Position numbers and translations under genes: made by a program. This document shows, piece by piece, positions 1-64,000 of a stretch of 64,000 nucleotides of DNA. The DNA is from Hafnia alvei (lineage in GTDB: Bacteria; Pseudomonadota; Gammaproteobacteria; Enterobacterales; Enterobacteriaceae): contig NZ_FMIQ01000070.1 in the NCBI RefSeq assembly GCF_900095695.1, forward strand, positions 1-64,000, in the 5' to 3' direction. Positions within the stretch are counted from its first letter, which is position 1, and each line of letters begins with the position of its first letter. The notes under the pieces are model-generated. The model saw nothing but the letters and a program-made list of their open reading frames with translations, was not told the DNA's origin and did no database searches.

Positions 1-174
1 TCGCTCACGCCAGTAATTTCATGAAAATGTAGATGCTAACCGGCGAACGAAACCTTACTCCGCGGTGCATATATTTGTGACCGAAACCTGACATTTATGT
101 AATCCAGATAACTCCTGTCACCAGTGCTTGCCACTAACCCCCCCACAGTTTATTCCGAATCTTTGATTCACAAA

Positions 175-203
175 CCAGACAGATCTACCGTAACTCTTAT
201 ACT
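175..203 (+). promoter_or_regulatory. Possible sigma-70 promoter for the HAD gene and mog
   Basis: CAGACA (175-180) and TATACT (198-203) are separated by 17 bases and lie about 30 bases upstream of the first start codon. The -10 box is good and the -35 box matches 4 of 6. This is a match by eye only. The rest of bases 1-233 shows no gene. Confidence 0.35.
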
Positions 204-233
204 TGGTTAATCGTTCTCTAAGAGGAATTCGCT

Positions 234-890
234 ATGTGGAAAAAACAATTTGCCGCCGTTTTTCTAGATATGGATGGCGCTCTTTTGGATTCAGGTAACC
301 ATGCTCAGCAGGTGTGGATGCAGTGGGCGCAGCAACACGGCATTGATGGGGCATTGCTGGGAGAACAGGTTCATAGCCAACGCGTGCAGGAAATTGTGCG
401 CCGTTTAGCCCCTCACCTAGATACCCAGCAAGAGGTGAATGCGTTGGAGGCGGCGTTGTTGCAAATGACCCAGCGTCATCGAAGCCAATTACAGCAAGGT
501 GCTTCTGAGCTGCTACAGGCGCTAGGCGAAACGCCGTGGGGCGTGGTGACGCAGTCCCATCGCGCACGCGCTGAAGCACAGTTGCAGCAGGCCGGTATGC
601 AGCGTCCACCGTTGATGGTGGGAGCCGAACAGGTATCGAGCGGTCGGCCCGATCCAGAACCTTACTTACTCGCCGCCAGTTTTTACGGCGTAGATCCGCG
701 TGATTGTCTCGTTTTTGAAAGCGATGAGGCCGGAATTAAAGCCGCGCAGGCCGCAGGAATGACGGTTATTGCCATCACCAATCGCCATCAACGACATCAT
801 TTACAGCGTGCAGATGTGATTATTAGCGGCTGGCGTAGTATTATTCTGCATCCCCAGCGTCAAGGAATAGTCATAGAGGTAGTTGCATGA
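234..890 (+). CDS. HAD-superfamily hydrolase, phosphatase-like, with altered motifs
   Basis: This 218-residue protein has the size and fold pattern of small sugar-phosphate phosphatases related to HxpA/HxpB of E. coli. Motif I (DMDGALLDS, nucleophile Asp12 and Asp14) and motif II (VVTQS, Thr106) are present. Motif III reads SGRPDPEPYLL, so Arg138 stands where the family has the catalytic Lys (GKPDP). Motif IV reads FESDEAG, so Ser163 stands where the metal-binding Asp of the usual E-D pair is expected, with an Asp one residue later. Activity may be changed or lost. A ribosome site (AGAGGA) precedes ATG 234. The gene overlaps mog by ATGA, so the two are likely cotranscribed. The natural substrate cannot be read from sequence. 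Confidence 0.85.
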   Translation: MWKKQFAAVFLDMDGALLDSGNHAQQVWMQWAQQHGIDGALLGEQVHSQRVQEIVRRLAPHLDTQQEVNALEAALLQMTQRHRSQLQQGASELLQALGETPWGVVTQSHRARAEAQLQQAGMQRPPLMVGAEQVSSGRPDPEPYLLAASFYGVDPRDCLVFESDEAGIKAAQAAGMTVIAITNRHQRHHLQRADVIISGWRSIILHPQRQGIVIEVVA

Positions 891-1474
891 ATGCATTGCG
901 TATAGGTCTGGTCTCGATTTCCGATCGTGCTTCCAGCGGTGTTTATCAGGATAAAGGTATTCCAGCTTTACAAGAGTGGTTGGAGCAGGCGCTCACCACA
1001 GAGTTTATGCTGGAAACGCGGTTAATTCCCGATGAACAAGTCATGATCGAGCAGACTTTGTGCGAGCTGGTTGATGAAATGGGCTGTCACTTGGTGCTGA
1101 CCACCGGTGGCACCGGCCCTGCTCGCCGCGATGTAACGCCGGATGCAACGTTAGCAGTCGCCGACCGTGAAATGCCGGGCTTTGGCGAACAGATGCGCCA
1201 AATCAGTTTGCACTATGTACCGACGGCGATTTTGTCGCGCCAGGTGGGCGTGATCCGCAAGCAGGCGTTGATCATCAATTTGCCGGGGCAGCCTAAGTCG
1301 ATCAAGGAAACGCTGGAAGGCGTTAAGGATGAAAGCGGAAAGCCGATTGTGCACGGGATTTTCGCTAGCGTGCCTTATTGCATTCAGCTATTAGACGGGC
1401 CGTATGTAGAAACCGATCCGCGCGTAATAGCAGCTTTTCGTCCTAAAAGTGCGCGTCGCGAAACAATCGACTGA
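887..1474 (+). CDS. mog: Molybdopterin adenylyltransferase Mog
   Basis: Mog adenylylates molybdopterin with ATP, preparing it for molybdate insertion by MoeA, in the cytoplasmic molybdenum cofactor pathway. The 195 residues equal the E. coli length and are nearly collinear with it throughout, including the TTGGTGPARRDVTPD nucleotide and pterin binding stretch (about residues 71-85) and the C-terminal AFRPKSARR. The start overlaps the stop of the upstream HAD gene (ATGA), which suggests translational coupling. A molybdoenzyme, XdhABC, is encoded about 25 kb further on in the same window. Identification is secure. Confidence 0.97.
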   Translation: MNALRIGLVSISDRASSGVYQDKGIPALQEWLEQALTTEFMLETRLIPDEQVMIEQTLCELVDEMGCHLVLTTGGTGPARRDVTPDATLAVADREMPGFGEQMRQISLHYVPTAILSRQVGVIRKQALIINLPGQPKSIKETLEGVKDESGKPIVHGIFASVPYCIQLLDGPYVETDPRVIAAFRPKSARRETID

Positions 1475-1639
1475 AATTGAACTCATTGCGGCATAAGATT
1501 CAGTACGACTAGCCAGTCACCCAGTAACGTTATATTAATTATTTTGCATTACAACTTTGTAACACTAAGCCGTGATGCCGGTTTATAACCACACAACATC
1601 GCAAAATAATATGAAAAATAACGTACTGGGCTGGATCTT

Positions 1640-2974
1640 ATGGAACAAAATCATAATCGCCGTTTAAATCGGCAGGACTACAAGACTTTGACGTTGGCAG
1701 CCTTGGGCGGCGCGTTAGAGTTCTACGATTTCATCATTTTTGTGTTCTTCGCGGCGGTTGTCAGCGATCTCTTCTTCCCAGTCGATATGCCTGAGTGGCT
1801 GCGTCAAGTGCAGACCTTCGGGATTTTTGCCGCCGGTTATCTGGCTCGTCCGCTTGGTGGGATCATCATGGCGCATTTTGGTGACAAGGTCGGGCGCAAA
1901 AAAATGTTCTCCCTGAGTATCTTGCTGATGGCATTGCCAACGTTGGCGATGGGGATGCTGCCGACTTATCAAAGTATTGGTATTGCCGCACCGCTATTGC
2001 TGCTGCTGATGCGCGTGCTGCAGGGCGCGGCGATTGGCGGTGAAGTGCCGGGCGCTTGGGTATTTGTGGCCGAGCATGTGCCGCGCAAACGCGTTGGATT
2101 TGCCTGCGGCACCTTAACCGCGGGATTAACCGCCGGTATTTTGTTGGGATCGCTGGTGGCCACCTTGCTCAATACGGTAATGAGCCAAGACGCTATTTTG
2201 GCCGGTGGCTGGCGTATTCCGTTCTTCTTAGGTGGGATCTTTGGCCTGTTTGCCATGTACCTGCGTCGCTGGTTACAAGAAACGCCGATTTTTATCGAAA
2301 TGCAGGCGCGTAAGGCGTTAGCCGAAGAGATGCCGTTGAAAACGGTGGTGAAAAATCATCGCACCGAAGTGGCTATTTCAATGCTGCTCACGTGGCTGTT
2401 GTCGGCCGGTATTGTGGTGGTGATCCTGATGACGCCAACCTATTTGCAAAAACAGTTTGGCATTTCACCGGCGCTGGCATTACAGGCTAACTGCTTGGCG
2501 ACGATAGCGCTGACGATTGGCTGCGTGATTGCTGGGCGTTTAATTGATCGCTTTGGCGCGAGCAAAACCTTTATCGTTGGCAGCCTATTTTTAGCCGTGT
2601 GTAGCTGGACGTTTTACCACTCGGTAGCCGCTGGCGTCAGCGCCGAGCAGTTATTCTTGGGCTATGCGCTTGCCGGATTCAGCGTGGGTATTGTGGGCGC
2701 GGTGCCTTATGTCATGGTAAGAGCGTTCCCCGCCGAGGTACGTTTCAGCGGAATTTCATTCTCCTATAACGTGGCCTACGCCATCTTCGGGGGATTAACG
2801 CCAATTTTTGTTACGCTAATTATGAAAGTGACGCCGATGGCTCCGGCATATTACGTGTTGGCGCTGTCACTGGTTGGATTGCTGCTGGGGCTTTATTTAC
2901 AGCGTGATTTAAATAGTGAGGCTCATGCTGAAAATAAGCCGTTAGTGCCATCGGGGCACCAAGAACACAGCTAA
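1640..2974 (+). CDS. MFS transporter, metabolite:H+ symporter (MHS/ProP-like) type
   Basis: The 444-residue protein has about 12 hydrophobic segments and the major facilitator loop motif between TM2 and TM3 (HFGDKVGRKKMF, about residues 80-91). The N-terminal signature ALEFYDFIIF and the second-half motif GRLIDRFGASK fit the MHS branch that includes ProP, ShiA and YhjE. The branch carries solutes as different as proline, shikimate, citrate and ketoglutarate, so the substrate is unknown. It is a single-gene unit, with 165 bases before it and an intrinsic terminator after it. It lies directly upstream of nanR but is separated from it by that terminator, so a role in sialic acid use is only possible by position. 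Confidence 0.85.
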   Translation: MEQNHNRRLNRQDYKTLTLAALGGALEFYDFIIFVFFAAVVSDLFFPVDMPEWLRQVQTFGIFAAGYLARPLGGIIMAHFGDKVGRKKMFSLSILLMALPTLAMGMLPTYQSIGIAAPLLLLLMRVLQGAAIGGEVPGAWVFVAEHVPRKRVGFACGTLTAGLTAGILLGSLVATLLNTVMSQDAILAGGWRIPFFLGGIFGLFAMYLRRWLQETPIFIEMQARKALAEEMPLKTVVKNHRTEVAISMLLTWLLSAGIVVVILMTPTYLQKQFGISPALALQANCLATIALTIGCVIAGRLIDRFGASKTFIVGSLFLAVCSWTFYHSVAAGVSAEQLFLGYALAGFSVGIVGAVPYVMVRAFPAEVRFSGISFSYNVAYAIFGGLTPIFVTLIMKVTPMAPAYYVLALSLVGLLLGLYLQRDLNSEAHAENKPLVPSGHQEHS

Positions 2975-2985
2975 ATCATTATCGT

Positions 2986-3018
2986 AAACGCTCTGCCGCC
3001 TTGGCAGGGCGTTTTTGC
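2986..3018 (+). terminator. Intrinsic terminator after the MFS gene
   Basis: An 11-bp stem (2987-2997 with 3003-3013, one G-T pair, GCCTT loop) runs into a T tract. It sits 12 bases after the stop codon and separates the transporter from nanR. Confidence 0.85.
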
Positions 3019-3186
3019 TTAGGGTAAACATCACGCTTTCAACATTCCTGCTTGCTTAGCCGTCTCTCTTTTCCTATGTTATGCTTCAAGCGAACTTTCT
3101 CTTATCAGCCCAGTGGGTTTATTGAAATATCATAGACTTCCTGCGATTGGATTTATCACTGACGGAACCAGCCAGAACGTTAATTT

Positions 3187-3951
3187 ATGAGCACATCAGA
3201 CGATCGTCCTGTTGAAAATTCTGAAGCCATCGGGCATGCAATGCGCCGACGCCCAGTACCTCGTAAAAAGCTGTCTGATGTGGTTGAAGAAGAGTTAGAG
3301 CAAATGATCCGTCGGCGTGAGTTTGCAGAAGGTGAGCAGTTGCCTTCAGAGCGTGAACTGATGGCCTTTTTTAATGTGGGTCGACCCTCCGTGCGAGAGG
3401 CGCTGGCCGCGCTAAAGCGCAAAGGGCTGGTGCAGATTAATAACGGCGAACGCGCTCGTGTTTGTCGCCCATCCGCAGATACCATCATTTCTGAACTTTC
3501 AGGCATGGCCAAAGACTTTCTCACCAAGCCTGACGGTATCGCTCATTTTGAGCAGCTGCGTTTGTTCTTTGAGTCCAGCTTAGTGCGCTATGCCGCTGAA
3601 TTTGCCACCGATGAGCAGATTGCGCGCTTGGGCAAAGCGTTGGAAATGAACAGCCAGTCGCTTGACGATAACGATCTGTTCATTCGATCCGATATCGAAT
3701 TTCATCGCGAGCTTGCGGAGATCCCCGGTAATTCGATCTTCATGGTTATCCATGTGGCGCTGTTGGATTGGCTAATTGCCGCACGCCCCACGGTGTCGCT
3801 GGCAGAATTACACGCCCACAATAATATAAGCTATCAGCAGCATATCGAAATTTATCAAGCGATCTGTAAGCGAGATCCTGACGCTGCGGATAAGGCTCTC
3901 AAATCCCATCTCAATAGCGTTTTTGCTGCCTATTACCCTGCCAAAAAATAA
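3187..3951 (+). CDS. nanR: Sialic acid-responsive repressor NanR (FadR/GntR family)
   Basis: NanR represses the nan genes and is released by N-acetylneuraminate. The 254-residue protein has a disordered N-terminus, a GntR winged helix (about residues 28-97, with [22 protein letters not shown] as the helix-turn-helix core, cut here into two parts: [11 protein letters not shown] and [11 protein letters not shown]) and a C-terminal FCD ligand domain (about 105-245) with the metal-binding Asp and His residues in [13 protein letters not shown] and near HIEIYQAI. E. coli NanR has 263 residues and the same order nanR-nanA-nanT. The matching operator lies at 4064-4086, directly before nanA, which supports the assignment. 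Confidence 0.95.
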
Positions 3952-4009
3952 CGATCTTTTTATTTCTTGTCGAGAATGGTCGAAACGAGATCTTCTTCAC
4001 CCTGCTTTA

Positions 4010-4025
4010 TCTGAGATTGATCACA
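4010..4025 (+). promoter_or_regulatory. CRP-like binding site upstream of nanA
   Basis: TCTGA-GATTGA-TCACA matches the CRP consensus TGTGA-N6-TCACA in 9 of 10 positions. If transcription starts near 4078, as the TATAAC box at 4066-4071 implies, the site centre is near -60, a standard activating position. This implies catabolite control of nanA. Binding itself is inferred. Confidence 0.7.
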
Positions 4026-4063
4026 TATCAAAGCGAATATCGCCTTAGTTCGTTTTTTAGTCT

Positions 4064-4086
4064 GGTATAACAGGTATAAAGGTATA
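4064..4086 (+). promoter_or_regulatory. NanR operator with three GGTATA repeats, overlapping the nanA -10 box
   Basis: GGTATA occurs at 4064-4069, 4073-4078 and 4081-4086. This is the three-hexamer arrangement known for the E. coli nanATEK operator, with the same spacing. It covers the presumed -10 box TATAAC (4066-4071) and start site, so a bound NanR would block transcription initiation. Confidence 0.92.
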
Positions 4087-4123
4087 TCTTTGTGTTTATC
4101 AAATAAACAAATCAGAGGGTCTT

Positions 4124-5023
4124 ATGTCGAAAAATCTCCATGGGGTGATGCCTGCGTTACTGACGCCGTTTAATCCACAACAGCGGTTGGATATCCCCAG
4201 CCTGCGTCGATTGGTACAGTTCAATATTGCTCAGGGCGTAGATGGCCTCTATGTGGGAGGGTCTACCGGCGAAGCATTTATCCAAAACTTGCAGGAGCGT
4301 GAGCAGGTATTAGAAGCCGTGGCGCAGGAAGCCAAAGGTAAGCTGACGCTGATTGCCCACGTGGGTGGGATCAGCACGCATGAAAGCCAGATCTTGGCGG
4401 GCGCGGCAAAACGCTATGGCTTTGACGCCGTATCTGCCGTGACGCCGTTCTATTATCCGTTCAGTTTTGGCGAACACTGCGATCACTACCGCGCCATTAT
4501 TGATGCGGCTGAAGGGTTGCCGATGGTGGTGTATAACATCCCGGCATTAAGCGGCGTGAAGCTTTCACTCGATCAAATCTCAACCCTGATTACCTTGCCT
4601 GGCGTTGCGGCGTTGAAACAAACTTCCGGTGATTTATATCAGATGGAGCAAGTCCGTCGGGCGCATCCAGATAAAGTGATTTACAACGGCTATGATGAAA
4701 TTTTCCTGTCAGGGCTGTTAGCCGGTGCGGATGGTGGGATCGGTAGTACCTATAACGTGATGGGCTGGCGCTATAAGGGCATTATGCAAGCCCTCAAAGA
4801 AGGCAATATTTCTCAGGCTCAGTTACTGCAAACCGAGTGTAATAAAGTGATTGATGTGCTGATTAAAGTCGGCGTGTTCCGTGGATTGAAAACGATACTG
4901 CATTATATGGATGTTGTTGATACGCCGATTTGTCGTAAACCTTTTGCACCGGTTGAAGAGCAATATTTGCCTGAGCTTCGCCAATTAGCCGCACAGCTGA
5001 GTGCAGAAAGAGCAGCACAATAA
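4124..5023 (+). CDS. nanA: N-acetylneuraminate lyase
   Basis: NanA is the cytoplasmic aldolase that cleaves sialic acid to N-acetylmannosamine and pyruvate. The 299 residues (297 in E. coli) form one TIM barrel of the DHDPS/NAL family. Visible are the GGSTGEAF carboxylate-binding motif (residues 45-52), Tyr137 in [11 protein letters not shown] and the Schiff-base Lys165 in ALKQTSGD, at the same numbers as in E. coli. A clear ribosome site (AGAGGG) precedes ATG 4124. The gene is under the NanR operator and CRP-like site and is followed by nanT after a 153-base gap with a hairpin. nanE and nanK, which process ManNAc further, do not follow here. Confidence 0.97.
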
Positions 5024-5048
5024 CGCTGAACTTATTCTTATGCCTGTT

Positions 5049-5086
5049 AATTTCAAGATGTGGGCCATCGGCTTCATCTTGAAATT
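5049..5086 (+). repeat. Intercistronic palindrome between nanA and nanT, ERIC-end-like
   Basis: A perfect 12-bp inverted repeat, AATTTCAAGATG (5049-5060) and CATCTTGAAATT (5075-5086), encloses a short inner GCC/GGC hairpin. It is followed by TTTCAGGTATA, similar to the ends of ERIC/IRU palindromic elements. There is no T tract, so it is more likely an mRNA processing or stability hairpin than a terminator. It could lower nanT expression relative to nanA. Confidence 0.6.
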
Positions 5087-5176
5087 TCAGGTATATCGAA
5101 AAAACTCTTACCCTACGATATAGAGTGCGGGCAATTTATAGACCTTAAATAATTAGACCTGCGCCGGGAGTGCTTT

Positions 5177-6670
5177 ATGAATAACACTACCCAAGATCTT
5201 CCGTGGTACCGACATATCAGCAAGTCACAATGGAAAGCGTTTTCAGCCGCGTGGATTGGCTATTTGCTTGATGGTTTTGATTTTGTATTAATCGCTCTAG
5301 TATTAACTGAAATCCAAAGCGAATTTGGATTAACCACCGTGGAAGTGGCAAGTCTTATTTCAGCCGCTTTTATATCCCGATGGTTTGGCGGGTTATTATT
5401 AGGTGCCATGGGCGATCGCTACGGACGAAAATTAGCGATGATCACCAGCATCGTTTTATTTTCCGTAGGCACATTAGCCTGTGGTTTTGCTCCCGGTTTC
5501 ACCACCATGTTTATTGCTCGACTCATGATTGGCATGGGCATGGCGGGCGAATATGGTTCTAGCGCAACCTATGTGATCGAGAGTTGGCCAAAACATTTGC
5601 GTAATAAAGCCAGCGGCTTTTTGATCTCAGGGTTTTCCATCGGGGCCGTTATTTCAGCGCAGGTATATAGTGTGGTTGTTCCTGAATGGGGGTGGCGTGC
5701 GCTGTTCTTTATAGGTATTTTACCGATTATCTTTGCGCTTTGGCTGCGTAAAAATATTCCTGAAGCTGAAGATTGGGAAAAGAAATTTGGTGATAAACAA
5801 CCAGTGAAAACCATGGTGGATATTTTGTACCGTGGCCCGCGCAAAGTGCTGAACGTCATGATGACCATTACTGCATCGTTAGCGCTCTATTTATGTTTTA
5901 CCGGAGATATTGGTAATCCATTTATTATCACGGTACTTGGTTTGATTTGCGCGGCTATCTTTATCAGTTTTATGGTGCAAAGCAGCGGCAATCGTTGGCC
6001 AACGGGCGTGATGCTCATGGTGGTTGTGCTGTTTGCCTTCCTTTACTCATGGCCGATTCAGGCACTGCTGCCAACCTATTTAAAAACTGAGCTGTTATAT
6101 GACCCATCCACCGTGGCGCATATCCTGTTCTTTAGCGGATTTGGTGCCGCGGTTGGCTGTTGTGTCGGTGGTTTTCTCGGTGATTGGTTGGGGACGCGTA
6201 AAGCCTATGTCTACAGTTTGCTGCTTTCCCAGCTTTTAATTATCCCGGTATTTGCTATCGGTGGCGGAAGTTTGTGGACGCTGGGCATTCTGTTGTTCCT
6301 ACAACAAATGTTAGGGCAGGGGATTTCTGGGATTTTGCCTAAGCTGATTGGTGGATATTTTGATACTGAACAGCGCGCGGCGGGGCTTGGTTTTACCTAT
6401 AACGTTGGGGCACTAGGCGGAGCTTTAGCACCGATTCTTGGCGCAACGATAGCTCAGCGTTTGGATCTGGGTACCGCGCTGGCTTCGCTTTCCTTTAGCC
6501 TGACCTTTGTCGTTATTCTGCTGATTGGTTTGGATATGCCATCGCGCGTGCAGCGCTGGATTAAGCCGGAAGGAATAAGAACGCATGATACGATTGATGG
6601 AAAGCCGTTTAGCGGTGCTATTGGGCGTACGGCAAAGAAAGTTTTAGCTGTGCCGGTTCCGCATAAGTAA
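5177..6670 (+). CDS. nanT: Sialic acid transporter NanT (MFS)
   Basis: NanT is the inner membrane proton symporter for N-acetylneuraminate. The 497-residue protein (496 in E. coli) starts [21 protein letters not shown], a conserved NanT-type cytoplasmic lead, then has [10 protein letters not shown] in TM1 and the MFS loop [10 protein letters not shown] after TM2. It has 14 predicted hydrophobic stretches, two more than usual MFS members, as known for NanT; the extra pair lies near residues 225-280. It follows nanA in the same orientation with GGGAG as ribosome site, and ends in a terminator shared with satP. Confidence 0.96.
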
Positions 6671-6691
6671 TTTGATATAAATCATGATGAT

Positions 6692-6730
6692 AAAAAAAAG
6701 CCCCGTATTCATTACGGGGCTTTTTGTTTT
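6692..6730. terminator. Bidirectional terminator between nanT and satP
   Basis: AAAAAGCCCCGT (6695-6706) pairs with ACGGGGCTTTTT (6714-6725). A and T tracts on both sides allow it to end both the nanT (+) and satP (-) transcripts. Confidence 0.92.
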
Positions 6731-6764
6731 CTCGCGTTCTTTATATCAAGAAACGCGCTGAAGA

Positions 6765-7364
6765 TTACAGCTCAGCAGGATGTGCGTTGGCTTTCGGGCA
6801 TTTGCATTCGCCGATTGGTAGCACGGTGCGTCCAGCCTGTTCGTTGATCACTTCAGCCATGGCTAAGTAGATTGCGCTTGCGCCACAAACGATGCCTTCA
6901 AAACCAGCAAAATGCAGAACCGCTGCGTTGCCGGTGATGTTGCCGTAGGCCAGCAGGAAGAACAGCACGGTCAGGCTCGCAAATACGAATTGCAGAACGC
7001 GGTTAGCACCCAAAGTGCCGCAGAACATGAACAGGGTGAAGATGCCCCACAGCGCCAGATAGGTGCCGAGGAAGCTTGCATCGCTGGCATCGGCCAGACC
7101 CATTTTTGGCAATACCAGAATACCGACCAAAGACAGCCAGAAAGCGCCATAGGACGTGAATGCGGTTAAACCGAAAGTATTGCCTTTTTTGTACTCAAGC
7201 AGCCCAGCTAAGATCTGAGCAAACCCTCCAAAGAAAATCCCCATAGAGATAATCACGGAAGTTAGAGGGAAAAAGCCTGCGTTGTGCAGGTTCAGCAAGA
7301 CGGTGGTCATCCCGAAGCCCATCAGGCCTAAAGGACCGGGATTCGCCAACTTGTTGGTGTGCAT
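6765..7364 (-). CDS. satP: Acetate/succinate transporter SatP
   Basis: SatP (YaaH) is an inner membrane proton-linked acetate and succinate uptake channel of the AceTr family. The signature [11 protein letters not shown] near the N-terminus (residues 8-18) and six transmembrane segments are clear, and the match to the 188-residue E. coli protein is close up to GRTVLPIGE. After that point this protein has an unusual C-terminal extension to 199 residues with a Cys-Lys-Cys motif ([14 protein letters not shown]). Its place before dnaK matches the E. coli order. It reads away from dnaK. Confidence 0.96.
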
Positions 7365-7603
7365 AGAGCCTCTGTAATAAGAGAAGTTTAATGTAGAAAC
7401 AAATAATCCAATGAAATTGATGTTGATATTTGTATATTCAGCGTCAATTAATTAAGCATGGAAATTCATTGGTACGTGCTCGAGAACACAATGGGTTATG
7501 GCATTGTGGCTGTTTTCAACGATCGAGCGCGCGGCATAATAATGAGGAGTTGGAACATAAACAATGATCTTGTAGGTTAAAAAATCATATTTTTTTTAAT
7601 CTC

Positions 7604-7637
7604 CCCCCTTGTTGTCCGCTTGAGCGACCCCATCTTA
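7604..7637 (+). promoter_or_regulatory. Sigma-32 heat-shock promoter of dnaKJ
   Basis: The -35 element CCCCTTGTTG and the -10 element CCCCATCTTA (7628-7637) are separated by 14 bases from CTTGTT. Both fit the sigma-32 consensus (CTTGAA, CCCCAT-T) and resemble E. coli dnaK P1. The 5' leader would be about 170 bases long. Confidence 0.88.
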
Positions 7638-7675
7638 CTTACAACGCAGTTGGTTACCGAGTAACCCTGTTTTAA

Positions 7676-7715
7676 TTCAAGCTGTATGAGCCTTGGCCGC
7701 AACTTGAATGATTTA
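7676..7715 (+). repeat. ERIC-end-like imperfect palindrome in the dnaK leader
   Basis: ATTCAAGCTG and CAACTTGAAT form a 10-bp inverted repeat with one mismatch. It is followed by GATTTAGGGAGTA, similar to the outer end of ERIC/IRU elements. It lies between the sigma-32 promoter and dnaK, so it would be transcribed in the mRNA leader. Confidence 0.45.
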
Positions 7716-7812
7716 GGGAGTAGGTAGAAAAAAAGGCGGTTGAAAAGCAAAATATCGCCCCCACCTACGGTAGCAACGAGATTAATAACAAAATTCTTAG
7801 TGGAGATGTTCG

Positions 7813-9723
7813 ATGGGCAAAATTATTGGTATCGACCTGGGTACAACTAACTCTTGTGTAGCTGTAATGGATGGAACTACCGCACGTGTGCTGGAGAACG
7901 CCGAGGGCGACCGCACCACTCCTTCTATTATTGCTTATACTCAGGACGGCGAAATTCTGGTTGGTCAGCCAGCAAAACGTCAGGCTGTGACTAACCCGCA
8001 AAACACTTTGTTTGCGATCAAGCGTTTGATTGGTCGTCGTTTCCAGGACGAAGAAGTTCAGCGCGATAAAGGCATCATGCCTTTCGGTATCGTGGGCGCT
8101 GACAACGGCGACGCATGGGTCGAAGTTAAAGGTCAGAAAATTGCTCCACCACAGATTTCTGCTGAAGTTCTGAAAAAAATGAAGAAAACAGCAGAAGACT
8201 TCTTGGGTGAGCCAGTAACCGAAGCGGTTATTACCGTTCCTGCATACTTCAACGATGCTCAGCGTCAGGCAACGAAAGATGCTGGCCGTATCGCAGGTCT
8301 GGAAGTAAAACGTATTATCAACGAACCAACCGCTGCTGCTTTGGCATACGGTTTGGATAAAGAAGTCGGCAACCGCACTATTGCCGTTTACGACTTGGGT
8401 GGTGGTACTTTCGATATCTCTATCATTGAGATCGACGAAGTTGACGGTGAAAAAACCTTCGAAGTTCTGGCTACCAACGGTGATACCCATCTGGGTGGTG
8501 AAGACTTCGACAGCCGCCTGATCAACTATCTGGTTGACGAATTCAAGAAAGAACAGGGCATGGATCTGCGCAATGATCCCCTGGCGATGCAGCGTCTGAA
8601 AGAAGCTGCTGAAAAAGCGAAAATTGAGCTGTCTTCTGCTCAGCAGACCGACGTTAACCTGCCGTACATCACTGCAGATGCGTCTGGTCCAAAACACATG
8701 AACATCAAAGTGACCCGTGCAAAACTGGAATCACTGGTTGAAGATCTGGTTAACCGTTCTATGGAACCACTGAAAGTGGCTCTGAAAGACGCAGGCCTGT
8801 CTGTTTCTGACGTACAGGACGTTATTCTGGTTGGTGGTCAGACTCGTATGCCTATGGTTCAGAAGAAAGTTGCTGATTTCTTCGGTAAAGAACCACGTAA
8901 AGACGTTAACCCAGACGAAGCAGTGGCTATCGGTGCTGCGGTTCAGGGCGGTGTATTGACCGGTGAAGTGAAAGACGTTCTGCTGCTGGACGTTACCCCT
9001 CTGTCTCTGGGTATCGAAACCATGGGCGGCGTGATGACTTCTCTGATTTCGAAGAACACCACGATCCCAACTAAGCACAGCCAAGTGTTCTCAACCGCTG
9101 AAGACAACCAGTCTGCCGTGACTATTCACGTCATTCAGGGTGAGCGTAAGCGTGCTGCGGATAACAAATCTCTGGGTCAGTTCAACCTAGATGGTATCCA
9201 GCCTGCACCACGCGGTATGCCGCAGATCGAAGTCACCTTCGACATCGATGCCGACGGTATCCTGCACGTGTCTGCTAAAGACAAAAACAGCGGTAAAGAG
9301 CAGAAGATCACCATCAAGGCTTCTTCTGGTCTGAACGAAGAAGAAATCCAGAAAATGGTTCGTGATGCCGAAGCTAACGCTGAAGCTGACCGTAAGTTTG
9401 AAGAGCTGGTACAGACTCGTAACCAAGCCGATCAGCTGGTTCACGGTACTCGCAAACAGTTGGAAGAAGCGGGCGATAAACTGCCAGCAGAAGACAAAAC
9501 TGCGATCGAAGCTGCTTTGGCTGAGCTGGATACTGCAGCGAAAGGCGAAGATAAAGCTGACATCGAAGCGAAAATCCAGACTCTGGTTCAGGCTTCAAGC
9601 AAACTGTTAGAAATGGCTCAGCAGCAGGCTCAGGCCGGTGGTGCTCAGCAGGCAGATACCAGCGCTCAGAAAGATGACGACGTGGTAGATGCTGAATTCG
9701 AAGAAGTGAAAGATAAAAAATAA
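7813..9723 (+). CDS. dnaK: Hsp70 chaperone DnaK
   Basis: DnaK is the main ATP-dependent cytoplasmic Hsp70, working with DnaJ and GrpE. The 636 residues contain the nucleotide domain (about 1-383) with [13 protein letters not shown] at the N-terminus, [11 protein letters not shown] and [15 protein letters not shown], the hydrophobic linker [15 protein letters not shown] (about 388-402), the substrate domain, and a helical lid ending in the EEVKDKK tail typical of bacterial DnaK. Codon use is strongly biased, as expected for an abundant protein. It is first in the dnaKJ operon behind a sigma-32 promoter. Confidence 0.99.
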
Positions 9724-9787
9724 TCGCCCTTAGCGGGCTAGGTAAAGACGGTAGTGGTTAACCATTAAGCGTCGTTACTATTAACCG

Positions 9788-9819
9788 GCACGGGCGTCGA
9801 GGAAACTCAACGCCCGTGC
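9788..9819 (+). other. Hairpin in the dnaK-dnaJ intercistronic gap
   Basis: GCACGGGCGT (9788-9797) pairs with ACGCCCGTGC (9810-9819). Inside, GAG and CTC can close a GAAA tetraloop. There is no T tract, so it is not a normal intrinsic terminator. It may act as an mRNA processing or partial attenuation element that sets the DnaK to DnaJ ratio. Confidence 0.6.
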
Positions 9820-9844
9820 AGTTATGTTAAGGGCAGGATAGAAA

Positions 9845-10987
9845 ATGGCGAAAAGAGACTATTACGAGGTTTTGGGCGTATCCCGCGACGCGGAAGAGCG
9901 CGAAATCAAAAAGGCTTATAAGCGCCTAGCGATGAAGTTTCACCCTGACCGCAATCAGGAAAAAGACGCTGAAGAAAAGTTTAAAGAGGTTAAAGAAGCC
10001 TACGAAATCTTAACCGACGCGCAGAAACGTGCAGCCTACGATCAATATGGTCATGCAGCCTTCGAGCAAGGTGGCATGGGCGGCGGTGGCGGCGGTGGCG
10101 GCGGATATGGCGGCGGCGGTGCAGACTTCAGCGACATCTTTGGTGACGTGTTCGGCGACATCTTCGGCGGCGGTCGCCGTCAGCGTGCGACCCGTGGTGC
10201 AGATCTCCGTTATAACATGGAGCTGACGCTGGAAGAGGCGGTGCGCGGTGTGACCAAAGAAATTCGCATTCCAACCTTGGTTGAGTGCGAAGTTTGTCAC
10301 GGCAGCGGCGCGAAAAAAGGCACTGAGCCTGTCACTTGTCCAACCTGTCATGGTGCAGGTCAGGTACAGATGCGTCAGGGCTTCTTTACCGTGCAACAGC
10401 CGTGTCCACACTGTCACGGCCGTGGTCAGATTATCAAAGACCCATGCAACAAATGTCATGGACATGGCCGTGTAGAGAAATCTAAAACGCTGTCGGTGAA
10501 AATTCCTGCGGGCGTTGATACCGGTGACCGTATCCGTTTAAGCGGCGAAGGTGAAGCCGGTGAGCATGGCGCTCCAGCGGGTGATTTGTACGTACAGGTT
10601 CAGGTTAAAGCGCATCCAATCTTCGAACGCGAAGATAATAATCTGTTCTGTGAAGTACCAATCAACTTTGCGATGGCTGCACTCGGCGGTGAGATTGAAG
10701 TTCCAACGCTGGATGGTCGCGTTAAGCTGAAAATCCCTGCTGAAACTCAGACCGGCAAGATGTTCCGTATGCGGGGCAAAGGCGTTAAATCTGTACGTGG
10801 TGGAAGTCAGGGCGACCTGCTGTGCCGCGTTGTGGTTGAAACACCGGTTAACCTGAACGAGAAACAGAAACAGCTGCTGCGCGAACTGGAAGAAAGCTTC
10901 GGTGATTCTTCGAGCGCGAATAACAGCCCGCGATCTAAAAGTTTCCTCGACGGTGTAAAGAAATTCTTCGACGATTTAACCCGTTAA
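9845..10987 (+). CDS. dnaJ: Hsp40 co-chaperone DnaJ
   Basis: DnaJ binds unfolded proteins and stimulates DnaK ATPase. The 380-residue protein has the J domain (about 1-70) with the HPD motif in KFHPDRNQ, a Gly/Phe-rich linker with long glycine runs (about 76-112), four zinc-binding repeats ([32 protein letters not shown]; about 148-205) and the C-terminal substrate domains. Length and order match E. coli DnaJ (376). It follows dnaK by 121 bases with a hairpin between them, and a terminator follows. Confidence 0.98.
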
Positions 10988-11014
10988 GATTTTCTTTTAA
11001 AATAAGCAGTTAAT

Positions 11015-11047
11015 AAAAATCCCCGCCTAATACGTGGGGATTTTTTT
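11015..11047 (+). terminator. Intrinsic terminator after dnaJ
   Basis: AAAAATCCCC (11015-11024) pairs with GGGGATTTTT (11036-11045), and a run of seven T begins at 11041. Confidence 0.9.
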
Positions 11048-11203
11048 ACATTATTGTGTGACGAAACTCATAAATAACTCGGTTTTATCTACGTTAATAG
11101 CACTTATAAACTACTTTTGCCGAAATAAAGTAATCCGTAAACTAACTGCATTAATTCGTTCTCTCGCCCATTATTAACGAATGTGTGTAAGGAGTTTCTG
11201 AGA

Positions 11204-12394
11204 GTGACTATGGTAACCCGTGCAATCCGCCAGTTTCTGCGCCTTGAGGCCGCTGGCGGTATTATTCTCATCATGGCCGCAATTGTGGCTTTAGTATTGG
11301 CAAACAGCCCACTGCACGATCTCTATCAGCAGTTCTTAAACTCACCGGTTCAGTTCCGTTTTATGGCGCTGGATATCAATAAAACGCTGCTGCTATGGGT
11401 GAACGATGGCCTGATGGCGATATTCTTTTTAGTGGTAGGGCTAGAGGTTAAGCGCGAGCTGATGTGCGGATCGCTTGCCAGCCGCGAGCAAGCTATTTTC
11501 CCAGCTATTGCCGCGTTAGGCGGAATGCTTGCACCCGCGTTGATTTACCTCGCGTTTAACCATGCCGATCCTGTGACGAGCCAAGGCTGGGCAATTCCTG
11601 CGGCAACGGACATTGCTTTTGCTTTAGGCGTTATGGCTTTGCTGGGGAATCGCGTTCCAACCAGCTTGAAGGTGTTCTTGCTGGCGCTGGCCATTATCGA
11701 TGACTTAGGCGTTATCGTTATTATCGCGTTGTTTTATACCCATGAGGTTTCTCTGCCTGCATTGGGGGTTGCCGCAGCATCCATTGCGGTGCTGGGATAT
11801 CTTAACTGGCGCGGCGTTGGCAAAACCTCGGTCTACCTGCTGGTCGGTGCGGTGCTGTGGACTGCGATTTTAAAATCAGGCGTTCATGCCACCTTGGCCG
11901 GCGTTATTGTTGGCTTTATGCTGCCGATTAAAGCGAAAAACGGTAAGCGCCCGGCTGAAAAATTAGAGCACAGCCTGCATCCGTGGGTGGCGTATTTGAT
12001 TCTGCCATTGTTCGCTTTTGTGAATGCTGGCGTATCTCTACAGGGCGTTTCGCTGGAAAATCTGACGGGCATTCTGCCTTCCGGAATTATGCTGGGCCTG
12101 TTTATTGGGAAGCCGCTTGGGATCTTCCTGTTTAGCTGGGTGGCGGTAAAAATGGGCGTGGCTCGTTTACCAGAGAACATTAACTTCCAGCATATTTTTG
12201 CTGTTTCGGTGCTGTGTGGTATCGGCTTTACGATGTCTATCTTTATTGCTTCGTTGGCGTTTGCTGGTGGAGCGCCAGAGCTGGCAACGTATTCAAGATT
12301 AGGCATTTTGCTGGGGTCTACTGCGTCGGCTGTTGTGGGATATATGCTCTTGAGCCGCGTGCTGCCACGCCGAGCGGCTGTCGAGAATTCGTAG
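11204..12394 (+). CDS. nhaA: Na+/H+ antiporter NhaA
   Basis: NhaA is the inner membrane electrogenic antiporter (one Na+ out, two H+ in) for sodium and alkaline stress. The family core is present: [23 protein letters not shown], the ion-binding Asp pair in [25 protein letters not shown] and a hydrophobic 12-segment layout. I place the start at GTG 11204 because TAAGGAG (11188-11194) is well spaced for it; ATG 11210 is also possible, while a GTG at 11183 would put the ribosome site inside the gene. That gives 396 residues (388 in E. coli). nhaR follows after 218 bases, as in E. coli. Confidence 0.96.
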
Positions 12395-12403
12395 TTTTTA
12401 ATG

Positions 12404-12433
12404 GGCGCTCTTGGTGAAAATGGAGCGCCTTTT
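12404..12433 (+). terminator. Weak intrinsic terminator after nhaA
   Basis: GGCGCTC (12404-12410) pairs with GAGCGCC (12423-12429), followed by only four T residues. Partial read-through into nhaR is likely. Confidence 0.5.
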
Positions 12434-12612
12434 GTAATCTGGCTCCCGTTGGGGAGGCTTCATCATAGGTGCTCAGCGGTTTTAGTGGCAAGATAAGTCA
12501 TACGCCGCTGCGCCTTCTTGGTCGCACTGTTTGTGTCGCCTTTTGGATTTAAACACCGCAGCAATGTTCGCATCGTTTTTCACTATGCGAAAGGGAATAG
12601 GAGAGCACTATC

Positions 12613-13515
12613 GTGCGTCTGGCACATATCAATTTTAACCACCTGTATTATTTCTGGCAGGTTTGCAAAGAAGGGTCTGTCGTCGGCGCAGCTGAAGCGC
12701 TGTTTTTAACGCCGCAGACGATTACCGGACAGATTAAAGCCTTGGAAGAACGCTTGGGCGGAAAGCTATTTAAGCGTCAAGGCCGCGGATTAGTGCCTTC
12801 TGAGCTAGGACAGTTGGTTTTTCGTTATGCCGACCGCATGTTTATGCTTAGCCAAGAAATGCTCGACATTGTGAACTACCGCAAAGAATCCAACATGCTC
12901 TTTGACGTTGGCGTTGCCGATGCGCTGTCTAAACGCTTGGTCAGCCAAGTATTGGAAACCGCGGTTGCCGATCACGAGCAAATTCATTTGCGCTGCTTTG
13001 AATCCACACATGAAATGCTGTTGGAACAGCTAAGCCAGCATAAGCTGGATATGATTTTATCGGATTGTCCGGTGGATTCTAGCCAGCAAGAAGGGCTGTT
13101 CTCGGTAAAGCTGGGTGAGTGTGGCGTGAGTTTCTACTGTCGCCAGCCGTTGCCTGAGCAGCCGTTTCCTGCCTGCCTTGAGCAACGTAAGCTGTTGATC
13201 CCAGGCCGTCGAACCATGTTAGGACGTAAATTATTAAACTGGTTCAATAGCCAAGGGCTACAGGTGCAGATCCTCGGCGAGTTTGATGATGCGGCTTTGA
13301 TGAAGGCGTTTGCTCAATTCCACGATGCTATTTTTGTTGCGCCGTCGATTTATGCACAGGATTTATACGCGAACGACTCAGAAAACATCAAGGAAGTGGG
13401 GCGGATTGATAACTTGCAGGAAGAGTATTACGTGATTTTTGCCGAGCGAATGATTCAGCATCCGGCGGTACAGCGTGTCTGTAACAAAGATTTCTCAGCG
13501 TTGTTTAGCCGATAG
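12613..13515 (+). CDS. nhaR: LysR-type activator NhaR
   Basis: NhaR activates nhaA in response to sodium. The 300-residue protein (301 in E. coli) has the LysR helix-turn-helix (about residues 5-64: [15 protein letters not shown], then [20 protein letters not shown]) and the effector domain ending [21 protein letters not shown], nearly identical to E. coli. The start is GTG 12613, with AGGAG 9-13 bases upstream; no ATG fits the conserved beginning. In E. coli, NhaR also acts on other genes such as osmC and pgaABCD; whether that holds here cannot be seen. Confidence 0.96.
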
Positions 13516-13546
13516 GCGCCTTAGTTGAGATGTAACGTTGAGACGT

Positions 13547-13574
13547 AAAAAAACCGGCCTAGGCCGGTTTTTTT
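13547..13574. terminator. Bidirectional terminator between nhaR and rpsT
   Basis: Seven A, CCGGCC, TA, GGCCGG and seven T form a perfect palindrome that can stop both nhaR (+) and rpsT (-). Confidence 0.92.
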
Positions 13575-13596
13575 CAAAGCTTTCAACGTAAAGCAA

Positions 13597-13860
13597 TTAC
13601 TGCATTGCGTTGATTTGCGCTACCAAGTTTGACTTATGGCGTGCAGCTTTGTTTTTGTGGATCAGGCCTTTACAAGCCTGGCGATCCACGATTGGTTGCA
13701 TTTCGTTAAATGCGTTTTGTGCAGCGGCTTTATCGCCGGTTGCAATCGCCGCGTATACTTTCTTAAGGAAAGTACGCATCATGGAGCGACGGCTAGCGTT
13801 GTGCTTGCGGCGCTTCTCAGATTGTACGGCGCGTTTCTTAGCTGATTTGATATTAGCCAA
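13597..13860 (-). CDS. rpsT: 30S ribosomal protein S20
   Basis: S20 is a primary 16S rRNA-binding protein of the small subunit. The 87 residues match the family length, with the Lys/Arg-rich start [20 protein letters not shown] and the conserved end LVAQINAMQ. The start codon is UUG, as in E. coli, with GGGAG 8 bases upstream in a sequence nearly the same as in E. coli; the weak start codon is part of S20 autoregulation there. It is a single-gene unit divergent from ribF. Confidence 0.98.
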
Positions 13861-13906
13861 GGTCCAACTCCCAAAATATTCTATGAGGACAATTCAAAGG
13901 CCGAGA

Positions 13907-13935
13907 AATATGCCTTTTTAGCCCTCTGTTGTCAA
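13907..13935 (-). promoter_or_regulatory. rpsT promoter
   Basis: On the minus strand, TTGACA (13935-13930) and CATATT (13912-13907) are 17 bases apart. The -35 box is perfect. Transcription would start near 13900, giving a leader of about 40 bases before the UUG start. Confidence 0.8.
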
Positions 13936-14243
13936 TGGATTTGTGCAAATAAGCGTCGCTTGTACGAACGACACTTTCGCGTTGTGATGGCGCGGGATTT
14001 TACCAGCTTTGTCCCTTGGAATACACCCTTTCGAGAGTTTTTTCCTGTGCGGTTGCTGATTATATCAGCGTTTGTAATAAAAGCGCAGGTTTATACCCTA
14101 GCATCTTGAAAGGTGATGAGGTGATCAACGGATATGATTTTATCGAAAGACAAATAGAGTGGTAGAAATCATGCGTAATGTATTTAACCGGCGGCTTATC
14201 TCCGGTATGGTGGCAGAATCCCTTTAAACTCTCTAATCGCTGG

Positions 14244-14272
14244 TTAACCTTAGTCTCTGTACAAGGTATAAT
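14244..14272 (+). promoter_or_regulatory. Sigma-70 promoter upstream of ribF
   Basis: TTAACC (14244-14249) and a perfect TATAAT (14267-14272) are separated by 17 bases. ATG of ribF is 30 bases further on. Confidence 0.7.
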
Positions 14273-14301
14273 CCGCCGATTTCCACTGTTTTGAGCCTGA
14301 T

Positions 14302-15240
14302 ATGGAGCTAATTCGCGGCATTCACAATCTACGGGCGCGCCACCATGGCTGCGTGCTGACGATCGGTAACTTCGATGGTGTGCACCGCGGTCATCAGGCC
14401 TTGCTGGCCCGTTTGAAGCAGGAAGGGAAGCGCTTGGGGCTGCCCGTCATGGTGATGATCTTTGAGCCCCAGCCGTTAGAGCTGTTCAGCGCAGATAAAG
14501 CGCCGGCTCGCCTGACTCGGTTACGCGATAAATGTCACTATCTGGCAGAAGCAGGAGTTGATTATCTCCTGTGCGTACGTTTTAACCGTGATTTTGCGGC
14601 GAATTCAGCTCATGACTTTGTTAAAAAGTTACTCGTTGAAAAGCTCGGCGTAAAATATTTGATGGTCGGTGATGATTTTCGTTTTGGCGCTGGGCGTCAG
14701 GGCGACTATGAGTTGTTGAAACAGGCCGGGGAACAGTTCGGCTTTACCGTGACCAACTCTGACAGCTTTTGCGAAGGGAATAAGCGCATTAGCAGCACCG
14801 CCGTTCGACAGGCATTGCAGGAAGATAAGCTTGAACTCGCGGAAAGCCTTTTGGGCCATCCATACAGCATTTCTGGGCGCGTTGTGCACGGTGATGAAGT
14901 TGGGCGCACTATTGGTTTTCCAACCGCCAACCTACCGTTGAAACGGTTGGTTGCACCGGTAAAAGGCGTATACGCCGTTGATGTTTATGGGTTGGGAGCA
15001 ACACCGTTGCCCGGTGTGGCTAATATTGGTACCCGCCCAACAGTCGCTGGCATACGTCAGCAGCTAGAAGTTCATCTGCTGGATACCACGATGGATCTCT
15101 ATGGACGCCACATTGATGTGGTGCTCCGCGCAAAACTGCGCAATGAACAGCGTTTTGCTTCGCTTGATGCACTTAAGCAACAAATCGCCAATGATGTGGT
15201 GACGGCCCGGGAATTCTTTGGGCTGGCGACACCGGTTTAA
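14302..15240 (+). CDS. ribF: Bifunctional riboflavin kinase / FAD synthetase RibF
   Basis: RibF converts riboflavin to FMN and FMN to FAD in the cytoplasm. The 312 residues (313 in E. coli) comprise an N-terminal nucleotidyltransferase domain (about 1-180) with TIGNFDGVHRGHQAL (the HxGH-type motif), DDFRFGAGRQGDYELL and the ISSTAVRQAL motif, and a C-terminal riboflavin kinase domain (about 185-305) with GRTIGFPTANLPL and GVANIGTRPT. It heads the ribF-ileS-lspA-fkpB-ispH run, the usual enterobacterial order. Confidence 0.98.
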   Translation: MELIRGIHNLRARHHGCVLTIGNFDGVHRGHQALLARLKQEGKRLGLPVMVMIFEPQPLELFSADKAPARLTRLRDKCHYLAEAGVDYLLCVRFNRDFAANSAHDFVKKLLVEKLGVKYLMVGDDFRFGAGRQGDYELLKQAGEQFGFTVTNSDSFCEGNKRISSTAVRQALQEDKLELAESLLGHPYSISGRVVHGDEVGRTIGFPTANLPLKRLVAPVKGVYAVDVYGLGATPLPGVANIGTRPTVAGIRQQLEVHLLDTTMDLYGRHIDVVLRAKLRNEQRFASLDALKQQIANDVVTAREFFGLATPV

Positions 15241-15326
15241 TCTATATACATATGCCCAAAGTCATAAAAGCTGCATGAGCAGCTTATTGAGCCAAGGGGA
15301 TAGCCGAAAACGGAACCGAGAATCGA

Positions 15327-18176
15327 ATGAGTGATTATAAGAATACCCTGAACTTGCCGGAAACAGGGTTCCCGATGCGCGGCGATCTCGCCAAGCGCGA
15401 ACCTGGCATGCTGCAACGTTGGTATGAGCAGGATCTGTACGGGATTATCCGTAACGCGAAGAAAGGCAAGAAAACTTTCATTTTGCACGATGGCCCTCCT
15501 TATGCGAACGGCAGTATTCATATTGGTCACTCAGTAAATAAGATTCTTAAAGACATTATTATTAAGTCCAAAGGCCTGAGCGGTTTTGACTCACCGTACA
15601 TCCCAGGCTGGGACTGCCACGGTCTGCCTATTGAACTGAAAGTTGAGCAGCTGATTGGTAAGCCAGGCGAGAAATTCAGCGCCGCTGAGTTCCGTGCTAA
15701 ATGCCGTGAATACGCCGCCGAACAGGTTGAAGGCCAAAAAGCTGACTTCAAACGTCTGGGCGTGCTGGGCGATTGGGATCATCCTTACTTGACGATGGCG
15801 TTTGATACCGAAGCTAACATCATCCGTGCGCTGGCTAAAATCGTTGATAACGGCCACCTAATGAAAGGTGCTAAGCCGGTTCACTGGTGCCCAGACTGTG
15901 GTTCTTCACTGGCTGAAGCCGAAGTTGAGTACTACGACAAAACATCTCCGTCTATTGACGTGCGCTTTGCCGCGGTCAATAAGAACGAAGTATTGGCCAA
16001 ATTTGGCGTTAAAGAAGCCGAAGGCAACGTTTCTGTTGTTATCTGGACCACCACACCGTGGACAATGCCAGCTAACCGTGCGGTTTCATTACATCCTGAG
16101 TTTGAATACCAACTGGTTCAGGTTGACGGCGAATGCCTGATTTTGGCGGCTGATCTGGTTGAAAGCGTGATGAAGCGCGCCGGTATTACGTCTTGGACCG
16201 TGCTGGGAGGCTGCAAAGGTGCCGATCTGGAACTGATGCGTTTCCAACATCCATTCATGGGCTTTGATGTGCCTATCGTTCTGGGCGAGCACGTTACGCT
16301 TGAAGCCGGTACAGGTGCGGTACATACCGCGCCGGGTCATGGTCCAGATGACTATGTCATCGGTCAAAAATATGGTTTGGAAACCGCAAACCCAGTCGGC
16401 CCGAACGGTTGCTATTTGAAAGGCACCTTCCCAGGTCTGGATGGTTTGTTTGTATTCAAAGCCAACGACGTTGTGGTTGAGCTGCTGAAAGAGCACGGCG
16501 CTTTGCTGCACGTTGAAAAAATGAATCATAGCTATCCATGCTGCTGGCGCCATAAAACGCCGATCATTTTCCGTGCGACCCCGCAGTGGTTTATCAGCAT
16601 GGATCAGAAAGGGCTGCGTAAACAGTCTCTGGCTGAGATCGACGAAATTGAACAGGTTGGCCTGAAAGAAAACGGTATGAGCGGCTGGATCCCTGCATGG
16701 GGTAAAGCACGTATCGAATCAATGGTGGCAAACCGTCCTGACTGGTGTATCTCTCGTCAGCGTACGTGGGGGGTGCCAATGTCGATGTTTGTGCATAAAG
16801 ACACTCAGGAACTGCATCCACGCACCATCGAATTGATGGAAGAAGTGGCGAAGCGTGTTGAGAAAGACGGCATTCAAGCTTGGTGGGATCTGGATCCAAA
16901 AGATATTTTGGGCGCAGACGCTGACCAGTATGAAAAAGTGCCAGATACCTTGGACGTATGGTTTGACTCCGGTTCAACCAGCTTCTCCGTGGTTGATGCA
17001 CGCCCTGAATTCCATGGCAACACCGCAGATATGTATTTGGAAGGCTCTGACCAGCATCGTGGTTGGTTTATGTCTTCTCTGATGATTTCTACCGCGATGA
17101 AAGGCAAAGCGCCTTACCGTCAGGTACTGACTCACGGCTTCACCGTTGATGGTCAGGGACGCAAAATGTCCAAATCTATCGGTAACACCGTGAGCCCTCA
17201 GGATGTGATGAACAAACTGGGTGGCGATATCCTACGTCTATGGGTGGCTTCTACCGACTACACCGGTGAAATCGCGGTTTCAGATGAAATTCTGAAGCGT
17301 TCTGCCGACTCTTATCGTCGCATCCGTAACACCGCACGTTTCTTACTGGCTAACCTGAACGGTTTCGATCCGAAACAGCACATGGTGAAACCTGAAGAGA
17401 TGGTAGTTCTTGATCGCTGGGCGGTAGAGCGTGCGATGGAAGCACAGAAAGAAATCCTGGTTTCCTATGAAAACTATGATTTCCACGAAGTGGTTCAACG
17501 CCTGATGCAGTTCTGCTCGGTTGAGATGGGTTCCTTCTATCTGGATATCATCAAAGATCGTCAGTACACCACCAAAGCCGACAGCATTGCGCGTCGTAGC
17601 TGCCAGACTGCGTTGTTCCACATTGCCGAGGCACTGGTTCGCTGGATGGCACCGATCATGTCCTTTACCGCCGATGAACTGTGGGGCTACTTGCCGGGCG
17701 ACCGCGCCGAGTATGTCTTCACTGAAGAGTGGTATCAGGGCCTGTTCGGCTTAGGCAACGCAGAGTCTATGAACAACGAGTTCTGGGCCGAGCTGCTGAA
17801 AGTACGTGGTGAAGTGAACAAGGTCATTGAGCAGGCACGTAACGACAAACGCGTAGGCGGCTCTTTGGAAGCCAGCGTAACGCTGTATGCGGATGACGAT
17901 TTGATCGCCAAACTGAACAGCCTAGAAGATGAACTGCGCTTCGTGCTGATCACCTCTGCGGCTCAGGTTGAACCATTGGCAAACGCACCGGCAGACGCCG
18001 TACAAAGCGATGTGCTGAAAGGTCTGAAAGTTGCGTTGCGCAAGGCTGATGGTCAGAAATGTCCTCGCTGCTGGCACTTCTCTACCGAGATTGGTCAGAA
18101 TGCTGAGCATCCAGACCTGTGCCCACGTTGCATTACGAACGTTGCCGGTCACGGCGAAAAACGTAAGTTTGCATAA
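15327..18176 (+). CDS. ileS: Isoleucyl-tRNA synthetase
   Basis: IleRS charges tRNA-Ile and edits mischarged valine. The 949 residues (938 in E. coli) show the class I signature HIGH in [11 protein letters not shown] (about residue 64), the CP1 editing domain with [13 protein letters not shown] (about 240), KMSKS in [10 protein letters not shown] (about 613) and a C-terminal zinc site with CPRCWHF and CPRC (about 912-935), marks of the bacterial, mupirocin-sensitive type. The stop codon overlaps lspA (TAATG), so translation is coupled. Confidence 0.98.
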
Positions 18177-18679
18177 TGGCTGACGCGATGAAACGACCAA
18201 TAATGTCTACGGGACTGCGCTGGCTTTGGCTGGTGCTTGTCGTGTTAGTGATTGATTTAGGCAGCAAGTATTTAATTTTGCAGGACTTCGCCTTGGGTGA
18301 AACCAAAGCACTGCTGCCATCGCTAAATCTACACTATGCACGCAACTACGGCGCCGCTTTCAGCTTCTTGGCTGACAGCGGTGGCTGGCAGCGCTGGTTC
18401 TTTGCCGGTATCGCCATCGCCATCTGCGTGGCGTTGTTAGTGATGATGTATCGCTCTCGGGCGACACAAAAACTCAATAACATCGCCTATGCGCTGATTA
18501 TCGGTGGGGCACTGGGCAATCTGTTTGATCGTCTGTGGCATGGTTTTGTTGTCGATATGATCGACTTCTACGTGGGAGATTGGCATTTTGCCACCTTCAA
18601 CCTAGCTGACTCGGCGATCTGTATTGGTGCAGCACTCATTGTTTTGGAAGGTTTCCTTCCCGCGAAGAAAAAGGGATAG
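18176..18679 (+). CDS. lspA: Lipoprotein signal peptidase II
   Basis: LspA cleaves signal peptides from diacylglyceryl-modified prolipoproteins in the inner membrane and is the target of globomycin. The 167-residue protein has four transmembrane segments, and the family boxes are clear: [40 protein letters not shown] with the first catalytic Asp, and FNLADSAI with the second. The extra N-terminal MADAMKRPI is slightly longer than in E. coli (164). It overlaps ileS by one base and is five bases from fkpB. Confidence 0.97.
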
Positions 18680-18684
18680 CAGGT

Positions 18685-19155
18685 ATGACTCAGCAAGTGC
18701 AAAGCAACAGCGCAGTGTTAGTGCATTTTACCTTGCAGTTAGAGGATGGCACGCAGGCCGAGTCAACGCGCAGCAGCGGCAAACCTGCGTTGTTCCGTTT
18801 GGGCGATGGCAGTTTATCCGACGCGCTGGAAGAGCACTTGCTGGGACATCAGGCGGGCGATAAGTTCCAGTTCACCTTGCAGCCGCAAGACGCGTTTGGT
18901 GAAAATAGCCCCGATCTGGTTCAGTTCTTTACTCGCCGTGATTTCGCCGACGTTGGCGTGCCGGAAGCGGGAACCATTATGATGTTCACTGGCCGAGACG
19001 GCAGCGAAATGCCGGGTATCGTGCGTGAAGTTGCCTGTGACTCAGTGACCGTTGATTTTAACCATCCGCTTGCGGGACATCCGGTAACCTTTGATGTAGA
19101 GGTGTTGGAGATTGACCCGCAGCAGGGAGACGTTGATGCAAATCCTGCTGGCTAA
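18685..19155 (+). CDS. fkpB: FKBP-type peptidyl-prolyl isomerase (SlpA)
   Basis: FkpB is a cytoplasmic proline isomerase and chaperone with an FK506-binding domain interrupted by an insert-in-flap (IF) domain. The 156 residues (149 in E. coli) show [18 protein letters not shown] at the start, the FRLGDGSL turn (about 34-41), the IF domain (about 75-125) and [11 protein letters not shown] at the end. The gene overlaps the start of ispH by 20 bases, as is common for this pair. Confidence 0.95.
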
Positions 19156-20089
19156 TCCGCGCGGCTTCTGCGCGGGTGTCGACCGAGCCATAAGTATCGT
19201 TGAACGCGCGCTAGAGATTTATGGTGCGCCGATTTATGTTCGTCATGAAGTGGTACATAACCGCTATGTGGTCAACAGCCTGCGCGAACGCGGGGCGGTG
19301 TTCATTGAAGAAATCAGTGAAGTGCCCGATAACACGATTCTGATTTTCTCGGCTCACGGTGTATCCCAAGCCGTTCGCGCTGAGGCTAAAGCGCGCAATC
19401 TCACCATGCTCTACGATGCGACCTGTCCACTGGTCACTAAAGTACATATGGAAGTTGCGCGTGCTAGCCGTAAAGGAACCGAGGCCATTTTGATTGGCCA
19501 TGCGGGGCATCCAGAAGTTGAAGGCACGATGGGGCAATACAATAATCCTGAGGGTGGGATGTATTTGGTTGAGTCGCCGGAAGACGTTTGGAAGCTACAG
19601 GTGAAAAATGAAAATAACCTGTGCTTTATGACTCAGACCACGCTTTCCGTGGATGATACGTCAGACATCATTGATGCTCTGCGTGAGCGATTCCCTAAGA
19701 TTGTCGGCCCGCGTAAAGATGATATCTGTTATGCCACCACCAACCGTCAGGAAGCCGTGCGTAACCTTGCTAGTGAGGCTGAAGTGGTGTTGGTGGTGGG
19801 GTCGAAAAACTCATCCAACTCTAACCGCTTGGCAGAACTGGCCCAGCGTGCAGGTATCCCCGCATTTTTGATCGACTCGGCGGAGGATATTCGCGAAGAG
19901 TGGCTGAAAGATGTGAAGCGTATCGGCGTCACCGCAGGTGCTTCAGCCCCTGATATCTTGGTTCAAGACGTGATTAAACGCCTTCAAGCGTTAGGCGGCG
20001 AAGGTGCCGTTGAGATGCAAGGGCGTGAAGAAAACATCGTCTTTGAAGTGCCTAAAGAATTGCGCGTGGATGTGAAGGTGGTTGACTAA
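19136..20089 (+). CDS. ispH: 4-hydroxy-3-methylbut-2-enyl diphosphate reductase
   Basis: IspH (LytB) is the last enzyme of the MEP isoprenoid pathway and makes IPP and DMAPP using a [4Fe-4S] cluster. The three cluster cysteines are seen in [10 protein letters not shown] (Cys12), [10 protein letters not shown] (Cys97) and [12 protein letters not shown] (Cys198); [17 protein letters not shown] and SSNSNRLAE bind substrate. ATG 19136 is chosen because AGGGAG sits 8 bases upstream and the protein then starts [10 protein letters not shown] as in E. coli; a TTG eight codons earlier is not needed. The length is 317 residues (316 in E. coli). Confidence 0.97.
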
Positions 20090-20128
20090 CCTTCAACCAT
20101 TTGAGTGCATGAGAATATAATATTATCA

Positions 20129-20160
20129 ATGCCTGATGAGTTTCATCAGGCATTTTTTTA
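20129..20160 (+). terminator. Intrinsic terminator after ispH
   Basis: ATGCCTGATGA (20129-20139) pairs with TCATCAGGCAT (20143-20153) around a GTT loop, followed by a run of T. It closes the ribF-ispH operon. Confidence 0.92.
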
Positions 20161-20278
20161 TCTTTTTTATCGTAGAAAAACTCAAAAAACAGAAAGCAAA
20201 AAATATTCGATGAGCCGTTGTAAAACGATACTGCTTTACGAACTGAAATATCACCGCGTGATGTTAGGTATTCGATAT

Positions 20279-22036
20279 CTAAGATTTAATCAGTTCAATA
20301 AAATCAGCATGATCGTTGATCTGCATAATTTGGTTTTTATCACAGGCATTTAATGTAAAAGCCAAATAACTGAATATCTGTAACTCATGGGTTGCGGTAG
20401 GATTAGTACAGGTAAGTAGCACGTGATAAACCCATTCGCCATTGAGCATAAGCGGCATGGCTAGACGGACAAATACGGCGAAAAATGATTTTTTATCTGC
20501 GCTGATGCAGTGTGGAATCGCGATGTGATTCACAATCAAATTTTCGCCTTCTGTTTCTCGCTGATAAATACGCTCGGCATCCGCTTTGCTGATGATTTTT
20601 CGGCGTTGCAACAGTTGGCAAATGCTGCTAATGATACTAAGCCAACTTTGGTTCGGCGCATTGTCATAGCTAAATGCAGGCTCGGCAGGAATAAACTTAT
20701 TTAGATTGTTACGGATGGTGATATGACTAATATAATCTTTAATTTTCTTAATTCCAGATTCGGAAATGATACTTTTTAATGTGATAGTTTTAATATCAAC
20801 AAGTTCTGGAAGTCTGTTTTGGCTGTTATTGATGATTAAAATTGGGGAGGTATCATTAAGCAATGCATAAAGTTCATTTACATCGTTGACGATAAACACC
20901 GTTGTGTCGGCGATTTCACGTTCAATTGCCATTCGGTTAATGTTAGCGATAGCATATTGAGAAGAAAATAAAATTATTTTTTGTTCAACCCTATTTTGTC
21001 TTTCAATAGCACAAGAAAAATAAAGCCCAATAAGGTCGATGTCAAAAATTTCCACACCAAAGTGTTCTTTTATTTTGCTGACTAACTGGATGCTTAAATC
21101 AAAAGCTACGGGGTATGTGGCTTTAATATGATTAATACTACTATTTCTATAGTCGGGTAAATAGTCAGGATAGGCAGCATAGCGAGATATATGTTGGTTG
21201 AGGTCGTTAATAAGCTCATTATCTACAAAACCTTCGCGGTGCTGTAGACAGAGTGAATGTAATAGCGGTTGTAACGTGGTAGGACTAATCCGCGACTGAT
21301 TTTGCTTTAAAATATTAATCACGTTTGTGGCGCACTCCACAAGCGCATAAGTTATAGGCAGATCGGCGGCAGCATAGATCTGTGAATAATAGGGATCTTG
21401 CGTAGTGCCAGCGGTAGTTTCACGTGGCATGTGATATACAGCGAGCAGCAGGCTTGCCAAATACTCACCGTTCTTATAATGATAGTCGATGTGAGGCTGA
21501 ACACGCTCAGCTGCTGCGCTCATCGCACGATAACTCTCGAGCGTGCTTTTGAGCAACGGGCAGACTTCGGCCGGATTCTTTTTTATCAGATTTGCTAAAA
21601 TAAGCGTTTTTTTTAGCAGTGGTTCATCAATGTAATGACCTGCATTTGGTTTAGAGCTAATACACAATGATTTTTCATAACGTGCTCTGAGCTGATTAAC
21701 TTTTTCAGCCACAATTGTCGCTGGCAGTTTTAGGATATTTGCAAAGCCAGACAGCGTGACGTAGGGCTGGGTTAATAGTTCAAGAAGAATTCTGTCATCG
21801 TTATCATGCTTGCTTAACGCACGGTAAAACGCCTCACGTTCTAATATGTCTAGTGTATAACCTATACTATTGAGTGGAGAGCGTATGATAGCTGCTGAAC
21901 CTAGTGTGAAATTAATGTAGTCGATATCACGCATAATAGTGCGTGTGGAAACGTTTATTTTTTTAGCCAACGCTAAACCGCTTATATTTTGGTGTTCCAA
22001 TATATCAATGATGGTTAACTGGCGGTTATTTAGCAT
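20279..22036 (-). CDS. frvR: PRD-containing PTS-responsive transcriptional regulator FrvR
   Basis: The 585-residue protein matches the architecture and length of E. coli FrvR (582). In order it has an N-terminal helix-turn-helix of the DeoR/Mga type (about 1-55, with LALAKKINVSTRTIMRDIDYI), a second winged helix, two PTS regulation domains (about 180-390, with HREGF and a later conserved His region), an EIIB-like segment (about 395-480) and a C-terminal EIIA-type domain (about 490-585) with the phosphorylatable His in IAIPHCIS. Such MtlR/BglG-type regulators sense PTS flux by phosphorylation. It follows frvX after a terminator-like hairpin and probably controls frvABX. The inducer is unknown. 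Confidence 0.88.
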   Translation of the reverse strand: MLNNRQLTIIDILEHQNISGLALAKKINVSTRTIMRDIDYINFTLGSAAIIRSPLNSIGYTLDILEREAFYRALSKHDNDDRILLELLTQPYVTLSGFANILKLPATIVAEKVNQLRARYEKSLCISSKPNAGHYIDEPLLKKTLILANLIKKNPAEVCPLLKSTLESYRAMSAAAERVQPHIDYHYKNGEYLASLLLAVYHMPRETTAGTTQDPYYSQIYAAADLPITYALVECATNVINILKQNQSRISPTTLQPLLHSLCLQHREGFVDNELINDLNQHISRYAAYPDYLPDYRNSSINHIKATYPVAFDLSIQLVSKIKEHFGVEIFDIDLIGLYFSCAIERQNRVEQKIILFSSQYAIANINRMAIEREIADTTVFIVNDVNELYALLNDTSPILIINNSQNRLPELVDIKTITLKSIISESGIKKIKDYISHITIRNNLNKFIPAEPAFSYDNAPNQSWLSIISSICQLLQRRKIISKADAERIYQRETEGENLIVNHIAIPHCISADKKSFFAVFVRLAMPLMLNGEWVYHVLLTCTNPTATHELQIFSYLAFTLNACDKNQIMQINDHADFIELIKS

Positions 22037-22085
22037 AGAGTATCGGCTTGGTTATTTATCTAATGTGTTTAAATAGCGATTAAAA

Positions 22086-22110
22086 GAAAGATCTCTGCAT
22101 GAGATCTTTC
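22086..22110 (-). terminator. Terminator-like hairpin between frvX and frvR
   Basis: A perfect 10-bp inverted repeat (GAAAGATCTC and GAGATCTTTC, 5-base loop) starts 9 bases after the frvX stop and on the minus strand is followed by TTTTAATC. It would terminate or attenuate frvABX transcription before frvR. The stem is GC-poor, so strength is uncertain. Confidence 0.65.
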
Positions 22111-22118
22111 ACGCTGTG

Positions 22119-23195
22119 CTAAAGATAGCGGCTCAGTTCTAAATGTTTTGCTGCATTATAATTCTGCAAGAATTCATTTAAAATTTGGCTGAGGGCGCGA
22201 TAGTCCTGAATAGAAATCATCGATGAGTTGGCATGCAGGTAGCGCGTAGGTAAGCATAACGCGACAACGGGGCGACCACCACCCATTACGTTATAGCGGC
22301 CAGCGTCGGTAGCACCTGTTTTCATAGTGCATACTTGTAGTGGTTGCTGTGCAGTTACCGCGCAAGATTTTATTTCTGCCGTGAGTTTCTGGTGAGGGAA
22401 ATAACGTTTATCAAACAGCATCACAGCGGGGCCTGCATCTAGGCGAAGCGGAAATTTGATGGTGTTGATACCGGGAATATCTCCTGCCACCGCAGTATCT
22501 ATCACGATGACTATATCTGGTTTGATTGTTTCAGCAGAGGCCTGAGCACCGCGTAGCCCCACCTCTTCTTGTACTGTAGCAACTGAATATAGCGTGATAT
22601 CTGGATTACTGACTTGTTTAAACAGCTCTACAGCTAATGCGCATCCCGCGCGATTATCCAATGCTTTAGCCAAAACGCGGTTTGCCCCTAATAAACTATA
22701 GTTTGGCTCAGGGCAGATAAAATCCCCCACCGCAATGCCCATAGCTTCGACTGCTTTGGCGGATGAAGCCCCAACGTCAATAAACATGTCGTCGAGCTCA
22801 ATCGGGCTTTGCTTCTGTTTTTCGTTCAGGGCATGGGGAGCAATAGAGCCAACGATACCGAGTATTTTATTTCCGCTGCGGGTGCGGATTTGCATTCGGT
22901 GGTTAAGCATCGATTGATTCCACCATGAACCGATGGTGTCGAAGTAAAGATAGCCTTCATTGCTGATAAACTTCACCATCATGCCGACTTCGTCCATGTG
23001 AGCGACAATCGCCACCTTTGGCCCTTTGCTACCTTTTTTAGCAATAAAACTGCCCAAACCATCGAAAGTGATTTCATCGGCGTGATCTTGCAACTCGTGA
23101 TGCAAAATTTCACGGATCTCGTGTTCATCACCGCTCACGCCATGTGCGTTGCATAGGGTTTCGAGCAGTGCCGTGCTGAGCGGATTTATGTTCAT
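22119..23195 (-). CDS. frvX: M42-family metallo-aminopeptidase FrvX
   Basis: The 358 residues match FrvX (356 in E. coli), a member of the M42 dinuclear metal peptidases (TET/glutamyl aminopeptidase group, sometimes labelled endoglucanase). Metal and catalytic residues are present: His66 and Asp68 in VAHMDEVGMM, Asp in ALDNRAGC, the Glu pair in VQEEVGLRG, Asp in VIDTAV and the late His in TRYLHANS. Its place in a PTS operon suggests it acts on the imported compound, for example a sugar with an amide-linked or peptide part, but no substrate is shown. It begins 1 base after frvB ends, so it is part of the same mRNA. Confidence 0.9.
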   Translation of the reverse strand: MNINPLSTALLETLCNAHGVSGDEHEIREILHHELQDHADEITFDGLGSFIAKKGSKGPKVAIVAHMDEVGMMVKFISNEGYLYFDTIGSWWNQSMLNHRMQIRTRSGNKILGIVGSIAPHALNEKQKQSPIELDDMFIDVGASSAKAVEAMGIAVGDFICPEPNYSLLGANRVLAKALDNRAGCALAVELFKQVSNPDITLYSVATVQEEVGLRGAQASAETIKPDIVIVIDTAVAGDIPGINTIKFPLRLDAGPAVMLFDKRYFPHQKLTAEIKSCAVTAQQPLQVCTMKTGATDAGRYNVMGGGRPVVALCLPTRYLHANSSMISIQDYRALSQILNEFLQNYNAAKHLELSRYL

Positions 23196-23196
23196 G

Positions 23197-24642
23197 TCAC
23201 ACCTTTAAATTTGTTATTTGTTTGGCTGCCTGACGCTTCAGCCATGCACCTTTCAGTACCACGATAAGAAAAATGTTAAGTGCTAATCCGCAAGCTAAAA
23301 CCAAATAGAACGATAATCCCGGTGACATCAGCCCAATCAGCGGATCAAAAATGCCTAATCCAGGCGCTAATCGTTTAATACCAAATGCAATGACTAGCAT
23401 GCCGGTTATGCCACCGCTCAGCGTATTGGCGGTGATCATCGGTAGCGGAGCGGCAAGTGCGTAGGGGATCGCGGGTTCAGTCGCCACGGTTGCACCTACC
23501 ACAATGGCACTGCCAGCGGCGTCTCTTTCCTGTTGAGTAAACAGTTTAGGGGTGATAAACGTAGCCAGTCCTGCGGCCATCGGTGGCATTAGTGCCACCA
23601 CGCCGACAATCGCATACCAGTCGTAAATATGTTTGTCCAACAGCGAGAAGCAGAAAAACCAGGCTGTTTTATTGATTGGGCCACCCATATCAAAAGCCAG
23701 CATTGCACCGACGAGGAATGCGGCCAATAGCTTCATGGAGGTTGGAATCGTGTTTAGGAAATGCAGTAGATAATCCATCATGCTGCCCATAACTGGGCCG
23801 ATGATGTAATAAGTTAGGATGCCAAAAACTAGCAGCGTAACAAATGGGATTAACATTGAACCCAGCAGAGGTTGCAGCGCTTTGCCCAACTTTACCCTGC
23901 GGAAGTATTTCACAAAGTATCCGATACTTAGACCTAAAATCACCGCGCCGAGAAAACCCGCGCCGGATTGCGTACCTAATAGCGCATTGTCGTTTGCCAA
24001 ATAGCACACTAAGAAAGCCGGTGCGAAGGCAGGTTTATCGCTGATCGAATAGGCAATGTAGGCACCCATTATCGGGATCATAAATTTAAACCCGAGGTAG
24101 CCGATTGACTCCATCACCCACGTAAATGACGGGGAGCCCTTGGTCATGTCGTGATAGGGCAAGCCGAGTTGGACCAGCATATTTGCTACAGCAACCAATA
24201 AACCCCCGCCGATGACAAACGGTAGTGCGGCTGAAACACCAGCCATCAGGTGGCTCATCAGGCTGTCCGGCTCAACATCCTGCTTGCCTAGGCGTACTGC
24301 GCTTTCCATGCCCAAAAGCAGTGAATTCTGTTCCAACTGTTGGTAGATCTGGTCAATATTTTTTAGCGCCTGCGAGATCTTTATTTCAAATACTTTTTTG
24401 CCTGCAAAGCGTTGGCGATCTTCTTCGCTCAAACCACGGCCGATAGCTAAAATTACATAGTCTGCGGCATGGATTTCATCCGGCGTGAGGCGATTTTCAA
24501 CCCCGCTGGAGCCTTGGGTTTCAACCTTTATTTGATAACCTAATTCTCGGGCTTTATTTTCTAATGCTTCGGCAACCATGTAGGTATGCGCGATACCTGC
24601 TGGGCAGTTGGTGATAGCGACTATCTTCAGAGCAGTTTCCAT
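23197..24642 (-). CDS. frvB: Fructose-family PTS EIIBC component FrvB
   Basis: FrvB is the membrane permease of a PTS of the fructose-mannitol class. The N-terminal EIIB domain (about 1-100) has the phosphorylated Cys13 in ITNCPAGIAHTYMVAEAL. After a linker, the EIIC domain (about 120-475) spans the membrane about nine times and includes FDMGGPINKTAW, a mark of fructose-type EIIC. The length of 481 residues agrees with E. coli FrvB (483). FrvA, 25 bases upstream, supplies EIIA. The imported compound is unknown. Confidence 0.92.
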   Translation of the reverse strand: METALKIVAITNCPAGIAHTYMVAEALENKARELGYQIKVETQGSSGVENRLTPDEIHAADYVILAIGRGLSEEDRQRFAGKKVFEIKISQALKNIDQIYQQLEQNSLLLGMESAVRLGKQDVEPDSLMSHLMAGVSAALPFVIGGGLLVAVANMLVQLGLPYHDMTKGSPSFTWVMESIGYLGFKFMIPIMGAYIAYSISDKPAFAPAFLVCYLANDNALLGTQSGAGFLGAVILGLSIGYFVKYFRRVKLGKALQPLLGSMLIPFVTLLVFGILTYYIIGPVMGSMMDYLLHFLNTIPTSMKLLAAFLVGAMLAFDMGGPINKTAWFFCFSLLDKHIYDWYAIVGVVALMPPMAAGLATFITPKLFTQQERDAAGSAIVVGATVATEPAIPYALAAPLPMITANTLSGGITGMLVIAFGIKRLAPGLGIFDPLIGLMSPGLSFYLVLACGLALNIFLIVVLKGAWLKRQAAKQITNLKV

Positions 24643-24667
24643 TGTTCTGTCCTTGACGGCGATAGGA

Positions 24668-25111
24668 TTAAGCTAGGGTAGCGTTCAGTAATGTGACAAT
24701 ACCTGCGCTATCTAGGCTTTTTATCTGCGCAATAAAATCAGGGTAAATTACCTTGCGGCACAGCTTAGATATCATGCCTATCTGCTCGCTGGCACTGGTC
24801 TGGGGAACACCTAAGCAGATCCAACACGATGCTAGTTCACCGTCTTCGGCCTGCCAGTCCACGCCTTGGGCGCTTCTGGCAAATAACACAAAAGGCTGGT
24901 GAACAACCGCAGATTTGCCATGAGGAATAGCGACACCGCAGCCAAAACTGGTGGAGGACTCTTTTTCTCTTAGCAACAAGGTTTGTAGATAGCGGGCTTG
25001 ATCGTTCACGAATCCCCGTGCGACAGCCATTTGACTGAGTGATTTCAGCACCGCGTATTGGGTATTTCCACTGATGTTCAGATCAATGTCTGCGTAGGTA
25101 ATAAGCGCCAA
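24668..25111 (-). CDS. frvA: Fructose-type PTS EIIA component FrvA
   Basis: FrvA is the cytoplasmic phosphocarrier that receives phosphate from HPr and passes it to the FrvB Cys. The 147-residue protein (148 in E. coli) is a single PTS_EIIA_2 domain with the active His64 in GVAIPHGKSAVV. It is the first gene of frvABX; a ribosome site (AAGGAGGG) lies just upstream of ATG 25111, and a CRP-like palindrome lies about 140 bases upstream. Confidence 0.93.
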   Translation of the reverse strand: MALITYADIDLNISGNTQYAVLKSLSQMAVARGFVNDQARYLQTLLLREKESSTSFGCGVAIPHGKSAVVHQPFVLFARSAQGVDWQAEDGELASCWICLGVPQTSASEQIGMISKLCRKVIYPDFIAQIKSLDSAGIVTLLNATLA

Positions 25112-25190
25112 AGTGCCCTCCTTATGCGAGTTATGCGGGCAATACGAATGCGATACGTAAATATAATAAGGCGCATGGCGGAAAGGAGTA

Positions 25191-25229
25191 ACGGCGAAGA
25201 TGTCATTGAGAGGGTGACGTTTTCGCCGT
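25191..25229. other. Long hairpin between xdhC and frvA
   Basis: Fifteen bases (25191-25205, ACGGCGAAGATGTCA) pair with 25215-25229 (TGACGTTTTCGCCGT) with two G-T pairs and a nine-base loop. There is no T tract on the minus strand. It may mark the end of the xdhABC message or act as a processing site, and separates it from frv. Confidence 0.55.
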
Positions 25230-25246
25230 CAATGGTGGCTAAAAAT

Positions 25247-25262
25247 TGCGAGCAGTTTCACA
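25247..25262 (-). promoter_or_regulatory. CRP-like site upstream of frvA
   Basis: On the minus strand, TGTGA-AACTGC-TCGCA matches the CRP consensus in 9 of 10 positions. It is placed to serve frvABX, in keeping with PTS sugar control. The -10 and -35 boxes are not clear. Confidence 0.5.
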
Positions 25263-25278
25263 TTGTGCTGTGACCGTA

Positions 25279-25755
25279 TTACGGTTTACTACACGCTTCC
25301 ACCGCACGGATCACCATTTGATAGCCAGTGCAGCGGCATAGGTTTCCTGCTAATCCTCGGCGAATTTCTTCATGAGTTAACGGGCGGGACGGGTGTTTGG
25401 CGAGCAGCGCCGTGGTTGCCATCACCAGACCCGGCGTGCAGAAGCCACACTGTACGGCACCGGCATTCACATAGGCCTGCTGTACCTGCGAGAGTTGGCC
25501 GTTTTTTACTTCACCTTCGGCGGTGCTGATACGTTTTCCATCGGCCCATACGGCGAGGTATAAACAGCTATCGGTTGCGACGCCGTCGATAAGCACGGTG
25601 CAGGCTCCGCATTCTCCTACCCCACAGCCCTGTTTCACGCTGGTTAGCCCTTCATCTCTAAGAAGCTCCATCAACGACAGCGCGGGAGAAATCGTAAAGG
25701 GATAACGCTTTCCATTTATTTCACATTCAATATCAACCCAATGCTTACGATTCAT
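25279..25755 (-). CDS. xdhC: Xanthine dehydrogenase iron-sulfur subunit XdhC
   Basis: The small subunit carries two [2Fe-2S] clusters that pass electrons from the molybdenum site to FAD. The 158 residues (159 in E. coli) have the plant-ferredoxin cluster motif CGVGECGAC plus a later Cys in DSCLYLAV (about 44-66), and the helical-domain cluster motif CGFC and CRCTGYQ (about 103-140). The start overlaps the xdhB stop by four bases (ATGA). The E. coli naming xdhABC (Mo, FAD, FeS) is used; it must not be confused with the XdhC chaperone of other bacteria. Confidence 0.93.
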
Positions 25756-26630
25756 GCGATTTTACCTCCAGCACGTTCGACGGCGAGTGAAATAGCACGC
25801 TGAGCCAAGGTGCGAATAAGATGCAGGCGAAACGATTTTTCTGCGCGCCATGATGAACGCGGAGAAACATCCTGAGCTACGGCTTCACAGATAGCCGCCA
25901 GCGTTTGTTGATTCAGCGGTTGGCCAATGGCGCTTTGCTCGGCATATGGGCAGCGAATAGGTGTAGGTGCTGCAACGCCATAGGTGAGACGTAGATCGGT
26001 GAAGCGGCCTTGAGCGATGCGGCATACCGCCGAACAGCCAATCGTGGCGATATCCATTGCACCGCGCATGGCGTATTTAATGTAGCTGCTGCCAATATCT
26101 TGGTAATACTCAGGCGCAAAATAGAAGGCAACCACAATTTCGCCTTGCTGTAGCGCGACTTTTCCAGGACCCGTGTGGAAACCTTCGATAGAGCGCCGAT
26201 AACAACCGTGAGCGGTCGCAATTTCTAGTTCAGCTTTCAGCGCCAAGGTGGGAGATGCTGAGTCCGCGCTTGTTGCTCCGTTGCAGATATTGCCGCCATA
26301 GGTCGCAACGTTACGTACCTGAGGGCCCGCTATTGTTGCCGCTGCCTCGGCAAGCAGTGGCAGATGCTGCTGAATTAGCGGATGTTCAATGAGTTCAGTA
26401 AAGGTGGTTGCCGAGCCGATCCGTAAATGATGATGGCGATCGATGCCGATCCCCTTTAACTCGGGTAAATCATGAACATCAACAATGTGGCGGTATTTGG
26501 GGTTTAGGTGATGAAGCTGGATCAGCACATCGGTGCCGCCGGCTAAAAGCCGTGCTTGTGGATATTCAGTGAGTAGCTCACAGGCATGCAGCACGCTGCG
26601 AGCACGGTAGTAGTTTTCGATATCGTACAT
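25752..26630 (-). CDS. xdhB: Xanthine dehydrogenase FAD-binding subunit XdhB
   Basis: XdhB binds FAD and passes electrons to NAD+ or another acceptor. The 292 residues equal the E. coli length. The FAD motifs [12 protein letters not shown] (about 29-40) and [20 protein letters not shown] (about 103-122, a typical molybdopterin dehydrogenase FAD motif) are present, followed by the CO dehydrogenase flavoprotein C-terminal domain (about 180-285). It lies two bases after xdhA and overlaps xdhC, so the three subunits are cotranslated. Confidence 0.94.
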
Positions 26631-26632
26631 GA

Positions 26633-28918
26633 TTACTCCCTGATGAGTCCGGCCTGAACGAATTCAGCAAACAGCGTTTTAGGCGTGATGGGCAGCGTGT
26701 TGATGGAGATGCCGGTTGCCATACGAATAGCGTTTCTAATTGCGGGAGCGGGCGAGATAATTGGCGGTTCGCCGAGCGCCTTATGCCCGTACGCTGACTG
26801 AGGTTCATAGGTTTCAACAAATGCACAGTCCAGATCGGGCAGATCCATAATGGTGGGGAATTTATAATCCAACAGGTTTGGATTACGGACTACGCCGGTT
26901 TTCTCATCAATGATCATCTCTTCGAATAAAGCCCAGCCGATCCCCATGCCCATCCCTCCATGCACTTGGCCTTCGGCAAGCTGTGGGTTAAGAATTCGGC
27001 CTGAATCATGCAGGTTGATAATCTTGTTGATGGTGACTTTGCACAGTGGAATATCGACGCTGAGATCGACAAACGTGCAGCCAAAAGCCGGTGGGTTAGT
27101 GGTGGTTTTATGGGATATTTCAGCTAGGAGCTGGGCGCCGATTTCCTGATGATAGTAAGCGTGCATCGAAACCTCCGCCACGCTCATGAGCACCATCTCA
27201 GGCTGGGCTGCCATCACGACATTTCCGTTGAGTAACGTGAGTCCCCACTGTGGCTGGTGGCTAATTAATTCGGCATGAGCCAGTATTTTACTGCGTAATT
27301 CGCTTGCCGCCTGCATCACCGCAGGCGCGGCAACATAGCTTTGCCGAGACGCAAATGCCCCGGGATCGTAGGCCGTGATATCGGTGTCTTGGGTGGATAT
27401 CACGCGAATATGTTCAAAGGGAATACCTAACGTTTCGGCGGCCATCTGGGCGAAAACGGTATCTGAACCTTGGCCGATCTCCGTGGCGCCAATTTGCAGG
27501 TTTACCGTGCCGTCTTGGTTGAGCAACATGCGGGCTCCCGCAATTTCAACGCCGACGGGATAGGTATTAGAACCGTAGCTGAAACACGCGACGCCGATGC
27601 CGCGGCGCAGATCGCCAGTTTGATTTTGGCAGGCGGCTTTACGGGCGTTCCATTCGAACAGATCGCGCCCTTTTTCAAGGCATTCAATAAGTCCTGCGCT
27701 ATAAATCTTTTTGTGGTTAACCGGATTGATATCACCGCTGCGTGCGGCATTAAGCAAACGTACATCGACGGCGTCGAGTGACAGTTTTTCTGCCGCGTCA
27801 TCTAATAAGCATTCAAGCGCAAAAGCCACCTGCGGCGCGCCATAGCCACGCATGGCGCCTGCGGCAGGATAGTTTGAATAATGCGTAAGAGCAGAATAGC
27901 CGAAGGCGCTACGGGGATAGAGATAGCTGATTTTGTTGGCACCGGCGGAAGCGATGGAATGCCCGTGCGAAGCATAAGCGCCCGTGTTTGACAGCACGTC
28001 CAACTGATAGCCCGTTAATATACCATCGTGATTAAGTCCCAATTCCGCGTCGATACTAAAGGCATGACGCGTGCGTGAAGCAAAAAAACACTCTTCACGG
28101 CTGAGTTCGACCTTCACCGGAATGCCACCCATCTTTTGGGTGAGAAATGCGGCCATCGGCTCTTCGAGTACGTCCTGTTTATTGCCGAATCCACCGCCAA
28201 TATAGGGTTTTATCACGCGTATGTTTGACCAAGGCATACCTAGTGCTTGAGCGACGGTGCGACGCACGATCTGTGGGATCTGGGTGCTGGACACAATCAC
28301 AATATGATCTGGCTGTTCCATATAGGCAAAACAGGTCACGCCCTCCATATGGCAGTGCTGGATCACCGGCGTTTGAAAATGTGCAGAAAGCTGCAGATCG
28401 GCCGATGAAATCGCTTCTTTAGGCTGATTCGCGCTGATATCACTTTTTTTCAGCGTATTCCCTTCTGGATGAATCAGCGGGGCATCTTGCGCTAAAGCGC
28501 CCTGCGCCGTGGTTATCACCGGCAGCTCTTGATACGCCACCTCAACCAGCGCGGCGGCTCGTTCTGCGGTTAGCGCATCACGCGCGACCACAATCGCGAC
28601 ACCGTCGCCATAATGGCGCACATGCTGGGTGAGTAGCTGACGATCGGCAACGTCTCGCTTAGCGGGCTCCAGTGACCAAGCATGTCCCGCGGTGGGAAAT
28701 CGTAATTCAGGCACGTCTTGATAAGTAAATACGGCTTCAACACCCGGCAAAGCCAGCGCCGCATAAGTATCAATGGCCGTGACGTAAGCGTGGGCGAGAG
28801 GGCTACGTACATATTTGGCGTAACGCATGCCGTGCATTTGATGATCGTCGGTGTAGCGAGCGTGGCCGGTAACCTTAGCTTCAGCGTCCACTCGCTTGAG
28901 TGGGGATCCTAACGACAT
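26633..28918 (-). CDS. xdhA: Xanthine dehydrogenase molybdenum-binding subunit XdhA
   Basis: XdhA is the catalytic subunit of a molybdenum hydroxylase for hypoxanthine, xanthine or a related purine. The 761 residues (752 in E. coli) begin MSLGSPLKRVDAEAKVTGHA; ATG 28918 has AAGGAG 7 bases upstream, and the open frame further upstream has no family similarity. Motifs include GGGFGNKQDVLEEP, AMRGYGAPQ, GATEIGQGSDTVFAQ and the catalytic Glu in KALGEPPI near residue 730. Moco is expected to be the molybdopterin-cytosine form in this family. It is the first gene of xdhABC. Confidence 0.94.
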   Translation of the reverse strand: MSLGSPLKRVDAEAKVTGHARYTDDHQMHGMRYAKYVRSPLAHAYVTAIDTYAALALPGVEAVFTYQDVPELRFPTAGHAWSLEPAKRDVADRQLLTQHVRHYGDGVAIVVARDALTAERAAALVEVAYQELPVITTAQGALAQDAPLIHPEGNTLKKSDISANQPKEAISSADLQLSAHFQTPVIQHCHMEGVTCFAYMEQPDHIVIVSSTQIPQIVRRTVAQALGMPWSNIRVIKPYIGGGFGNKQDVLEEPMAAFLTQKMGGIPVKVELSREECFFASRTRHAFSIDAELGLNHDGILTGYQLDVLSNTGAYASHGHSIASAGANKISYLYPRSAFGYSALTHYSNYPAAGAMRGYGAPQVAFALECLLDDAAEKLSLDAVDVRLLNAARSGDINPVNHKKIYSAGLIECLEKGRDLFEWNARKAACQNQTGDLRRGIGVACFSYGSNTYPVGVEIAGARMLLNQDGTVNLQIGATEIGQGSDTVFAQMAAETLGIPFEHIRVISTQDTDITAYDPGAFASRQSYVAAPAVMQAASELRSKILAHAELISHQPQWGLTLLNGNVVMAAQPEMVLMSVAEVSMHAYYHQEIGAQLLAEISHKTTTNPPAFGCTFVDLSVDIPLCKVTINKIINLHDSGRILNPQLAEGQVHGGMGMGIGWALFEEMIIDEKTGVVRNPNLLDYKFPTIMDLPDLDCAFVETYEPQSAYGHKALGEPPIISPAPAIRNAIRMATGISINTLPITPKTLFAEFVQAGLIRE

Positions 28919-30264
<1,346 letters not shown>

Positions 30265-30317
30265 GAAAAAAACAGTAATTACTGGTTTTTAATTTGTTTT
30301 TTAAAATTAAAAATACA

Positions 30318-30348
30318 ATGGATAACAATGCGTTATCCATTTTTTTTT
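30318..30348 (+). terminator. Intrinsic terminator after dapB
   Basis: ATGGATAAC (30318-30326) pairs with GTTATCCAT (30332-30340), followed by eight T. Confidence 0.9.
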
Positions 30349-30594
30349 ATATTAATGTTGGCTTTGGTTGTATTTTTCTATGAGTATCTTGTTAGTCGCC
30401 TTATTTTACTTTTTATTAACCTGAGTGGAAACTGTGATTGACCTTTGCAGAGGAAAATTGCATCATAAACCTATTGCCGCTAATTCACGACACTGGCAAC
30501 CGTTTTCTATTTCTAGTTAACATCTATTTTTAGCGACTTCGTTGTAAAATCTCTCCTTAAGCCTTAAAAAATACAAAAAAATCATCTTTTCAGG

Positions 30595-30623
30595 TAGACA
30601 AGCATTCACCACGTCTTTAGAAT
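30595..30623 (+). promoter_or_regulatory. carAB promoter P1 (distal)
   Basis: TAGACA (30595-30600) and TAGAAT (30618-30623) are 17 bases apart, each 5 of 6 to consensus. By analogy with E. coli this is the pyrimidine-responsive promoter. Confidence 0.65.
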
Positions 30624-30685
30624 GCGCGCAATTTGCCGGAAATTAGTCAAGAAGGCAGTTTTTTGCATTGATTTAGAACGAATGA

Positions 30686-30724
30686 TCTGCATTAATATGC
30701 AAATAATGTGACTGAATATTCTTT
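30686..30724 (+). promoter_or_regulatory. Two ARG boxes (ArgR operator) at carAB promoter P2
   Basis: TCTGCATTAATATGCAAA (30686-30703) and TGTGACTGAATATTCTTT (30707-30724) are 18-bp imperfect palindromes of the ARG-box type, spaced by exactly 3 bases as ArgR hexamers require. They are almost the same as in E. coli and end 10 bases before the start codon. Confidence 0.88.
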
Positions 30725-30734
30725 GGAGGGTGTT

Positions 30735-31907
30735 TTGATTAAGTCAGCTATATTGGTTCTGGAAGACGGAACCCAGTTTCACGGTCGGTCGATTGGTGCA
30801 GATGGATCGGCGGTGGGCGAGGTGGTCTTCAATACGTCAATGACCGGTTATCAAGAAATCCTCACTGATCCTTCCTATTCCCGCCAGCTAGTCACTCTTA
30901 CTTATCCCCATATCGGCAATGTCGGCACTAACGCCTCTGATGAAGAATCCTCCGCTGTTCATGCTCAAGGCCTGATAATTCGCGATTTGCCTCTGATTGC
31001 TAGTAACTACCGCAGCACCGAATGCCTCTCTGATTACCTCAAACGTCACAATGTTGTGGCTATCGCCGATATCGATACCCGCAAACTGACGCGCTTGCTG
31101 CGTGAAAAAGGTGCTCAGAATGGCTGCATCATCACCGGTAGCATTGACGGCACGCTGCCAGATGTTCAATTGGCGCTGGAAAAAGCGAAAGCGTTCCCAG
31201 GCTTAAAAGGTATGGATCTGGCAAAAGAAGTCACTACCCGCGAATCTTATGCTTGGACACAAGGCAGTTGGACGCTGATGGGTGATTTACCTGCGGCGAA
31301 AGAAGAGTCAGAGCTGCCATTCCACGTGGTTGCCTATGACTATGGCGTGAAACGCAACATCCTGCGCATGCTGGTTGATAGAGGCTGTCGCCTGACGGTG
31401 GTTCCGGCGCAAACGCCGGCAGAAGATGTATTAAAGCTTAATCCTGATGGTATTTTCCTATCCAACGGTCCCGGTGACCCAGAACCGTGTGATTACGCGA
31501 TTCGTGCCATTAAAACCTTCTTAGATACAGAGATTCCAGTATTTGGTATCTGCTTGGGCCACCAACTTTTGGCGCTGGCCAGCGGAGCCAAAACCATCAA
31601 GATGAAGCTTGGCCATCACGGCGGCAACCATCCAGTGAAAGACCTCGATAAAGACATCGTGATGATTACTGCGCAAAACCACGGTTTTGCCGTTGATGGC
31701 GATAATCTGCCAGATACGCTGCGCGTGACGCACAAGTCCCTGTTTGACCACACGGTTCAAGGGATTCACCGCACAGATAAAGCCGCGTTTAGCTTCCAAG
31801 GCCACCCAGAAGCAAGCCCTGGGCCGCACGATGCTGCGCCGCTGTTTGACCACTTTATCGATTTGATTCAGACCCACCGCGACACAATGACAAGAACAGC
31901 CAAATAA
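30735..31907 (+). CDS. carA: Carbamoyl phosphate synthetase small (glutaminase) subunit
   Basis: CarA hydrolyses glutamine and sends ammonia through a tunnel to CarB, for arginine and pyrimidine synthesis. The protein is 390 residues (382 in E. coli) with an N-terminal carA-specific domain and a class I glutaminase domain with the catalytic Cys in [10 protein letters not shown] and the His and Glu in [12 protein letters not shown]. The start is UUG 30735, as in E. coli: GGAGGG is well spaced from it and the protein then begins with [17 protein letters not shown]. An in-frame ATG at 30708 lies inside the ARG boxes and is rejected. carB follows after 18 bases. Confidence 0.96.
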
Positions 31908-31925
31908 TCAGGAGCAATAAATAAA

Positions 31926-34900
31926 ATGCCAAAACGTACTGATATAAAAAGCATCCTGATTCTGGGCGCAGGCCCGATTGTTATCGGCCAAGCATGTGAA
32001 TTTGACTACTCGGGTGCGCAAGCGTGTAAAGCGCTGCGCGAAGAAGGTTACCGCGTCATTTTGGTGAACTCGAACCCCGCGACCATTATGACTGACCCAG
32101 AAATGGCCGATGCGACCTATATCGAGCCGATTCACTGGGAAGTGGTGCGCAAAATCATCGAAAAAGAGCGCCCTGATGCCGTTCTGCCTACCATGGGTGG
32201 CCAGACCGCACTGAACTGTGCGCTTGAGCTAGAGCGCGAAGGGGTGCTGGCAGAGTTTGGCGTAACCATGATTGGTGCGACCGCTGACGCCATCGATAAA
32301 GCCGAAGATCGCCGCCGTTTCGATATCGCGATGAAGAAAATTGGCCTCGACACCGCACGCTCAGGCATCGCTCACACCATGGAAGAAGCCTTAGCCGTCG
32401 CGGCTGACGTTGGTTTCCCATGTATTATTCGCCCTTCATTCACCATGGGCGGCACCGGCGGCGGTATTGCGTATAACCGTGAAGAGTTCGAAGAGATTTG
32501 CGAGCGTGGTCTGGATCTCTCCCCCACCAAAGAGCTGCTGATTGATGAGTCGCTGATTGGTTGGAAAGAGTACGAGATGGAAGTGGTGCGTGATAAAAAC
32601 GACAACTGCATCATCGTTTGCTCAATTGAAAACTTCGATGCGATGGGCATTCATACCGGCGACTCCATCACCGTTGCACCGGCCCAAACGCTGACCGACA
32701 AAGAATATCAAATCATGCGTAACGCCTCGATGGCGGTGCTGCGTGAAATCGGCGTAGAAACCGGTGGTTCTAACGTGCAGTTTGCGGTGAACCCGAAAAA
32801 TGGCCGCCTGATCGTCATTGAAATGAACCCGCGCGTGTCGCGCTCTTCTGCGCTGGCCTCTAAGGCCACAGGTTTCCCAATTGCGAAGGTCGCAGCCAAA
32901 CTGGCGGTGGGTTACACCCTTGATGAGCTGATGAACGACATCACCGGTGGTCGTACTCCGGCTTCGTTTGAACCGTCTATCGACTACGTTGTGACCAAAA
33001 TCCCTCGCTTTAACTTCGAGAAATTCGCGGGCGCGAACGACCGTCTGACCACCCAAATGAAATCCGTCGGCGAAGTAATGGCGATTGGCCGCACTCAGCA
33101 AGAATCTTTGCAGAAAGCTCTGCGTGGTTTGGAAGTGGGCGCAGCAGGCTTCGATCCTAAAGTGAGCCTCGATGACCCAGAAGCGCTGACTAAAATTCGT
33201 CGCGAGCTTAAAGATGCAGGCGCTGAGCGTATTTGGTACATCGCCGATGCTTTCCGTGCTGGCCTGTCCGTTGACGGCGTGTTCAACCTGACCAACATTG
33301 ACCGCTGGTTCTTGGTGCAAATCGAAGAATTGGTGCGCTTGGAAGAACAGGTTGCCGAAGTAGGGATTAATGGCCTGAGCCATGCGTTCTTACGCCAACT
33401 GAAACGCAAAGGCTTTGCTGACGCTCGTTTGGCTAAGCTGGCTGGCGTGGCGGAAACTGAAATTCGCAAACTGCGCCACAAGTACAATCTGCATCCGGTT
33501 TATAAACGTGTGGATACCTGCGCGGCAGAATTTGCCACCGATACGGCCTACATGTACTCCACTTATGAAGAAGAGTGCGAGTCGAATCCAAACAGCGACC
33601 GTCCGAAAATTATGGTGCTGGGCGGTGGTCCAAACCGTATCGGCCAGGGTATTGAGTTCGACTACTGCTGTGTGCATGCATCTCTTGCGCTGCGTGAAGA
33701 CGGTTACGAAACCATCATGGTGAACTGTAACCCTGAAACCGTTTCTACCGACTACGATACCTCTGACCGTCTGTACTTTGAGCCGGTTACGCTAGAAGAC
33801 GTGTTGGAAATTGTGGCGGTGGAAAAACCACAGGGCGTTATCGTACAGTACGGCGGTCAGACGCCGCTGAAACTGGCTCGTGCATTGGAAGCCGCCGGTG
33901 TGCCGGTTATCGGTACCAGTCCAGATGCGATTGACCGCGCTGAAGACCGTGAGCGCTTCCAGCAGGCCGTTGTGCGTTTGGGCTTAAAACAGCCCGCTAA
34001 CGCCACGGTTTCAACCATCGAGCAGGCCATTGAGAAGGGCGCTGTCATCGGTTATCCGCTGGTTGTTCGCCCATCCTACGTGCTGGGTGGCCGCGCAATG
34101 GAAATCGTGTATGACGAAATCGACCTGCGCCGTTACTTCCAAAATGCGGTGAGCGTGTCTAACGATGCGCCGGTGCTGCTGGATCACTTCCTCGATGATG
34201 CGGTTGAAGTTGACGTTGATGCAATCTGCGACGGTGAGCGCGTATTAATCGGCGGCATTATGGAGCACATTGAGCAGGCGGGCGTTCACTCCGGTGACTC
34301 GGCATGTTCACTGCCAGCTTATACGCTGAGCCAAGAAATTCAGGATGTGATGCGCGTACAGGCTGAAAAACTGGCGATGGAGCTCGGCGTTCGTGGGTTG
34401 ATGAACGTGCAGTTCGCGGTTAAAGATAATGAAGTGTATCTGATTGAAGTGAACCCGCGTGCAGCACGTACCGTACCGTTCGTGTCTAAAGCGACGGGAG
34501 TTCCGCTGGCGAAAGTTGCGGCGCGTGTGATGGCCGGTCAGACGCTGGCACAGCAGGGCGTGACTAAAGAAGTTATCCCGCCGTACTACTCGGTGAAAGA
34601 AGTGGTGCTGCCGTTCAATAAATTCCCTGGCGTTGACCCAATCTTAGGGCCTGAGATGCGCTCAACCGGCGAAGTGATGGGTGTTGGCCGCACCTTTGCG
34701 GAAGCTTTCTCTAAAGCGATGTTAGGCAGCCAGTCTAAGGTGAAAACGCCGGGGCGCGCGCTGCTGTCTGTACGTGAAGGCGACAAACACCGCGTGGTTG
34801 ATTTGGCGGCAAAACTGCTGAAGCAGGGCTTTGAGCTGGATGCGACCCACGGTACCGCAATCGTGTTGGGCGAAGCAGGGATTAATCCACGCTTGGTCAA

Positions 34901-35150
34901 CAAGGTGCATGAAGGGCGTCCTCATATTCAAGACCGTATCAAAAACGGTGAGTATTCCTATATCGTGAACACCACCGCAGGTCGTCAGGCGATTGAAGAC
35001 TCCAAGCTGATTCGCCGCAGTGCGCTGCAATACAAAGTGCATTATGACACCACGCTGAACGGTGGTTTTGCGACTGCGATGGCGTTGAACTCCGACCCAA
35101 CCGAGCAGGTTACGTCGGTGCAAGAAATGCACGCGCGCTTGAAAGGATAA
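31926..35150 (+). CDS. carB: Carbamoyl phosphate synthetase large subunit
   Basis: CarB makes carbamoyl phosphate from bicarbonate, ammonia and two ATP. The 1074 residues (1073 in E. coli) show the internal duplication of two ATP-grasp halves: [19 protein letters not shown] with [10 protein letters not shown] in the first half, and [19 protein letters not shown] with [10 protein letters not shown] in the second. The C-terminal allosteric domain (about 935-1074) binds UMP, IMP and ornithine in the family. It is cotranscribed with carA and followed by a terminator. Confidence 0.99.
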
Positions 35151-35183
35151 TATCGGCGCCAAAAATTTCTGCGTTGAAATGCT

Positions 35184-35210
35184 AAGCCTGACTTCGGTCA
35201 GGCTTTTTTT
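35184..35210 (+). terminator. Intrinsic terminator after carB
   Basis: AAGCCTGAC and GTCAGGCTT form a nine-bp stem closed by a TTCG tetraloop and followed by T residues. Confidence 0.93.
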
Positions 35211-35426
35211 GGCTAATTTTTTCTTCATTCCAAAAAACTTGAGCAACTTGTTAAAAATTTTCGGATTTTATTTGTTTTTAAAACTGTCATGCTATGTCGT
35301 AGAAAATTCCCTAAGTTTTTTGATGCCTTAACCGATTAATATTCCTGTTAGCACCGCTTGCATTGCTGCCATGACATCAATATTTGGGTCTAAGATAAAT
35401 TAAGGCTTTCGCACAACGAGAAACGC

Positions 35427-35999
35427 ATGATCCTGATTATATACGCCCATCCTTATCCTCGGCATTCGCATGCCAATAAGCGTTTGTTAGACGCCGTTAT
35501 CGATATTCCTGAGGTTGAAGTTCGCTCACTGTATGAGCTCTATCCTGATTTCAATATTAACGTTGCTGCCGAGCAGCAGGCGTTGAGTCAGGCCGATCTG
35601 ATTATCCTGCAACACCCGATGCAGTGGTACAGCATGCCTCCGCTGTTAAAACTGTGGATCGATAAAGTTCTGGAACACGGCTGGGCTTATGGACATAACG
35701 GCAAAGCGTTAGAGGGAAAAGATTTTATGTGGGCGGTAACCACCGGTGGCAACGATCATCATTTTGATTTAGGCGACCATCCGGGCTTCCCGATTCTTTC
35801 TCAGCCGATTCAGGCAACGGCAATTTATTGCGGCATGAACTGGCTGCCATATTTTGCTGAACATAATACGTTTTCATGCGACGAAGCGGCGTTAGCTCGA
35901 GCCAGTGAAAGCTATCGTCGGCGTTTAATCAACTATATTGCGCTTCATCCGCAGGCAGAATTACCGGCATCCGACGTTGAGGAGCCAGCGCATGGATAA
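35427..35999 (+). CDS. kefF: KefF, ancillary flavoprotein of the KefC potassium efflux system
   Basis: KefF is an NAD(P)H quinone oxidoreductase-like flavodoxin fold protein that binds KefC at the membrane and is needed for full efflux activity. The 190 residues (176 in E. coli) have the FMN-binding start [16 protein letters not shown], the [20 protein letters not shown] segment (about 61-80) and [11 protein letters not shown]. The C-terminus is longer than in E. coli. The last eight bases overlap kefC, a sign of coupled translation. E. coli has the cai/fix genes between carB and kefF; these are absent here. Confidence 0.95.
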
Positions 36000-37878
36000 C
36001 CACGGCATGATGATTGAAGGGCTGATTTATCTCGGCTCTGCGGCGCTGTTTGTGCCGATTGCGGTGCGTCTTGGTTTGGGATCGGTGCTGGGGTATTTGA
36101 TTGCCGGCTGCATTATTGGCCCGTGGGGGCTAAAGCTGGTTTCAGATGCGGAGTCCATTCTGACTTTCGCCGAAATCGGCGTGGTGTTGATGCTGTTTGT
36201 GATAGGCCTTGAGCTTGATCCTAAGCGCCTTTGGACGCTACGCGCCTCGGTATTTGGCGGTGGCAGTATTCAAATGGTCGGCTGTGGACTGGTATTGAGC
36301 CTGTTCTGCTATTTGCTGGGGCTGAGTTGGCAAGTGGCTATCTTGATTGGTTTAACGTTGGCTCTTTCTTCTACCGCCATTGCGATGCAGGCGATGAACG
36401 AGCGCAACTTGACCCCGTCGCCGATTGGTCGCTCCTCCTTTGCCGTTCTGCTATTCCAAGATATTGCAGCGATACCGCTGGTGGCGATGATCCCTCTGCT
36501 GGCAAGCAGCGGGGCAACGACCACCATGGGCGCATTTGCGCTGTCAGCGGCGAAAGTGGTTGGTGCTTTAGCTATCGTTATTTTGCTTGGCCGTTACGTG
36601 ACTCGTCCGCTGCTGCATTTCGTGGCGCGTTCAGGCATGCGTGAGGTTTTCAGCGCCGTGGCGTTATTCCTCGTATTTGGATTTGGCGTGCTGCTAGAAA
36701 TGGCCGGTATGTCGATGGCGATGGGGGCATTTTTAGCCGGTGTGTTGCTGGCCAGCTCTGAATATCGACACGCGCTGGAAAGCGACATTCAGCCGTTTAA
36801 AGGTCTGTTGTTGGGGTTGTTCTTTATCGGCGTAGGGATGTCGATTGATTTTGGCACTTTGTTTAGCCATCCGTTGCTGATTGCTACGCTGTTGTTTGGA
36901 TTCTTAATCCTAAAAGCGGCTTTGCTGTGGCTAGTTGCACCGATTCTAGGCGTACCGCGCAAGCAGAGAACGCTGTTTGCGGTGCTGTTAGGACAGGGCA
37001 GTGAATTTGCATTTGTGGTGTTTGGTGCGGCTCAAATGGCCGGGGTATTACCCGGTGAGTGGGCAAAATCATTAACGCTGGCGGTTGCGCTTTCCATGGC
37101 AGTAACGCCGATCCTGCTGGTGATATACACGCGCATGGAGAAAAACGTTAAACAGGATGAACGCCCGCAGGACATTATTGATGATGACAATGCTAGCGTG
37201 ATTATCGCCGGTTTCGGCCGATTTGGTCAGATTGCGGGTCGTTTGCTCTTAGCCAATGACGTGCACACGGTTGTACTGGATCACGATCCCGACCATGTTG
37301 AAACGCTGCGTAAGTTTGGCATGAAAGTTTTTTACGGCGATGCGACCCGCGTTGATCTGCTGGAGTCGGCGGGCGCTGCGAAAGCAAAAGTGTTGATTAA
37401 CGCCATTGATGACGTGGATGCCAATCTGCAGTTGACCGAGTTGGCGCAAGAACATTTTCCGCATTTGAAGATTGTCGCGCGCGCGCGCGATGTCGATCAC
37501 TACTATCAATTGCGGCAGCGCGGCGTGGAGTTCGTTGAACGAGAGCTGTTTGAGGGCTCGCTGCGTGTAGGGCGTAATGTACTGGAACATTTAGGCTGCG
37601 GTGCCTACGAGGCTCGCGAAAAGGCAGATATTTTCCGTCGTTATAACCTGCGTATGCTGGAAGAAACGGTGCCAAACTACGAGGATGCCGAATTCCGTCT
37701 TGCCAGTTTGCAACGGGCTAAAGAGATGCTGAGTCAGGCGATTGAGCAGGATAAGGCGCGCTTAACCATTGCCCAGCAAAGCGGCTGGCGCGGAAGTATT
37801 GACGGCAAATCTCCCGATCTTGACCCTATGGTTACGATCCACGAAGAGGATGTGCCAGAACTGCAAAAAGACGCTTAA
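35992..37878 (+). CDS. kefC: Glutathione-gated potassium efflux protein KefC
   Basis: KefC is an inner membrane K+/H+ antiporter held shut by glutathione and opened by glutathione adducts during electrophile stress. The 628 residues (620 in E. coli) have a CPA2 membrane domain (about 1-380) with VGMSIDFG and [12 protein letters not shown], and a cytoplasmic KTN domain (about 398-520) with the NAD-binding motif [20 protein letters not shown] 35992 is chosen because the protein then begins [19 protein letters not shown] like E. coli and GAGGAG lies upstream; earlier in-frame starts lie inside kefF. Confidence 0.96.
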
Positions 37879-37884
37879 CCTTTT

Positions 37885-37913
37885 CGCCCTCTTTCATGTA
37901 CGGAAAGAGGGCG
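37885..37913. terminator. Terminator hairpin between kefC and the LysE-family gene
   Basis: CGCCCTCTTTC (37885-37895) pairs with GAAAGAGGGCG (37903-37913). Only three T follow on the plus strand and four A precede it. It lies between two converging genes and may serve both. Confidence 0.75.
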
Positions 37914-37920
37914 TTTAGCC

Positions 37921-38535
37921 TTAGCTTAAGGCCACTTTCAGACCTAACCCAATCAGCATCACACCTAAAAGGCGGTCGATGATCTTTTGTGCTTTTGCCA
38001 GCGCTAGTCGAACAGGCGCGCTTTGAATCAGCACAACCAGCATTGGCCACCAAATGAAAGATAAACCTAAAATTATCCCCGCATACCACAGTTTTTCACC
38101 CACGCCTGAGTTAACCTCTAATACCTGAGTGAATACCGCCAGAAAGAATAATGTCGCCTTAGGATTGAGTAAGTTACACAAATAGCCTTGTAAGAATGCG
38201 CTTTTGAGGCTGACTTGCTGAGGTGTTTGGTTATCGACGTTTATCTTGCTGCCGCCACGGGAAAAGAGGGCATGAATGCCAATCCAGACTAAATAGGCAG
38301 CACCGGCATATTTCAGAATATTAAACAGCCACGGTGTGGTGGTGATTACCACGGCCAGACCAGCGACACAATACGACATATGGGTTGCTACGCCGCCGAT
38401 CACGCCAAGTGCGGTCATCATGCCGGCCTGACGCCGATATCGTGCGGCATTTTTGATCACTAAGAAGAAATCGGGGCCGGGCGATAACATCCCCAGCGTT
38501 GCGATAGACGCAACAAACAGCGTGGTTTCAAACAT
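37921..38535 (-). CDS. LysE/RhtB-family amino acid exporter
   Basis: The 204 residues form a six-segment inner membrane protein of the LysE superfamily, with the signature MLSPGPDFFLVIKNAARYRRQAG (given in parts: LSPGPDFFLV, then GRQ-type RYRRQAG) at about residues 16-38 and NLLNPKATLFFLAVF near 124. The family exports amino acids such as lysine, threonine, homoserine or leucine; the substrate here is unknown. It converges on kefC and diverges from yjjP. No orthologue of it lies at this place in E. coli. Confidence 0.88.
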   Translation of the reverse strand: MFETTLFVASIATLGMLSPGPDFFLVIKNAARYRRQAGMMTALGVIGGVATHMSYCVAGLAVVITTTPWLFNILKYAGAAYLVWIGIHALFSRGGSKINVDNQTPQQVSLKSAFLQGYLCNLLNPKATLFFLAVFTQVLEVNSGVGEKLWYAGIILGLSFIWWPMLVVLIQSAPVRLALAKAQKIIDRLLGVMLIGLGLKVALS

Positions 38536-38687
38536 GATGAGATCCGTGGTGAGAAAAAATAATAACGCCTCTATGAGGCAAGGACATCACCTCTATTGGG
38601 GTTATTGAAGCAATATGATAAGAATATGAAAGCACTATTTTTAATCGAAAAATGAACGCATAACAACCAAAAAAATCAGGAAAAACC

Positions 38688-39464
38688 ATGGATGTGGACT
38701 CTCATAAGCAGAGGGAAATAACCCGGCTCTGTATACAATGTGCCCTTTTTTTGTTGCAGCACGGCGCAGAAAGCATGCTGGTCGAACAGCTTTCATCTCG
38801 GTTAGGCATTGCACTTGGCGCTGAAAGCGTTGAAAGCTCAATCTCGGCAAACGCAGTGGTGTTGACGACGATCATTGATGGTCACTGCATGACATCAACG
38901 CGCAAAAATGTGGATCGCGGGATCAATATGCACGTTGTGACCGAGGTTCAACATATTGTGATTATGGCTGAGCACCATTTGTTGGATATCAAAGATGTGC
39001 ACCGGCGTTTTGAGCATATCAAGCCGTTACGCTATCCGCGCTGGTTACTGGTTTTGATGGTTGGACTTTCCTGTGGGTGTTTCTGCAAACTCAACGGTGG
39101 CGGTTGGGATGGTTCTTTGGTGGCATTTATTGCCAGCGCCGTGGCGATGTATGTGCGGCAGGTACTGACCCAGCGCCAAATGCATCCGCAGATTAACTTC
39201 TGTATCACTGCTTTTGTTGCCACCACGGTATCGGGTTTACTCATCCAATATGACCCATTTAAAGAAACCTCCACCATCGCTATGGCGGCGAGTGTTTTGC
39301 TACTGGTGCCCGGTTTCCCTTTGATTAATGCCGTGGCGGATATGTTCAAAGGGCATGTGAATACCGGCTTGGCTCGCTGGGCAATGGCGTCGTTATTGAC
39401 GCTGGCGACCTGTATTGGCGTGGTGATGGCGATGTCGCTGTGGGGGCTCAGAGGATGGATATAA
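38688..39464 (+). CDS. yjjP: YjjP, subunit of a ThrE-type dicarboxylate exporter
   Basis: The 258-residue protein (256 in E. coli) belongs to the ThrE/DUF1212 family: a soluble N-terminal part (about 1-110, with [18 protein letters not shown]) followed by about five membrane segments with [14 protein letters not shown] near residue 205. In E. coli, YjjP and YjjB together export succinate; ThrE of Corynebacterium, where both halves are fused, exports threonine. yjjB overlaps it by 10 bases. In E. coli the pair lies near dnaTC, far from folA, so its place here is a relocation. Confidence 0.92.
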
Positions 39465-39928
39465 TCGATTTATTGTTGGCATTGTTGCAGGACATGGTTT
39501 TAGCCGCAGTGCCTGCCGTAGGTTTTGCGCTGGTATTTAATGTTCCCGTCCGTGCGCTACGCTACTGTGCATTGCTGGGGGCTATTGGTCACGGTTCACG
39601 CATGTTGATGATGCACTTTGGGATAAACATCGAGTGGGCAACGCTAGGCGCCGCGATATTGATTGGAGTGCTGGGGATTCAGTGGTCACGTAGGCTGCTT
39701 GCTCATCCTAAGGTGTTTACCGTCGCCGCCGTGATCCCTATGTTCCCTGGGATCTATGCCTACACGGCGATGATTTCCGTGGTGAAAATTTCGCACCTTG
39801 GCTTTAGCGATGCGCTGTTTGAAACCATGGTAACCAATTTCCTAAAAGCGTCGTTTATTGTGGGGGCGCTTTCCATCGGCCTATCTCTTCCGGGACTGTG
39901 GTTATATCGCAAACGTCCAAGCGTCTAG
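39455..39928 (+). CDS. yjjB: YjjB, partner subunit of the YjjPB exporter
   Basis: The 157 residues (157 in E. coli) form about four or five membrane segments of the DUF3815/ThrE_2 family, with [20 protein letters not shown] near residues 98-117. ATG 39455 is preferred over a GTG at 39440 because CAGAGG precedes it and the length then equals E. coli. It overlaps yjjP by 10 bases, so the two subunits are made together. Confidence 0.92.
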
Positions 39929-40020
39929 TTTGTGTGAGTCTAAGAGGCGAAAAATCGAAGTAGAAATGCTGTTTTATCTGAGAGTTAGTTTAAGTGGGTG
40001 TAAATGACTCTATCTGGCTA

Positions 40021-40049
40021 TCGACACCCGTTAACCCTTTACTTATAGT
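40021..40049 (+). promoter_or_regulatory. folA promoter
   Basis: TCGACA (40021-40026) and TATAGT (40044-40049) are each one mismatch from consensus and 17 bases apart. Transcription would start near 40056, 29 bases before ATG 40085. Confidence 0.75.
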
Positions 40050-40084
40050 GTGCGCAATTTTTCTACTTGATAGGATCGACCAAC

Positions 40085-40567
40085 ATGTATATCAGCCTAA
40101 TTGCTGCGCTTGCAGCAGATCGTGTTATTGGTATGGAAAACGCGATGCCGTGGCATTTACCGGCCGATCTCGCGTGGTTTAAGCGTAATACTTTAGATAA
40201 GCCCGTTATTATGGGACGCAAGACGTTTGAATCTATTGGCCGACCTCTGCCTGGGCGTCACAATATCGTACTAAGCAGCCAGCCGGGCAATGATGACCGC
40301 GTGACATGGGTTGCTTCACCCGAGGCTGCAATTGCCGCTGCGGGCGATGTTGAAGAGGTAATGGTTATCGGTGGTGGCAGTATTTATTCCCAGTTCCTGC
40401 CGCTGGCTCAACGGATGTATTTAACGCACGTTGAGGCTGAAGTGGGCGGAGATACCTACTTCCCAGACTATGAACCTGATGAGTGGGAAACCTCATTTAG
40501 CGAATTTCATGATGCCGACAGCGCAAACTCTCACGGCTATTGCTTTGAGATCTTGCATAAGCGCTAA
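40085..40567 (+). CDS. folA: Dihydrofolate reductase
   Basis: DHFR reduces dihydrofolate with NADPH and is the target of trimethoprim. The 160 residues (159 in E. coli) show [20 protein letters not shown], the catalytic Asp28 (E. coli Asp27) in [25 protein letters not shown] and [13 protein letters not shown] 40085 gives the usual beginning and has AGGA upstream; an in-frame ATG 18 bases earlier lies in the leader and has no ribosome site. It is a single-gene unit with its own promoter and terminator. Compared with E. coli a Tyr is added after Met1. Confidence 0.97.
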
Positions 40568-40581
40568 GTAACCGCATGATA

Positions 40582-40613
40582 AAAAAAGCCCGCATATGAT
40601 TGCGGGCTTTTTT
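40582..40613. terminator. Bidirectional terminator between folA and apaH
   Basis: AAAAAAGCCCGCA (40582-40594) pairs with TGCGGGCTTTTTT (40601-40613). It serves folA (+) and the apaH end of the lptD operon (-). Confidence 0.93.
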
Positions 40614-40636
40614 GTTTTGAAATCATTGCACGCTAA

Positions 40637-41476
40637 TTATGCCGACTCTTCTATCGATTTAATACGCAGAGAGGGCTGAGTGAAATACTGTTTGTCTTCC
40701 CAGCGAAGCATGGTTAACTCACCTCCCCAACAGCATCCAGTATCCATCGCATAGACCTGCGGCGGAGTGCCTTTTCCTTCCAGTGATGCCCAATGTCCAA
40801 AGGCGATTGAGTAACCTTCATCCAATACTTTGCTAGGCAAATTAAACCATGGCTTTAGCGGTGAGGGCGCTTCGCCCGGCGCATCTTTGCAGATCATATC
40901 CAGCTCGCCACCCGGAAAACAGTAACGCATACGCGTTAAGGCGTTGGTTGAAAAACGCAGACGTTGTAATCCGGTGAGGCCATCAATCCAGCTGTTTGGC
41001 ATATCGCCATACATAGCGTTTAAAAACAGCGGATAGCTGTCGCTGCTTAGCACGGCTTCAACTTCTCGCGCACAAAGCTGCGCGGTCTCTATGTCCCACT
41101 GAGGGCTGATACCCGCGTGCGCCATCACCAGCTTTAGCTCGTTATCAACCTGAAGTATGGGCTGGCGCCGTAGCCAATTAATCAGACTATCGGCATCAGG
41201 TGCGTCGAGCAGCGGGGTAATCTTATCTTTCGGCTTGTTGCGACTAATGCCTGCATACACGGCGAGAAGATGCAGATCGTGATTCCCTAGCACCATCCGA
41301 ACGCTATCGCCCAGCGACTGTACATAGCGGAGAACTTCCACCGAGTCTGGGCCACGAGCCACCAAATCTCCGGTTAGCCACAGCGTGTCTTTAGCCGGAT
41401 CAAAATCAACCTGCGCCAATAAAGAACGAAGCTCTTCATAGCAACCGTGGACATCGCCAATCAATAATGTAGACAT
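40637..41476 (-). CDS. apaH: Diadenosine tetraphosphatase ApaH
   Basis: ApaH splits Ap4A symmetrically into two ADP and can remove Np4 caps from RNA. The 279 residues (280 in E. coli) have the metallophosphoesterase motifs [20 protein letters not shown] and GNHDLHLL in the first 75 residues, and HAGISPQWD near 125. It is the last gene of the lptD-surA-pdxA-rsmA-apaG-apaH run, 17 bases after apaG. Confidence 0.97.
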
Positions 41477-41493
41477 AGATGAGTCAGTTTTGC

Positions 41494-41871
41494 TCAGTTA
41501 ATGAGTGTCGGGATAGCTAAACGAAATACGGGTATGGCGATACGAAATTCCTGACCGGCATGATCGATCATTTCATAATGTCCTTCCATGGTGCCGCAAG
41601 GCGTTTCAATAATGGCTCCACTGGTATATTGGAACTCATTATTGGGCAGAATGAGCGGCTGTTCGCCAATCACGCCTTCGCCCTGAACTTCAGTCTGACG
41701 CCCGTTACCGTTGGTAATCAGCCAGTAACGTCGTAGGAGCTGCACATTGAATCGTCCAAGATTCCTAATAGTGATGGTATACGCGAAAACAAAACGCTCT
41801 TCATCGGGAAGAGATTGGGTTTCTGCATAGGCACTTTGTACCTGAATACACACACGAGGTGAATCAATCAT
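41494..41871 (-). CDS. apaG: ApaG protein
   Basis: ApaG (CorD) is a 125-residue beta-sandwich protein of the DUF525 family, linked in E. coli and Salmonella to cobalt and magnesium tolerance, without a known enzymatic reaction. The family pattern [20 protein letters not shown] (about 28-47) with [10 protein letters not shown] and the glycine-rich GEGVIGEQP turn is clear. Length equals E. coli. It lies between rsmA and apaH in the usual order. Confidence 0.96.
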
Positions 41872-41947
41872 GATGTACGGCTCCCGTTATGACGTTGTCA
41901 GCGAGACTTATACCCTAACTGATAAACAGAGAGGGTATATTGCACAA

Positions 41948-42760
41948 CTATTCTGCTGATTTCTCACACAGCCAGTTGGCAAGTTTGCAATAGTTCTCGA
42001 CAGAGATGCTCTCTGCACGCAGGGCAGGATCGATACCCAACTCGGTCAATTGTTCTGGCGTGAACAGATGGCCCAAGCTATTGCGCACGGTTTTGCGGCG
42101 CTGATTAAAAGCTTCTGTGGTGATACGGCTAAGTACGCGGATGTCTTTGACCGGATGCGGAATCGTCGCATGAGGGATCAAACGAACCACGGCTGAGTCC
42201 ACTTTTGGTGCTGGACGAAACGCCGTTGGCGGAACTTCCAGTACAGGAATAACCTGACAGTAGTATTGCGCCATAACGGTCAAACGACCATAGGCTTTAC
42301 TGTTCGGTCCTGCAACCAAACGGTTCACCACTTCTTTTTGCAACATGAAATGCATGTCGCTGATAGCTCCAGTATAGGTGAACAGATGGAACATCAACGG
42401 CGTTGAAATGTTGTATGGCAGATTACCAAATACGCGTATCGGTTGACCCAGTTCACGTGACAGCTCGCCAAAATCAACGGTCATCGCATCTTGCTGACGA
42501 ATGTTAAGCTTGCTGCTGATAAACGGATGGGTTGCTAGTCGCGCGGCTAAATCACGGTCGAGTTCGATAACCGTCATCTTGTCCATGCGGTCGGCAACAG
42601 GCTCGGTTAAAGCACCCAAACCGGGGCCGATTTCAACCACGGCTTGGCCTGGCATTGGATGGATAGCGGACACAATGCTGTCGATCACATATTGATCGGT
42701 CAGGAAGTTTTGTCCAAAACGTTTACGAGCCAGATGGCCTTGGTGAACTCTGTTATTCAT
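41948..42760 (-). CDS. rsmA: 16S rRNA dimethyladenosine transferase RsmA (KsgA)
   Basis: RsmA dimethylates A1518 and A1519 of 16S rRNA late in 30S assembly; its loss gives kasugamycin resistance. The 270 residues (273 in E. coli) show the SAM motif [14 protein letters not shown] (about 41-54), the catalytic NLPYN (about 114-118) and the C-terminal helical domain with RRKTVRNSL. The start overlaps the end of pdxA by eight bases. Identification is secure. Confidence 0.97.
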
Positions 42761-43760
42761 TACTGTTATTTATCATTTTAATAGCGAGATTTAATGCTGT
42801 TCTGAAACTACCCACATCAGCGATGCCAGTAGCAGCCAGATCCAGCGCGGTGCCGTGATCGACGGAGGTGCGAATGAACGGCAGCCCCAACGTAATATTC
42901 ACAGCGCGGCCGAAGCCTTGGTATTTTAGCACCGGTAGGCCTTGATCGTGATACATCGCCAAAACGGCATCGGCGTGTTCCAGATACTTAGGCTGGAATA
43001 GCGTATCAGCGGGCAGGGGCCCAATCAGGTGAATACCCTTTTGACGCAGTGACTCAAGCGTCGGAATGATCACATCAATTTCTTCACGTCCCATATGACC
43101 GCCCTCACCCGCGTGGGGATTAAGGCCACAGACGTAAATTTGCGGTTCATTAATACCAAATTTGGTACGTAAATCATGATGAAGGATCGTGATAACTTCA
43201 GTCAGCGTTTGTGGCGTAATCGCCGCCGGCACATCAAGTAGTGGAAGATGGGTAGTGGCTAATGCAACACGCAACTCTTCCGTCGCCAACATCATCACCA
43301 CACGATTGCGATGGCTACGTTCAGCGAAGAACTCTGTATGGCCAGTGAAAGGCACGCCCGCGTCGTTAATAATGCCTTTGTGAACCGGACCGGTAATGAG
43401 CGCCGCGAATTCGCTGCTCAGGCAGCCATCACACGCTCGCGCCAGCGTTTCAACCACGTAGGCACCATTATTGGCATCAAGCTGCCCTGGCAACGTTTTA
43501 CCGTGCAGCGTGATTGGCAGAATAGTGAGCGTTTTTTCTGCCTGTGCCTGCGCGGGGGCATCAGGCTGATATTCTCGCAGCGTAAGCGGCAGTTGCAATA
43601 ACGCGGCACGTTCAAGCAACAAAGCCGGATCGGCGCACACTACCAGCTCAGCAGGCCAAGCCTGTTGAGCAAGAGCGATAACCAAATCCGGCCCCACCCC
43701 GGCAGGTTCACCGGGGGTTATAACGACACGAAACGTGTCATCTGTATGATTACTGGGCAT
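42753..43760 (-). CDS. pdxA: 4-hydroxythreonine-4-phosphate dehydrogenase PdxA
   Basis: PdxA oxidises 4-phosphohydroxy-threonine with NAD in vitamin B6 synthesis. Metal-binding His residues are seen in [20 protein letters not shown] and [16 protein letters not shown] use ATG 43760 (335 residues; E. coli 329) because it lies closest to the conserved [10 protein letters not shown] start; ATG 43769 and TTG 43772 are in frame and cannot be excluded, as no ribosome site is strong. In all cases the start overlaps the end of surA, so translation is coupled. Confidence 0.95.
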
Positions 43761-45048
43761 TGCTACCATCAATAATTTTTACATAAGCGCTGGCACGCTC
43801 TTCCTGCATCCAAGTCTGTGCTTCTTCCGCAAACTTGCGGTTGAACAGCATGCGATATGCGCGATCTTTCTGTGCATCATCGGTGCGGTCAACTTGGCGT
43901 GTATCCATCAGTTGAATCAAATGCCAGCCAAATGAAGAGTGAACCGGAGCGCTTAGCTCGCCTTTTTGCAGCTTCATTAACGCATCGCGGAAAGCAGGAT
44001 CGTACATGGTTGGAACTGCCCAACCGAGGTCACCACCTTTCAGCGCGGAACCTGGATCCTGAGAGATAGCGCGAGCAGCTTCATCAAAGGTGATCTGCTT
44101 GCTCTTAATTTGCTGGGCAATGTCCTGCAGTTTGGCTCGAGCCTGATCGTCGGTCATTACCGGAGAAGGGCGCAGCAAAATATGGCGAGCGTGTACTTCG
44201 GTTACAGACACATTAGCCTGACCGCCACGAACGTCATTCACTTTTAGAATATGGAACCCAACGCCAGAGCGGATTGGACCAATGATGTCACCTTTTTTAG
44301 CCGTTTGCAGTGCAGCCGCAAACAGTGAAGGCAGTTCTTGAATTTTTCCCCAGCCCATTTGGCCGCCTTTCAGCGCCTGAGAGTCTGCGGAATAACTGAC
44401 TGCCATCTTGCCAAAATCAGCACCTTTGTTCAGTTGATCAGTCAACTGACGAGCCTGTTGTTCTGCGTCGTCCACCTGCTGCTGCGATGGGTTTTCCGGC
44501 AGAGCAATCAGGATGTGGCTGAGATTAAGCTCGGTATCAGCACCGTTCTGCGATCCAACCTGTTTAGCTAACGCTTCAACTTCTTGCGGAAGGATAGTCA
44601 CGCGGCGGCGAACTTCATTGTTACGAACTTCAGAAATAAGCATCTCTTTGCGGATCTGCTCACGATAGGTTTTATAGTTAATCCCATCGGCGGCCAAACG
44701 GCTGCGCATCTGATCCATCGACATGTTGTTTTGCTGGGCAATGTTACCAATTGCACGATCGACGTCAGCATCGGTCATATTGATGCCCATCTTTTTCGCC
44801 ATCTGCAACTGGATGTTATCCATGATCAGACGCTCAAGGATCTGGTGACGTAGCGTGGCATCATCAGGCAGTTGCTGACCGGCTTCACGCGCGTTCAGTT
44901 TTACGGATTGCATCAGACCATCGACGTCACTTTCCAGCACCACACCGTTATCAACCACAGCGGCTACTTTATCAACGACTTGAGGGGCTGCAAACGCAGT
45001 GTTGGCACAGAATGCTACACCGAGTATCAGCGTTCTCCAGTTCTTCAT
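43750..45048 (-). CDS. surA: Periplasmic chaperone and peptidyl-prolyl isomerase SurA
   Basis: SurA escorts outer membrane proteins through the periplasm to the BAM complex. The 432 residues (428 in E. coli) have a signal peptide ending ANTAFA before [12 protein letters not shown], an N-terminal chaperone domain (about 21-170), and two parvulin domains (about 172-275 and 283-385; [14 protein letters not shown] and [13 protein letters not shown] mark their starts), then a C-terminal helix. The start ATG 45048 (MKNWRTL) is chosen because it begins the signal peptide; upstream in-frame ATG codons are not family-like. Confidence 0.97.
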
Positions 45049-45156
45049 ACCTTTTCCATTTATCCAATCCGCATCGCTGCGGGTTAATGTCAAAACTCTG
45101 CTTTTACTAATCGAGCTACAACTAGGTAGTGATTAGACCACAAAAATCGCAAAATG

Positions 45157-47523
45157 TTAGAAAGCACGCTGGTAAGGCAAGATACCTTTTTGCAGCATGT
45201 CTGCCGTACCCAAGCTGTAATTCGTGCCCAAACCACGCAGTGCGAAGGTGAACGAGAACTTGTTGTCGTACTTACTGTTTGGCTGCGAGGAGGTGGAATC
45301 CCATGAGGTAATTTTACGCTCGTAGTTTACACCAACAGACCAGCAACAGGTGTTGTATTGAAGGCCGACCAGTGAATCCGCGGTTTGATTCGCATTGGTG
45401 TCGTAGTAATACGCCGCCACTAACGCCCAGCGATCTGCGACAGGAATACTCCCCGTTGCGCCCACTTGGCTAATCCCTTGGTTATACAGATCGTTATTGG
45501 CATATTGCGGGATCATCGCCGTAACATACTCAGGGCTGGCGTAGCGATAGCTGAACTGGACCATTGTCTCAGCATCTTTACGATACTCCATGACCGCATC
45601 GCCTAGCGCTACGTTGTTTAGGCGGGTGTCATACTGCAAGCCACCACGGATGCCCCAGTGATCGGTAATTTTCCAGTAAGAATCACCAGCCCAAACGAGG
45701 CTGCCGGTGTCTTTGTCTTTATCGGTAGATAGGGTTTCATCACCGGTACGTGAGCGTTCGAAGTAGTAGATTTGTCCCAAGGATGCGTTAAAACGTTCGA
45801 CCAGCGCATCATCATAGACACGCGTGGTTAAACCGGTCGACATCTGGTTGGCTGAGGCAATACGGTCCAAACCACTGTAGATACGGTCACGGAACAGGCC
45901 GGTATAGTCCATCTGCAGCAGCGTTGAGTCATAAACGCCGATTTCGCTTTGATCGCGATACGGGATATACAGGTACTGAGCACGAGGCTCCAGCGTTTGG
46001 GTATAGCCTTCTGCCCAATCCATGTCGCGATCGAAAGTGACTTTTCCGTCAACTTTCAACTCTGGCATAACGCGATTTACCGAATCTTTAAGATCGCTAA
46101 AGTTGCTATTGTTATCTGGCAGCGTCTGTTGGTAGTGAGTTGCCAATAGCTTGGTTTCGGTATTCACACTGGCCCAGCCGTTTGACCAAGGAAGGTCAAG
46201 GGTTGGTTCGAAGTGATAACGATCGGCTTCAGGCTGATTATCGCTTTCGTTAGTGAATTTAACTGCTTGGCCATATAAATGCAGGTCAAACGGTCCGATA
46301 TCGTTTTTATAGTAGTTCAAATCTAACTGTGGTTCGGCACGGTAAGAGTTTGAGTTACCGGCATCAGCAAACACTTGGAACTGCGTGGTGGATAGCTTCG
46401 CATTCCAGTTTTGCTCAGCATAGCCCACGCTGAATTTCTGCGTTGCGTAGCCATCTGTGCTGGAACCGTGGGTCGAATCCAGATCGTTAAAGTAGTAAGG
46501 ATCGCTTACTTTGGTGTAGTCGACGTTGAATCGCCACACCTTGTCCATCACGCCGCTGTGCTGCCAGTAGAACAACCAGCGTTTTTTATCTTTTTCCGCG
46601 TCAGAGATATTGTTTTTATCCAGACGGTCATCGGCGTACTGTTTGTCTTTGTTTAACCAGTCCAGCTCCATCAAGCCGGTACCCGCCACGGTTAGATAGC
46701 GGAACTCGTTCTGCAGTTGCAGACCGCGGTTTTCCATGTAGTGTGGGGTAATGGTGGCATCGACCTGAGGGGCGATGTTCCAATACCATGGCAGGCTAAA
46801 CTCAACGCCGTCGTTGCTGGAGTATTTAAAATCGGGTAGCAAGAAGCCGGAGCGACGTTTGTCACCGATTGGGAGCTGCAGATAAGGGCTGTAGAAAACC
46901 GGAACGGGGCCTATTTTAAAGCGCGCGTTCCAAATTTCCGCCACTTCTTCCTGCCGATCCTGAATGATTTCAGAACCTGCAACGCTCCAGCTATTATCGC
47001 CAGGCAAACAGGACGTAAAGGTCCCGTTTTCTAAAATGGTGTAGCGGTTCTCGGCGCGGGTTTTCATTAAATCCGCCGTGCCTCGACCTTGGCGACCGAC
47101 GAACTGATAATCACCCTGCCACACGTTAGTGTCTTTGTTATTCAGATTTGACCACGCGTTCGGGCCTTTCAGTTTGACCTGATTATCTGAATAGTTAACG
47201 TTGCCGGTTGCAGTGACCGTGCGCAGCGGATCGGGTTTATCTTTAAGAAACTTCTGATCGAGCTGAACCTGATCGGCTGTCAGCGTGCTATTACCCTGCT
47301 CAATGTTCACGTTTCCGCTGAACACCGCATTATCTGGATAATTTGCATCGCTTTTATCGGCTTGAATATGCACCGGTAAATCATTTGGATTGCCGGATAC
47401 CAGTGGTTTGTTATACATAGGCACGCCGAGCAAGCATTGCTCAGCAAGATCGGCCAGAGCGTTCTGGCTATATAGTGCCGACCAAACCAAGGTGGCAACC
47501 AGTGTTGGAATACTTTTTTTCAT
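45157..47523 (-). CDS. lptD: LPS assembly outer membrane protein LptD
   Basis: LptD forms, with lipoprotein LptE, the outer membrane translocon that places LPS in the outer leaflet. The 788 residues (784 in E. coli) have a signal peptide ending ALA near residue 24, a periplasmic jellyroll (about 25-200) and a 26-strand barrel ending in Phe. The four Cys needed for the LptD disulfides are present: [17 protein letters not shown] and the adjacent pair in [12 protein letters not shown] 47523 (MKKSIPTL) is the signal peptide start. surA follows after a 108-base gap. Confidence 0.97.
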
Positions 47524-47706
47524 ACGCGGTTTCAGAAGTTCCGTCATCAGAGGCGTCGAGCAGCGAACGGTCAGAGACTATATCACCCCTAAGCGTTGCG
47601 CTAGTGTTAAATTGACGCATTCTTGGTTGCTGTCGTTAGGCGTCAGAATAAATGACAGGTATGATAAAGCAAATTATGTCCCTCGGCATGATGAATTGAG
47701 GACGAT

Positions 47707-48543
47707 ATGCAGTATTGGGGTAAATTAATCGGATTAGTTCTTGGTCTAATGTCAGGAACAGGCTTTTGGGGCGTTGTGTTAGGGCTACTTATTGGCCATA
47801 TGATAGACAAGTCGCGTCAGGTGAGAAGTAGTGGCTACTTTTCTAACCAAGCGCAGCGACAGGCTCTATTTTTTAGCACAACGTTTCAGGTGATGGGGCA
47901 TTTAACCAAGTCAAAAGGGCGTGTAACCGAAGCAGATATTCACGTTGCCAGTGCGCTGATGGAAAGAATGCAGCTGCACGGTGCGGCAAGAACGGCGGCG
48001 CAGCAGGCGTTTCGCGAAGGTAAGCAGGCTGATTTCCCCCTGCGTGAAAAGCTGCGAGAATTGCGCAGCATCTGCTTTGGGCGTGTCGATCTCATCCGTA
48101 TGTTCTTGGAGATCCAACTACAGGCCGCATTTGCCGATGGTTCGTTGCATCCGAATGAGCGAGCGGTGCTGTATGTGATCGCCGAAGAGCTTGGCTTCTC
48201 TCGCATTCAGTTTGATCAGTTCCTGAGCATGATGGAGGGTGGGCGCCAGTTTGGCGGTGGCTACCAGCAACAAGGACAGTATCAGCAGCAAGGCGGATAC
48301 GGTGGCGGCTATCAGCGCCAAACGGGGCCAACGTTAGCGGATGCTTGCAAAGTGTTAGGTGTTAAGCCGAACGACGACGCCACGACGATCAAACGAGCGT
48401 ACCGCAAGCTGATGAGCGAGCACCATCCAGATAAACTGGTAGCGAAAGGTTTGCCGCCGGAAATGATGGAAATGGCCAAACAGAAAGCGCAAGAGATTCA
48501 GGCCGCTTACGATTTAATTAAGAAGGAAAAAGGATTCAAGTAA
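47707..48543 (+). CDS. djlA: Membrane-anchored DnaJ-like protein DjlA
   Basis: DjlA is a type III membrane co-chaperone of DnaK, linked in E. coli to the Rcs phosphorelay and capsule synthesis. The 278 residues (271 in E. coli) have a single Gly-rich N-terminal transmembrane segment ([20 protein letters not shown], residues 6-25), a TerB-like central domain (about 55-180), a Gln/Gly/Tyr-rich linker (about 180-205) and a C-terminal J domain with HPD in SEHHPDKL. It diverges from lptD. A terminator follows. Confidence 0.96.
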
Positions 48544-48556
48544 TCCTTTAGCCGAT

Positions 48557-48590
48557 AAAAAGCCCGCAATAGATTACTGCGGGCTTTTTT
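48557..48590. terminator. Bidirectional terminator between djlA and the DUF3343 gene
   Basis: AAAAAGCCCGCA (48557-48568) pairs with TGCGGGCTTTTT (48578-48589), with A and T tracts on both sides. Confidence 0.92.
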
Positions 48591-48598
48591 ATGTCGAT

Positions 48599-48847
48599 TT
48601 ACGCGTTCAGCGAGACAGCGTGATACGTCTCATCCTCGCAGCGAAAAATCGCCGATGTTTCACCGTCAACCCACCATTGCGACAGTTCAGGCTCGGGACA
48701 GCATAGCCGAATACTCAATCCGCAGCCGCTGCTCAGCTGGCGTGGAATATCTGCGACTTTAAATTCCACGTTTTGTGCCTGAAGCCGTTTTTTCAAACGT
48801 ACAACCCCTAGCGTGCTGTGGAACAAAAAAAGATATTCATCCTCCAT
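48599..48847 (-). CDS. DUF3343 (putative Se/S carrier-like) small protein
   Basis: The 82-residue protein has the look of the DUF3343 family: LFLFHSTLGVVRLKKRL near the start, then VKVADIPRQLSSGCGLSIRL-type text (here EFKVADIPRQLSSGCGLSIR), a Ser-Gly-Cys-Gly turn, and a Cys-Cys-Pro motif (about 50). Family members often sit near selenium metabolism or 2-hydroxyacyl-CoA dehydratase-like genes and may carry a persulfide or selenide; this is not proven. It overlaps the end of yjiL by 11 bases and is the last gene of the operon. Confidence 0.75.
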   Translation of the reverse strand: MEDEYLFLFHSTLGVVRLKKRLQAQNVEFKVADIPRQLSSGCGLSIRLCCPEPELSQWWVDGETSAIFRCEDETYHAVSLNA

Positions 48848-49625
48848 GCAGGCCTCTCTTTTTCTGCCGTCTACCGAGGAGCGCAGCGCCTAATGCCCCT
48901 GCAAACTGAGCATCAGGATGCGTTTTTACCTCGGTGTCTAGCGCTTCACTAAGATGCAGGCGAAACGCGTCACAATGGCTTACGCCGCCGGTAAATAAGA
49001 TCGTCGGGCGCACGCCGAGTCGGCCAATAAAGTTGGCGCTGCGGCGTGCCATGGCATAAACGATGCCGGATAAAATAGACTCAGGCGCCACACCGGCAGA
49101 ACGCAGGCTGATGACTTCTGACTCGGCGAATACCGTACACATGCTGGAAATTGGATGTGGAGCTACGCCGGTAACCAGTTTATCCAGCAGACTGACCTCA
49201 GTCCCAAGCGTGCGGGATATCACTTCGAGAAAGCGCCCGGTCCCCGCGGCACACTTATCGTTCATCAGAAAGTCAGTGAGGCTTCCATCCGTATCCAGAT
49301 GGATAACTTTGCTGTCTTGCCCGCCAATGTCGATAACCGTATGAGCGTTAGGACACAAAAAACGCGCACCTACGCCATGGCAGGTAATCTCTGTCACCTG
49401 CTTATCGGCGTAGTCCACCAAGGCACGTCCGTAGCCGGTGAGCGTGAGCATGGGTCGTTCACTTAGATCTGCACTCAGCTGTAACCACGCCTCATCAATC
49501 GTGTCCTGCGGGCGAAACGACGTGGGCCCGAGAAAACGGCGCAGGATCTCACCGCCGTTAGCGTGGCTCATTAAGATCCCTTTGGTGGCCGTAGAGCCAG
49601 AATCTATGCCAATACTTAAACTCAC
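48837..49625 (-). CDS. yjiL: YjiL, BadF/HgdC-type ATPase (activase)
   Basis: The 262-residue protein is an ASKHA-fold ATPase like the activators of 2-hydroxyacyl-CoA dehydratases. ATP-binding motifs are IGIDSGSTATKG (5-16), VIDIGGQDSKVI (97-108) and FTGGVSHCDAF. Cys125 in NDKCAAGTGRF and Cys163 in SMCTVFAESEV are the conserved ligands for the [4Fe-4S] cluster that bridges the dimer in this family. It would pass electrons to YjiM while hydrolysing ATP. E. coli has yjiM-yjiL in the same order elsewhere on its chromosome. The physiological reaction is unknown. Confidence 0.88.
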   Translation of the reverse strand: MSLSIGIDSGSTATKGILMSHANGGEILRRFLGPTSFRPQDTIDEAWLQLSADLSERPMLTLTGYGRALVDYADKQVTEITCHGVGARFLCPNAHTVIDIGGQDSKVIHLDTDGSLTDFLMNDKCAAGTGRFLEVISRTLGTEVSLLDKLVTGVAPHPISSMCTVFAESEVISLRSAGVAPESILSGIVYAMARRSANFIGRLGVRPTILFTGGVSHCDAFRLHLSEALDTEVKTHPDAQFAGALGAALLGRRQKKRGLHGG

Positions 49626-49635
49626 GCGCTGCTCC

Positions 49636-50787
49636 TCACATCATTTCGATAAACGCACTCACGCGAGTATTAAGCTGGCCAATATCCGAGTTGGAGTAGT
49701 CCGTTTCGATTGCCATGTAAGGAATATCATGTTGCTGGCGCACATGCCGTTTGATGGCAAGAGACTCCACCGCGTAGGTATGGCAGGCCTGAAGAATAAC
49801 GTCGATAACGCCGTCGGCCTGATACTCGTCAATCATCTGGCTAAGCAGATTCAGGCGCTGGGTATTGGGGGAAATGCACGAACAACCAATCGCCAGATAT
49901 TTGTCGGTCAATGCGTCGTACACGTCGCCTTCTTCGCTAACCTGCATTTCAGTGGCTTTCGCGCCGGTGCAGTTTTCGTAACCCACCACCCAACCACCGT
50001 TTTCTTCTATGGCGCGAACCACTTTTTCTGCCGCGCCGCCGATTGGGCAGCCAGTTATCAAAATGCGTGGTCGTGGCTCAAGGCGTTTGCCTTGCTCATA
50101 TTCCTGCCGCACTTTTGCTGTTAAGGCGTTGAGTTCGTCGATCAGCGCATTTTTATCGAATTTGAAGGTGGCGCCGTATACGACCTTAAGGATCTCTACC
50201 CCAGAAAGTGCGGGAGGATTAAGCTGGCCCAAACGATAAAAAGAGGACAGCGCCGCACGTTCTTGGTTTTTTAGCGCAATGGCTGTACGCAGATCGTGCT
50301 CGCTAATTTTACGGCCAAACTGCTGTTCAAGCGTGCTCTGCAACCGCAAAATCTCAGCGCGCCATAGCGCACGTGAAGCGTCATCGCTGGCGCTGTTCGG
50401 CAGTTGCATCACATGTACCGGTTTGAACTCAGCCATGTACTCATACATTTTTTTCTTTCCGTCGCAGGTAGTTTCTCCCACAACCAGATCTGAAAAATAG
50501 AAATAGGGGCATTTATCCGTTTTGCCAAACCCGTAGCTGCTCTTGATCAGCGGGCAGAGATTACGCGGCAGATCTTTCTCTGCTTCTTCAATGGTTTCAT
50601 CGCTGGTTGAGCAAAGTGAAACCACCACCGCGCCGGCGGCTAAGGCAATTTCTTGTGGCATAAAGGTGCAGTAGGTACCCACCAGCGGGATGTTTTGTTC
50701 TTTGAGTTCTAAAACGGTGAGAAATCCCTGACGGCGTGCGTCGGAGAAGCTATCGAAAATGGCGGGTAATTCATTGATGAGTGACAT
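49636..50787 (-). CDS. yjiM: YjiM, 2-hydroxyacyl-CoA dehydratase D-type iron-sulfur protein
   Basis: The 383 residues (same as E. coli YjiM) belong to the HgdB/FldC family, whose best-studied stand-alone members carry a double-cubane [8Fe-9S] cluster and reduce small molecules when driven by the activase. Conserved Cys are visible at 40 (GTYCTFMPQE), 59, 78 (NLCPLIKSSYG), 93 (DKCPYFYFSD) and 108 (ETTCDGKKKMYEYM), with later ones in IGCSCISPN and ILQACHTYAVES. It is the first gene of yjiM-yjiL-DUF3343. No CoA substrate genes lie nearby, which favours a double-cubane reductase over a dehydratase. Confidence 0.87.
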   Translation of the reverse strand: MSLINELPAIFDSFSDARRQGFLTVLELKEQNIPLVGTYCTFMPQEIALAAGAVVVSLCSTSDETIEEAEKDLPRNLCPLIKSSYGFGKTDKCPYFYFSDLVVGETTCDGKKKMYEYMAEFKPVHVMQLPNSASDDASRALWRAEILRLQSTLEQQFGRKISEHDLRTAIALKNQERAALSSFYRLGQLNPPALSGVEILKVVYGATFKFDKNALIDELNALTAKVRQEYEQGKRLEPRPRILITGCPIGGAAEKVVRAIEENGGWVVGYENCTGAKATEMQVSEEGDVYDALTDKYLAIGCSCISPNTQRLNLLSQMIDEYQADGVIDVILQACHTYAVESLAIKRHVRQQHDIPYMAIETDYSNSDIGQLNTRVSAFIEMM

Positions 50788-50917
50788 GGCTATTCCTTCC
50801 CCGGACCCGGGCGAACGATGATTTAGGGTTTAGATAGAAAACGTACGGTCACGATGTACCGTAGAAAAACTAAACGATCGTAGGGGACTATAGCCTTAAG
50901 AAGATAATGGTTATAGG

Positions 50918-50938
50918 AGGTGGCTCACAGAGCCACCT
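50918..50938. other. Hairpin between yjiM and rluA
   Basis: AGGTGGCTC (50918-50926) pairs with GAGCCACCT (50930-50938) around a 3-base loop. It lies 15 bases after the rluA stop codon on the minus strand and has no T tract, so it may be a weak end signal for the rapA-rluA message. Confidence 0.45.
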
Positions 50939-50952
50939 TATTGGGAAAGGCT

Positions 50953-51690
50953 TTAGAAATCAGGCTCGCAGCTAAAATGCATCGCGGTGCCAAACTCAGG
51001 ATGGGTAATACGCAGTTCTTGAGCGTGCAGCTGAAGGCGTGGAGCCATCGCTTTGGCTTCGGGATGTGCGTAAAACTTATCACCGAGAATAGGATGGCCT
51101 AGCGCCAGCATGTGTACACGCAGCTGGTGTGATCGACCAGTGATGGGCGTCAGTTTCACTCGCGTGGAACCATCGGCATCGCGGCTTAGGACCAGATAAC
51201 CGGTTTGCGCCGATTTTCCGTGCTCAAAGCACACTTTCTGCTTAGGCCGATTGGGCCAATCGCAGATCAAAGGTAAATCGATCAGGCCTTCGTCATGCTC
51301 CATATGACCCCATATGCGGGCAATATAGCTTTTCTTCGGCTCGCGTTCGCGGAACTGGCGCTTAAGCTCGCGCTCGGCGGCTTTCGTCAGCGCAACGACC
51401 ATAACGCCGCTGGTCGCCATATCTAACCGATGCACCGATTCGGCTATGGGGAAATCAGCCTGAACGCGGGTCATCACGCTGTCCCTGTGCTCTTCAGCAC
51501 GCCCCGGAACAGACAGCAACCCGCTTGGCTTATTAACCACGATGATATGCTCATCTTGATATAAAACATGCAGCCAAGGCTCACGCGGGGGATGGTATTC
51601 CCCCAGCGGCGGCGTTCCTCCCGACAGCGCAGGATCTACGCCGCCAGCGACCGGATTGATTAGGGTATTATGGAGCAGGGGAGTCGTCAT
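50953..51690 (-). CDS. rluA: Dual-specificity RNA pseudouridine synthase RluA
   Basis: RluA makes pseudouridine at position 746 of 23S rRNA and position 32 of several tRNAs. The catalytic Asp is in ESVHRLDMATSG, and NKPSGLLSVPGR, LICDWPNRPKQKVCFEHG and PITGRSHQLRVHMLALGHP are as in E. coli. At 245 residues it is about 26 longer than E. coli (219) because of a Gly/Pro-containing N-terminal lead before REPWLHVLYQDEH. The start ATG overlaps the rapA stop (TAATG), which supports the long form. Confidence 0.95.
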   Translation of the reverse strand: MTTPLLHNTLINPVAGGVDPALSGGTPPLGEYHPPREPWLHVLYQDEHIIVVNKPSGLLSVPGRAEEHRDSVMTRVQADFPIAESVHRLDMATSGVMVVALTKAAERELKRQFREREPKKSYIARIWGHMEHDEGLIDLPLICDWPNRPKQKVCFEHGKSAQTGYLVLSRDADGSTRVKLTPITGRSHQLRVHMLALGHPILGDKFYAHPEAKAMAPRLQLHAQELRITHPEFGTAMHFSCEPDF

Positions 51691-54596
51691 TATTGATGAG
51701 ACACCACGATGAGGCGAATCGCATCCAAACGCCAGCCGGCCTGATCCAGGTTCTCTAGCACCTGACGGCGGTTGAATTCCAGCGTTTCCAGCTCGTCATC
51801 ACGAATGTTCGGGTTAACGGCTTTCAAGGATTCCAAGCGCGCCAGTTCAGCGCTGAGTTTTTCGTCGGCTTCACGTTTCGCTTCGTTGATGAGCGCAGTC
51901 GCTTGCTCGCCAATCAGCGCCTCGCCTGCTTGCAGCATGGCGTGGACGTTCGGCTGAACGGCGTTCACCAGCTTGCTCGAAGTGTGGCGGTTGATGGAGT
52001 TCAACTGACGGTTAAAGCTCTCAAACTCAACCTGAGCGGCTAAGTTGGTGCCTTTCGCGTCCAACAGCATACGTACCGGCGTTGGCGGCAAGAAACGGGT
52101 CAGTTGCAGGTGTTTCGGTGCCTGAGCTTCCACCACGTAAATGGCTTCTAACAGCAGCGTGCCCACTGGCAATGCCTTGTTTTTCAACAAAGAAACTGCG
52201 CAGCTACCGGTATCGCCAGACAAGATCAGATCCAAGCCGTTGCGAATAATCGGATGTTCCCAGCTAATAAACTGTGCATCTTCGCGTGACAGAGCCTGTT
52301 CACGGTCGAAGGTGACGGTGCAGCCATCCTGCGGCAGACCTGGGAAATCAGGCACCAGCATATGTTCTGACGGCGTCAGGATAATCATGTTGTCGCTCTG
52401 ATCGTCCTGATTGATACCCACGATATCAAACAGATTCAGCGCAAAGTTCACCAAGCCAACGTCGTTATCCTGATCGGCAATGGCTTCAGCCAGTTCTTGC
52501 GCGGCTTCGCCGCCGTTTGAATGCATTTCTAACAGGCGATCGCGGCCCTGTTCCAGTTGAACTTTCAGAGTATCGTGCTGAGCGCGGCACTCTTTGATGA
52601 AGTCATCAAAACCGTCCAACTGAGACGGTGCAGCCAAATAGCCCAGTAGCGTTTGATAGCTGCTGTCATAGATGGTGCGTCCGGTTGGGCAAGTATGCTC
52701 AAACGCATCCAGACCTTCGTGATACCAGCGAACCAAGACCGACTGCGCGGTGTTTTCTAGGCAAGGAACGAAAATCTTGATGTCGTGATTCTGGCCAATA
52801 CGGTCCAGACGGCCAATACGCTGTTCCAGCAGGTCAGGGTTGAATGGCAGGTCGAACATCACCAGATGGTGAGCGAACTGGAAGTTACGCCCTTCAGAGC
52901 CGATTTCGGAACACAGCAATACCTGTGCGCCATCTTCCTGCGAAGCAAAATAGGCCGCCGCACGGTCGCGTTCAATAATGGTCATGCCTTCGTGGAATAC
53001 CGCACCGCGAATTGCTTCGCGCTCGCGCAGTACCTGTTCCAAATTGACTGCCGATGCCGCCTGAGCGCAAATCACCAGCACTTTCTCATCGCGATGTGAG
53101 GTCAGGAAATTCATCAGCCATTCAACGCGTGGATCGAAGTTCCACCACGTGGCATTTTCGCCTTCAAATTCTTGGTAAATACGCTCTGGATACAGCATAT
53201 CGTTGGCGCGCGCTTCAACCGTTTTTTTGCTGCCCATAATACCGGACACTTTAATCGCGGTTTGATACTGCGAAGGCAATGGCAACGTAATCTGATGCAG
53301 TTCGCGCTGCGGGAAGCCTTTCACGCCCTGACGGGTATTACGGAACAGCACGCGGCTGGTGCCGTGGCGATCCATCAGCATTTTGACCAGCTCATTACGG
53401 GCGTCAACGCTGCCGGTGCCGCCAGCGTTAGCCGCTTTCAGCAATGGCTCAATATCTTGCTCGGCGATCATTTCGCTCAGCATATTGAGCTCTTCGTTGG
53501 TCAGATGACCATCGTTGAGCAGCAGCGTCACCGCGTCGGCGACCGGACGATATTTCTGCTGTTCGCTGACAAACTCTTGATAGTCATGGAAACGGTTTGG
53601 ATCGAGCAGGCGCAGGCGGGCAAAGTGGCTCTCTTGGCCTAATTGCTCTGGGGTGGCGGTTAACAGCAGCACGCCGGGGATATGCTCGGCTAATTGCTCG
53701 ATCACTTGGTATTCGCGGCTTGGCGCGTTTTCGCTCCATGCCAAATGATGTGCTTCATCGACGACTAACAGATCCCATGCGGCATCTGCCATTTGCTCTA
53801 AGCGCTGACGGTTGCGGCGCACAAAGTCCAGCGAGCAAATCACCATCTGTTCGGTTTCGAACGGGTTGGTTGCATCCAGCATGGCTTCGGCGTAGCGAGC
53901 ATCGTCAAACAGCGAGAAGCGCAGATTGAAGCGACGCAGCATTTCTACCAGCCACTGATGCTGCAAGGTTTCTGGAACCACAATCAGGATACGCTCAGCG
54001 CGACCCGCCAGCAGTTGCTGGTGGATAATCATCCCTGCTTCAATGGTTTTACCCAAACCCACTTCATCGGCGAGCAGAACGCGAGGCGCGTGGCGCTGAC
54101 CCACTTCATAAGCAATGTGCAACTGATGCGGGATCAGGCTGGCGCGCATACCGCGCAGGCCGCTCCACGGAAGACGGAACTGTTCGCTTTGATATTTACG
54201 CGCACGGAAACGCAGCGCAAAGCGATCCATACGGTCGATTTGCCCGGCAAACAGGCGGTCTTGAGGTTTGCTGAAGGTCAGTTTGCTATCGAGCAATACT
54301 TCGCGCATCACAACGTTAGCTTCTTCAGTATCCAATCGGGTGCCGATATACGTCAGCAGACCATTTTCCTCTTTGACTTCATCTATCTTTAACTGCCAGC
54401 CATCGTGGCTGGTGATAGTGTCACCCGGATTAAACATGACGCGGGTAATTGGGGAGTCATTACGTGAGTAAAGGCGGTTTTCGCCGGTCGCAGGGAAAAG
54501 CAATGTCACCATGCGGGCATCGATCGCCACAACGGTTCCTAATCCTAATTCGCTTTCCGTATCGCTGATCCAGCGTTGACCTAAGGTAAATGGCAT
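51690..54596 (-). CDS. rapA: RNA polymerase-associated SWI2/SNF2 ATPase RapA (HepA)
   Basis: RapA binds RNA polymerase and promotes its recycling after termination. The 968 residues equal E. coli. It has N-terminal Tudor-like domains (about 1-107), a SNF2 helicase core with [16 protein letters not shown] (about 175-190), the DEAH box in [11 protein letters not shown] (about 278), [11 protein letters not shown], and motifs V and VI in [13 protein letters not shown] and [12 protein letters not shown] (about 555-607), then a C-terminal RapA-specific part. It is upstream of rluA with a one-base overlap and downstream of polB. Confidence 0.98.
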
Positions 54597-54825
54597 AGAT
54601 TATCGACTCAACTTTTATGTATTGAACACTGATGATTGAACAACTACTGCATGGGCAGCAGGCGCTGCCGTGGGTAAGTGATTTTCACTTGGCCTACATT
54701 ATTAGCGATAGCGGGCCGCTTCGTTGCTTGAATTAAGCAATGAAGTAAATGTTTTAACTGAGGGAAGGGCGCTATGTTAAAGGATGAAGGCGCTTTCGTC
54801 ACCCCCAAACATGGAATTGTCTTAA

Positions 54826-57180
54826 CTAAAATAACCCGAGCTGGCCTGCGACCAGCGTGGTGAAGTCATCCTGCATGAACGGCAAAATAGCGTCGGCAAC
54901 CGGTTGTAGCTGACGTGAAAGGTAATGATCGTAGTCAATAGGGGCACGTTGGCGCTCTAATGGCTCAGGGCCTGCGGTGGTAATCACATAGCTAATCCAA
55001 CCGCTGTTTTGATACTGCAATGGACGATTAAGCTCACGATTATAGTCATCGGCAATTTTCGCCGCGCGAGCATGGGGGGGAACATTGCGCTGATATTCAC
55101 TCAGCTTGCGTCTTAGCCGTTTACGGTAAACCAAGCGGTCGTCAAATTCTCCCGCTAACAGGCGTTGGGTGTAATCGCGGATAAACTCTTGGTAAGGCTG
55201 GTTTTTAAATATGCGCGCATACAGCTCTTGTTGAAATTGCTGCGCCAGCGGCGTCCAGTCACTACGCACGGTTTCCATGCCTTTGTACATCATTTCGTCG
55301 CCTTTCAGACCCGCATAGCGCTTTTTGCTGCCAAGTTCGGCACCACGGATAGTCGGCATTAAAAAGCGCCGATAGTGGCATTCATATTCCAATTCTAACG
55401 CGCTGTCTAAGCCATATTCGGCTTGCAGGTGATCTTTCCACCATTGGTTTATCAGGGCGATCAGGCGTTGTCCGATAGCTTCAGCCTGTTTTTCATCGTG
55501 CGCATAATTGAGCCACACAAAAGTTGAATCCGTATCGCCGTAAATCACCGGATAGCCCTCTGCTTCAATCAACTCTCGCGTGCGGCGCATAATCTCATGG
55601 CCACGCATCGTTATGGATGATGCGAGGCGTGGATCGAAGAATCGACATCCGCTTGAACCCAATACGCCGTAAAACGCATTCATAATAATTTTGAGCGCCT
55701 GAGAGAGTGGGGCGTTTTTTTCGCGCTTAGCGGCCTCGCGGCCTTGCCATATTTGGCTCACGATATCCGGCAAACAGTGCTGCTCGCGGGCAAACCGTGC
55801 GCCGCGAAAACCGGCGACGGAGTGTTCATCGTCAGGCTGGCGCAGGCCCTCGATAAGCCCAACGGGGTCAATTAAGAAGGTACGAATAATCGAGGGGTAC
55901 AGGCTTTTATAATCTAGCACCAGCACAGAATCATACAGGCCGGGGCGCGAATCCATCACGAAGCCACCGGGGCTGGCCTCTTCGGGTAAATCGCCTTGAT
56001 TCGGTGCGACAAAACCGACGCGGTGCATGCGTGGTAAATAAAGATGCGTGAACGCGGCAACCGAACCGCCGTTGCGATCGGCATTTAAGCCCGTGACCGT
56101 GGCGCGTTCGAGTAAAAACGTCATCAGATGGGTATGCTCGAATATGCGGGTGACGAGTTCGCAGTCTTTCAGGTTGTAGTGTGCCAGCGCGGGTTTATCT
56201 TCGCGGAATCGACGATCGATTTCAGACATTCGGCTGTAGGGATCGTCCATCGCCTTCCCTTCGCCTAACAGCGTTTGAGACACATTTTCTAAGCTGAAAG
56301 AGGGGAAGTTCCAAAACGCGCTTTTTAGGGCTTCAATGCCGTCGATAATCAGGCGTCCGGTGGCAGCGGCGAAAAAGTGTCCTTGTTTAAAGCCATGCTC
56401 GCGCCACTCTAGCGCATCGCCCCCGCGGCCTAAACGCAAGGGAACGCCGTAACGCTCGGCGTGTTTTTGTAGCACGCGCAGATCAAACTGGATCAGATTC
56501 CAACCGATGATGGCATCAGGATCGTAATGCGCCATCCACTGATTTAAGGCTTCGAGCAACAGTGGGCGACTGTTCACGTAAACCAGATCGAAATCGAGCT
56601 GGCTAGCATCTCCATTTTCAGGGCCTAACATATACACCACGCGCTGGCCGCAGCCATGCAGACCGATGGAATAAAGCTCGCCGTGCATGGTGGTTTCGAT
56701 ATCCAGTGATACCAGCTTAAGCGTTGGGCGATAGCTGGGGTTCGGTTTTAGCTGCGTATTGCGCCAAACGCCTTGTGTATCCTGCTGGCCTGAAAACCAC
56801 ACCGGAGCGCAGATAAAACGCTCCATCAAATAGCGATCTGGCGGGCGGATATCCGCTTCATACAGCGTCATGCCTTGTTCCTTGAGGGTTTTCTCAAGGT
56901 TCATTAATTGGCGATAGCTACGGCAATAAATCCCCACGACGGGACGCTGATGAAAATCCTTCATCGGCAGCGGTTTTATCTCAATATTGCGCTCGTTTTT
57001 CAGCACCTTCTCTGCCTGTGGCAGCTGTTCTGCGGGTAAAAACGCAACGGCTTGTTGCGGCGCAATAGAGACTTTCTGTGGGCCGTTATCGGTCGCCAGC
57101 CACAGCTCCACCGACACGCCAGCCGGTGTATCCCGCCAATGACGGGTGAGGACGAAGCCTTGCTGTGGGGTATTTGCCAT
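54826..57180 (-). CDS. polB: DNA polymerase II
   Basis: Pol II is a family B polymerase with proofreading, induced in the SOS response and used in replication restart and lesion bypass. The 784 residues (783 in E. coli) have the exonuclease motif VSLDIETT (about 155) and [13 protein letters not shown], and the polymerase motifs [13 protein letters not shown] (about 420) and [11 protein letters not shown] (about 546). A LexA-like box lies 44 bases upstream of the start, fitting SOS control. E. coli has the ara genes next; here a repeat-bearing spacer follows upstream. Confidence 0.98.
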
Positions 57181-57223
57181 CGCGGTGATTTTTACCGATT
57201 AGGTTGCTGAGAACATAGCTAGT

Positions 57224-57239
57224 ATGAGTATTTATACAG
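57224..57239 (-). promoter_or_regulatory. LexA-like box upstream of polB
   Basis: On the minus strand the site reads CTGTATAAATACTCAT: a perfect CTG half, the AT-rich N10, and CAT in place of CAG. The E. coli polB box also begins CTGTATAAA. The weak second half suggests a leaky SOS operator. Confidence 0.65.
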
Positions 57240-57333
57240 TGGTTGTCTATTATTAGGCTTAAGGCTACGTGTGGTGATTGTTTATGATGGAGTGGTGTTA
57301 GGTTTCGTACGCTTATAGGCATCGAACTTCACA

Positions 57334-57507
57334 GTGACATTGTGCAAGCGTCCGAGCAAGGCGGCTCAGTCGCCGCCGCCTTGCATCCGGGCTTGGCACC
57401 ACCTTCCAGCCCGCTGCGCGGGTTCCCTCTCTACAAACTATGGGTTTAACCGCACCGTCGCAGAGGCGCTCCCGGCGCCCCTACGACTCTCGCCACATCC
57501 CTGTGGC
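57334..57507 (-). repeat. Structured intergenic repeat, copy A (minus orientation)
   Basis: Read on the minus strand, this copy has four hairpins in order: H1 GCCAC-AGGGAT-GTGGC (57507-57492); H2, a 13-bp stem (57487-57475 with 57469-57457, two G-T pairs); H3 CCCGC-GCA-GCGGG (57422-57410); H4, a 10-bp stem GCAAGGCGGC (57384-57375 with 57365-57356). After H4 comes CGGACGCTTGCAC. It is a diverged inverted copy of 57684-57863. Single-stranded parts GTTAAA, GGAACC and GGTGCC are shared, while the stems vary with pairing kept. Confidence 0.8.
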
Positions 57508-57683
57508 TCGTGCTGACCCGTCGTTTTTCGTTCGGCTGTACGGTAACGTGCCGGAGAAGGTCAACAGCCATAACTAAAAGCTAAAAATCCAAAGCTAAAA
57601 GAGTTGATGGGCAATGTTATCTTTTGACGTTGACCTGATGTGGCACGTTGTCCTTCAGCTGAATTGAGGAATGCAGGTTAGGA

Positions 57684-57863
57684 TTCGCCGACAGGGATGT
57701 CGGCGAAAGAACGGAGGAGCCAGGATGGCGATTGCCGTTCGTTCCGTTAAAACCGAAATGACGAGATGAAGGAACCTGCGTAGCAGGCTGAGGGACGGTG
57801 CCGAGCCGGGTCGCTAGGGGGCGGCGGTGAGCCCCCTAGCACGGACGCCCGCACTATTTTGAT
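57684..57863 (+). repeat. Structured intergenic repeat, copy B (plus orientation)
   Basis: This copy has H1 TTCGCCGAC-AGGGAT-GTCGGCGAA (57684-57707); H2 with outer stem GAACGG (57709-57714) and CCGTTC (57735-57740) and an inner GCC-AGGAT-GGC; H3 CCTGC-GTA-GCAGG (57775-57787); H4 GCTAGGGGGC (57813-57822) with GCCCCCTAGC (57831-57840); then CGGACGCCCGCAC. Loops and linkers match copy A. Stem bases differ from copy A in compensating pairs, for example T-A to C-G in H3 and two pairs in H4. Confidence 0.82.
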
Positions 57864-58019
57864 ATTAGCACCGATGCGTTAGGCGTACGTAACATCACAC
57901 AGCACCTATACTCATTAAGTTACTCATTTGTAAATAAACGTTTATCCCGGCAATGATAGGTTGACGGCAAACGGTCGGCTCCGCAAAATCGCTGGCTCAT
58001 TATTTCCGGTGGAAGAATT

Positions 58020-58787
58020 ATGGAAGCGTACCTGCAACACTTGGTGACCCAATCGGTAACCTACTCTCTGATCGCCGTGTTTTTAGTGGCGTTTTTGGAG
58101 TCTTTAGCATTGGTCGGGCTGCTTTTACCAGGTACGGTGATGATGGCAACGCTGGGCGCATTAATTGGCAGCGGACAGGTGAATTTCTACTATGCGTGGG
58201 GTGTGGGGATTCTGGCGTGTTTTGCCGGCGATTGGGTCTCCTATTTTATTGGCCGCGCTTTCAAAGATCCGCTCCATCGCTGGTCATTTATCAAGAAAAA
58301 CAAAGCGCTGCTTGATCGAACCGAACATGCTCTCCATCGTCATAGCATGATGACGGTGCTGATTGGCCGTTTCGTTGGCCCAACGCGGCCGGTTGTACCG
58401 ATGGTGGCGGGCATGCTGGCACTGCCGCCACGCAAATTTATTCCACCTAATATTATTGGCTGTATCACGTGGCCGCCGGTGTATTTCCTGCCGGGGATCT
58501 TAGCCGGTGTCGCGATTGATATACCGGCAGGCAGCGGTAGCACGTTATTCAAAGTGTTATTGGCGTTGGTAGTGGTTTCGATTTGGATTGCGGCGTGGCT
58601 GAGTTGGCGCTGGTGGCGAGAGGGCAAACGCTCGGCGGATAAACTGTCTCAGTGGCTTACACCGTGGCGTCTACGTATTGCAGCCGTTGCCATGTGGATC
58701 GCCGCCGTAGTGAGCTTTGTGCTGATGCATAACCACCCGCTGATGCCAATTTATCGCTCGCTGCTGTGGAAGGTGGTGCAGTTTTAG
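58020..58787 (+). CDS. yabI: DedA-family inner membrane protein YabI
   Basis: The 255 residues (254 in E. coli) form a DedA/SNARE-associated domain membrane protein. The family marks are FLESLALVGLLLPG (about 26-39), GDWVSYFIGRAFK (about 71-83) and IGRFVGPTRPVVPMVAG (about 115-131) with conserved Gly-Arg-Phe and Arg-Pro. DedA proteins are linked to proton-dependent lipid carrier recycling and membrane potential upkeep; the exact job of YabI is unknown. It lies directly before thiQ in E. coli; here a small gene sits between. Confidence 0.95.
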   Translation: MEAYLQHLVTQSVTYSLIAVFLVAFLESLALVGLLLPGTVMMATLGALIGSGQVNFYYAWGVGILACFAGDWVSYFIGRAFKDPLHRWSFIKKNKALLDRTEHALHRHSMMTVLIGRFVGPTRPVVPMVAGMLALPPRKFIPPNIIGCITWPPVYFLPGILAGVAIDIPAGSGSTLFKVLLALVVVSIWIAAWLSWRWWREGKRSADKLSQWLTPWRLRIAAVAMWIAAVVSFVLMHNHPLMPIYRSLLWKVVQF

Positions 58788-58832
58788 TTGTGTGGGTAGA
58801 TTCTTTGAAGTGTATGGAGAGCGAGTTAATCG

Positions 58833-59129
58833 ATGGAGATGATGATGAAAACTGTAACGGTAATTTTATTGTTTTTGGTATTTAGCAGCTATTCATTTGG
58901 CGAGGAAAACAATGAACCTTCAGATATCGCTGAATTTACTATAACCGCCGAGAACTGTGAACATTTTGCAGGTGAGTGGGATAACACCCTTCCCGAAGAA
59001 AATAAGAAGATGATTGAAAAATCAATCGCTCAATATTGCGGTAAAGCAAAAAAAGACCTACCTGAGTTAAGAAAAAAATATCAAAACAATAAGGATGTTA
59101 CCGAAATTTTATCAGGCTATTCATTTTAA
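58833..59129 (+). CDS. Small exported protein of unknown function
   Basis: I do not recognise this 98-residue protein. It starts with a clear signal peptide (MKTVTVILLFLVFSSYSFG, cleavage likely before EENNEP), so it is probably periplasmic, leaving about 75 residues. The mature part is acidic at first and Lys-rich later, with exactly two Cys (AENCEHF and QYCGKAK) that could form a disulfide. The start may be ATG 58833 or 58845: four in-frame ATG codons lie close together. The DNA is clearly more AT-rich than yabI and thiQ, which suggests recent acquisition. Confidence 0.65.
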   Translation: MEMMMKTVTVILLFLVFSSYSFGEENNEPSDIAEFTITAENCEHFAGEWDNTLPEENKKMIEKSIAQYCGKAKKDLPELRKKYQNNKDVTEILSGYSF

Positions 59130-59136
59130 AATACCG

Positions 59137-59832
59137 CTACCGCCCCAACAACGCCGCAGCCGCCGGATCTTTTCCATCTAACAGATCTTGAGTGGTGCCA
59201 TCATAGGCAATGCGCCCATCGGCAACCAATAATGTACGTGTGGCGATACGTGCGGCGTCATCAAGATTATGTGACACCATCAGCAGGGTGAGATTTTGCT
59301 CTGAACAAACCTGTTCTAATAGCTGTAGCATTTCTCCTCGCAGCGCGGGATCGAGCGCGGAGAAAGGTTCGTCGAGCAGTAAAATAGGCTGGTCGCGTAA
59401 CAAACAGCGTGCCAGTGCGGCGCGCTGGCGTTGACCGCCGGAAAGCTGCGACGGCAATCGCGGTAGGCAATCAAGAATTCCCACCTGCTGAGCAATTTCA
59501 TTCATGCGCTTTTTCTGCGTGCCATTTAGGCGTAATCCCGCATCTAACCCCAACCCCAGATTTTGCTCAATGCTTAGATGAGAGAACAAATTGTTCTCTT
59601 GGAACAGCATCGATACCGGGCGTTTGGACGGCGGCGTACTGGTGTGATTCACGCCATCTAACGTTACTGTGCCTTTATCGGCCATCAAAAAACCAGCAAT
59701 CAAGGCCAGCAGTGTACTTTTGCCCGCACCGCTCGGGCCCAAAATGGCCACGCGTTCTCCGGCGGAGATGTTAAGTGAAAAACGCATCGGCTGATGCTCA
59801 TAGATATAAGTGAGATCGTTCAGCGTAATCAT
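59137..59832 (-). CDS. thiQ: Thiamine ABC transporter ATPase ThiQ
   Basis: ThiQ powers the ThiBPQ importer for thiamine and its phosphates. The 231-residue ABC protein has Walker [10 protein letters not shown] (33-41), the Q loop in [11 protein letters not shown], the signature [16 protein letters not shown] (about 129-144), Walker [14 protein letters not shown] and the switch His in MVSHNLDDA. The start overlaps the thiP stop by four bases. It is the last gene of thiBPQ and converges on the small exported gene. Confidence 0.96.
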
Positions 59833-61433
59833 GATTTATCTCGCCCCGGAAGACGTTCCAGCAGAGTGAAAAGTAAGAAGCACAAGATCAGCAATAACAG
59901 CGCGGTGACCGCACCGTCTTGGCTACGATAGGCGCCGATTTGCTGATACAGGTAGAAAGGCAGCGTACGGAATTGCTCGTTGCCAAACAGGGCAACCACG
60001 CCAAAATCGCCTAAGGACAGCACGCAGGCAAACGCCATGGCTTGAGAAAGCGGGCGTTTGAGCGCGCGCAGCTCTATCAGCCTTAATCGGTTGAACCCCT
60101 GAATTCGCAGCGATAGACAGAGCGGATTGTAGCGCTCGGCCAAATCGCGCATAGGGTTTTCTAACACTTTAAGCGCGTAGGGAATGGCCATTAATGCGTT
60201 GGTTAAAATCACCAGTCCATAGGCCGATTGTGGAATGCCAATAGTATCGGTTAGCAGTAAAAAGAAGCCTGTTGCGAGCACGATACCGGGCATGGCTAAT
60301 ATCAGCATTCCGGTCAGTTCCATACCTTGTCCTAACCAGCGATGCTGGCGTAGCAGAAGTTCACGGCTGCTCCATAGCAACATCATCGTTAGCGTTACGG
60401 CCAGCAAGCCAGCGCCTAGCGCAATTTTTAACGATGTGAACGTGGCCTGCCATAGCACGGGCTGAGTCAGCACGCTGGCAAAAGCATGATTCGCGCCGTC
60501 TGCTATCACCGCGAGCAGCGGAGGAAGGATAAGCAACAGCGCGCAGAAAATCACGCCGCTATCCAGCAACCGCGCCGCCACGTTATCGACGGGATTACGC
60601 CATTTCAGCGCTCGCGTATGACCGACTGGCAGGATGCCGCTAAGCTTTTGACTCAGCAAAACTAAACCCAAACAGCACAACAGTTGCAGTATGGCCAGCA
60701 GTGCGGCGCGGCTGAGATCATAGTCGTAGCTTAAAGCCTGATAGATCGCCAGCTCGATGGTGGTTGCCTGCGGGCCGCCGCCGAGAGAAAGCACGGTGGC
60801 AAAGCTGGCGAAACACAACATGAATATCAGCGCGCCGGCGGGCAGAATTTGGCGGCGTAGATAAGGCCATTCAACAAAACGGAACTGTTGCCAATTGCTC
60901 ATGCCAAGCTGGGCGGCTAGTTGGCGCTGTTCGGTCGGAATATTTTCTAAGGCCTGAAGTAGTAAACGTGCGGCGAGCGGCAGGTTAAAGAAAATATGTG
61001 CCAGCAAAATGCCCTGTAAGCCGTAGGGCGAAAAGGTGTAATCAAGGCCGAGAAACTGACAAATCTGTGCCAGCCAGCCCTGTCTGCCATACACGCTGAG
61101 GATCCCAAAGACCGCGACCAGCACGGGCAATACCAGCGTCATGGCGCACAGGCGTAGCAATAGCTGACGGCCTAAAAAACGGCGGCGAAACAGCGCCCGA
61201 GCCAGCAAAATAGCCGGTAGAACCGAGCAAACGGCGGAGAGAAACGCCTGCCAGAAGGTGAAACGAATAACGTGCCACAGATAATCGTCTTGCCACAGGC
61301 TACGCCAATCCGACTCTGGCGCATGGCGCCAGAGTGAACCAAATGATGCCGCTGCGATGGCAATAATCGCCATCGCAGCGAACAATCCAGGGATTAACCA
61401 GAACGGAATTAACGGCTGACGGCGGCTTGCCAT
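59829..61433 (-). CDS. thiP: Thiamine ABC transporter permease ThiP
   Basis: ThiP is the inner membrane channel of the thiamine importer, a fused permease with two halves of about six membrane segments. The two EAA-type loops that contact ThiQ are visible around [20 protein letters not shown] and [19 protein letters not shown]. The length is 534 residues from ATG 61433 ([16 protein letters not shown], the E. coli-like start, 536 there); ATG 61445 is an alternative. The start lies inside the end of thiB, a 25-base overlap, as in E. coli. Confidence 0.95.
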
Positions 61434-62404
61434 GAGCGGATCCATGTTGCGCGGTTTTCAGCCACTTCGGCAGGCGTAAATTCTAAGGCTTTTGCTGGAA
61501 CTTTCAGCTGTTCAAAACCCGCAGGCAGCGTGGTTTTAATCACCGGATACATCCAGTTGCCGGTTGGCATTTCGTTCTGGAAAGCTGGAGTGGTAATAAA
61601 CTGCATAAATTTCTGTGCTAGCTGCGGTTGCTTGCTACCGGCGAGCTGAGCCGCAACTTCTACCTGTAAGTAGTGGCCTTCGCTTAATTCGGCGGCTGCG
61701 TAGTTCTCTTTTTTCTCTTCGATAATGTGATACGCCGGCGACGTGGTGTAGCTCAGTACCAAATCTGCTTCGCCTTTCAAGAACAGGCCATAGGCCTCAC
61801 TCCATCCCTTGGTCACCGTCACGGTTTTCTTCGCCAGTTTTTGCCACGCCTGCGGAGCGTCGTTGCCGTAAACCTTTTGCATCCAAAGCATTAAACCTAA
61901 CCCCGGCGTGCTGGTGCGCGGATCTTGATAAATCACTTTCCATTTCTCAGGACCATCGACCAGCTGTTTCAGACTGGTAGGCGGGTTTTTCAGCGTGTTT
62001 TTGTTGTAAACGAAAGCGAAATAGCCGTAGTCATAAGGCACAAAGGTTTTATTCTGCCAGCCACCGGGAACGGTGAGCGACTGAGCATCGACTTCGCTAG
62101 GTACAAACAGGCCGGTTTTTTCGGCGGCTTGCACTAAATTATTGTCCAACCCCAATACTACGTCGGCGCTGCTTTTTTTGCCTTCCATGCGAACTCGGTT
62201 AAGCACCGAAACGCCGTCTTCCAGCGCCACAAACTTCAGCTCGCAGCCACACTCTTTTTCAAACGCCGCTTTAACCTTCGGGCCAGGGCCCCATTCAGCG
62301 GCAAAAGAATCGTAGGTATAAACAGTGAGAACGGGTTTATCAGCGCTGTGAGCCAACATAGGTGCGGCGATCAGCATTAAGGCAGGAATCAATCGTTTCA
62401 ACAC
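61409..62404 (-). CDS. thiB: Thiamine-binding periplasmic protein ThiB
   Basis: ThiB (TbpA) captures thiamine, TMP and TPP in the periplasm for ThiPQ. The 331-residue protein (327 in E. coli) has a signal peptide MLKRLIPALMLIAAPMLAHS before ADKPVLTVYTYDSF, and a two-lobe binding fold with FVPYDYGYFAFVYNK (about 127-141), DPRTSTPGLGLMLWMQ and a GWSEAYGLFLKGEADLVLSY segment typical of the family. It is the first gene of thiBPQ and is preceded by a TPP riboswitch. Confidence 0.97.
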   Translation of the reverse strand: MLKRLIPALMLIAAPMLAHSADKPVLTVYTYDSFAAEWGPGPKVKAAFEKECGCELKFVALEDGVSVLNRVRMEGKKSSADVVLGLDNNLVQAAEKTGLFVPSEVDAQSLTVPGGWQNKTFVPYDYGYFAFVYNKNTLKNPPTSLKQLVDGPEKWKVIYQDPRTSTPGLGLMLWMQKVYGNDAPQAWQKLAKKTVTVTKGWSEAYGLFLKGEADLVLSYTTSPAYHIIEEKKENYAAAELSEGHYLQVEVAAQLAGSKQPQLAQKFMQFITTPAFQNEMPTGNWMYPVIKTTLPAGFEQLKVPAKALEFTPAEVAENRATWIRSWQAAVSR

Positions 62405-62460
62405 TTTGCACTCCGTGAGTTAAGTCAGGTCGCAAAGGTCTTTGAGCAAGCGTGGGTACA

Positions 62461-62687
62461 CTCTCAAATCCCTCCGCCGGTGTTAGCCGGATCAGGTTCG
62501 ACGGGTATCTCTCAGCAAAAACGTGCTGCGCAGGCGTTGATCCGATGTCGGGTAGTGCTCAGAATCCTCACATACTTTGTGTATGCTCCGGTTCTTCCGC
62601 GCTGACCGACACCAGCTGAACGCAGCTCGCGACGTTTTTAGATCGGCGATGGAAATTGCCGGTCTATTTTTTTGCACCCCGTTGAGA
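62461..62687 (-). promoter_or_regulatory. TPP riboswitch (THI element) of thiBPQ with an enlarged P3 arm
   Basis: On the minus strand the conserved parts are CTCAACGGGGTGC (62685-62673), GCTGAGAGATACCC (62516-62503), GTCGAACCTGATCCGGCTAA (62502-62483) and CACCGGCGGAGGGATTTGAG (62482-62463). CTCAA and TTGAG form P1. Between GGGGTGC and GCTGAGA, where E. coli thiB has a short P3 stem, there are about 155 bases with several extra hairpins. The end of the switch is 57 bases before ATG of thiB, leaving room to hide the ribosome site when TPP is bound. Confidence 0.92.
62517..62639 (-). repeat. ERIC-like palindromic insertion within riboswitch arm P3
   Basis: On the minus strand AAAAACGT (62639-62632) pairs with ACGTTTTT, and GCTGCG with CGCAGC, closing a long arm. 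The tip holds CATAC-ACAAA-GTATG (62585-62571), flanked by GGAGC and GTGAGGATTCTGAGCAC. This has the layout of the ERIC/IRU core (TTAC-rich hairpin, GTGA, then GTGAGCG). A second hairpin, GACCGGC with GCCGATC (62664-62641), lies between this arm and the switch core. Confidence 0.65.
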
Positions 62688-62715
62688 ACAGGGCGCTATT
62701 GTAAAGAGAGCGTCT

Positions 62716-62737
62716 GTTATTAGAAAGGATTAATAAC
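62716..62737 (-). terminator. Hairpin just after sgrR
   Basis: GTTATTA (62716-62722) pairs with TAATAAC (62731-62737) immediately after the sgrR stop on the minus strand. The stem is AT-only apart from one end pair and no clear T tract follows, so termination would be weak; sgrR messages may run on toward thiBPQ. Confidence 0.4.
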
Positions 62738-62738
62738 G

Positions 62739-64000
62739 TTACCGAGGTTTTTCACAACCGGTGGAAACGGTTAATTCATGCACATGACTGTCCGTGGGGA
62801 GCTCCGGTGGGGAGAACCACGCGGATTTGAAATCGAACCAGCCGAGCGTATTCATGCGCACGCCGCGCATGCTGTGTTGTCCGTGCAGTTTTAGCCAATG
62901 ATGGAATAGGGGGTGAAGCTGATGTTCCTGCACCAAGCGTTGGCACCATTCGGCCATGGGGAGGGCATTGCTGCGCCATCGGCTGGCGTCTTGCTGTAGA
63001 TCACCGCTGAGGCAGTACTGGAGCAAGGGGAGTTCATAGAGCATTGAAAATACGGAAAACTCTAGCGGCAAATAGAAATTAGCACTGCCGACCCAGAGAT
63101 CGCTTTGCGCATCGCCTTCGTGCCAGCGACTGTAGCTTATCTCCTGCATGGTAAGCTCAACGCCATATTCGGCCAGCAACGGCTTAAGCGCTAAATAGAT
63201 AGCGTGGAATTCTGAATGCTTGGTGTAGACCGTTAATGTTAAATGAGTGAGATGCTCGGGTTTTTTATTTTCACTGATCAATAAATTATGGTGCCAGCGC
63301 GGTAGGATGCCGTAGGCCGGTGACCAGTAACGTTGATGAATTTTTCCGGCTTTATTGAGCAGGGCAATCGGCGTCATGACCTGACAGAGCCATTCGCGCA
63401 CCGCCGGATCGGAGGTCAACGGCGAACGTTGGTCGAACAGCATAAAGTAGCAGCCTTCTTCCAAGCGGCTTTCCAGCTCATCTTTACCCGTATCGTCGGA
63501 TTGGAGCTGCACGCCTGCGTGTACCAATTCTTCTGAAATTTCAGGCAGAACCCAGATGTTAACTTCGTCAATTAGCGCACGGAAACCAAAGTAGTCGTCG
63601 TAAGCACGGATTTTCAGCTGTGTCTGCGTGTTACGCACCACCTGATAAGGGCCGGTGCCGATAGGCGAGCGCGTGAAGTTCGGTAGTGATTGCCATTCGT
63701 GTGGCAGGATCATGGCGCTGACGCTGCCCAGCAGCCACGGTAGCCATGCATCGGGCGTGCTTAAGTGGATGTCGATGACGTAAGGGTTGGGTGAGGTAAT
63801 TGTTTTTAGATGTGAAAATAGCGGCTGATCGCGTAAACGCTCGAGCGATTGGATAACGTCGATCATTTCGAGTTCGCGGCCATGATGGAAACGGATCGCG
63901 GGACGTAGATAGAAGCGCCAGTGCAGGGGCGTAATTGCCTGCCAGTGATGGGCAAGATCGGATTCTAGTTCCCCATTTTCCTCATTTAGCTGGGTAAGTC
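62739..64000 (-). CDS. sgrR: Transcriptional regulator SgrR, 5' end beyond the window
   Basis: SgrR senses sugar-phosphate stress and activates the small RNA SgrS. The reading frame is open to the window edge: the last bases encode LTQLNEENGELESDLAHHWQ (in reading order), matching E. coli SgrR near residue 155, so about 420 of some 550 residues are present. The missing part carries the N-terminal DNA-binding domain; the part here is the solute-binding-like domain (SBP family 5), with IGTGPYQVVRN and the conserved C-terminal MRGVRMNTLGWFDFKSAWF. sgrS and sgrT would lie just outside the window. An internal ATG at 63866 is not the start. Confidence 0.95.
   Translation of the reverse strand, partial: LTQLNEENGELESDLAHHWQAITPLHWRFYLRPAIRFHHGRELEMIDVIQSLERLRDQPLFSHLKTITSPNPYVIDIHLSTPDAWLPWLLGSVSAMILPHEWQSLPNFTRSPIGTGPYQVVRNTQTQLKIRAYDDYFGFRALIDEVNIWVLPEISEELVHAGVQLQSDDTGKDELESRLEEGCYFMLFDQRSPLTSDPAVREWLCQVMTPIALLNKAGKIHQRYWSPAYGILPRWHHNLLISENKKPEHLTHLTLTVYTKHSEFHAIYLALKPLLAEYGVELTMQEISYSRWHEGDAQSDLWVGSANFYLPLEFSVFSMLYELPLLQYCLSGDLQQDASRWRSNALPMAEWCQRLVQEHQLHPLFHHWLKLHGQHSMRGVRMNTLGWFDFKSAWFSPPELPTDSHVHELTVSTGCEKPR

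Follow-up and report, generated by a model that had tools for sequence, protein, structure and literature searches.

The 64,000-nucleotide stretch of Hafnia alvei DNA analysed here, called the window, contains an intergenic region (57181-58019) enclosed by a polB ORF (54826-57180, minus strand) and a dedA/yabI ORF (58020-58787, plus strand), both names being assigned by reading. E. coli K-12 has araD, araA, araB and araC between polB and yabI, as stated in the first-pass annotation of this DNA. In the window, two hairpin-rich elements face each other in the region. What is this pair, and what are its hairpins for? The locus places an RNA motif already described into a setting that is new: the motif is here part of a high-copy repeat, arranged in pairs and bearing sites of the CsrA type, for which mobility is seen in a sister genus. 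We read it, at a probability of about 0.55, as one copy of a MITE- or YPAL-like repeat that would carry two unlike candidate CsrA-site RNA modules, one per strand. The interpretation of the first-pass annotation, taken as a whole, is partly supported.

Organization of the window pair

The two diverged elements contain four hairpins each (H1 to H4) in the same order, as originally described. The intervals then reported are correct, but the feature extends further, in that outward tails are found beyond both elements and 5' leaders enter the spacer (Table 1). The gap between the elements measures 175 bases. When the reverse complement of the left element is compared to the right one, 68 of 91 positions are identical (75%, E=2e-13) over the H3-H4-tail tract, and a separate match covers the H1 loop. 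The copies are alike over the 3' half; the 5' halves (H1-H2) are different modules, each having copies elsewhere. Stem differences preserve pairing, a claim that was verified both for H3 (CCCGC/GCGGG versus CCTGC/GCAGG) and for H4, where the differences between the left and right stems compensate. Each copy features two tandem GGA-loop hairpins, with loops AGGGAT and AGGAT in the right copy, AGGGAT and CGGGA in the left one, and all four GGA loops are retained. The tails, by reading, are GGTGTTAGGTTTCGTACGC and GGCGTACGTAACATCAC, and IS4-type ends are absent from them. A LexA-like half box (ACTGTATAAATACTCAT, minus strand, 57215-57235) was noted by eye between the pair and polB, on the upstream side of this gene.

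Table 1. Features of the hairpin pair in the window
Feature	Position	Strand	Remarks
Left element	57334-57508	-	minus sense
Left outward tail	57294-57312	-	terminal-repeat-like; AAGGTTTCG-type in relatives; motif recurs at outer ends of relatives
Left H4, long GC-rich hairpin	57356-57384	-	by reading; H4 covaries in relatives
Left H3 hairpin, CCCGC-GCA-GCGGG	57410-57422	-	
Left H2 hairpin, loop CGGGA	57457-57487	-	GGA in loop
Left H1 hairpin, ACAGGGATGT CsrA-type loop	57492-57507	-	likened to the SELEX consensus RUACARGGAUGU
AT-rich spacer, including 5' leaders	57531-57640		no promoter-like match inside
Right element	57684-57863	+	plus sense
Right H1 hairpin, ACAGGGATGT CsrA-type loop	57684-57707	+	
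Right H2 hairpin, AGGAT loop	57709-57740	+	
Right H3 hairpin, CCTGC-GTA-GCAGG	57775-57787	+	
Right H4 hairpin	57813-57840	+	
RF01731 (TwoAYGGAY) match	57636-57786	+	57.3 bits, gathering threshold 43
Right outward tail	57881-57899	+	motif recurs at outer ends of relatives

A dispersed family with TwoAYGGAY modules

A cmscan search of the interval 52000-62000 at E≤1 gave a single match, to the TwoAYGGAY motif (RF01731), located in the right copy and scoring above the gathering threshold; the left copy is not among the matches. A match to a named family had been indicated at the outset as what would remove novelty, and such a match exists for one half of the pair, the right one. TwoAYGGAY and rsmX carry the same Rfam clan number, CL00106, and CsrA binding has already been proposed for TwoAYGGAY (PMC4333381, in the part of the text available). 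The right copy resembles the motif in score and in its two tandem GGA-loop hairpins. It differs from it in that H3, H4 and a tail pointing outward are added, in that it makes up half of a high-copy inverted pair, and in that relatives of this pair are mobile.

Queries included, the left copy has 14 DNA matches in its own genome, the right copy 13. The right copy has matches in three of 30 genomes (own genome included), all belonging to one genus, with 22 matches in the congener G001 and 15 in the congener G002. Such numbers indicate that the elements are repeats, and not chance similarities. No DNA match turned up in plasmids, phages or E. coli, and an origin from any of them was rejected. RF01731 itself is more widespread. 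At E≤0.01, and with scoring limited to 64 candidates per genome, it matches 11 of the 30 genomes, 8 of them over the cut-off, and none of 14 controls; in the window genus its places are 19 in the own genome, 46 in G001 and 24 in G002. At E≤1e-5, matches across the order were found in at least 64 of 295 genomes and at least 18 of 100 genera (controls 0/14), counts that are lower bounds because at most 9 candidates were scored per genome. Near pairs of other genera, matches to the Rfam families Ysr276 (145 bits, L057 1-186) and DsrA (74 bits, L052 668-754) were observed.

Conserved loops on changing stems

Both the identity of the family and selection on its structure are near certain. Covariation was counted against one structure in 40 B-type copies from three species (37 distinct rows). 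Paired cells amount to 99.3%, 14 of 36 pairs feature double-sided changes, and cells with double change are 115, versus 31.0±4.3 after shuffling. At most one pair changes on both sides in slid controls, a comparison leaning towards the chosen structure, because this was picked from the same sequences. Further pair types are below the shuffles (21, a value reached or exceeded by every one of 500 shuffles, versus 26.2), and in the 40 copies no double change was seen in the 4-pair helix farthest out (119-122 with 173-176). The strong compensatory change across these related copies argues that the structure is under selection, and lends strong support to what the first-pass annotation had deduced from two copies.

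The GGA of the H1 loop is kept in 38 of the 40 B copies, the two exceptions being orthologs, and that of the H2 loop in 39 of them. Among 29 A-type copies, the stem of H1 has been rewritten several times around ACAGGA(T/G)GT. In the left-hand type, represented by eight copies, three of which are from genus G005, both loops similarly keep GGA on different stems, by reading. GGA and TCC are found on the sense strand 289 and 50 times in B copies (shuffled, 242.6±10.3 and 61.9±6.3), and 231 and 6 times in A copies (170.4±7.8 and 41.8±5.2). Ten elements of other genera, pooled, yield 64 and 13 (51.0±5.3 and 18.6±3.0), and several of them taken singly are not above shuffles.

SELEX with CsrA gave the consensus RUACARGGAUGU, whose GGA sits in a hairpin loop (PMC4347634, in the text accessible), and csrA genes are present in 29 of the 30 genomes, own genome included. 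Several GGA sites, some in hairpin loops, are found in the elements as in decoys of the CsrB/RsmX type, which share with them also the rsmX clan number. A CsrA function is predicted on these sequence features, and well motivated. The RNA element suspected in the first-pass annotation was partly right, in that the loops fit a CsrA site on one strand.

Head-to-head pairing of unlike modules

The 46 RF01731 places of G001 form 17 neighbour pairs spaced less than 500 bp, and the 24 places of G002 form six; all are arranged minus-then-plus, with 5' ends facing. The single neighbour pair formed by the 11 places of G013 lies on one strand, and head-to-head arrangement is therefore not a rule for every RF01731 match. 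Module-specific queries, run on the window and 60 further loci, revealed 46 neighbour pairs spaced less than 400 bp, and 45 of these are head to head. None of the 45, a count including orthologous loci, has the same 5' module on both sides; random re-pairing gives a mean of 12.9 such pairs and a minimum of 3 in 10,000 draws. In G001 alone, 27 of 27 pairs are head to head, and none is homotypic. By reading, head-to-head pairs occur also in other genera, for example at L052 and L057.

The predicted openness of the loop GGAs in the right-hand module, averaged over 18 pairs, is 0.90 for the module by itself, falls to 0.66 when the native partner is present and to 0.00 when the module is artificially paired with its own kind, which suggests that sites stay usable when partners are unlike. 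Avoidance of a perfect DNA palindrome would explain the pairing rule equally well.

Outer 3' parts (H4 plus tail) are found in tandem beside some pairs (L079, about 2800-3100; L092, about 2380-2520; L050, 580-1080; L053, 1051-1420). The pair centres at L092, L095, L083, L050 and L059 host short tandem repeats varying in number, such as AAAAGAC or GAAGTCTGCGG.

Conservation in the window genus

Insertions in the window genus look old. Eight G001 loci were looked up in G000 and G002, and no clean empty site was found. At three of the eight, the pair is replaced in G002 by a different dispersed repeat (ACCCTAACCCTCCCC..GGGGAGGG), as if the two families shared gene-end targets; the replaced loci are L192, L184 and L196 in G002, corresponding to L100, L087 and L097 in G001. 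Direct repeats in the flanks are no commoner than at mismatched loci (usable loci of the window genus, 25 of 49). The window copy has inverted tails, and neither a target duplication nor a clean empty site was seen. A rearrangement point, also considered in the first-pass annotation, is not needed to account for it, although the orientation of the entire pair differs between species at two further loci (L084/L110 and L095/L183), the flanks being colinear.

Alignment over the element reaches at least 85% in 18 of 28 ortholog comparisons. In 16 of 16 high-identity comparisons with coding flanks, a set chosen by identity (at least 85% over the element), the element exceeds the identity of 4-fold sites. 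Pooled over all 28, element identity is only 82.8%, versus 81.4% for 4-fold sites, because in the other 10 comparisons pairs are inverted, replaced or changed. At the window locus, identity to G001 and G002 is 98.5% and 97.3% for the right element, 98.9% and 83.8% for the left one (in G002 the tail differs), and 98.9% in both for the spacer; coding flanks are 93-94% identical on both sides, and 4-fold sites of polB and yabI 79.9-83.0%.

As the spacer is as conserved as the hairpins, a recent exchange of the segment is conceivable, and the window pair might be a functionless relic kept similar between species by such an exchange. The relic would also agree with the spacer free of promoter-like matches and with the arms, predicted to anneal in an ortholog of the window pair (loop GGA openness 0.09 in the pair versus 0.72 alone). 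The copy, however, keeps all its GGA loops, and the exchange would have to stop near the intergenic region, since identity in the coding flanks is only 93-94%. We regard a relic as unlikely.

Location at gene ends

By a simple ORF rule, 46 of the 49 G001 and G002 loci were scored; genes are convergent at 23, codirectional at 21 and divergent at 2, and 44 of the 46 loci are found at the 3' end of at least one gene. Both divergent loci are orthologs of the window locus, itself between divergent genes. Read-through between convergent or codirectional genes meets one module in antisense, and then one in sense. With the two modules oriented in opposite directions, read-through from left or right would produce a single module in sense. 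For the window copy, a promoter of its own or antisense transcription would be necessary.

Gene ends and long GC-rich hairpins would suit also a mobile repeat with hairpins merely stabilising or ending messages at operon ends without any role of CsrA, the loop being a chance or stability feature. YPAL sequences of Yersinia have been reported to be co-expressed with upstream genes, perhaps affecting RNA stability (PMC2229807, in the text accessible). A stabiliser of this kind appears rather improbable, as the loop letters persist on stems that are replaced, both between modules and in a further genus, and the sense strand of A copies is poor in TCC (6 versus 41.8±5.2).

According to the same available text, YPAL/RU-2 is a dispersed repeat of about 168 bp, with 3-26 bp target duplications and dyad targets (PMC2229807). 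The RU-2 sequence printed in the accessible part of PMC2759123 folds with two GGA-loop hairpins, and the likeness to our elements, compared by fold alone, lies in this fold and in the dispersal. Unlike the pair, YPAL is described as single units, and neither head-to-head pairs nor a link to CsrA were found in the part of PMC2229807 available. Target duplications, of 13 bp, occur in the sister genus; none was found in the window genus at the 25 of 49 loci that were usable.

Mobility in a sister genus

Mobility was demonstrated in a sister genus only (G011, G030, G031 and G032), which we infer to be Pseudocitrobacter. The G011 pair (L052:1104-1736) measures 633 bp. In three of three congeners searched (G030, G031, G032) its flanks adjoin with a 13-bp overlap, an empty site indicating that the pair went in whole, as a single unit, with duplication of CTGTCAGCGGGGG. 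A 97% identical copy is located in G032 (L198:1507-2139) inside an intrinsic terminator, between 13-bp direct repeats TCCCTTACGGGGG. The corresponding site hosts the terminator hairpin without insert in G030 and G011; in G031 the search recovered no more than a portion of the left flank, where a contig ends. The G030 copy (L199) has no clean duplication. The mobile palindromic element hypothesized at first was therefore partly right, in that such pairs moved as a unit in this genus.

The L052 and L198 copies have ends TAAKGCTGGTCAGTTAAG. Ends of sister-genus pairs (TAATGCTGGTCAGTTAAG) resemble those of E. coli K-12 IS4 (TAATGCCGATCAGTTAAG and TAATGCCAGTCAGTTAAG), with 2 to 4 mismatches out of 18 over three copies, and the duplications, found in two of the three, are 13 bp long versus 12 bp for IS4. 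Target duplications in the IS4 family range from 11 to 13 bp. Unlike IS4, the 633-bp unit contains no transposase, and window-genus tails differ. Terminal inverted repeats and a target duplication, the hallmarks of MITEs, are both found in the unit, which may be moved in trans by an IS4-type transposase. IS4-type ends (TAATGCCGATCATTTAAG or TAATGCTGGTCACTTAAG) were observed 71-126 bases from the start of the G031 contigs C39, C53, C56, C127 and C169, suggesting multi-copy IS4 relatives in that genome.

Selfish DNA repeats could also be spread by REP/RAYT- or IS200-like (HUH) transposases reading the loops of hairpins formed by single-stranded DNA, which would account for the conservation of the loops. 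REPs are palindromic units located between genes, and their head-to-head dimers are often made of unlike partners (PMC3733652, in the text available). CGTC-tagged REPs were set aside, as the likeness is confined to the reverse-complement tail (PMC3733652, same text). Reading of single-stranded DNA by a transposase would be strand-specific, too, and Y1 transposases are encoded by 13 of 30 relatives. PF01797 (Y1/RAYT) has three matches in G001 and six in G002, but none in the own genome, in G005 or in G011, all hosting elements; moreover, the units are about fivefold longer than REPs (180 versus 20-40 bp). IS4-type ends and 13-bp duplications, as found in the mobile copies, are typical marks of DDE transposases, which act on double-stranded ends. 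Such an enzyme would not need the inner hairpins, which favours selection on RNA. A REP/RAYT origin, also envisaged in the first-pass annotation, is weak and not favoured, since the own genome lacks a Y1 transposase, though congeners have some, and we give the single-stranded DNA alternative a low probability.

The spacer

A divergent pair of CsrB-like decoy sRNAs with promoters of their own in the spacer would fit the divergent genes of the window locus, the facing 5' ends of the modules and the 98.9% spacer identity in both congeners (4-fold sites, about 80%), but is very doubtful, as consensus scans detected two promoter-like sites (0.8 expected), both outside the pair and none within the spacer, and no terminator-like site (0 found), and the spacers of other loci differ in both length and sequence. 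From CsrB/RsmX-type RNAs the elements differ also because dispersed in many copies.

Significance of the family

The reading that we prefer, a mobile repeat equipped with candidate CsrA sites, may be detailed as follows. The repeat, non-coding and high in copy number, would consist of two unlike RNA modules of the TwoAYGGAY type in head-to-head arrangement. Each module would display, on its own sense strand, two GGA-loop hairpins of the CsrA/RsmA type, followed by H3, the long H4 and the outward tail, and the pair would move as a unit, as the 633-bp element of the sister genus with its IS4-like ends and 13-bp duplications. Transcripts including a two-site CsrA ligand would likely titrate CsrA, or put the upstream message under CsrA control, and the window copy would work like the other pairs. 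Several observations count against this reading. The window pair lies between divergent genes, an exception among the scored loci, its arms are predicted to anneal, and its left copy has no RF01731 match at E≤1; promoter-like matches are absent from the spacer and terminators from the pair, and the window genus yielded neither target duplications nor clean empty sites at the loci examined; the spacer is conserved like the hairpins, and pooled elements are close to 4-fold sites (82.8 versus 81.4%); the GGA excess is weaker in the ten elements of other genera (64 versus 51.0±5.3).

In the open-licence PMC literature, to the extent that its text was accessible, no description was found of TwoAYGGAY modules as a dispersed repeat, of head-to-head pairing of unlike modules, of stem turnover with constant GGA loops and GGA enrichment on one strand, of dispersed repeats linked to CsrA, or of a mobile pair with IS4-like ends.

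In a broader and more tentative perspective, which we consider possible, a mobile family would spread candidate CsrA-binding modules to operon ends of Enterobacterales, creating a distributed CsrA sponge or 3'-UTR regulon, and the inverted pair of unlike modules would be an orientation-proof design. Whichever the orientation upon landing, read-through would include a single CsrA ligand with two sites, able to fold properly. Two subjects so far treated apart, dispersed palindromic repeats and an orphan RNA motif for which CsrA binding is predicted, are in this way joined. If so, transposition would rewire a global post-transcriptional regulator, genomes with dozens of pairs would bear a hidden CsrA-titrating load, and the old question of the purpose of such repeats would become directly testable with one known protein.
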